Positions 1 through 39,027 of a DNA stretch of 39,027 bases are shown here, piece after piece. Location: positions 1 through 39,027 of the forward strand of contig JAIRZL010000058.1 of the NCBI GenBank assembly GCA_031267245.1, read 5' to 3'. Position numbers and translations under genes: made by a program. The notes beneath the pieces are model-generated. The model was not told the origin of the DNA and did not search any database. It was given only the letters and a program-made list of their open reading frames with translations. The first letter of the stretch is position 1; every line of letters starts with the position of its first letter. The DNA is from Oscillospiraceae bacterium (GTDB lineage: Bacteria; Bacillota; Clostridia; Oscillospirales; Ruminococcaceae).

Positions 1-2
1 TT

Positions 3-1859
3 GTTGGAGTCTTGCGACGAGGCCTAGCTTTGGGTGCAGGAACAACAGAAGGAATCCGGCAGCACTTGGAGCGTTGGCTGGGGGACGTCGGCGTAGCGGG
101 AACATTAGGCGATCGGTGGATGCACTCCTTTGATCTGCATGCGAAGAAAACAGAGCAGGACGTAACGTCGATTTACGCGCGATGCGAAATGGACGCCGAT
201 GAGGTCGGCCTAGACAAGCTTTTTGGCCAGGCTGTGGACGAAGCTGCAGACGCCATTTTTGCCCAGTTCGGTGGATGGTATGAAGACGCGACGGTGGCGG
301 CTGCTGATAGCGGCGACCTCGGGAAAAAGCCTGTCAGGATGGCGGACTGGCAGAAGCGCGTTTGTCAGCCTTCGGCAGCGGCATGGAACACCGTTACGTG
401 GTTGGTGCTACAAACCGTCGGTTGCGTAGGTCAGGCACATTACATGCAGCCGACAAAAAACGTTGATTTGTGCTACCCCGAGTGCTACCCCCTGCCCGAC
501 GGTTACCAGGCCAAAGAGCTTTTATTAAGGTCAGAGCATTTAACGGCTGTTGCGTTCTGGGGCGGTGGCGGCCACGACAAACTAGCAGTAGCTGACGTGC
601 TGGCCCGTTGGGTCGTGAGCAAAATTGCCCCTGGATTGGGAGAGGACGGAGGCGACTTGTTGTTGCAATTGCTGTCCTTGCGCGACGACATGCCGTGCAG
701 CGCCGGCGGCCAAAACGCAATCATAGCCGGCGAAATTTGGGGCGCTGCTGCGCCAGAACTGTGGCTGTTTTTGGGCGAAGCTGTTTTGTGTTTTTTGCAA
801 GCTGTTTCGGAGGCAGGAAGCGCGGGCATAAAAAAGCAGTCGCTTGTGCGCGGCCTCTGCAACTGGGCGTCCCCAGGCGATACAATCGACGAGCGGATGT
901 TGGAGAAAGAGTCCAATTGCTTTGCGCCCCTGGAAAAACCGCCTGGACGCGTCGGGGACTCGGAAAAGCATACGTTGCAATACGCAAAAATCCCACAAGA
1001 CCTAGTCGAAGACGGCATGGCGGGAGAAGCATACGTAGCGGTTTGTGTCATGTTAGATAGGTTGATGGCTGTTTTCACCGGGAGGACGTGGAGTAAAATA
1101 ATCGACGCACCTGGCACAGGAGGTGGCTTTTTTGGAGCACCAGCGCCATTCGCAAAGGAAATAGCAAAAAACGCGGATCCGATTCCAAGAAAATGCGATG
1201 AGTTTTTGTGGCGCGTAAAAAACCTGGTGGAAGTGCTGCCAGCTTTTTGGTTTCCGGCTGATGTTGATGGCGAGGGCGATGGGGCCGAAGCAGCGCCGGC
1301 GGGCGTCCCTCCAGTTGTTGCCGAGCCTGTTTTGGTTCCTGCGGCTGTTCCAGGGTTTGAGCTTTTGCCACCAGAACCGCTGGATTTGCCTATTTTACCG
1401 CCCGTTCTTACCAAGGCACCGCCGGATTTGGCACTGGTACCAGCAAAGGTAGCGTTGGAGTTTTTGGATTTGGCTCGCTTGCCGCGTTTCGTCCAGGGAA
1501 CTGGCGACACACCCATCCAAAGCGATCGTTGGTCAGCGAGCAAAGAAGCTCTGGAGGAAGCGGTTGCTATTTTTAGAGAGAAGACGCTTGCTATCGCTGC
1601 GTTTGCAAACGTGTGCCAAAACCTAACAAGAACAGCGGAGGCGAGGCAGTGGGAGGCGCAAAAAGCGTGGGATGCGATAACGGAACCAGATCAATTGGCC
1701 ATTGCTGCGGAGATATGCTCTGCTGAACAGAGTTTGCAGGCAACCGAGGCAGCGGTTATTTTTCGCCTTCTACATAGCCGGAGAGAGGAAGAGGCCGTGG
1801 GGGACGCCCGTAAGGCAGTAAGAGGTTCTGAGCATGCGACCAGCACAAAAGGAAGCTGA
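3..1859 (+). CDS. Large alanine-rich paralog A, unknown function; 5' end truncated by window edge
   Basis: Frame is open to the window start (bases 3-11 read V-G-V in frame before the annotated TTG at 12). VGVLRRGLALGAGTTEGIRQHLERWL aligns without gaps to internal VGFLRTCMARKLATQQELKTHLESWL of the 845-aa ORF; the C-terminal EPDQLAI...AEQ...AR motif is shared with the other three paralogs. Confidence 0.8.
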   Translation, partial: VGVLRRGLALGAGTTEGIRQHLERWLGDVGVAGTLGDRWMHSFDLHAKKTEQDVTSIYARCEMDADEVGLDKLFGQAVDEAADAIFAQFGGWYEDATVAAADSGDLGKKPVRMADWQKRVCQPSAAAWNTVTWLVLQTVGCVGQAHYMQPTKNVDLCYPECYPLPDGYQAKELLLRSEHLTAVAFWGGGGHDKLAVADVLARWVVSKIAPGLGEDGGDLLLQLLSLRDDMPCSAGGQNAIIAGEIWGAAAPELWLFLGEAVLCFLQAVSEAGSAGIKKQSLVRGLCNWASPGDTIDERMLEKESNCFAPLEKPPGRVGDSEKHTLQYAKIPQDLVEDGMAGEAYVAVCVMLDRLMAVFTGRTWSKIIDAPGTGGGFFGAPAPFAKEIAKNADPIPRKCDEFLWRVKNLVEVLPAFWFPADVDGEGDGAEAAPAGVPPVVAEPVLVPAAVPGFELLPPEPLDLPILPPVLTKAPPDLALVPAKVALEFLDLARLPRFVQGTGDTPIQSDRWSASKEALEEAVAIFREKTLAIAAFANVCQNLTRTAEARQWEAQKAWDAITEPDQLAIAAEICSAEQSLQATEAAVIFRLLHSRREEEAVGDARKAVRGSEHATSTKGS

Positions 1860-2661
1860 AATTGACGCCTGTTTCCCGTTTTTTTGGGGAAGTGCTATTT
1901 TTAGCACGATCGACGCAAAGGGGTCCTTCGTGGCAGGAACGGCGATCGATCGATAAAAGAATTGCAGCAACAAGTTCGGGAGGCCCCCTGCGTTTCGCAC
2001 GTCGGCCAACAACGGCCGAAGGACGCAGAAGCAAAAAAAACAGGGCGATTCTACGCTTCTGCGAGCAGGCACCGCTAACCGGTCCCCTGATGCCGACGAG
2101 CGAAACAGGCGGGGAAGCGACACCATGAGTTTAACAGAGCCGGCCAGGCAAACGAGGCCGAGGAACCAGCACAGCAGAGTCTCCGCCGCTGCGGCACTTT
2201 TCTTTTACAATAGCGTGTGCTTGCTTGCCGTGATTCTCGACATTGGACGCTCCCCACACGGCCATTACTGTTTCTGTGTTCAATCCTGGGCCAGCGGCAG
2301 AAGCTGAAAACCCACACGCAAGGAAGGAACAAGCCACACAAAAGGCCGTAGCCGCCGAACGGCAAGGAGACGAGGATCTTATGGTGGAACAGAACCAGAG
2401 TAAAAAACCTAAAAGTGCGACAGGGTTCGCTGGCCCACCTGTATCAGGCGACAGACCGCTACCGCTATGCAGATTGCTTTATTGCCGCGCAAACTTCGAA
2501 AAGCGGAGGAACACTTTTGGCTGGCGTGCAGGGGCGCTGGGAACGGCAAGGCCCAAACGGCAAAAAGAAAGCGGCTGCGGCCGAGGAACCTTTTTGTGGT
2601 GCCTTTAGTACGTAGCTTGCGTGACGGCAAAACCGCAAGGTGCAGCGCTAAGGATTCCCAT

Positions 2662-2689
2662 TTGCTGGTCGATCATTTAAATGTATGCT
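2662..2689 (+). promoter_or_regulatory. Possible sigma-A-like promoter (TTGCTG-N16-TATGCT) for paralog B
   Basis: TTGCTG at 2662-2667 and TATGCT (preceded by TG) at 2684-2689, about 50 nt upstream of the 2742 start. Confidence 0.35.
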
Positions 2690-2741
2690 GGTACAAACAT
2701 GAATGTGATTTTCAAAGAAGCAAACAAGGAGAAAAACAACA

Positions 2742-5279
2742 ATGGGAACAACTGCTGCCACTCAATTTTGTGCACACCGCAATGACTTGCAAATTCAGCA
2801 CAAAAAGCTCCTAGAGAAAATCACAGATCAATCAGTAGGCAGTCAAATACCACAAGATACCATAGAACGTTTCGAATCAGCGGCCATGCTGGAGCACTGC
2901 GGGGCACAGGCAAAGGAAGCAGAAAAAGCGTCAAGGATGGAAGCAACGCACAAGCAAGCCGCTGAGCTGGCAAGCGATACATCAAGGATGCTGCGGGCCT
3001 TGGCGCTGGAGGCCGAAGCTGCAATGGCAGGTGACCACGCATCAAAGGAGAGAGTCGCAAAAAAAGCAGCGGTCGTGAAGGAAGCAGCCAGCCAGCTACT
3101 CGAAGGCGCTGTAACTGCCCGGGGCACACCGATTCTGGATGCTGTGAGGAACGGTAGTGTTGATGTTTGTGGCATTGATGTCCCATTGGGGATCGATTTG
3201 GACCATAGGTCGGCGAAACCAGCGAAAGCTGCAGCGGGCGCTGCGGCGCCCGCAAACGAAATTGACTATATTATTGCTAACGGAATAGGGATTATTGATG
3301 CAGCGGCAAAACAACCAGACGCAAATTTCGCGTCCGTTCTGAAAGCTGCGCAGGATCTTTTCATGACGGAACCCAACGATGACCTAAGGGCGGCTCTTCA
3401 GGCTCTCATTGGCGACGATATTTTGGGTGCCGTAAATCAACTAGAAAATGGCAAGTTGGAAGCAGCCTGGGGAACCGGCTCTGTGACCTGTTTAGCAGAA
3501 TTTTTGTTTTCTATCATTGAAATGGTTGGGTTCTTGCGAACTTGTATGGCCAGAAAATTAGCAACCCAGCAAGAACTAAAAACACACTTGGAGAGCTGGT
3601 TGTTGACTTCAGCCGCACCAAACGGTTTTGGGGCAGAACAGGCAAAACTAGAAATGAACATAGCCAGTCGGCAAGGGGCGCCAGTGCCCGTATTGCCGGC
3701 GGACGCATATGCTCCGGCAAACTGGCAAGCAGCAGAACCGACGCTGGATGTTTCCGTTGGCGGGATCTTTGACGCGTTCGTGGATCAGGTTTTTAGCTTT
3801 TACACAGCAAGAGACGAGGCTAGTGCCGTGCCACCCGGATCCTGTGTAGGCCTGGGCAGAGCCGCAAGCGTTAGGCTCTCTTCGCCGGAAAGAAAAGGCG
3901 TGAGGCCAGCGATTGCAGGAATCGATGCGTTGATTATTGCTGTTCGCCAATTGACGGAGGCCTTTCCTGAAGAAAACTGGCGCGGGCTTGCTGCTGCGCC
4001 TTCCACACAAACGAGACCAAAAATGGAAACAGCGGCGAGTCGCTGGCAATGGTTTTTAGCAAATGCCACAGACAACTGGACGGACACTTGTCGCTTGCCG
4101 GGCGGAGGAGGAGGCCTTCCTGATTGGGCCACACCGGCCCAGACGTCCTGTAACTTGGTCAATCTGCTCTCTTCGTGTTTAACGGGCAAATTTGGCGAAA
4201 ACGTCCTAAGAATGGCAAACGCCGATGATGGGGCCTTGGTGGGATTCTGCGGTCGAACGGACCCAGACCCAGCGGCCATTACTTTACATTTTTGGGCTGA
4301 CGACAAATTCTTTGCGTGGGTCCGCTATGGCTACGCGTTAATAGATTTTGTGAAAGCGATTTGCGGAGCCGCCATGGCCGGCGTGACAAAAGAGGAATGC
4401 CACACAAATTTCGCAACTTGGTTTTACAAAAGCGAATTTGGCGGTAGGACAGCGTTAGACTCCTTGTATGCAGCGTCCTGTGCCGGCAAATCAACCAGCG
4501 AGCAACGATACGACGGCGTGTACTTCTACGCTGTAGAATCACTGGCTGCCGCTGGTAACGCGCATGACGCCGCGTTTTTTCGTTTGTGTCTTGCTTTGGA
4601 TACGCTCTTGGCTGTGTACAGCAATAGGGTGCTCAACATAGACAGCAACGGCAGCGCCGCAAACGCTGCGAGGCAAGGCTTTGGCCTAGAAACGGCCAAT
4701 CCAGAATGGCCGGTTCTCTGTATACAACCGCGATGGATAGGTTTCGAGAGCTTTAGTTTGTTTGTCCGTCGAGTGATAGACGCCGCCCCGTTCGATGAAT
4801 GGCGGCTGCCTCCTGGCGAAGAATGGGTCGCGCAGGAACTGCCAACGGGCACGCAATCGCTGAGCGAATTGGCGGCAGTCGGGGCGACGGCGAGCACAAC
4901 GGAGCCGTTTTCTCCGCGCTCATTACCAGCTTTTGTTGTGGCGGCCGACGGAACAATAAATGCAGCAGAGTGGCAGGATGCAATCGCCGAATGGCGCGAC
5001 GCAGTGGATTTTTACCGAACGAAAGCTCAACAATGTGGAACCAACGCAGCTTTCGCCAGTTCTGTGTTTTCGCTGGCACACACAAACGCCGTTATTACCA
5101 GCGAAGCATATAGGCACCGTTTTACGCTAGACCCGTTACAAATAGTGGCTCTGATCGCCAATGTAGAGCAGGAGCTACAAAGAAATGACGGGGCATTTAT
5201 TCAACGCTTGGCCGATACCAAACGACAACAGGAGGCAGTGGAACAGACACGGCAAGTTTTGTATCCTGCAGAAAAGTAG
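2742..5279 (+). CDS. Large alanine-rich paralog B (845 aa), unknown function, two tandem modules
   Basis: Long ORF with AAGGAG SD upstream of ATGGGA; collinear with paralog A; C-terminal helical motif DPLQIVALIANVEQELQRNDGAFIQRL...ARQ-like as in paralogs A, C and D. Confidence 0.88.
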   Translation: MGTTAATQFCAHRNDLQIQHKKLLEKITDQSVGSQIPQDTIERFESAAMLEHCGAQAKEAEKASRMEATHKQAAELASDTSRMLRALALEAEAAMAGDHASKERVAKKAAVVKEAASQLLEGAVTARGTPILDAVRNGSVDVCGIDVPLGIDLDHRSAKPAKAAAGAAAPANEIDYIIANGIGIIDAAAKQPDANFASVLKAAQDLFMTEPNDDLRAALQALIGDDILGAVNQLENGKLEAAWGTGSVTCLAEFLFSIIEMVGFLRTCMARKLATQQELKTHLESWLLTSAAPNGFGAEQAKLEMNIASRQGAPVPVLPADAYAPANWQAAEPTLDVSVGGIFDAFVDQVFSFYTARDEASAVPPGSCVGLGRAASVRLSSPERKGVRPAIAGIDALIIAVRQLTEAFPEENWRGLAAAPSTQTRPKMETAASRWQWFLANATDNWTDTCRLPGGGGGLPDWATPAQTSCNLVNLLSSCLTGKFGENVLRMANADDGALVGFCGRTDPDPAAITLHFWADDKFFAWVRYGYALIDFVKAICGAAMAGVTKEECHTNFATWFYKSEFGGRTALDSLYAASCAGKSTSEQRYDGVYFYAVESLAAAGNAHDAAFFRLCLALDTLLAVYSNRVLNIDSNGSAANAARQGFGLETANPEWPVLCIQPRWIGFESFSLFVRRVIDAAPFDEWRLPPGEEWVAQELPTGTQSLSELAAVGATASTTEPFSPRSLPAFVVAADGTINAAEWQDAIAEWRDAVDFYRTKAQQCGTNAAFASSVFSLAHTNAVITSEAYRHRFTLDPLQIVALIANVEQELQRNDGAFIQRLADTKRQQEAVEQTRQVLYPAEK

Positions 5280-5688
5280 CCTACTCAACAAAACGCAAGC
5301 AACAGCCAGGGGGACATGTTGTTTGCTGCATTGGTAGGTTGCTTTTTTGCTTTGTGGGGCGCAAACGCTAAGCAGCTTGTTGCGAAAAGAACGAGCGCGA
5401 TGGTTGCACACGGTGATCCTGCTATGCGACGCTTAATGCTCGGCATCTTCCCGGCGTTTTTTACAGAGAGCAACAGCAAACGGCAACCTGGTCGCTTTTT
5501 GTTGCCTTCTTGTTTCGCCTTTTTTGTAGGAGGGTTGCTGTCACACTTTTTTGCAGTTGTTTTTTATTGCCCAATCGCTCTCTTTTTGAGAAGCCCCTAA
5601 AGTTAACGGCCCAGCGGCCGATTTATTGGGTAGCGAAAAAAGAAACGAGGCGTTATTAAAAAAACAAATAAAAAAGGAGAAAAGAACA

Positions 5689-7239
5689 ATGGGAGCAGGT
5701 GTAACGGACGCAACGAACAAGACGCTACAAATAGCACAGGCAGAACAAAAGGTGGCGAATAGACAGACGCAGACAGGCCGCAGGGAACAAGATCCGGTCC
5801 ACAACCCGGGGGGCTTTGTGCGCGTCCAGCAATTAACCGACCAGCTGACGAACCTAATGGTAGAACACAAATCCTTGGAAGCAGCAAAGGCAACAACGGA
5901 AGATGTTGTGGCGTCAATAAAGGACGCCACAGAACTACTGCGGAAAGCAAAAAACGACCTGCTAGCCGCGGACGGCCAGAACGCGGCTGTGGCAGCAACG
6001 ACAGCCAAAGCAGTCCAGACATCCGTCACGGCCTACAACCTGCTGATGACGAGCGGCCAGACAAGGACAGGGGCAAACGTTTGGGAGGCCGGCAGAGCAA
6101 TAAAATCGGCCGCTGTTTTCGGTAACGAGATACCGTTCGTTTTGCCGGACGCTTCGCGAAACGCGTTTGATTGGACGGCCATAGATACTACCTGGAACGC
6201 TGCAGTGACGGCGGCGAAAGCGGCAACTATAACCACGGGCGCCAACGTGTTTGCGGCGCTCGCCGGGGCCTTACCAGGCGGCGCTGTCCCCATTCTGTCG
6301 AAGTTGAAGGCTGTGGTGACCGCAATGAACGCCCCTAACGGCGCAGAAGGTGGCACAAACGCCATGATGGCGAAGTACTCGGCGGCCGAGGCGCGCGCAT
6401 TTGTGGATTTGTTGGTCGGGTTGTATAACGCCACAAAAGGCTGGGTCTCCAGCACAGGCGCCACGAGCGTTTCTGGCAAAGCACTGATTAAGCGCGTGGT
6501 GGGCGTGCCAGGGAGTGGGGGAGTTTGTGAAATCGTCAAAGGCGGTGCCAACGCCGGTAACACCGGTGTCCTTAGCGCTGCCGTTTACTCGCATGGAGGT
6601 GGCTTTGTGTTGGACGACCCGTTCGGCACAACGAAAGCGGATGTATTGCCTTTCGCGTTGGCTATAGACAAAGTTTATATGCAGTTCCTGGGCAGGGCAA
6701 CTCCCCCCGACGCTTCGTTGGCGGCGTCTGGTTTGGGAGCGCAGGCCGCCGCCGTAGCGAACGCCGGAACTGACCAGACTCACATGCCGAAGGACGCGAC
6801 AATACAAGCAGTGGCGATTAGCTTTGCAGGTCTACTGGATGATGTTGACTTTGTCGCCACCGCAACGGGTGTGGTGGCCCCCCCAGTCGTTGTTCCTCCG
6901 TTCACTGCCGCCGGCGGCGCGGTTTTAAGCGGAGCTGCGCTAAAAGCCGCATTATTGCCGCTGACACAGCAAATAGATAAGTTGCAAAACAGCACTGTCG
7001 CTTGCGCACAAATGGCCGTGTTTTTAGACCAGCTGGCCACGTCTGTTACTTCGGCAGCGAAAACGGTGCAGGAAGGGCTCGCACAAATAGAGCAGATAGA
7101 GCCCCTAGAGGCTGTTAGGGCCGAAGGAGAGGCGACACAGAGGGTGGACATGGCCCGAGGTGCGCTGATAAGCCTACTGTCTCAGCAAACAAAAGCAGGC
7201 GAAAGTGCGCAAGAAGCCAGAAGGATTCTGGCGCGTTGA
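5689..7239 (+). CDS. Large alanine-rich paralog C (start moved to ATG at 5689, MGAGVTDATN...), one module
   Basis: AAAAAGGAGAAAAGAACA-ATGGGA gives a good SD and matches the leader of paralog B; the 21 residues before it in the ORF track contain the SD itself. C-terminal EPLEAVRAEGEATQRVDMARGALISLL...EARRILAR. Confidence 0.86.
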   Translation: MGAGVTDATNKTLQIAQAEQKVANRQTQTGRREQDPVHNPGGFVRVQQLTDQLTNLMVEHKSLEAAKATTEDVVASIKDATELLRKAKNDLLAADGQNAAVAATTAKAVQTSVTAYNLLMTSGQTRTGANVWEAGRAIKSAAVFGNEIPFVLPDASRNAFDWTAIDTTWNAAVTAAKAATITTGANVFAALAGALPGGAVPILSKLKAVVTAMNAPNGAEGGTNAMMAKYSAAEARAFVDLLVGLYNATKGWVSSTGATSVSGKALIKRVVGVPGSGGVCEIVKGGANAGNTGVLSAAVYSHGGGFVLDDPFGTTKADVLPFALAIDKVYMQFLGRATPPDASLAASGLGAQAAAVANAGTDQTHMPKDATIQAVAISFAGLLDDVDFVATATGVVAPPVVVPPFTAAGGAVLSGAALKAALLPLTQQIDKLQNSTVACAQMAVFLDQLATSVTSAAKTVQEGLAQIEQIEPLEAVRAEGEATQRVDMARGALISLLSQQTKAGESAQEARRILAR

Positions 7240-7290
7240 AGCGAGGCAGATAAAGTTGTTATGTCGTGTTCCTACGTGTTTGTGTCGAAA

Positions 7291-7314
7291 AACCCAGATG
7301 GCGCCTTCTGGGTT
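7291..7314. other. Inverted repeat downstream of paralog C
   Basis: AACCCAGA-TGGCGCCT-TCTGGGTT; 8-bp perfect arms, no following T-run, so terminator function is uncertain. Confidence 0.4.
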
Positions 7315-7626
7315 GGGGGCAGTAGACCACCGGAGCCGCTCTGGCGTGCAGCGCGGATTACAGGTCCGATGACTGTGATTGGTGCTTCTGCGCCAGCCAG
7401 CTGGTCGTTTTCGCTTTTCATTGCAGTGAAAAGCAAGCACGGCCAGGCAACAGCAAACGCACGTAGGACGGTCGGATGGAGCGGTGCGCGAAAGCCACGA
7501 ACGACGATAGAGACATTGCTGTCGTTTGCTGTTGCTTGTGAGGCCGTCTGCGGAACGGCTTTTGCCAGCGAGCGGCTACAGATTTTATGTTCTTTTTGTC
7601 ACCGGAACGCTGAAGGAGGACGAGCT

Positions 7627-9244
7627 CTTGGTTGGCGTGCAGATCTTTGCGGAAAATGGACTATGGCAACAGCAGCGAAAGTCGCTGGCTGGGGCACAAC
7701 AAAAGTTTTTCGCTGCTGTTGCTCGTAGCGACCGCAGCGATGGGAGAGCAGAGCTAACCGGCAAGTCAGCAACAAACGCACAAAAGGAACAACAACGGGA
7801 AGTTCTGGCGACCGCAGAAAGGAATCACCGCTTATCGGAACGTTGTGTTGAGCTGTGCGGGCTGGGTAAACAATACATGCGTCAAATACAAGCGCTCCTG
7901 CAAGAGGCGGAAGCTATAGCTTTAACCGCTGCGGCTGCGGCGCCGGCTGTGGTGGCGCGGGCACAAAAGAAAGTAGATGAAAACGTTGCGCTCGTTAACT
8001 TGTTGTTACGCGAGGCGCAAACGGAGGAAGGTGTGCGTGTCGTTGAAGCAATGCCAGAACAAAAGGTGTGTTTTTGTGACCAGGAAATACCAATGGACGT
8101 GCCGTTTGATTTGGGCGACCATCAGTTGCAATGCGAAACCCGCGGCACGTTGGCGGTGGCGCTGAAGGAGCTAACAGCAACGGCATCAGCGGCTGGTGCC
8201 ACATCAGATGATGTTTTGGCAACTGGCCGCGATTTGTGTTCGCGGATGACAGATACAAATTTGGGCGCGCGTATCAGCTGGTTTCTTTCCGACACCGGTT
8301 TTTTGGCGGCACAGCGACAAAATGGGGGAATCTGTTCCGTTTTAACAGGCGCATCAGCGGCGCAAACGTTCGTCCTCGTGTGCGTCCTTTTTGAGCTAGC
8401 GACAGCTGTTTATGAGGCCGCCTGCGACGCAACTATGACATCGACACTGTTAGTTACGACAATAAGGGCGGTGATGCCGGGTATCTCGAGAAGCAATTCT
8501 CAAGCGAAAGCGGCGTTTGACCAGGTGAGGGCCCACAGTGACTATCGTCACACCACGCCCCTACTGACAGGTTATCAAGATCCGGTTTCGGGAAAAAGCG
8601 TTTTGGTTAATTCTACGTTGCCGATTGCGCCGGCCACATATGAAAAGCTCTGCCTGGCAGCGGATAAAGCAACGCTCACTTTGTTGGGTTTTGAGTATGG
8701 ACCCGCTGTAGCTTGGCCAACAGAGGTTCTTACTCTCGGTGTGCCGGCGTGGGACCTCCCCGGCGCGGGCGCACCGCCGCCCAATTTATTCCTTAGTCAG
8801 AACGGCATTACGCAGTCGGTGTATGCCATGCGCGAGTTCGCGACAGGGATAAGCGTGCAAGAGGCGAAGGAAGCGGCTGGGCGAGGCTTTTTGCTAGAAT
8901 CCCCAAAACTGAGCAGCGCTGCGGGAGTCGCCCTCAAAAAGACAGAATTGGTGGTAAGACTAAAGAAGCTTGCTGGGGCGCGGCAACGGGCCTGCTTGCG
9001 AACGGTAGAGTACGCGACAGCAGAAGCGATCGCAAAATCGCTAGTAAATTTGGAGCAGGAGAGAACTTTTTTTTTGCGGAGGCAGCTTGCTCTTTTAGAG
9101 CCTGATGAGTTGGCGCGGATCGGGGAACAAATGTGCCTCGCCGATGAGGTGTCGCGTATAACGGGAGCCATAACCACACAATTGGTTTTTTGTGCACGAG
9201 ACAGTGAGATCCTGGAAGAAGCAAGGCGCAAAGCGCGGGGATAA
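7627..9244 (+). CDS. Large alanine-rich paralog D (ORF 7526..9244; possible start TTG near 7627), one module
   Basis: GGAGG 8 nt before in-frame TTG (LVGVQIFAENG...); C-terminal LLEPDELARIGEQMCLADEVSRITGAITTQL...EEARRKARG matches the other paralogs. The true start is uncertain and may be upstream. Confidence 0.75.
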
Positions 9245-9262
9245 GAGGCCTACGCAAAAACA

Positions 9263-9298
9263 CACAAAGAAGCAAGCCAAAAGGCTTGCTTCTTTGTG
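9263..9298. terminator. Bidirectional-type hairpin between convergent genes
   Basis: Perfect 16-bp inverted repeat CACAAAGAAGCAAGCC-AAAA-GGCTTGCTTCTTTGTG. Confidence 0.75.
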
Positions 9299-9323
9299 CA
9301 AGAAAAGGTAGAGACGGGGACCA

Positions 9324-10313
9324 TCATGTTTCTGTTGGTTCTTCTGCCCGGGTTTGCAACCAATTCACCAGAGCATCCCGGCAGTGGTCAAAAACGTTAT
9401 CCAGGATACGAAGGCCCTGCAATGCTACGTAGTTTTGCAAATTGGAACCTGATGCAATGGCCTCGCGAACAATTGAGAGGGCCTTTTTATAAGCGTGAAT
9501 AAAATCCGCGCAGGCAGCAGCTAACGACGGGGCAGCGGCTGTGACAACGAGCGAAGGCACTCCAAAACGCTGACAAGTATCCCCGCACGCGATAATAGCT
9601 TCTACCAGAGCGCTTTTTAAGTTTTCTGCGTTTTCCGGCAGAAGCACGCCAAGAATCGCATCTCGCCCCTCCGGGGGTACGCGAGAAAGAATAGAAGCCG
9701 TGCAACTAACGAGCGCGGTTCTTGTTGTCTGATCGCCAACATACTGCAGCAGGTCGCTGTTTTGCCTTGTTGCAATAGCAAACTCCGTGTTCGGCTTGAA
9801 GGAAACGAGTATTGTTCCAGTCGTCTGCTCCAGCGGTATTTCTACGGTGTTTGTGTCGGTAAACTTGTACTCCTGCTCCGCGGCGATAACGGAATCGGCG
9901 CGATACGCATCCGACGGCGAAGCCTCAATCCGTAAATGATTTGCCATCCAGTTCCACGTAACGCTGCCGAGACCTTTTATAACTATATCCGGCGGCGCGG
10001 GTGTATCAGACGCGGGCAAAAACACAACGGAAATGGGGAACTCCTCGGCCGTTTTCGGCAAGGTCACTTTTCCCTCATCCTCCGGATAATACGCAACGCC
10101 ATTAAATGCCACAAAACCGGGCAGAAACCCAACAGACGGGAGCAACTGGAAAACATAGCCGTCATCTAACTCTTCACAATCAACCGTCCCTTTGCCACTA
10201 AACGCAACTTCCAAATGCGAAGGAATAGGCGCAGCATAAACAGGGCTCCGCACCACAACAGTTGCCGCAACAACAAAGGCCACCGCCAAAATCTTTAGTC
10301 TCCATTTCCTCAT
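9324..10313 (-). CDS. Secreted protein of unknown function (start moved to ATG at 10313, MRKWRLKILAVAFVVAATVVVRSPVYAAP...)
   Basis: GGGAGG SD just upstream of ATG; n-region/hydrophobic core/AxA-type signal peptide; beta-rich then helical mature region. Confidence 0.82.
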   Translation of the reverse strand: MRKWRLKILAVAFVVAATVVVRSPVYAAPIPSHLEVAFSGKGTVDCEELDDGYVFQLLPSVGFLPGFVAFNGVAYYPEDEGKVTLPKTAEEFPISVVFLPASDTPAPPDIVIKGLGSVTWNWMANHLRIEASPSDAYRADSVIAAEQEYKFTDTNTVEIPLEQTTGTILVSFKPNTEFAIATRQNSDLLQYVGDQTTRTALVSCTASILSRVPPEGRDAILGVLLPENAENLKSALVEAIIACGDTCQRFGVPSLVVTAAAPSLAAACADFIHAYKKALSIVREAIASGSNLQNYVALQGLRILDNVFDHCRDALVNWLQTRAEEPTET

Positions 10314-10390
10314 AATATACCTCCCACTTTTTCTTAATGCCTCGGCGCCCGTAAACAATCAAGGCAGCCGCAATGCAACATATCTATCTC

Positions 10391-10420
10391 ATTATAACAA
10401 ACTTACGCCTATTTTTGCAA
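10391..10420 (-). promoter_or_regulatory. Sigma-A-like promoter of the secreted-protein gene
   Basis: On the minus strand TTGCAA-N18-TATAAT. Confidence 0.65.
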
Positions 10421-10551
10421 CACTTTTTAATTATTTTTTCTAATTGTTGCGTCGTGGCAGTAAAAAAGCGGCGGGGAGTCCGGTTCTGAAGTAGAGCGCT
10501 AGCACAGGACAGAACCTGGACAACACGCACGCAGTCAGTAAACGGCTACAC

Positions 10552-10584
10552 GGCAGCTCCTCGATGGTGCCGGTTTCTACCAAG
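10552..10584. repeat. 33-bp direct repeat, copy 1
   Basis: GGCAGCTCCTCGATGGTGCCGGTTTCTACCAAG, identical to 11007-11039. Confidence 0.9.
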
Positions 10585-10779
10585 TTAGGAACGCAAACGA
10601 AAAAGGAGGGCATGCTCCGCTCCAGGAGTCACCGCCGTGTTATTGGTTTTCCGGCGCCGGCAAACGGAGCAAATAACAGAAACAACGCCGGCAGCAAACA
10701 AGTGGTCGATCGCTTTGGTTACCAGCACCGTGTTTCTGTCACCCAGGGCCACAGCGTTAACCAGCAGGAAGCAACGAGA

Positions 10780-10813
10780 AGCGCGGCTCCAAAACCGTGA
10801 TTTGGGAAACAAT
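10780..10813. repeat. 34-bp direct repeat, copy 1
   Basis: AGCGCGGCTCCAAAACCGTGATTTGGGAAACAAT, identical to 11073-11106. Confidence 0.9.
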
Positions 10814-11006
10814 AGGCGGAGGCAGGGCGAAAAAAAGGAACACACAGCTTCTTGGCGCCTGCCGCCACCTGGCTACCTCCGCTGCCGCCCAGCGAGAGCA
10901 TACTCTCCTGTGGGACCCAAGCGAGTTCCCCGATTGCTAACGCCGGCAGCAAAGCTAACCCAAAAAACCAAGCACCCAGCGGCCGCACCAAAAAAAAGGG
11001 GTTTAA

Positions 11007-11130
11007 GGCAGCTCCTCGATGGTGCCGGTTTCTACCAAGGCGGGAAGGGGCAACCAGAAAGAATCAACGCGCAGCGCGGCTCCAAAACCGTGATTTGGGA
11101 AACAATTTGCGTAGGAAGTGCGAAAAGAAC
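11007..11130. repeat. About 125-bp repeat unit containing both exact repeats
   Basis: Contains the 33-bp and 34-bp repeats 66 bp apart; diverged collinear copy at about 11583-11706. Confidence 0.8.
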
Positions 11131-11582
11131 CAAAGCAAAACAGCGCATCTTTTGCGCAGCAGCACCAACGGCACAAGCTAAACGCACCAAGAGCGCCGAT
11201 GCCTCACGATGGGCCCTGCCGGTGTTCCTTTATTAACGACTAATGCAAAAAAAGCAACAAAGACGACATAAAAAGAGCGCCAGCAAAAAAGTGGCCTCGT
11301 CAACCCCCAGCCCAGCCGCTGACGATGGTTCTTTGGGGGAACGGGACAAAAAGGGAAGAATCAGGCGAAGAAAAGAGACAAGAATCAGAAAGAGAGCAGC
11401 AAGGTCGGCAGAAACAAAAAAAAGAGGCCATCCATTGCTGTGTTGACAAAACGGTAACAACGACCCGGGCCCAACAGCCCAGCACCGGTAGATGTTGGGC
11501 GGCTGGTCGCGCTGCTTACAGCCGCTAGCGAACAACGCAACGAAAACGCGAAGCTGGTTGCTCAGCAAAAAAGCGGGCCACG

Positions 11583-11706
11583 GCAGTCCATCGCTGGTGT
11601 GCTTTTCTACCACGCGAGGGGAAGCCACAACCAGAAAGAAAAACCGCGCAGCGGAGCAACAAGCCAGTGATCAGGGGGAACAATTTGCGTAGGGAGCGCG
11701 AAAAAA
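11583..11706. repeat. Diverged copy of the about 125-bp unit
   Basis: GGCAGTCCATCGCTGGTG...TTTCTACCACGCG...CAACCAGAAAGAAAAACCGCGCAGCGG...GGAACAATTTGCGTAGGGAGCGCGAAAA parallels 11007-11130. Confidence 0.65.
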
Positions 11707-12255
11707 ACAACAGGGCATCGCTGGACAGATCTACACAAATGGGATTGGGGAAGACTGGCTTCCATCACAACGCGGGAAGTTAAGTAAAGAAAAGAGCGGC
11801 CACGGCAGCCACTCGCTGGTGACTGCTTGTGTCACGCTGGCACGGCACAAACTAGTAAGAAGCCAAACAGACAACGCGCGAACAATGTTCTTTTTCGCAC
11901 AGTGCCGTCACGGAAGTAACAAAAGCCTGTCGGGTATCCCATAGGGTTATAGGGTTAGGAAGGACCAGACCTGCCACCTATCCGTCTATAGCCGCGCGCT
12001 GGGGGCAAAAGAAAGTAACCTACACAAAAGCACAATAAGGAATTACAAACCAAATAGGGCAGCACAAAACCTAAGAGTATCGCAAACAGAATCGTGCAGC
12101 GTTTTCAACGTTAGCAAACAAGAAAACAATTTAATTGCTGCCCAAGCCAATGGCAACTAACTATGACCCATCGCATCCACAAGGCTGATACTTCTGGCCG
12201 AAGCTTTGCATTGAAGCCCCCGCAAAAATAAAGTAACTGGCAAAAAGCAAAAAAG

Positions 12256-12293
12256 AATGCGCAGGTAGGGCTTCATGCCCTTGCCTGCGCATT
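12256..12293 (-). terminator. Rho-independent terminator of the GG-leader peptide gene
   Basis: Minus strand reads AATGCGCAGGCAAGGGCATGAAGCCCTACCTGCGCATT followed by CTTTTTTGCTTTTTG. Confidence 0.75.
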
Positions 12294-12367
12294 TACAAAC
12301 CTCGTTTTACTATTCTTTTGCCCCCAGCTTTGCTTTTCGCAAAACCAGAACGCTGGCGGCCTCCTAT

Positions 12368-12595
12368 TTACTTTCCCTTGTACGGGGCGGAGATTGCCTT
12401 CAGGTCACGGCCGTTGTTGGTACTTGCTCTATATGCGGCGTCCCTTGCCGCGCTCCCCCCCTGATGCTTTGGGGGACCGCCGGTCTGCGCCTGCAAAACT
12501 TGTGCAGTGATCTTAACAAGTAACGACGGATAAGTACCTCCATTCGCCACAAACAATTCCTCATCTGCCAATTCTAGAAAATTGCCATAACTCAT
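12368..12595 (-). CDS. Putative double-glycine-leader peptide (75 aa; bacteriocin/secreted-peptide-like)
   Basis: MSYGNFLELADEELFVANGG|TYPSLLVKITAQVLQ...: fits LSxxELxxIxGG with L-12, E-8, L-7, G-2, G-1; AGGAAGG SD region upstream; own promoter and terminator. Confidence 0.65.
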   Translation of the reverse strand: MSYGNFLELADEELFVANGGTYPSLLVKITAQVLQAQTGGPPKHQGGSAARDAAYRASTNNGRDLKAISAPYKGK

Positions 12596-12631
12596 CCTTT
12601 ACCATTCCTTCCTTAAATTACTTCCGCCAAC

Positions 12632-12661
12632 ATTATATTACGCAACCAGCTCACTTGGCAA
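12632..12661 (-). promoter_or_regulatory. Sigma-A-like promoter of the GG-leader peptide
   Basis: Minus strand TTGCCA-N18-TATAAT, about 40 nt upstream of the start codon. Confidence 0.6.
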
Positions 12662-13918
12662 TATGTACACTTTAACAGTTGTTTTGTTGCAGAATCTGCA
12701 ATGTTTACCAGGCCATCGCCCCTCAGCGTGACATAAAATTGACATGTTTCTGCATTTTTGGCACACAATTGATGTCGGTGTGACTTTATGCAGCGAAGAC
12801 CTAGTAAAGAGCACCACAAATTCACATGCTGAAAAAGAAGAGGAAGTCTGAAAACTTTAGAGATCACACGAAAAAGCGGCGGACGCAGAGGCAGAGGAAT
12901 TTACAGATACAACAAATAGCACAAGCCGCAGCCGTTTTTTGAGCGCAGTTGAATAATCCTCGCGTTGGGGGAAGCAGACAAAAGGTGGCGGAGGGTAACG
13001 CGAAAGCAAGCCAGACATGAGAGAAGATAGCGGGTCTGGGCGACGAGAGAAACGAAGGCTCTACAACTAAAGAACCAAAGCAGCAGTGGGAAAGCGATAG
13101 TACCTGGCGCATGCATTGCCGAGGAAAACGGCAATCGGCAACAAGCAAAAAGATGGCTCACAAAACCGCAAAAAAGGCATGGAGTCGCCCGATAACCCCG
13201 CCAAATTGCAGAATGGTCGTCGTGCGCTACCACTCTGCAGCGTAGGCAACGGGAATGCCGGCTGATGGATGTGCAAAAAAAGCAGCCGCTCGGCCTAACC
13301 AAAAGAAAAGAAAGCTTACTGGTTACCACCGGAAAGCAACGGAAATGCCGCAAGAAGACAAACAGAGAACCCTCACTACCCACACAGTCATCGCGAATTC
13401 CAGGGGAATTAAGGCGCCAAGTAAAAACTGCTGGTCGGATACTAAGAAGCCGGCAGGACTTGTGGCACTGTGTGAAAGACAGACTCGATGAGCATATCTT
13501 TTGCTTTTGTAGCAAACGCTTGCCAACGTAAGCAGCTCCTAAAAAACGCAGATCCCAACAGCGTGGGGTGTGCCGGCAGCTCGGAACGTGAAACCGACGG
13601 CGACTAGGGGGTCAGCGACGGAAGCAAGGAGTAACGGCGCTGGGCGTTTTGAGGGCTCTGAACTGCGGGAAAGAGGGAGTGCTGGTGTTCCCACAGACCT
13701 TGGTTCCGCCTACTCTATGCCCTGACAATTACTGCTCGTTTTGGCCGTTTGCAAAAAATTATTCAGCAAAAAAATAAACTACAAAAAGACTCTCAGATGA
13801 TGGAATCCTTCCAGTGCCAGAAATCTTGCTCTTGAAGAGAATTATGGGTGCAGGCCACTGAGTGGCAGCCAAATTTGATGCTCAAAGCAGGGGCTCTTTT
13901 GGCATAAGCAGCCGCTGA

Positions 13919-14128
13919 GCCAATCAGGCAGCACTGACCCGCGATCCACTGAAAGAATTGCTGGCGCTGATTATTAATCTGTATGAGCGGCCCCAAAAAG
14001 CCATCAAAAGGGACACAATTCCAAAAGACGAAGGATCCCCGCCTGCCGTTTTGCCGCTGGCGAACCGGATTGCGGCAGAGCTTGCTTTTTCGTGTTGCAG
14101 TAAGAAGCGCAACTTTCTCAGCCGTTGA
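13919..14128 (+). pseudogene. Possible remnant of a phage head-tail connector (gp6-like)
   Basis: Open frame ANQAALTRDPLKELLALIINLYERPQKAIKRDTIPKDEGSPPAVLPLANRIAAELAF...*, with no start codon and an in-frame TGA just upstream; resembles the IKQAxLLLVxxWYExRE...LP... pattern by eye. Confidence 0.3.
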
Positions 14129-14166
14129 AATGACAAAATGAAAAACAAAAGGAAGGAGGACGATTT

Positions 14167-15156
14167 GTGAAAGAAGGCTATGTTGTTAAAGATGCGGGAA
14201 AACATTCAGATGACCTGGCGTTAATAAACAAATATACCCGGCGCCCATTGAAAGATGCTGAGGTTTATATCTTTAACCTAGTCCTTTGCGACAACGACCT
14301 GGATCGCGACTTTGAATGCTTCAGTCGAGAAGCGTTAATTGGTTTGCAGAAGCTATTTTTGGGCAAAACAGGGATATTTGATCATGAGCACAAAGGAACA
14401 AATCAAATGGCAAGAATATTTGCAACCGAAGTTGCTTGCAACCAAGAAAAAACCACTCATTCCGGAGAAGAGTACCATATGCTAACGGCAAAAGCATATA
14501 TGGTCCGGAGCGAAAAAAATCAAGATTTAATTCTGGAAATCGACGGCGGGATAAAGAAAGAAGTTAGTATCGGGTGCAACATTGCCAGCTGCTTGTGCTC
14601 AATTTGCGGGACCGACTTAAAAAATGGGAGATGCAACCACACAAAGGGCAAGCAATACGTAAAAAACGGACGTTCCACCCTTTGTTACAGGATTTTAACC
14701 AATCCCATAGATGCGTATGAATGGTCGTTTGTTGCGGTGCCCGCGCAAAAACATGCTGGGGTAGTCAAAGGAATCGGGCAACAAAACACAGCGGCAAATA
14801 CCAAACCAATAGATTGCAACATACAGGAATTCAGAACCAAACTTAAGTCGCTCGGCGCCAACGGAGCGCATCTCTCAAAGAGCTGCTTACGCGAGATTCA
14901 ACTTGCGCTTGAAGAACTTGATGAACTTAAGATCACCATGAAGGATTTCAAAGAAGAACTAATTCGTCAAGTTGAATGTTCATATGCGTTATCGCAACCG
15001 CAACTGAGCCTTACAACCATCAAAAGTATTGTCTCTAAGATGAGTTCCAGCGAATTGCAAGAATTTAAAAAGGCAAATGCTTATACATCAAACATTCAAA
15101 CCAAGCCCCAAACCACAAGAAACAAAACATTTAACCATAAAAGTTTTGAAGTTTAG
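14167..15156 (+). CDS. HK97-type prohead protease with C-terminal helical extension (GTG start)
   Basis: AAGGAAGGAGG SD before GTG; LVLCDNDLDRDFECFSREAL...GIFDHEHKG..., KKEVSIGCNIASCLCSICG...CNHTKGKQY, DAYEWSFVAVPAQKHAGV typical of phage prohead protease-like proteins. Confidence 0.82.
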   Translation: MKEGYVVKDAGKHSDDLALINKYTRRPLKDAEVYIFNLVLCDNDLDRDFECFSREALIGLQKLFLGKTGIFDHEHKGTNQMARIFATEVACNQEKTTHSGEEYHMLTAKAYMVRSEKNQDLILEIDGGIKKEVSIGCNIASCLCSICGTDLKNGRCNHTKGKQYVKNGRSTLCYRILTNPIDAYEWSFVAVPAQKHAGVVKGIGQQNTAANTKPIDCNIQEFRTKLKSLGANGAHLSKSCLREIQLALEELDELKITMKDFKEELIRQVECSYALSQPQLSLTTIKSIVSKMSSSELQEFKKANAYTSNIQTKPQTTRNKTFNHKSFEV

Positions 15157-15185
15157 GCGAATCGGAGGAAAGGGAAGATAAACAT

Positions 15186-16190
15186 ATGGATTGTTATAAA
15201 AATGTCGTTTTAGATAAAAACATGTATAAAATTGCCGGTAAAAGCTTTTCTGAGATCTTGGAGGAGATAGATTCCTCGCAAAGTTACGCCGGCGAGTTTT
15301 CCAACCTAGATGCTTATCAACGCCAACTAAAACGCTTTGACATCAAGGTGAGTGATATAAATGCCGATTGCATTGAAAAATTCTTCAGAACGGCACAAAC
15401 CGCAACATTATTCCCTGAATATGTGCACCGCGCCGTTAAAGCTGGTGCGGCTAGTGTTAAAATATTGGACGATATCTTGGCCGTTAAAACGCAGATTGAC
15501 GGTGTGGACTACAGAACTATTTACTGTGATGCGGACGCGAAACAACCGGAACAAACAACAGAAGGCGCAGAAATTCCCAGCGTGAACGTACGCCTGAAAG
15601 AAAACTTGGTAAAACTAACAAAGGCAGGCCAAATGCTAGTGGCCAGCTACGAATCGATCAGAAACCAAAAAATTGAACTTTTTAGCATCATTTTGAAACA
15701 GGTTGGAGCCAAGCTTGCACAGCAGCAGTTGAAGGGCGCGATCGAAACCCTGTTGGCCGGAGATGGCACCATTGAACCAGAGATCAAAAACATAGAAAGT
15801 GCGCTGGAATTTGAACAGCTGATTGATCTTTGGAGCAGCTTTGATGAATACAAAATGAACACCATTTTAGTTTCGCCAGAGATGATGCGCAAACTGCTTA
15901 GCTTACAAGAAATTTTGGATGCAAAGAGCGGATTTAAATTTGAAATTAATGGCGAGATTGCCACGCTACTTGGTGCAAAACTTATTAGATCCCGTTTTGT
16001 TCCAAAGGATACAATTATTGCTCTAGACAAACGATATGCGCTAGAGATGGTTAGCCAGGGCGACATAATTGTGGAACACGACAAGCTTATTGATAAGCAA
16101 CTGGAGCGAGCAGCAATCACTTCCACATTCGGGTTCGCAAGAATCTGCAAACCTGCCGTTAAAATCCTTAAATATGATCTTAAAGAATAA
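15186..16190 (+). CDS. Phage major capsid protein (HK97 fold)
   Basis: TATLFPEYVHRAVKAGAAS...TQIDGVDYRTIY...EGAEIPSVNVRLKENLVKLTKAGQMLVASYESIRNQKIELFSIILKQVGAKLAQQQ...LLAGDG; directly downstream of the protease. Confidence 0.85.
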   Translation: MDCYKNVVLDKNMYKIAGKSFSEILEEIDSSQSYAGEFSNLDAYQRQLKRFDIKVSDINADCIEKFFRTAQTATLFPEYVHRAVKAGAASVKILDDILAVKTQIDGVDYRTIYCDADAKQPEQTTEGAEIPSVNVRLKENLVKLTKAGQMLVASYESIRNQKIELFSIILKQVGAKLAQQQLKGAIETLLAGDGTIEPEIKNIESALEFEQLIDLWSSFDEYKMNTILVSPEMMRKLLSLQEILDAKSGFKFEINGEIATLLGAKLIRSRFVPKDTIIALDKRYALEMVSQGDIIVEHDKLIDKQLERAAITSTFGFARICKPAVKILKYDLKE

Positions 16191-16207
16191 CACAAAAACA
16201 ACCAAAC

Positions 16208-16242
16208 AAAGCGCAGGCAGCTAAGGTAGCTGCCTGCGCTTT
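16208..16242. terminator. Strong hairpin after the capsid gene
   Basis: Perfect 16-bp stem AAAGCGCAGGCAGCTA-AGG-TAGCTGCCTGCGCTTT followed by TT on + and by a T-rich stretch on -. Confidence 0.75.
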
Positions 16243-16735
16243 TACCGCACCATGCTGCCATTAAGAGTTGCAAGCACACCAAAAACACAAAAAGAAGCGC
16301 TAGTTTTAAAATGCGTAGGTTACTATTTGTGGCACCAGCAACAGTACCCGGATAAGAAACAGAAAATACACGATTGGGAAAGAACAATCCACAAAACACA
16401 ATAAAGATTTGCCACACCAAATTGTGGTCTGCCACAACATAGGGCAATACACGGCATCACCAGCTATACGCGTTTTTTTGTTGCCACCTCAACAGTTCCC
16501 GCAACAAACGCCAACGCGCAGGTCCATTCTTTTTACCAGTACTCAATTCGCAGAAGGCCGGCAAATCGAACCAACAGAAAGTGCCTTCACTATGGGATTT
16601 CTCTGCTACCACCTGGTTTTTTCGCACAGCAACCTGTTCTCCCACAACGCTTTACAAACATCTCTCTCCAGCACATCAAAACGTAGCCACTGCTGCTGGA
16701 AAGGTAGCAAGAGGATACACACACGCCCACCACAA

Positions 16736-17914
16736 TCACAAGGGGTATTTTCGCAGTTCGTTTGAATCAATGACAAACAGATAATTCCCCACACAAGCAA
16801 AATCAAAAACAGGCGTGTCAAAATAATAATTTTTAACAACCCGCAAATAGCGATCAAAAAGGGTAATTCCCTTGTCTGTTGCCACGCCAACGCCGCTCTT
16901 TGAGCATTTCATTGATTCAATTGTGTCAGTGTCTATATTCTTTTCGCCCAACTTGTTGCCCGTTGCATCTAAAATCACCAATTTAAAAGACCCACTATTA
17001 GCATCACACTCCCGAAAACACAGGGCAACAAGACCATTTTGGCAGTTAAACATCTTCAGTTCTTCGCCGGCGAATCCGAACTTGCCCTCTAACTGCAAAC
17101 CAGATCCCAAGAAATAAGCATTACTATCCGTAATAACCACCATGCGACCACCAGACACAAATGCCAAATGATATATGGCCTCCTTCACATCAAACCTGCC
17201 CTGCAATTCACCACTGGCAATATTAAAAAGATTAACCCGCAAACGCAACAATCCATCCAGGCTACCAAAGGTCACAATGGCAATCTCATGTGAATCGTTT
17301 GAAAAAGCCGTTAAAAAAGCATAATCATCAGCAAGATTCCATTCGAAAACCTTCTTGCCTTCCTGCTCCATCACCACAACGCTCGACGCATAATGAGACG
17401 CACTGCCAATAACGGCAATCTTGCCATCATTTGCCAGCGAAACATCATAGGTCGCCGTCCCGTTGCGTTCAAAGTGCGACTTCGCGAAACGATCATAAAG
17501 GTCCAGGCTGCCATTTGAGTAATTGTACGTGGCTATCCGATTTTTGTTAAACGTCAAACCGCCACTAGATGCGCTATGTTCAAAACCCAAAATCTTAGCT
17601 CCGCTCAGGCCGCTGTAAACCGTAGCATGGTTTTCGCAGACCAACAGCAGATTCCCAGCGCAGTTTTCTAAGCAGACAGGCAGCTCGCCCGTTAACGGCA
17701 ACGGGAAGCTCTCACCTCTTCTTAGCCCTTTATATTCCAGCGCAATGCGATTACATATGAAAGATATCTGCTCTTTAAACCTCAGAGAAGCAGCACCAAC
17801 GAAGACCACAGCAACAAGGAACAAGACCATTTTTGAAGCTTTGCGTCTTTTTTTTCTCGCTCTCACTTTTTCTAGTTCATTAACCAACATAAAATTATTC
17901 TCCACAATACTCAA
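16736..17914 (-). CDS. Membrane-anchored beta-propeller-like protein (DUF5711-type)
   Basis: N-terminal basic segment plus single TM (KMVLFLVAVVFVGAASLRF), repeated blade-like segments through the rest. Confidence 0.65.
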   Translation of the reverse strand: MSIVENNFMLVNELEKVRARKKRRKASKMVLFLVAVVFVGAASLRFKEQISFICNRIALEYKGLRRGESFPLPLTGELPVCLENCAGNLLLVCENHATVYSGLSGAKILGFEHSASSGGLTFNKNRIATYNYSNGSLDLYDRFAKSHFERNGTATYDVSLANDGKIAVIGSASHYASSVVVMEQEGKKVFEWNLADDYAFLTAFSNDSHEIAIVTFGSLDGLLRLRVNLFNIASGELQGRFDVKEAIYHLAFVSGGRMVVITDSNAYFLGSGLQLEGKFGFAGEELKMFNCQNGLVALCFRECDANSGSFKLVILDATGNKLGEKNIDTDTIESMKCSKSGVGVATDKGITLFDRYLRVVKNYYFDTPVFDFACVGNYLFVIDSNELRKYPL

Positions 17915-18113
17915 TATTCAATGCCCTAGACATGGGGCGCCCACGCCCCAAATCAAGCTAGCTAGCTTTAGCCGGCAATAAGGCAAAAAGGTCATAAAAT
18001 AAAAGCACGCATACACACAGAACTACAACCAGCTTTCTCTCAACATTTACTTGCTGCTTGCTCGGCGTTCATATGGCAGCCGCGCACGCGTTGCCTTGTT
18101 TTAGCCTTCTAAT

Positions 18114-18142
18114 TTGCAAAAAAAAGAATGGCCTGTTATAAT
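18114..18142 (+). promoter_or_regulatory. Sigma-A promoter of the amino-acid ABC transporter operon
   Basis: TTGCAA-N17-TATAAT; about 150-nt leader before the 18292 start. Confidence 0.7.
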
Positions 18143-18291
18143 TATACTACAGTTCTTGCTGTGTTAGCCTGTCTTAGGGTTTAAAACGCAATTATTCGTA
18201 TAAAGAACACAGCAACCCGCGAATAAATATTAGGAGCACAAGAAGTTCCCAATCATATTGTCGCCGTTAAAAGTTGGATAGGTGAGAAAGA

Positions 18292-19098
18292 ATGAAGAAA
18301 GCAAAAAAAGTCATATGCTGGTTGGCTGTACTTGCTTGTGCTATTGCCGGGGGGATCGTTTTCTTTCGCTCTACCTACGAAACGCAAGAAAAAACAGATG
18401 TGACCGCAATAAAGAAAGCAGGCGTCATCAAAATTCTCACAGACCCCACCTTCCCTCCATATGAATATGTCAACAACACGGGGGAAATTGTGGGCATAGA
18501 CATAGACATTGCCAATCTTATTGCCGAAAAACTAGTCGTGCGAAGCGAAATCATAACCGCCGACTTCCCGGGATTGCTACCAGCACTGGCGGGCGGCAAA
18601 GGTGATATGGTGATTGCTGCTGTAAGCCTAACAGACCAAAACAAAGATGTTTACCCCCACTCGATTCCGTATGCCAACTCTTGCCAGCGTATTTTAGTGC
18701 CCGCCGGTTGCGTTGGTATCGGTGGGCTGGCGGACCTGGCTGGTAAAAAAGTTGGCGTTCCCAACGGGACAACGTCAAGTAATTTTATAGACAGCAAAAT
18801 GCACGAAGAACCGTTTAGCGACTCGCCACCAACCGTAGTAACTTACCCCAGCACGACAGAGCTGGTGCAAGCACTGTTAAGCGGCAGAATAGATGCTGCC
18901 TTGCTGGACTCTCTTCCGGCAGAGCGTGCCGCCGAAGAAGACGGCATAGAGGTACTTCCGGCCATGTTTGGCCAAGAAGAATATGTTTTTCTTTACACAA
19001 AAAACGCATCGCAGGGGTTGGTTTCAGACATAGACAATATTATACTGGAAGCGGAGAAAAACGGAACCATGGACGGATTTTATAAAAAGCATAACTAG
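18292..19098 (+). CDS. Amino-acid ABC transporter substrate-binding protein
   Basis: Signal/anchor plus GVIKILTDPTFPPYEYVNNTGEIVGIDIDIANLIAEKL typical of family 3 solute-binding proteins. Confidence 0.92.
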   Translation: MKKAKKVICWLAVLACAIAGGIVFFRSTYETQEKTDVTAIKKAGVIKILTDPTFPPYEYVNNTGEIVGIDIDIANLIAEKLVVRSEIITADFPGLLPALAGGKGDMVIAAVSLTDQNKDVYPHSIPYANSCQRILVPAGCVGIGGLADLAGKKVGVPNGTTSSNFIDSKMHEEPFSDSPPTVVTYPSTTELVQALLSGRIDAALLDSLPAERAAEEDGIEVLPAMFGQEEYVFLYTKNASQGLVSDIDNIILEAEKNGTMDGFYKKHN

Positions 19099-19118
19099 GA
19101 ATAAAAAGGAGATCAAGA

Positions 19119-19844
19119 ATGGTAAATCACACCTATTCGCTCCTTAAAGGGTATTCGTTGATGTTCCTGAAAGGTTTGGGGGGCAGCCTGTATTTAACAT
19201 TCGGGGCACTGGCAATAAGCTTTTGCCTAGCCTTGGTGATCACATTAATCCGCGTGCAAAACGAATTTAGTGGTCGATTTCGCTTTTTAAATTGTTTGGT
19301 CGGTGGCTGCGTTACATTAATCCGGGGGACACCAGCGCTGTTGCAATTGCTTGTTATGGCGTATGTTGTGCTGATTCGAGTTAAACACGCAGGCACAGTT
19401 GCGATCATCACCTTCGGGCTCAATTCCGCTGCCTACGTTTCCGAAATCCTGCGAGCGGGTGTCAACGGGATCAATAAAGGGCAGTATGAGGCAGCCATCA
19501 CGTTGGGCTTAGGTAGCGATCAAGCATTAAGATTTATAATCATGCCCCAAGTACTAAAGAATTCTATCCCGGCGTTGTTAAATGAATTCAGCGGTTTGCT
19601 GAAAGAAACAGCGCTTGCTGGGTCTTTGGGTGTGCTGGATTTAACTCAAGCTGCTATGCGGTTGCGAGCTTCAACTTTCCAGGCATTCACACCGTTGGTC
19701 GTTGCAGGAGCACTATATTTAGGAGTAACCTTTGTTGTGGGGCGCCTTATCCGGCAGGCAGAACTAATGGTGAAGCGGCGGGCAACAAGAAGAAATCAAG
19801 AAAACGTGGAAAGAGCGATGCAAAACATGTCGGTAAACGGCTAA
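19119..19844 (+). CDS. Amino-acid ABC transporter permease
   Basis: His/Glu/Gln/Arg/opine-type permease: LIRGTPALLQLLVMAYV, AAYVSEILRAGVNGINKGQYEAAITLGL. Confidence 0.92.
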   Translation: MVNHTYSLLKGYSLMFLKGLGGSLYLTFGALAISFCLALVITLIRVQNEFSGRFRFLNCLVGGCVTLIRGTPALLQLLVMAYVVLIRVKHAGTVAIITFGLNSAAYVSEILRAGVNGINKGQYEAAITLGLGSDQALRFIIMPQVLKNSIPALLNEFSGLLKETALAGSLGVLDLTQAAMRLRASTFQAFTPLVVAGALYLGVTFVVGRLIRQAELMVKRRATRRNQENVERAMQNMSVNG

Positions 19845-19869
19845 GGGCGCAAGGAAAGGTTTTTTTGAG

Positions 19870-20529
19870 ATGGTGGATGTTGTTTTAGAAACTCGGGACT
19901 TAATTAAGGCGTTCGGGTCGGTTGTCGTGCTAAATGGAATAAACATACAGGTGCGTTTCGGAGAGTGCGTTGCCATTTGCGGCCCATCTGGCGCAGGGAA
20001 GAGCACCTTTTTTCGGTGCTTGACGTTGCTGGAAACCCCTACCGGTGGCGATATCATTTTCCGGGGCGAGAGCTTGTTGGCGCCGGGTGTCGACAAGCAA
20101 CAAATAAGGCAACAGATGGGCGTTGTCTCGCAACAATTCAACCTATTTGCCAACCTCTCAGTTTTGGAGAATATCACCATCGCACCAATTAAGGTCCTAA
20201 AAAAAAGCCCAGAAGAAGCAGCAAAAGAAGCAGTCGAGCTGCTGTCAACTTTTGAGCTGCTAGACAAGGCCACACAGTATCCACATCAACTTTCCGGTGG
20301 GCAACAACAACGTGTTGCAATAAGCCGGGCACTGGCAATGTCGCCAGCTGTTATTCTGTTCGATGAGCCAACTTCCGCATTAGATTACCATCTGAGAAAC
20401 GACGTGCAGAAAACAATAAAAGATTTGCACAATCGTGGCATCACAACAATAATCATAACACATGATATCGACCTCGCCGAAGGCGTGGCAACCAGAATTC
20501 TGCATATGCAGGAAGGTAAACTCGTCTGA
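19870..20529 (+). CDS. Amino-acid ABC transporter ATP-binding protein (GlnQ-type)
   Basis: Walker A GPSGAGKST, signature LSGGQQQRVAISRALAM, Walker B VILFDEPTSALD. Confidence 0.94.
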   Translation: MVDVVLETRDLIKAFGSVVVLNGINIQVRFGECVAICGPSGAGKSTFFRCLTLLETPTGGDIIFRGESLLAPGVDKQQIRQQMGVVSQQFNLFANLSVLENITIAPIKVLKKSPEEAAKEAVELLSTFELLDKATQYPHQLSGGQQQRVAISRALAMSPAVILFDEPTSALDYHLRNDVQKTIKDLHNRGITTIIITHDIDLAEGVATRILHMQEGKLV

Positions 20530-20625
20530 ATTCCGCGTGCTGTAGCCGAGCCTGGGCGTTATCTCGCGGTACCCACGCCACAAAAGAGCAGCTACTTTTC
20601 TTTGCCAACGCAAACCACCAGACAT

Positions 20626-21405
20626 TCACAGCACGATCTGCGTCCCGGTGGAAGCATCCACAGCAAAAAAACGGGAAGCGGCAGCAACGAAAGGTGGCAA
20701 CTCACCAGTCACATAAAAAGTAGCGTGGTTTTCGCCTGTCACCCATGTTGGCAATTGCTGGCGCAACAACGGAAGCAATGCGGACCCAGAGTTTATAATT
20801 TTAATGTCATGCGCCCAAAACTCGAGCACTAGCGCCTCCAGGCAGGCATAATGTGTGCAGCCCAAAACAATAGCATCTGGTCGCAGCGCAAAACGCCGCA
20901 AAACGGGGAATAAATTAGCACGGAGCTCCTCTTGATTGCTGTTGCCTTCAACGAGGGCAGCAAACACTGGGCTACCGATGGTTTGCACCTGGCAGCGTGG
21001 ATTCTGCCTGTGTATTAATTGCTCATAGACGCCGCTGTTGGCAGTATACGTCGTTGCGAGCACGCCAACGGTATCAAAGTCGGCAGCTTGCTGCGCTGCC
21101 GGGCCCAAAACACCAAAAATTGCGAGTTCGGGCCAGCGCCGCAGTTCCGGTACGCCAGACAAAAGAACAGCCCCGACTGTATTGCACGCAGCAACAACCG
21201 TCTTAATTTGCCGCTGCGCAAAAAAATCCAAAATGTTAGAAATTCGCTCTATTAATTCCTCTGTGGTCTTTTCACCATAGGGGATGTTTTTTGTATCCGC
21301 GAGGTAGGTTATGCCCAACCCAGGGAAAGCTTTTTTAACGCCCGTGAAAACAGAAAGGCCACCAACACCGGAATCAAATATCCCCAGTTGTTTAACACAA
21401 ATAAT
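20626..21405 (-). CDS. murI: Glutamate racemase (start extended to ATT at 21405)
   Basis: Extended frame gives IICVKQLGIFDSGVGGLSVFTGVKKAFPGLGITYLADTKNIPYGEKT...VAACNTVGA...LGCTHY; AAAGGAGG 7 nt upstream of the ATT. The supplied ORF begins after the essential DSGVGG. Confidence 0.85.
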   Translation of the reverse strand: MICVKQLGIFDSGVGGLSVFTGVKKAFPGLGITYLADTKNIPYGEKTTEELIERISNILDFFAQRQIKTVVAACNTVGAVLLSGVPELRRWPELAIFGVLGPAAQQAADFDTVGVLATTYTANSGVYEQLIHRQNPRCQVQTIGSPVFAALVEGNSNQEELRANLFPVLRRFALRPDAIVLGCTHYACLEALVLEFWAHDIKIINSGSALLPLLRQQLPTWVTGENHATFYVTGELPPFVAAASRFFAVDASTGTQIVL

Positions 21406-21614
21406 TCATCTGCCTCCTTTAAGCCAGCGCCCCTCAAGTAGCGCGTGAGCAGCGTAGTCACCTCGAGGTACAGCAAAAACAGAACGCATCCGGCGGCCGC
21501 GGAAATCGTCATCTGGCACCTGCGACACCATTCTCCGGCCCGTACGCCTGCCACAAAGCGCCGAGGCAAGAAACGCCACAAACGAGAAAAATCGTTGGGC
21601 AGAGCGGTTGCCAT
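21309..21614 (-). CDS. Possible small membrane protein overlapping the murI 5' end
   Basis: Two hydrophobic segments (AAAGCVLFLLYLEVTTLL; WGYLIPVLVAFLFSRAL); the second lies within the murI reading region in another frame. Confidence 0.3.
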   Translation of the reverse strand: MATALPNDFSRLWRFLPRRFVAGVRAGEWCRRCQMTISAAAGCVLFLLYLEVTTLLTRYLRGAGLKEADELFVLNNWGYLIPVLVAFLFSRALKKLSLGWA

Positions 21615-21694
21615 TCCCCAAACTGTGGCAAATCTAACGTGACCATGGTTCTAAAAATCTTAGACGTAAAGGCACACACCAAAAAGCGAATCAC
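21579..21694. repeat. Diverged direct repeat copy A
   Basis: CAAACGAGAAAAATCGTTGGGC...TTCTAAAAATCTTAGACGTAAAGGC...CCAAAAAGCGAATCAC parallels 21807-21903. Confidence 0.65.
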
Positions 21695-21806
21695 CAACAA
21701 TCTCCCGTCTGGTTTTGGCGGCAAAAAAAATTACTGTTTGGCGAGTTTCCAACGGCCGTTCCCAACCCCTTTCGGCAACCACAAAACGGTGAAACAAGAA
21801 AAAGAG

Positions 21807-21903
21807 CAAACGAGAAAAAATCGCTGGACAACAGGCAAATTCAATGTGGACATACTTCTAAAAATAATAGACTGTAAAGGCGGGCGCCAAAAAGCGAATC
21901 ACG
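21807..21903. repeat. Diverged direct repeat copy B
   Basis: CAAACGAGAAAAAATCGCTGGAC...TTCTAAAAATAATAGACTGTAAAGGC...CCAAAAAGCGAATCAC. Confidence 0.65.
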
Positions 21904-22217
21904 TAAACAGTCATAAAGGCCATACCGGTTCTCCTGGAAAGCAGTTGAGCGAACGCATCCAGAACTTTTACTACAGTGATGCCAAACCAACTTGAAGCTA
22001 TTCAGTTGGCGCCCCAGCAAAGCACGCCAAATAAGCCAGACCTTCCTCGTGATGAATCCATCACCAGCCTCCGTTTTTTCCCACGTTGGGCATTGCCAGC
22101 CCCCCCCAAAAAACTAAGCGAAAAACCGCAGCACATCAGCTTCTGTGGCACAAAAATATCCACGGCAGCAAACCGGCTTGCGGAAAACGCGGGCCTCTGC
22201 ATAAGCACAGCCCAACA

Positions 22218-23330
22218 TTACCAGCGTTGACCTTCGCACGCAAGCGCAATCAAACGGTCCAAAAGCTCCACATACCCAATGCCCATTTCCTTCATCAATT
22301 TTGGGTACTGACTAATTTCTGTGAACCCTGGGATGGTGTTCACCTCTATTATCCAGATCTTGCCAGCATCATCAACAAAACCATCCACTCTTGCCATTCC
22401 CGAACACCCCAGCGCCGAGAATGCACGTTTGGCGCCCTCTCTCACCGCCTCGATTGCAACAGGATTAATTCTTGCTGGTATATGCAATCCACTCTTTTTA
22501 AGATATTTGGCTTCGTAGTCATAAAACTCATTACACGGCACAGCCTCGCTCGGTACAGAAGCAATCAGTTCATCATTTCCCAAAACCGCGCACTGAACTT
22601 CTCGGCCAGACACCCCTTGCTGAATTAAAATCTTGTCATCTGCACGGAACGCCAACGCAACAGCAGCATCCAATTCAGAAGCTGACGATAGCTTGCTAAC
22701 CCCCAAAGAAGAACCGCTGTTTGCCGGCTTTACAAAAACCGGATAACTCAAAACCCGTTCTAGTTCCGCCTGGAGCTCTACCAAACTTTTTTTGTCCTTC
22801 TTCCTGCACACAATCCATGGCGGCACCAAAATACCATTTCGTTGCAAAATACAGTTGGTAATATCTTTATCCATACAAACAGCGCTACTGGTTGTTTTAC
22901 AACCCACAAATGGGGTCCCCACAAGCTCCAGCAAGCCTTGCAGCCTGCCATCCTCGCCGTTAGCTCCATGCAACACGGGGAATACAACATCCAGCTTAAT
23001 CGGCTCGCCATCGATGCTTAGCGCGAAAGAGCAACCATCGCTTGTTATTGCCACACACTTCAAATTCTCTTTGTCATCTTTCCAGCTCGCATCTAGAATA
23101 CGTTTATTATCCCCAAAATAAAGGTACCATCTGCCATCCTTGTCAATAATAACCACATATATCTCATATTTCTGTCGATCCAGATTCGAAATCACCCCAA
23201 ACCCAGATCGCAAAGAGATATCATGCTCACTAGACTTGCCTCCAATAATAACCCCTAGCTTCTTTTTCACAGGTACCAATCCCTTCCCTTTACACGAATT
23301 ACACGAATCCAAGATCATTTGCGAGTTCAC
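22218..23330 (-). CDS. ddl: D-alanine--D-alanine ligase
   Basis: GGKSSEHDISLRS, FPVLHGANGEDGRLQGLLEL, VKPANSGSSLGVSK, IIEVNTIPGFTEISQYPKLM. Confidence 0.95.
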   Translation of the reverse strand: MNSQMILDSCNSCKGKGLVPVKKKLGVIIGGKSSEHDISLRSGFGVISNLDRQKYEIYVVIIDKDGRWYLYFGDNKRILDASWKDDKENLKCVAITSDGCSFALSIDGEPIKLDVVFPVLHGANGEDGRLQGLLELVGTPFVGCKTTSSAVCMDKDITNCILQRNGILVPPWIVCRKKDKKSLVELQAELERVLSYPVFVKPANSGSSLGVSKLSSASELDAAVALAFRADDKILIQQGVSGREVQCAVLGNDELIASVPSEAVPCNEFYDYEAKYLKKSGLHIPARINPVAIEAVREGAKRAFSALGCSGMARVDGFVDDAGKIWIIEVNTIPGFTEISQYPKLMKEMGIGYVELLDRLIALACEGQRW

Positions 23331-23353
23331 GTTTCGCCAAAATCGGGAATATC

Positions 23354-24400
23354 TTAACCGCTGGATACTTTTTTCACATTTCCACGGTGCTCTGCAAAGG
23401 TTTCCGCAAAATAAATTTTCCCTTCCTTGTCACTAACAAAGAAAAAGTCCTCGCTCTTGGGCGGGTGCAACACCGCCTCGATAGATCGCCTGCTTGGGCT
23501 GCATATCGGGCCAAGGATTACGCCTTTTGCGACATATGAATTATACGCCTCTTCCCTCTCTGTGGTTGCCAATTCTGGGTACTGCGCTGTCACTATCTTA
23601 TAAAACCGCAATGTGGCATCCGATTCCAAGCGCGGAAACTTTTGCGGATTCCGCAATCGATTCACAAAAACAGCAGCAACGCCTTCTGTTCCATCGCCAC
23701 TGCCAGCCTCTTTTTCCACAATCGAAGCAATGGTAATTATTTCATGCGTTGTTAGCGGCGAAGATGCTTCCCGTAGCGTTGGCCAGACTTTTTTTTCGAA
23801 GGCGTCAAAGAACTTTTCAATTACCATCATTGGATCTTGATCTTCATAAAATTCAAATTTATCTGGGAACAAATAGCCCTCAAGTAGAGAAAACGGCACC
23901 ACACTTTTTGGAATCTTCTGCAGAAACTCACGATTAAATTTTCCTTTGTCGATCGCATCCAAGAAGGCTGCTTTAGAACAGACATTTTTCTCCTCTAACT
24001 GTTTGGCAATACCGTAACTGGTGGTGCCAGGAATGATCTCCACCGTAACAGTTTTTACCGGTTTTGTGGTTAAGCTCCGGATGAGCTCACCGAACCCCAT
24101 GCTTCTGTTTAGCAAAAACTTGCCCGTCTGCCAGTCACCTTTAACACGCCCGCTCTTCCGAAAAAGGAATTCATATAAAACGAACAGGCACCGGCTTTTT
24201 ATTACGCCATTCTTCTTAAGCATCTTTGAAACACTAATTACATCTGCCTCTTCCGTTTTTACCTCGATTTCAACATTATCCCAGCCCTTCCCAAACCCAA
24301 AGACATCCGACCCAACAAGCACAATAATCCAAGCAATTACAAAGGATGCCATAAAAACTAACGCCACCGGTTTCCACCGTGAGCGTTTGCCCATAATCAC
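23354..24400 (-). CDS. mltG: Endolytic murein transglycosylase MltG
   Basis: N-terminal TM; IPGTTSYGIAKQLEEKNV; LLEGYLFPDKFEF; IASIVEKEAG...VAAVFVNRL. Confidence 0.92.
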   Translation of the reverse strand: MIMGKRSRWKPVALVFMASFVIAWIIVLVGSDVFGFGKGWDNVEIEVKTEEADVISVSKMLKKNGVIKSRCLFVLYEFLFRKSGRVKGDWQTGKFLLNRSMGFGELIRSLTTKPVKTVTVEIIPGTTSYGIAKQLEEKNVCSKAAFLDAIDKGKFNREFLQKIPKSVVPFSLLEGYLFPDKFEFYEDQDPMMVIEKFFDAFEKKVWPTLREASSPLTTHEIITIASIVEKEAGSGDGTEGVAAVFVNRLRNPQKFPRLESDATLRFYKIVTAQYPELATTEREEAYNSYVAKGVILGPICSPSRRSIEAVLHPPKSEDFFFVSDKEGKIYFAETFAEHRGNVKKVSSG

Positions 24401-24477
24401 ATCATCTCCCGGATCGCACCAAACTTTGCCAGCTTCTTTGGCAATCTATTCCCCACCGCAAGCAGTTTGCCAACAAC

Positions 24478-25113
24478 TCACAGCAAACCCCGAGACGCAC
24501 CTGCCCGCCCCATTTGCTTGGTAAACTTTTCTGTAACAATATAATTCACTTTTATATCATGGCGCGCTCTTGGCAATGATCGCTGAACAAACGCGCTAAA
24601 GCAAACAGCAATCGTTGGGCATCTGTACTTTTCCAAAAATCTATCATAATAGCCAAACCCATAACCAATGCGGTACCCTCGATAATCACATACCATCGCC
24701 GGCACAATACAAACACTGTTGCGCAGCTCTGTCAACTCAACTCCGTTTGCAGGCACTCCAAATCCATCTTCATCTAATTTGATGTCGTGGCAAGAATTTA
24801 TTGCATAAAATTTCATCGTTAGGTTGCTTTTATCGCATCTAGGAATTCCCACAATCTTGCTGTCGTTCCATGCCGCTTGAAGGATTTCCCTTGTGCTGAC
24901 CTCAAGAGCATTCGGAAAATACGCCAACACAATGTTTGCCGACTTATATTCTTTCATGGCCACCACTCTCTCGGTGATCACATCCTCCATTTGCGCCTTC
25001 TCTTGCGGGTTCAATTCCTCCCGCGCTTCCTTTGCAATCTTCCTTATTCCAAGCTTAGCCGCAGCAATATCATCTCGTCCACTTTCTCCAACGTTAATCT
25101 TGAGCTTTTTCAT
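24478..25113 (-). CDS. 5-formyltetrahydrofolate cyclo-ligase family (start moved to MKKLKIN at 25113)
   Basis: IRKIAKEAREELNPQEKAQ, IGYGFGYYDRFLEKYRC; AAAGGAG upstream of the revised start. Confidence 0.85.
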   Translation of the reverse strand: MKKLKINVGESGRDDIAAAKLGIRKIAKEAREELNPQEKAQMEDVITERVVAMKEYKSANIVLAYFPNALEVSTREILQAAWNDSKIVGIPRCDKSNLTMKFYAINSCHDIKLDEDGFGVPANGVELTELRNSVCIVPAMVCDYRGYRIGYGFGYYDRFLEKYRCPTIAVCFSAFVQRSLPRARHDIKVNYIVTEKFTKQMGRAGASRGLL

Positions 25114-25353
25114 CCTTAAGCTAATCTCCTTTTCTATCTCGCGCTCCAGACTTTCAAAACACGCATTCAAAAATATTTGCTTCACGATGAATTCTATCCA
25201 CTCGCGCCAAAAGAAAACAATACCTGCATCATTATACCACATATGTTACATTCTTGCCAACTATGAATTATGCATTTTGTGCGACTCTTCCACCAGGCAA
25301 CCCCAGGGAATTGGTTTACGTGTTCCAAAGCAAGCTGCGAAAAGAGACCTCTC

Positions 25354-25854
25354 TTACACATTCAATAAATCGACTAAAGCCGCAGAAAACGGCATTGCCG
25401 CGCCCATATCCCGCGCTGTAATTATATTGCCCGCAACAACCACATCTGCATCTTTGACGATTGCGCCATCCAAGCGCCCTTCAAATCCCGGGAAGCAGAC
25501 CGCCTCTTTCCCAACCAAGAGCTTGTTAACCCCCAAAACCATCGGCGCTGCACATATCGCAGCGATATAGCGCCCGTTTTTATCTGCATATTCCAAGCAA
25601 CGAGCCACATCTTTAGATACAGCAAGGCTATTTGCATTATCCAGACCACCAGGCAACACAATCATCCTCAAGTCTGGCCCCAAAACAACCTCTTCAATTG
25701 TCACATCGGCGCTGATTACAATCCCATGCGCCCCTTTAGGGCTACGTGTTCCAACACCAACGGTTTTGGTCACAATCCGATTTCTGCGCAGGATATCAAC
25801 AACAGTAACCGCCTCAATTTCTTCAAAACCATCCGCCATAAATACATAAACCAT
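25354..25854 (-). CDS. DJ-1/PfpI family protein (start moved to MVYVFMADGFEE)
   Basis: DGFEEIEAVTVVDILRR, VLPGG, AAICAAPMVL nucleophile elbow. Confidence 0.9.
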   Translation of the reverse strand: MVYVFMADGFEEIEAVTVVDILRRNRIVTKTVGVGTRSPKGAHGIVISADVTIEEVVLGPDLRMIVLPGGLDNANSLAVSKDVARCLEYADKNGRYIAAICAAPMVLGVNKLLVGKEAVCFPGFEGRLDGAIVKDADVVVAGNIITARDMGAAMPFSAALVDLLNV

Positions 25855-26067
25855 CTTGTTAACCCACACTCCCTTACAAACGCTGGGCACCACTCCAATG
25901 TTCACTACCGCGGCGTTGGCCGCTGAAGGCTCCGATTTGGTGAAAAGAAAAACATTCCTTGCTAGCTTATAATCTTGGCACAATGGCGCCACACGCAACA
26001 ACCATAATGTTCCCGTGGCGACACAAACCATCCGCACAGCAACAACTCTGCCGCAACACAAAAAACG

Positions 26068-26763
26068 TTAACCCGTGTGATCAGCAACGCAGGAATCCGG
26101 GAAAACACCGGCAGCAGCCAAAACTGAAAAAATCTTTTCTGTGATAGCTTCTTGCGGCAAAACTCCATTTTCGTCAGAACAATTTATTATCCTCCAGCCA
26201 AATCGGTTGGCGGCAAACATCGCCGCTTGCCGGCAGCGCGCCAAATATTGGCCATCCCGTTCATGCAAATCATTCACACCGCGCTCACAGCAACGCTTGT
26301 TCAGCAGCTCCATACAAATCATCGGCATCAGATCCAGATAAACAACAATCTCCGGTTGCGGCAAACAAAATTTAGTATATTCCAGATCCATCAGCCACTC
26401 ACAAAAGCCGCTCCACTCCGCTGCATCTAATTTACCCATCTGATGAATCATGTTAGATGTAACATAACGATCTGCAATTATATAACCTGGCTCCTGGTAA
26501 GCTTTCTCCCACTTCAGCTTGTAACTAGAAAACCGATCAACAGCATAAAAAGTGGAAATTGCATAGGGATTAACCTGGCTGGCATCCTCGCCAAAATCAC
26601 CATTTAAATACATTTTAACCAACGCACTTGAATTCTCAACATAATCAGGAAAAGAAATCTGCCGCGCCGTTTCCCCGCCGCGAACCAACAGCTGCATAAT
26701 CCTCTCCACCTGGGTCGCCTTTCCGCTACCATCAAGACCATCAATCACAACAAGCTTCGCCAT
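26068..26763 (-). CDS. tmk: Thymidylate kinase-like protein (start moved to MAKLVVIDG)
   Basis: P-loop IDGLDGSGKATQVERI; YIIADRYVTSNMIHQ; GGGAGG SD upstream. Confidence 0.85.
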   Translation of the reverse strand: MAKLVVIDGLDGSGKATQVERIMQLLVRGGETARQISFPDYVENSSALVKMYLNGDFGEDASQVNPYAISTFYAVDRFSSYKLKWEKAYQEPGYIIADRYVTSNMIHQMGKLDAAEWSGFCEWLMDLEYTKFCLPQPEIVVYLDLMPMICMELLNKRCCERGVNDLHERDGQYLARCRQAAMFAANRFGWRIINCSDENGVLPQEAITEKIFSVLAAAGVFPDSCVADHTG

Positions 26764-26823
26764 TTCTTTTTTTGCCTCCCATTGTGGCACCAACCCACAC
26801 ATAATCAAGCCACCAGCCCAAAA

Positions 26824-28239
26824 TCAACCTTCGCGGCTGGCAAAGGCAAGCAAAGCATTCTTTAGCATAAAAACATCCAATTTCGCAGTGATTTCATAAG
26901 GAGCATGCATAGAAAGCACAGGAACTCCAATATCCACCACATCCATGTCTAGATTGGCCATGTATTTGGCCACCGTACCTCCACCGCCAATGTCAACCTT
27001 CCCCAACATACCAGGTTGCCACGTAATCTTTTTTTCATCAAAGAGCGATGTCACGCGATACACGAACTCGGCAGATGCATCAGCGGTCCCAAACTTGCCC
27101 CCAGAGCCAGTATATTTAGTGACCACAACCCCATGATTTAGCAAAGAAGAGTTGTTTTTTTCGAACACATCCGGCCATGCGGGATCATAAGCGGCATTAA
27201 CATCGGCAGAAAGGCAGCAGCTGTTTCGCAGTGCCCGCCTGTAGTCGTAACCAGTCTGCTCAGCCAAATCCCGAATAAAATGCAACAAGAAAGCCGATTT
27301 AAGCCCTGTATTCCCATCGCTACCGGTTTCTTCTTTATCTGCAAGCACCGTCAATGTGGTGTAGGTTGGGCTTTTTAGCTCCAGATGCGCACACAATGCT
27401 GTGTATGCACAAACGCGATCATCCTGCCCATAGGCACAGATCAAGCTGCGGTCAAATCCAACATCCCGAGCTTTGCCAGCCGGCACAAGACAGAGCTCCG
27501 CTGTGATAAAATCCTGCTCCACAATTCCATATCGTTCGTTAAGCAGCTTCAAAACATTCAAGCGAACACGCTCGCTGGCATCCGGCTTTTCATCTTGGTC
27601 TGCAGTCTTAAACGGTAGGCTCCCAACAACAAGGTTCAATTCCTCACCCAATACGCCGCGAGAAACCGGCCGTTTCATCTGTTCAGATGCAAGATGCGGC
27701 AACAGATCTGAGATGCAAAAGATAGGGTCATCCGCATCTTCCCCAACCATCAAATCCACCTCTTGCCCGTCCCTTTTGATCAGCTTGCCATGCAACGCCA
27801 ACGGAATTGTTGTCCATTGGTATTTCTTTATCCCACCATAATAATGCGTTTTAAAATAAGCCAACTCTTCCTTCTCATAAAGTGGCTTTGGCTTAAGATC
27901 AATCCGCGGCGAATCTATATGCGAAACCAGAAGATTCAATCCGGACTCCAGGCTTTGTTTGCCAATTGTGCCAATGATCATTGCCTTTTTGCGGTTAACA
28001 TAATAGAATTTATCACCTGGATTATATTTTCTGTTGTAATCGAATTCCTCGAATCCCTTCTTCTGAACCTCAGCCTTTATGTGAGCAACACATTCTCGCT
28101 CTGTCTTGCAGGCCGAAAGGAAGGTTTTATAGCCCTCCACAAAACTGCTCACTTGCTTCCATTCTGCGTCCGCCGTGTCATCATGTAGGTGCTTCGAGTT
28201 AAAGAATAATTGTTTTTTTAATTCGCTTGAACTGCTCAA
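26824..28239 (-). CDS. M18 family aminopeptidase
   Basis: NLLVSHIDSPRIDLKPKPLY, DDRVCAYTALCAHLEL, DKEETGSDGNTG, SMHAPYEITAKLD. Confidence 0.93.
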   Translation of the reverse strand: MSSSSELKKQLFFNSKHLHDDTADAEWKQVSSFVEGYKTFLSACKTERECVAHIKAEVQKKGFEEFDYNRKYNPGDKFYYVNRKKAMIIGTIGKQSLESGLNLLVSHIDSPRIDLKPKPLYEKEELAYFKTHYYGGIKKYQWTTIPLALHGKLIKRDGQEVDLMVGEDADDPIFCISDLLPHLASEQMKRPVSRGVLGEELNLVVGSLPFKTADQDEKPDASERVRLNVLKLLNERYGIVEQDFITAELCLVPAGKARDVGFDRSLICAYGQDDRVCAYTALCAHLELKSPTYTTLTVLADKEETGSDGNTGLKSAFLLHFIRDLAEQTGYDYRRALRNSCCLSADVNAAYDPAWPDVFEKNNSSLLNHGVVVTKYTGSGGKFGTADASAEFVYRVTSLFDEKKITWQPGMLGKVDIGGGGTVAKYMANLDMDVVDIGVPVLSMHAPYEITAKLDVFMLKNALLAFASREG

Positions 28240-29246
28240 TTGAATTCCTCCCTTAATGCTAGACTGGCTCTTTTCAACCTATCATACACCGCATAATTAA
28301 CATCTGGGGCCCGCACAAAAACCCTCCGCAACCCCATCTCATCCGCCATGCGCAAGGTTGCAAACAGGCTCTGGGCAAGCGCACCCGGATCATTTTGCGC
28401 CCCATATTCAAAACACCGGCAAGGCCAACCCTCCCCTTCTCCAGCAAAAACCATCACACAAGCATGCTCGCTCGCCTGATCACTCACAAACCGCCTAAAT
28501 CCCGCGAGATCACCATCTATCAAAGTCACCTTCGCTTTGGGAGAGTAATGTTTGTATTTCACCCCCGGAGAACAAACACATTCGCCACTACTCCCTGTCA
28601 CATCTTCGATTTCAATCTCCCCAGCATCCTCGAGTTCACTTTTTGTTATTATACCAGATCGCAAGATTCTATACGGCTTTTCCGCCACAAACAAAACCGT
28701 CGATTCAACCCCAACAACACAACTTCCGCCATCCACAATCAAGCTGATCCGGCCCGCGAGATCACTTACACAATGCTTTGCCGTTGTTGGGCTAACATAT
28801 CCAGAAAGATTCGCAGACGGTGCGGCAAGCGGCAACTTAGAGTGCTCGATAATCGCCAGCTCCACTGGATGATTAGGCATCCTGACCGCGATCGTCCCCA
28901 GCCCAGCACTCACCACCGCCGGAATGCTTTCGTTTTTTTTTGTGAGCACCAATGTCAGCGGGCCCGGCCAAAACCTTTTCATTAACTTCTTTGCCGCTGG
29001 GGGGACCTCGGTTACAATACCTCCCAACATCTTTTCATCGCTTATATGAACAATAAGCGGATTATCACTCGGCCTGCCTTTAATACGAAAGATATTCTCA
29101 ACAGCACGCGCATCCAATGCATTCGCTGCCAAACCATAAACTGTTTCGGTTGGGATCACAACAGCTTCACCTGCATGCAGCAAGCTAGAAATCAAATCCA
29201 ATTCACCGGCCTGCAATCCCCGTTCTCCAGCTTTTAAGATCTGCAT
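28236..29246 (-). CDS. L-threonylcarbamoyladenylate synthase (Sua5/YrdC, with C-terminal Sua5 domain)
   Basis: GEAVVIPTETVYGLAANALDARAVENIFRIKGRPSDNPLIVHI; SPGVKYKHYSPKA. Confidence 0.95.
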   Translation of the reverse strand: MQILKAGERGLQAGELDLISSLLHAGEAVVIPTETVYGLAANALDARAVENIFRIKGRPSDNPLIVHISDEKMLGGIVTEVPPAAKKLMKRFWPGPLTLVLTKKNESIPAVVSAGLGTIAVRMPNHPVELAIIEHSKLPLAAPSANLSGYVSPTTAKHCVSDLAGRISLIVDGGSCVVGVESTVLFVAEKPYRILRSGIITKSELEDAGEIEIEDVTGSSGECVCSPGVKYKHYSPKAKVTLIDGDLAGFRRFVSDQASEHACVMVFAGEGEGWPCRCFEYGAQNDPGALAQSLFATLRMADEMGLRRVFVRAPDVNYAVYDRLKRASLALREEFN

Positions 29247-29322
29247 ATCATCATCTCACCGTCGCTCCAAAATACCCGATTGTTCTCTTCTTCGGTTTCG
29301 CTAAGCTCTCGCCGGCAACGCA

Positions 29323-30393
29323 TCACTCGGCACCTTTTAGCGCTTCCGCTTGCGCAAACGCTCTCAGCTGGTCAACAATCTCGTCTAGATCACCATCCAG
29401 AATCATCTCAAGCTTGTATAACGTCAACCCAATTCGGTGGTCTGTAACTCTCCTCTGCGGAAAGTTATAGGTCCGGATCTTTTCAGAACGATCCCCGCTT
29501 CCAACCTGCAAACGTCGCTGACTTGCGATTTCTTCTGTTTGTTCCATGCATTTCTTTTCATAAAGCTTTGCCCGCAGAATCTTCATTGCCTTATCTTTGT
29601 TTTTGTGTTGGCTACGTTCATCCTGACATTCAACAACAAGGCCGGTGGGAAGGTGAGTTATTCTAATTGCCGATTCCGTTTTGTTGATATGCTGGCCGCC
29701 TGCGCCACTGGCTCTAAATGTATCGATCTGCAGATCTGCCGGCTCAACAACCACATCAACCTCTTCCGCTTCCACCAACACGGCAACAGTAACAGTAGAG
29801 GTGTGAATTCGACCGGATGCTTCGGTTTCTGGCACCCGCTGAACCCGATGAACCCCACTTTCAAACTTAAAGCGCGAATACGCACCGCGCCCACTCACCA
29901 AAAAGCGCACCTCTTTAAAGCCGCCCAACTCACGAGCACTTGCATCCAAAGACTCCAAAGCCCATTGTTTGCTTTCTACATACATAGAATACATTCTAAA
30001 AAGGCTTGCGGCGAAGAGAGTTGCCTCTTCACCGCCAGTGCCACCCCGAATCTCTACAATAACATTCTTATCATCATTCGGGTCTTTTGGCAAAAGCAAG
30101 AGCTTGAGCTCTTCTGCGCAGCTTTCACTAGCTTCCTTTGCTTCAATCAGTTGTTGCTGCGCCATCATTTTAAGATCTCTGTCGCCAAATGACCCTTCGA
30201 GGATCTCTTTCGCTTCTTCCCACAACCCCTTCGCTTGTTTGTATTCATTAAACTTTTCAACAACAGGGGTGAGCTCTTTATGCTCTTTCATCAATTTCTT
30301 GTATAGTTCTCTGTCACATATAATACCAGCATCCTGCAACCTGTTGCTGATCTCATTATATCGTTCTTCCACCAACTCCAACCGAGCAAACAT
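29323..30393 (-). CDS. prfA: Peptide chain release factor 1
   Basis: [44 protein letters not shown]. Confidence 0.97.
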
Positions 30394-30457
30394 GCTTCTC
30401 TCCTTGCACCAAATAGCTTACATAACCTCTAATCAACTCAAGAATTCCACCGAGAAT

Positions 30458-31222
30458 TTACTGCAACGCCGCATAAATTTCTTTTACTTGCAACGCCTTC
30501 CCACAGCTCATCTTTCCCTCGTGGCACGCCTCGCGAACACATCTTGGCCCAGCATTCTTAAACAATTCCGGCGCCGCTCCCTTCGCCAACTTCAGCATCC
30601 GGAAAGCCACTTCACGGATCTCCCACTGCGCGCGGTTGCAGCAACGCAAAGAGAAAAAATGCTTCAACTCTCGCGCATTCATGGTTACAAGCAGCTTGGT
30701 TATGCACGCATTAGGAAGCACATATCGGGCATCCTCAATTGCTGCCTTTTGCGCCATCGCTGCTGCTTGCTGTTCGTTCTGCCCGCTTTTCAGCAAGCTT
30801 CCCTTCCGCGCCTGCAGCAAAACATGAACAATCTTATCATAACACTCCTGCGCAACCTCCATAGCGCGCAAAAATTCCTGCTGCGCCTGCTCATCCTCTG
30901 CGATTGCCGGCGGGGTAACGAACTCAAAGCCAGATGCAGGAACATAACGTTGACTCTGCACATTAAAAGAAGCAATCCTGTGCCTTGTGATCTGCGCCAT
31001 GCACGCCCTAGAAATACCTTCCACACCAAAAGTAAAACTGGCATGCTCCACGGGGCTTTCGTGCCCAACTTCGCTCAGCCAATCCACAAATCCACTAACC
31101 GATTCTTCAGACATACCCTCCATAAGATCTTTATTAGACTTATCTGAGTAACACAATTTTGCCGCTAACGCAACCAACTCCTGCGCTCTGTGTGTATACT
31201 CAATTAATTCAACTCTCAACAA
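30458..31222 (-). CDS. thyX: Flavin-dependent thymidylate synthase (probable TTG start at 31222)
   Basis: RHRIASFNVQSQRYV ThyX motif; GGGGGAGG 9 nt upstream of TTG. Confidence 0.93.
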   Translation of the reverse strand: MLRVELIEYTHRAQELVALAAKLCYSDKSNKDLMEGMSEESVSGFVDWLSEVGHESPVEHASFTFGVEGISRACMAQITRHRIASFNVQSQRYVPASGFEFVTPPAIAEDEQAQQEFLRAMEVAQECYDKIVHVLLQARKGSLLKSGQNEQQAAAMAQKAAIEDARYVLPNACITKLLVTMNARELKHFFSLRCCNRAQWEIREVAFRMLKLAKGAAPELFKNAGPRCVREACHEGKMSCGKALQVKEIYAALQ

Positions 31223-31263
31223 GCCATTTATCCTCCCCCGGTCACACCTATTACACAAAACAT

Positions 31264-33882
31264 TCAACTTGGTGCCAGCTGCCGTAGGCTCGCTTCAATA
31301 TTGCAGACACGCTTACAAAGATTCTCCATCTCTTCTTTATATTTCTGCGCAGTCGCCGGTGCCTTTTCCCAAATCTCTTTATGTTCCAACCGCTTTTCCA
31401 GCACTTCGAGTTCTTTTTTGTGCTTACTTAAACTCAATGACAACTTTTCATATTCCTTTTCTTTATCTATCTTCTCAGCAAGCTCAATAAATATCCTGGC
31501 AGCGTCAGTGTGCGCCGTAAACATATCAACCGGCTGATCTTCTTCTGTGCAAAACTTCACCGTTTCTGCTCCGCCAAGTTTTTTTATAATCTCCGGATGA
31601 TCTTTTATAATCGCCTCATTCGTTAAGACATAAACCAATAACTTTTTATTCTGCGGGATCTTGGCAACCGCTCTCGCATTTCTTATTGCCTTAACAGCGG
31701 CAATTAATTTTTCAAAACAACCAATCTCTTCTGCAAATTCAAAGCCCGGCAAAGGCTGGCACCACGGCTGAATCATAATGCTCTCGCCATCGTGCGGCAA
31801 CGCCTGCCATAACTCTTCAGTTATGAAAGGTAAAAACGGGTGCAGTAGCTTCAAGACCTCTTTTGCAACCACAATTAAAACATCAAAAACCTGGCTCTCT
31901 TGCGCCTTTATTCGGATCTTGGCAAGCTCAATATACCAATCGCAAAAAACATCCCAAGTGAAATCATAAAGCTTTTGCAAGGCAATGCCAAACTCAAAAC
32001 TCTCCAGATTTTCTGTAACCTCACAAACAAGTCGATTAAGCTTGCCAACCACCCACCTATCCTCTGTTTTCAGATCACTGACAACAAGGGCCGCTCCAAG
32101 CACTGAGGATCCCGGAAGATTCACTAAAATAAACCTAACGGCATTCCAAATCTTGTTTGCGAAATTGCGGGCAAGCAAGATCTTTTCTTCCGAGAATCTA
32201 AGATCATTCCCCGGGCTAACACCCAGCACCAGCACCATACGCAAAACATCGGCTCCATGCTTCTCAATCACCTCAATCGGGTCAATTCCGTTACCAAGCG
32301 ACTTAGACATCTTCCGACCTTGCGCATCTCTGACCAACCCATGGATATAGACATTCTGGAAAGGTGGCTTAAAAGTTTGATCTAACCCCGCAAACACCAT
32401 TCGCGCAACCCAAAAAAAGATAATATCATAACCGGTAACCAATGTTTGCGTGGGGTAAAATCGCTTAAAATCTCCAGCTTCTTGCGGCCAACCAAGAGCA
32501 GAGAACGGCCATAACGCAGAAGAAAACCACGTGTCAAGCGTATCTTCATCCTGAGCAAATCGCTCACACCCGCAGCTGGAACAACTTTGCGGCCAGCGGG
32601 AAGCAATCTCAACATGAGAGCATTCAGTGCAATAATAAGCAGGGATCCTATGACCCCACCATAGCTGCCGCGAAACACACCAATCCTTTATATTTTCCAA
32701 CCAATTAAAATACACCTTTTCAAATCGCTCTGGAATAAAATTTATAGTCTTATTTTTCACAACGTCTATGGCAGGCCTGGCAAGTTCCTGCATCCGCACA
32801 AACCACTGCAACATTACCATTGGCTCAACAATAGTACCACACCTGTAGCATTTGCCAACATTATGTTTAAGCGATTTCTTCTCAATCAAGCTTCCAGAAA
32901 GTTCCAGATCGCGAAGAATAGCTTCCCGGGCGTCTGCTATTGTTAATCCCGCGTATTTACCACCATTTTCATTTATACGACCATCGGTTGTCATCACATT
33001 AATAACCGGCAACCGGTGCCTCACACCCAGCTCAAAGTCGTTTGGGTCATGAGCTGGCGTAACCTTTAATGCGCCGGTGCCAAAATCCATCGAAACATAA
33101 TCGTCTGCAACAATCGGCACCGTCCTGTTTCCCACCGGTAGAACAGCTGTCCGCCCAATTAAAAGCTTGTATCTTTCGTCTGCTGGGTTAACCGCAATCG
33201 CCGTATCTCCCATTATCGTCTCCGGCCGCGTTGTTGCCACAACAATTTGGCCACCACCTTCAACAGCATAGGCAACATAACAAAGAGACCCATTCTCCTC
33301 GGCATAACCAACCTCAATATCCGAGATGGAGGTCTTGCAATACGGACACCAATTAACAATCCGCTCTGCTCTGTATATCAGCCCACGCTCCGCAAGATTA
33401 ACAAACACCCGGGTTACCGCCTCGCTACAGCCCTCGTCCATGGTAAAACGCTCGCGGCTCCAGTCGCAAGAACAACCCAGCTTTCTAATCTGTTGCGTGA
33501 TCTGCGCACCGCAATCCGCCTTCCAGGCAAAAGCTCGCTCAAGAAAACCCTCTCTCCCAACCCCCTGCTTCGTTAACCCTTCTTCTTTCATTTGAGCAAC
33601 AATTTTTGCCTCCGTTGCAATCGATGCATGATCGGTTCCAGGTACCCACAGAGCGTCAAACCCTTGCATTCGCTTGAATCTGATAATTACATCTTGGAGC
33701 GTGTTATCCAAAGCATGCCCCATATGCAACCTCCCTGTGATATTTGGTGGCGGCATAACAATTACATAAGTCTTTCTCTCGGCATCACCCACAGCAGGCG
33801 GCGAAAAGAACCTGGACTCCCAAAAATAATACCACTTATCTTCAATCTCTTGTGGGGCATATTGCTTACTTAGGTTGGACAT
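31264..33882 (-). CDS. valS: Valyl-tRNA synthetase
   Basis: PPPNITGRLHMGHAL, KMSKSLGNGIDPIEVIEKHGAD, C-terminal coiled coil. Confidence 0.98.
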   Translation of the reverse strand: MSNLSKQYAPQEIEDKWYYFWESRFFSPPAVGDAERKTYVIVMPPPNITGRLHMGHALDNTLQDVIIRFKRMQGFDALWVPGTDHASIATEAKIVAQMKEEGLTKQGVGREGFLERAFAWKADCGAQITQQIRKLGCSCDWSRERFTMDEGCSEAVTRVFVNLAERGLIYRAERIVNWCPYCKTSISDIEVGYAEENGSLCYVAYAVEGGGQIVVATTRPETIMGDTAIAVNPADERYKLLIGRTAVLPVGNRTVPIVADDYVSMDFGTGALKVTPAHDPNDFELGVRHRLPVINVMTTDGRINENGGKYAGLTIADAREAILRDLELSGSLIEKKSLKHNVGKCYRCGTIVEPMVMLQWFVRMQELARPAIDVVKNKTINFIPERFEKVYFNWLENIKDWCVSRQLWWGHRIPAYYCTECSHVEIASRWPQSCSSCGCERFAQDEDTLDTWFSSALWPFSALGWPQEAGDFKRFYPTQTLVTGYDIIFFWVARMVFAGLDQTFKPPFQNVYIHGLVRDAQGRKMSKSLGNGIDPIEVIEKHGADVLRMVLVLGVSPGNDLRFSEEKILLARNFANKIWNAVRFILVNLPGSSVLGAALVVSDLKTEDRWVVGKLNRLVCEVTENLESFEFGIALQKLYDFTWDVFCDWYIELAKIRIKAQESQVFDVLIVVAKEVLKLLHPFLPFITEELWQALPHDGESIMIQPWCQPLPGFEFAEEIGCFEKLIAAVKAIRNARAVAKIPQNKKLLVYVLTNEAIIKDHPEIIKKLGGAETVKFCTEEDQPVDMFTAHTDAARIFIELAEKIDKEKEYEKLSLSLSKHKKELEVLEKRLEHKEIWEKAPATAQKYKEEMENLCKRVCNIEASLRQLAPS

Positions 33883-33956
33883 TTCTGCACCTCAATACAT
33901 TGTCATGTTAATCACCAAAACCAAACCAAACACCAAAACTTTTTTCCTCTTTTGCC

Positions 33957-33962
33957 ATTATA
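33957..33962 (-). promoter_or_regulatory. -10 element (TATAAT) upstream of valS
   Basis: TATAAT on minus strand about 75 nt upstream of valS; -35 unclear. Confidence 0.4.
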
Positions 33963-34052
33963 TCACAAGGCACGATGCTTTTCACAAGCCTACCACGGCG
34001 TCCACCAAGCAACAATGAATAGACGAAACCACACCCCACACATCCAAAAAAA

Positions 34053-35237
34053 CTAACCCACATAGCGACTTGTAAATTCGGCAAATCGCCTCACATATTC
34101 CTCCCGGTTAGTTTCGTATGCTTCGTTGTGACCCGCCAAAGGAACCACCCACAGCTCTTTTGGTCCAGCTGCCGCAGTATAAATAGCTCTTGCACTTTGC
34201 ACCGACGTCACAGCATCCTGCTCCCCTTGAATAATTAGAATTGGCGTCTCGCTTTTCACCAGCTGTGTCACAGGTGAAAAACTCGGGTTGCTTTCCGCTG
34301 CAGCCAACCACCTTCCCACGGCAAACAAAGAAGCCTCCAATCGGGAGCAAGTAGCCGATTTATCGGTGTGCTTACGGCTATCCTCTGCCGCCTTCCGAAA
34401 GATTCGCCATTTTGGTAGGCCTCGACAACACGCAGCGAATTTAAGCAGTGGCGTGGAAGCCTCCTCAAAAATGTTGGCACCAACCGCAGCAATGTCGCTG
34501 TACATGCTGTCTGTGACTATGCATTTCACATTTGGAGGGAGTCCATCTCCAGCAGCCATGACAACGGCCGCTCCTCCAGCGGAAATCCCGTAAAGCACAA
34601 TCTGCGCGGTTGGGTCCATCGCAATTATTTTTTGGATCCAGGCGGCAACATCAAATCGCTCAAAGTACCCAAAGGTTTGCACCCCTTCGCTAACGCCGCA
34701 ACCTCTGCTGTCCACAAGCAACAAATTAAAACCCAAACCATAAAAATCGGCCCCACGACCCAAAACATCTGCACGCGTGCAGAAAGCCCCGTGTACAGCA
34801 ATCAACCAGTTGTTGCCTGCTGGTATTCGCAGAAAGATCGACCCAGCCAGCTGCCGTCCATCAAACGCGACTGCCTCCACCTGCAAAGGCTGCATGTTTT
34901 CTCGCCACGCATTACCACGGGCCTCCTCCTGCGAAATTCGAGAACGATCCACAACGCTGTAAAGTTCATGCGCCAAACCAAAGCTCTCTTTTTTTTTGCG
35001 GCCTACCACGTGCTTTCCTGTAGCCGAGCAACAACAGACGCCCCCACAAAAAAAACAAACAAGCAGAAAGCTACAACACCGCCTTGCCGCCCCCATCCAC
35101 ACAGCATCACCCCCAAAAAAACCAAAGCACTCCTTTCCTAGTGCCAAACAAAAGCAAGAAAAACAACGCGCGCCCAAACTTGCCGGCATAACCAAAACCG
35201 TTGCTATAGAAGGCAAGTGGCTGGGTTTACGCCACAA
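34053..35237 (-). CDS. Alpha/beta hydrolase with Cys-rich N-terminal hydrophobic segment
   Basis: WLIAVHGAFCTRADVLGR, LVDSRGCGVSEG, YGISAGGAAVVMAA (GxSxG), PLAGHNEAYETN. Confidence 0.87.
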   Translation of the reverse strand: MWRKPSHLPSIATVLVMPASLGARCFSCFCLALGKECFGFFGGDAVWMGAARRCCSFLLVCFFCGGVCCCSATGKHVVGRKKKESFGLAHELYSVVDRSRISQEEARGNAWRENMQPLQVEAVAFDGRQLAGSIFLRIPAGNNWLIAVHGAFCTRADVLGRGADFYGLGFNLLLVDSRGCGVSEGVQTFGYFERFDVAAWIQKIIAMDPTAQIVLYGISAGGAAVVMAAGDGLPPNVKCIVTDSMYSDIAAVGANIFEEASTPLLKFAACCRGLPKWRIFRKAAEDSRKHTDKSATCSRLEASLFAVGRWLAAAESNPSFSPVTQLVKSETPILIIQGEQDAVTSVQSARAIYTAAAGPKELWVVPLAGHNEAYETNREEYVRRFAEFTSRYVG

Positions 35238-36303
35238 AAAACAAGTAATTCCCCATCACCAATGCCGCCGCCGATTCGGCAATAACCGCCGCACGTGTCA
35301 CAACAGAAACATCATGCCGCCCACAAATCTTTACATCCGCATCCGTTTTGGTCTGCAGATTCACCGTAGTTTGTTCTTTACCAATGGAAGGAACCGGTTT
35401 GAACGCCACATTAAAAACAATAGGCATCCCATTTGCAAGCCCACCACAAATGCCACCACAATTATTCGTTTTTGTTTTCACAGAATCCCCGTCGTAATAT
35501 AACGAATCATTGGCCTCGCTACCCTTCAACTTAGTTAACCCGAAGCCATTGCCAAATTCGATCCCTTTCACCGCCGGAATCGCAAAAAACATTTCCGAAA
35601 TCTTGCTTTCAATAGAATTAAATAACGGACCACCAACGCCGGCCTTCACACCCAAGATGGCAACCTCAACGCACCCGCCTAAACTGTCATTTTCACTTTT
35701 AGCAATTTTCAATGCTTGCAAAAAGTTCGCGCGGGCGGCATCATCAATCACCGGCATTGGATCCAGCCGCAAACGCTTCTTCAATTCTGCGGGAATCTCA
35801 CAAGCATCAAATCGCACATCATCATGCAAGTAAACGCGACTTACATGACTGCAAATCTCCACCCCACAACGCCGCTCAAGAATCTGCCTCACAACAGCCC
35901 CAGCAAAAACCAATCCAACGGTTAACCGCCCAGAAAACTGCCCTCCACCAGCCAGGCCGTTCCCGCCATATTTAATCCACGAAACATAATCGGCCGAGCT
36001 CGGCCGCGGCAACCAAGAAACGTAATCTTCGCTCACTGCATCATTGTTTTTGAACATTACAGCCAGCACCGCGCCCGTTGTCTTGCCATTGCCCAGCCCA
36101 CAAAGAATGTTATATGCATCCGATTCCTTTCGTTGAGAAGAGAACGGAGATGCCGCTGGTTTCCGGCGAAGGAGTTGATTGTCTATCTCGTCAAAATCAA
36201 TTTCAAACCCAGCAGGAAGCCCGTCTAACACAACGCCAACTGCCGCCGCATGCGATTCCCCAAACAAGGTTACAATCAGGTTCCCGCCAAAGCTATATGC
36301 CAC
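35227..36303 (-). CDS. aroC: Chorismate synthase
   Basis: VTLFGESHAAAVGVVLDGLPAG, IDNQLLRRKPA, GGQFSGRLTVG, GGICGGLANGMPIVFNVAFKPVPSI. Confidence 0.97.
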   Translation of the reverse strand: MAYSFGGNLIVTLFGESHAAAVGVVLDGLPAGFEIDFDEIDNQLLRRKPAASPFSSQRKESDAYNILCGLGNGKTTGAVLAVMFKNNDAVSEDYVSWLPRPSSADYVSWIKYGGNGLAGGGQFSGRLTVGLVFAGAVVRQILERRCGVEICSHVSRVYLHDDVRFDACEIPAELKKRLRLDPMPVIDDAARANFLQALKIAKSENDSLGGCVEVAILGVKAGVGGPLFNSIESKISEMFFAIPAVKGIEFGNGFGLTKLKGSEANDSLYYDGDSVKTKTNNCGGICGGLANGMPIVFNVAFKPVPSIGKEQTTVNLQTKTDADVKICGRHDVSVVTRAAVIAESAAALVMGNYLFFVA

Positions 36304-37561
36304 GAATCACTCCACCCAAATTCAAAAAATCATCAACAAACCCAGGGTAAGACTTCCTCACACAATCAAGCTCATCTATCTCCACCCCTGCTTCACAACC
36401 TAACGCTGCAATGCACACAGACATCGCCACTCTGTGATCACCAAAACTCTTAACAACGCCACCTGGTAGTCTCTTTTGCCCTTCAACAACCAGCACGCCA
36501 TCCACATATCTTATCTTGGCTCCAATTGCCCTCAGATTAGAAATCATCACCGAAATACGGTCGCTCTCTTTGAACCGTAATCGATCAACGTTGCAAATCC
36601 GCAAATGTTGCCCATCCATTAACGCGCCCAAAACCATCAAAATCGGCACCAAATCAGGAACATCTTTGCCATCCAGCTGCCCACCACAGAACTTTCGATC
36701 AAGGCACCAAACTTCCTCGCCGGAGGCTTGCAAGACAACTCCAAGCCGTTGCAATAACAAAAGGATCGTGCTGTCACCTTGGATTGAATCGCGGGCAAGC
36801 CGCACCGTTATATCTGCACCCAAAGCAGCTGCAACAAGCCAAAACGCAGCCGCAGAAAAATCCTTTTCCACGACGAATTCCGCAGGCGCTTGGTATCCTG
36901 CCGCTGGTATACACACAACGCCGCTATCTGTAACCTGCACCGGCACACCAAAGCACGCCATAACCTTTGCTGTTAGCCGAATGTAAGGAAAAGATTCTTG
37001 ATCTTGGCTAATTTCCAACCGGCCGCTGCAACCAACCAATGGCAGCGCCATCATCAATCCGCTAATAAATTGCGAAGTCGTTTGGCTAGCTATTCTATAG
37101 TCGCCGCCAGCCAATCTCCCAGATGTAAAGATGCTATTGCCGTGAACATTGCAGGTGATACCCCACTCTTGCAATTCTTCAATATCTTTGCTGCATAATC
37201 TGCTAAGAAACTGCTTTTCTCCGCTAAACTCCGCATTTAATCCTAACGCGGCAAAAATACCTGTAAAGAATCGAAACGTGCTGCCAGACTTAATGTTTTT
37301 AATCTCCACGCGCTTCTTTTTCACCCAGCCACTTATAGGATGCACAAAAAACGCATTGCCGTGGATTTCAACCGTTGCGCCCAACGCTTCTAAAACAGCA
37401 ATTGTGGCTTCCACATCGCCACACAGATTAACCCCAACAACTCGACAACAACGAGAAGAAAACCCAGCCATAATTAACGCGCGGTGCAGAATACTCTTCG
37501 ACGAAGGGACCTCAACGGTGCCCCGCAACGGGTTATTCCCAACAAATATCTTTGCCATCAA
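36293..37561 (-). CDS. aroA: 3-phosphoshikimate 1-carboxyvinyltransferase
   Basis: LRGTVEVPSSKSILHRALIMAGFS; RFKESDRI; GDHRVAMSVCIAALGC. Confidence 0.97.
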   Translation of the reverse strand: MMAKIFVGNNPLRGTVEVPSSKSILHRALIMAGFSSRCCRVVGVNLCGDVEATIAVLEALGATVEIHGNAFFVHPISGWVKKKRVEIKNIKSGSTFRFFTGIFAALGLNAEFSGEKQFLSRLCSKDIEELQEWGITCNVHGNSIFTSGRLAGGDYRIASQTTSQFISGLMMALPLVGCSGRLEISQDQESFPYIRLTAKVMACFGVPVQVTDSGVVCIPAAGYQAPAEFVVEKDFSAAAFWLVAAALGADITVRLARDSIQGDSTILLLLQRLGVVLQASGEEVWCLDRKFCGGQLDGKDVPDLVPILMVLGALMDGQHLRICNVDRLRFKESDRISVMISNLRAIGAKIRYVDGVLVVEGQKRLPGGVVKSFGDHRVAMSVCIAALGCEAGVEIDELDCVRKSYPGFVDDFLNLGGVIRGI

Positions 37562-37843
37562 ATTCGCTCAAAACCTCTTATTACTCCGCAAACAACCAAA
37601 GAACCACCGCAACGCAATTTCCCACCGCCAGCCTCCCAAAAAACGAGGCATATGCCGCACAAAACTTCCCGTTCTCACGTACTTTTTATTCGGAAGAATC
37701 GCTTTTTTGAACCTCACAAAAACCACCCACCGAGTTAGGCACCACCAAAGCGTATATTGCATCTACTGTAATGAGCCTTCCTCTTCCACAAAAAATTGGC
37801 TCCATCGATCCCAAATCGCAGCCACACAAAGCAAGAACAAAAC

Positions 37844-37928
37844 TGGTGTGGGTAACAGGACTTGAACCTGCACGATTTTACTCACTAGCTCCTGAAGCTA
37901 GCGCGTCTGCCTATTCCGCCATACCCAC
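37844..37928 (-). tRNA. tRNA-Leu(CAG), CCA encoded
   Basis: Acceptor GTGGGTA/TACCCAC, anticodon arm CTAGC-TTCAGGA-GCTAG, long variable arm, T arm CAGG-TTCAAGT-CCTG, 3' ACCA. Confidence 0.95.
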
Positions 37929-38364
37929 CCAAAGCCAGCATCATAACGAGACCTTCCTAAATTATACTGCCGGCAGCCGTTGCCGTCAACCAGCAAAGCG
38001 TGCAGCGCAGCAGTAGCCATGTTTCTCGGAACTGTTTTGGCCCAGGCGACCAGCAAACTAACAACAGAGGACGCAGCCGTCCTTTGCCAAACATATTACT
38101 ACTTTGCCAGAAGGGCATTTAAGAAACTGCGGGGACCACAGATTACAAATGGTAGCACACATTTGGCAACAACATAGATGGAAAGTATTATTTTTGCCAT
38201 CTTTGCCATTCTTGGTGACACCTTAATCATATGGTCCCCAATTAATCCCGTTAGCAGCGCTGCTCAATACAATCAAATCACTTAAGAAATGATGTACGAA
38301 TAGCACGAAAATTGAAAATGTGAGAAACTATTGCAAATTGCTTCATGGACTAGTTATTCGCACC

Positions 38365-38700
38365 CTATCTCCCGAAAAAGGAAGCAAAAAAACGACAGGT
38401 GCGACCCCACACTGTCTGCTGCCGACGTGCCTCCTCCTGCTGCTGGCGGTCCAATTCGTTTAGGACTCTCAGCACTTGCAGCGCGCTGGTTTGCCTTACT
38501 TCTGCTACTTCCTGGCTCGAAAGGCCTCTCTGCACACAAAGCTCTACAGCTCTATTAGTTGATTCTCTCACCACTCTACGCAGCTCATCATATTTGGCCT
38601 GCACAGCCTGCCTAGGCCCAACAGCAGAAGCTGCGGAAACAACGCTAGCAAAGCTAACAGCCAATGCCAAAACTTTTTTACCGTTTCTTTTCATGTTCAT
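38365..38700 (-). CDS. Small secreted coiled-coil protein
   Basis: MNMKRNGKKVLALAVSFASVVSAASAVG signal peptide; charged helical middle; C-terminal QQTVWGRTCRFFASFFGR. Confidence 0.7.
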   Translation of the reverse strand: MNMKRNGKKVLALAVSFASVVSAASAVGPRQAVQAKYDELRRVVRESTNRAVELCVQRGLSSQEVAEVRQTSALQVLRVLNELDRQQQEEARRQQTVWGRTCRFFASFFGR

Positions 38701-38769
38701 GTTCTTTTCTCCTTATTTTAATTGCCCTATTTTAATGGGCCATTAGATTAATTATTCCTAAGCGGCTTC

Positions 38770-38958
38770 TCATCTACCGGTAAGAGAAGAGCAAGCAGCC
38801 TTGAAGCGAAACCAGAGTGACTGCCGCTCCTGCTCTGCTTTGCGTTCCTGGGCTACACGGAGGCGCTCTTGCCGCGCCGACTCACTCTCAGCAACCAGCG
38901 TGACGCGTACTCTAACTGCTGTCAAGCATCGCATCCCTAATGATAAGTCACATAACAT
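38770..38958 (-). CDS. Small protein sharing the C-terminal motif with 38365..38700 (possibly truncated)
   Basis: ...RLRVAQERKAEQERQSLWFRFKAACSSLTGR. Confidence 0.5.
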   Translation of the reverse strand: MLCDLSLGMRCLTAVRVRVTLVAESESARQERLRVAQERKAEQERQSLWFRFKAACSSLTGR

Positions 38959-39027
38959 TCTCCAAGGAAGGCGGCAATTAACCGATTCTTGATCCGCAAC
39001 AAAACGGAACGCTCCTCAGCTTCCTCG
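38937..39027 (-). CDS. C-terminal fragment of a third related small protein, cut by window edge
   Basis: Minus-strand frame EEAEERSVLLRIKNRLIAAFLGECYVTYH*, similar placement of Arg/aromatic/Gly residues. Confidence 0.35.
   Translation of the reverse strand, partial: EEAEERSVLLRIKNRLIAAFLGECYVTYH

Follow-up and report, generated by a model that had tools for sequence, protein, structure and literature searches.

A tandem array of four probable, extremely divergent flagellins in a reduced clostridial genome

Canonical flagellins (FliC/Hag; PF00669 + PF00700) place end domains around a hypervariable centre, are exported without a signal peptide and have promoters of the sigma-28 type; their ends are conserved within and between species and diverge like core genes (PMC7018530). 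The giant flagellins of Bermanella and Oleibacter exceed 1000 aa, have duplicated extension domains and keep recognisable D0/D1 regions (PMC6248924), and the enzymatic flagellins, or flagellinolysins, have an enlarged central region (PMC5595980). The four tandem open reading frames described here, ORFs A to D, share the canonical plan of a hypervariable centre set between end domains; the promoter type is matched by ORF C, and export without a signal peptide would apply to them also. However, their ends are only ~4-17% identical to those of canonical FliC/Hag and match no model; two canonical flagellins of related genera are 51-55% identical in the same regions. As in the giant flagellins, A and B have a large surface region with apparent internal duplication, but the largest complete protein, B, has 845 aa and so falls short of 1000 (A is incomplete), the centres of A-D match no known domain, and it is the D0/D1 ends themselves that have diverged. 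The enlarged central region recalls flagellinolysin too, although no peptidase or other enzyme domain was found in A-D.

Flagellins of related reduced genomes (G001, G003 and G114) offer a second comparison. They resemble A-D in having related helical end domains and no apparent signal peptide, and they carry the same exact sigma-28 box as ORF C, yet identity with the ends of A-D is only ~10-19%. Each is a single protein of ~290-310 aa with almost no centre, whereas A-D have large centres and are present in four copies. Pfam (E 5e-10 and 3e-16) and NCBIfam still detect the G001 and G003 flagellins, but not A-D. In both of these genomes the flagellin gene lies 3' of yebC; we considered this as an orthologous site in the present genome and rejected it, since yebC is there followed by dut and murF with no flagellin.

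The window, that is the whole stretch of 39,027 nucleotides analysed, is contig C54 of an 874-kb genome assembled in 61 contigs and ~89% complete; congeneric genomes measure 0.7-0.8 Mb, and the sample codes of two of them suggest termite guts as their source. A first-pass annotation had reported four large, tandem, plus-strand ORFs at one end of it, and had taken them for strongly divergent paralogues, lacking a signal peptide and restricted to this lineage. As to divergence and tandem paralogy this is borne out: the ORFs are present (Table 1), no signal peptide is apparent, and we found no copies elsewhere in the same genome, in three congeners or among the other members of a sample of 398 genomes from the same taxonomic family. 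Codon-position GC in all four is that of typical coding sequence. B and C have a common leader, AAGGAGAAAA..ACAATGGGA, which is why we place the start of C most likely at ATG 5689 and not at TTG 5626; for D the most likely start codon is TTG 7628, not TTG 7526. Gene A is cut by the contig end, so that its N-terminus is missing, and its upstream region lies beyond the contig. Intergenic DNA at 1860-2741 and at 10.4-14.1 kb has a decayed look, and a DUF5711 protein is encoded as a neighbour of the array.

Table 1. Features of the array in window coordinates, followed by flagellin loci of related genomes
Feature	Position	Strand	Description and basis
ORF A	3..1859	+	probable divergent flagellin, at least 618 aa, 5'-open at contig start; two-module middle, then C-terminal domain
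C-terminal (CD1/CD0-like) domain of A	1476..1856	+	alignment, shuffle test
Possible weak sigma-28-type box 5' of B	2649..2675	+	2-3 mismatches; alone not above chance
Ribosome-binding site of B	2726..2731	+	AAGGAG; sequence
ORF B	2742..5279	+	probable large flagellin, divergent; 845 aa, with an apparent duplication in its middle
N-terminal (ND0/ND1-like) domain of B	2742..3236	+	
C-terminal (CD1/CD0-like) domain of B	4920..5276	+	
Sigma-28 (FliA/SigD-type) promoter box 5' of C	5598..5624	+	TAAAGTTAACGGCCCAGCGGCCGATTT
Ribosome-binding site of C	5674..5679	+	AAGGAG; leader common to B
ORF C	5689..7239	+	probable divergent flagellin, 516 aa from revised start
C-terminal (CD1/CD0-like) domain of C	6889..7236	+	
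Possible -35 half of a sigma-28 box 5' of D	7251..7275	+	TAAAGTT; -10 half poor; alone not above chance
Ribosome-binding site of D	7613..7619	+	AAGGAGG; eight bases ahead of TTG 7628
ORF D	7628..9244	+	probable divergent flagellin, 538 aa from revised TTG start
C-terminal domain of D	8894..9241	+	
Inverted repeat, likely a terminator	9264..9297	.	15 bp, perfect, 4-nt loop; between convergent D and a minus-strand ORF (9324-10358)
Flagellin of G003	L063:10131-11036		
Flagellin of G001	L062:9692-10624		
Flagellin of G114	L024	-	

On sequence comparison the four ORFs are one paralogous family, although some pairs are joined through a third member. In shuffle tests A and B are similar along their whole common length (p~1.5e-14); the C-terminal domain, present in all four, links A with B (1e-7), B with C (4e-7) and A with D (2e-5), while the N-terminal domain common to B, C and D links C with D (5e-5) and B with D (1e-4). 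The remaining pairs, such as C and D in the C-terminus, are connected solely through a third member. Leave-one-out profiles agree, the N-terminal ones regaining C (8e-5), D (4e-7) and, weakly, B (0.32), and the C-terminal ones regaining A (7e-8) and, at 5e-4 each, B and C, whereas D is missed. The shared C-terminal domain had been noted previously; what had been missed is the N-terminal domain of B, C and D and the long middle of A and B. Mutual identity in the end domains is 15-28%, whereas the middles of C, of D and of A/B show no similarity to one another detectable by shuffle test. These central domains span ~240 aa in C and D and ~500-560 aa in A and B; the B middle appears to comprise two copies of one module (B1-B2 p~1e-3, shuffle test), a possible internal duplication in the middle of A/B.

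The family had been described as unrecognised, and as far as model libraries are concerned this stands: A-D have no match in Pfam, PHROGs or NCBIfam, and reach no flagellin model of Pfam or NCBIfam. They fall outside the formal definition of a flagellin, PF00669 and PF00700 above the curated cut-off, and our claim is one of probable divergent homology and like function, not of Pfam membership. Profile searches of the PDB with A-D returned no flagellin. AlphaFold models, whether from single sequences or four-row alignments, reached pLDDT 41-43, too poor for use, and Foldseek found no matches for them; at that low confidence, the model of D has three N-terminal helices, a strand pair and two long C-terminal helices, an order that resembles the flagellin kind. 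A nearby capsid gene had prompted consideration of phage structural proteins, but this was rejected: A-D have no notable PHROG match, and B has no match in phage records or viral contigs.

Where the description as unrecognised does not hold is in profile searches from the two ends, both of which point to a divergent flagellin lineage. We searched 398 whole genomes of the same taxonomic family. The top non-self match of the A-D C-terminal profile is the flagellin of G114, another reduced genome, in which the matched protein is a 316-aa frame that reads as flagellin; the E-value is 6.5e-4 per genome, or ~0.26 once multiplied by 398 genomes, and the sole other match (E 0.009) is to a frame of 95 aa that contains stops. 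For the N-terminal profile of C and D, the top non-self match is the G003 flagellin, at 2.8e-5 per genome and ~0.011 over the 398; next come matches of 5e-4 and worse, to coiled-coil and other proteins, and the further matches inspected, in G021, G147, G093, G249 and G358, read as coiled-coil or other proteins or as spurious frames and not as relatives. At these corrected values neither end alone is proof. Alignments run from N-terminus to flagellin N-terminus and from C-terminus to flagellin C-terminus. In a local set of 650 ORFs, which is not a random sample because it was drawn from loci around flagellar and flanking genes, the N-terminal profile of C and D scored flagellin at 4e-6 against 0.44 for the next ORF, and the C-terminal profile of A, B and C at 9e-6 against 0.36.

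Reversed and column-shuffled profiles reach 1e-3 to 1e-2 at best, and then match other proteins. Adding the G114 flagellin to the C-terminus of B shifts the E-value of ORF C from 0.92 to 9e-7, as against 0.0057 at best with random real windows and 23 with the shuffled flagellin. The equivalent N-terminal bridge, D plus the G003 flagellin, is uninformative since one shuffled control scored better. Profile-profile comparison by hhalign gives a modest E of 0.004 for the C-terminus; for the N-terminus, with three or four sequences, the value of 0.03 is no better than that of a reversed decoy (0.025). By profile search and bridging, the C-terminal CD1/CD0 region of A-D comes out as flagellin-homologous, as does the N-terminal ND0/ND1 region by the profile of C and D. 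A profile or HMM built from flagellins only does not find A-D.

A second line of evidence comes from the promoter. The window contains a single exact copy of the pattern TAAAGTT-N13-YCGAT, which lies upstream of C at 5598-5622; 100 shuffles yielded none. In ~495 kb of examined DNA, overlaps counted, the exact box has seven distinct sites, every one upstream of a flagellin start: those of G001, G003, G114 and ORF C, and those at L028, L039 and L040, which precede canonical flagellins of the same taxonomic family. (A further stretch, L067, ends ahead of the gene, and its box is that of G003.) Because the upstream regions of G001, G003 and C served to define the pattern, C is not an independent instance; the G114, L028, L039 and L040 sites are. 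Since loose scans allowing two mismatches are at chance level overall, only the exact box counts here as evidence. Upstream of B and D, boxes appear when two to three mismatches are allowed, and by themselves these do no better than chance.

The genome itself encodes proteins of flagellar export and of the motor. Contig C58 carries FlhA (1e-238), FlhB and FliI of the export apparatus, the switch proteins FliM and FliN/Y, a FliA-like sigma factor, FliK and an FlgF/G-type protein; FliP and FliR, also of the export apparatus, were identified by reading. Flagellin_N (PF00669) has no match in this genome at E up to 1, and is matched in two of three congeners; the third, G002, has FlhA and no recognisable flagellin. 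An ordinary flagellin could lie in the ~11% of the genome that the assembly lacks. Congeneric FlgK, FlgL and the protein in the FliD position are weakly or not recognised and strongly diverged, from which the whole distal flagellum may be evolving fast. Another gene of the genome codes for a TLC-type ATP/ADP translocase (1e-151). This trait is described for small-genome Clostridia that live as endosymbionts, and putatively as energy parasites, in termite-gut protists (Takahashi et al., PMC10579323); the GC content of the window (~42-57%) is higher than the 30-39% reported for those bacteria (PMC10579323).

The case rests on both ends, the promoter and the genome context combined, and on that basis we consider it very probable that A-D are extremely divergent flagellins. 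This would be compatible with their being flagellin descendants that are decaying, or on which selection is relaxed, in a genome undergoing reduction, with a flagellum that no longer builds a working filament. The loss of nearly all consensus residues from the end domains, the decayed look of the neighbouring intergenic DNA and a genome size of 0.87 Mb are what such a process might leave, but neutral decay would hardly have spared four long intact frames (the longest of 845 codons), their codon-position bias and good ribosome-binding sites, and an exact promoter box at C, and we regard this reading as unlikely.

A-D might alternatively be other axial or exported flagellar proteins, such as FlgK/FlgL, the cap protein FliD or the hook, or other export substrates. 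Flagellin ends are also present in FlgL, the congeneric hook-associated and cap-position proteins are likewise strongly diverged, and in other bacteria sigma-28 drives hook-associated and cap genes too. Nevertheless, the top matches at both ends are flagellins: with A-D profiles these score 4e-6 to 4e-4, whereas the same-genus FlgL, FlgK and FliD-position proteins reach 0.4 or worse (FlgL 0.44 at best, FlgK 2.4 or worse). Every exact sigma-28 box in the DNA scanned precedes a flagellin, and tandem multi-copy arrangement is typical of flagellins and not of hook-associated proteins; this identity is accordingly quite improbable. Least credible of all is that A-D are a coiled-coil family peculiar to this lineage, without kinship to flagellins and resembling them through helical composition bias, since, although coiled-coil proteins are the next-best matches (about 5e-4 to 5e-3) and the direct homology statistics are moderate, two separate ends each pick flagellins first and in register where decoys and shuffles do not, the C-terminal bridging control favours flagellin kinship, and the exact promoter box stands solely before flagellins.

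If A-D are divergent flagellins, as we believe, they would be transcribed by the flagellar sigma factor and, with no signal peptide, leave the cell by way of the flagellar type III system; their end helices would assemble them into one or more filaments, with the large central domains forming the filament surface. Local duplication followed by divergence would have produced the four copies, and the larger centres of A and B appear to have arisen by internal duplication, as in some giant flagellins. Such a surface may contact the host or the surroundings instead of, or besides, serving in swimming. A more speculative reading, and one we hold to be rather doubtful, is that the four have mutually incompatible D0/D1 interfaces, giving separate or segmented filaments or a non-motility structure for host contact in a probably host-dependent bacterium; if true, the polymerisation core of the filament, conserved in other flagella, would have been rewritten.

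Here four intact copies would have ends no longer recognisable as those of flagellins, with the promoter, at C, remaining canonical. This implies that standard annotation of reduced genomes can miss flagella and misjudge their apparent loss, for which G002 may be compared. As a natural test, A-D would also show how much the filament interface can alter without loss of assembly.

Downstream of the four tandem ORFs (A-D) read as extremely divergent flagellins, the protein convergent to D has a likely Sec signal peptide (MRKWRLKILAVAFVVAAT...) and is unmatched in the three congeneric genomes, Pfam and PHROGs. It is followed by some 3.7 kb (10400-14100) that lack convincing genes, with a purine-rich + strand and degenerate repeats of 50-80 nt spaced by ~293 and 577 nt; the stretch is probably decayed sequence. 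GC content is 49-57% in positions 1-14000, against ~42-50% across the remaining window. Of the phage-type pair, one protein belongs to phrog_16951 (3e-89) and more weakly resembles head maturation proteases; the other is a major head protein (phrog_3922, 2e-82). No further phage genes were recognised nearby, and this solitary pair may be either a prophage remnant or a domesticated shell protein.

Features within and beyond the window
Feature	Position	Strand	Remark
Orphan protein	9324-10358	-	convergent to ORF D
Phage-type gene pair	14167-16190	+	PHROG matches
FlgK, FlgL, FliD-position proteins of congeners	L064:7709-12168, L065:8366-12950		strongly diverged
TLC-type ATP/ADP translocase	L069:4118-5710 (G000:C18, a contig of the window's genome)		PF03219, 1e-151

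The congener G002 encodes FlhA and matches neither Flagellin_N nor the A-D profiles, so that it would either have lost flagellin or carry a second cryptic one. Strong divergence of the congeneric FlgK, FlgL and FliD-position proteins runs alongside that of flagellin; in L064, no NCBIfam model matches the FliD-position protein. Because the window's own genome encodes the translocase, an intracellular, energy-parasitic lifestyle is suggested.
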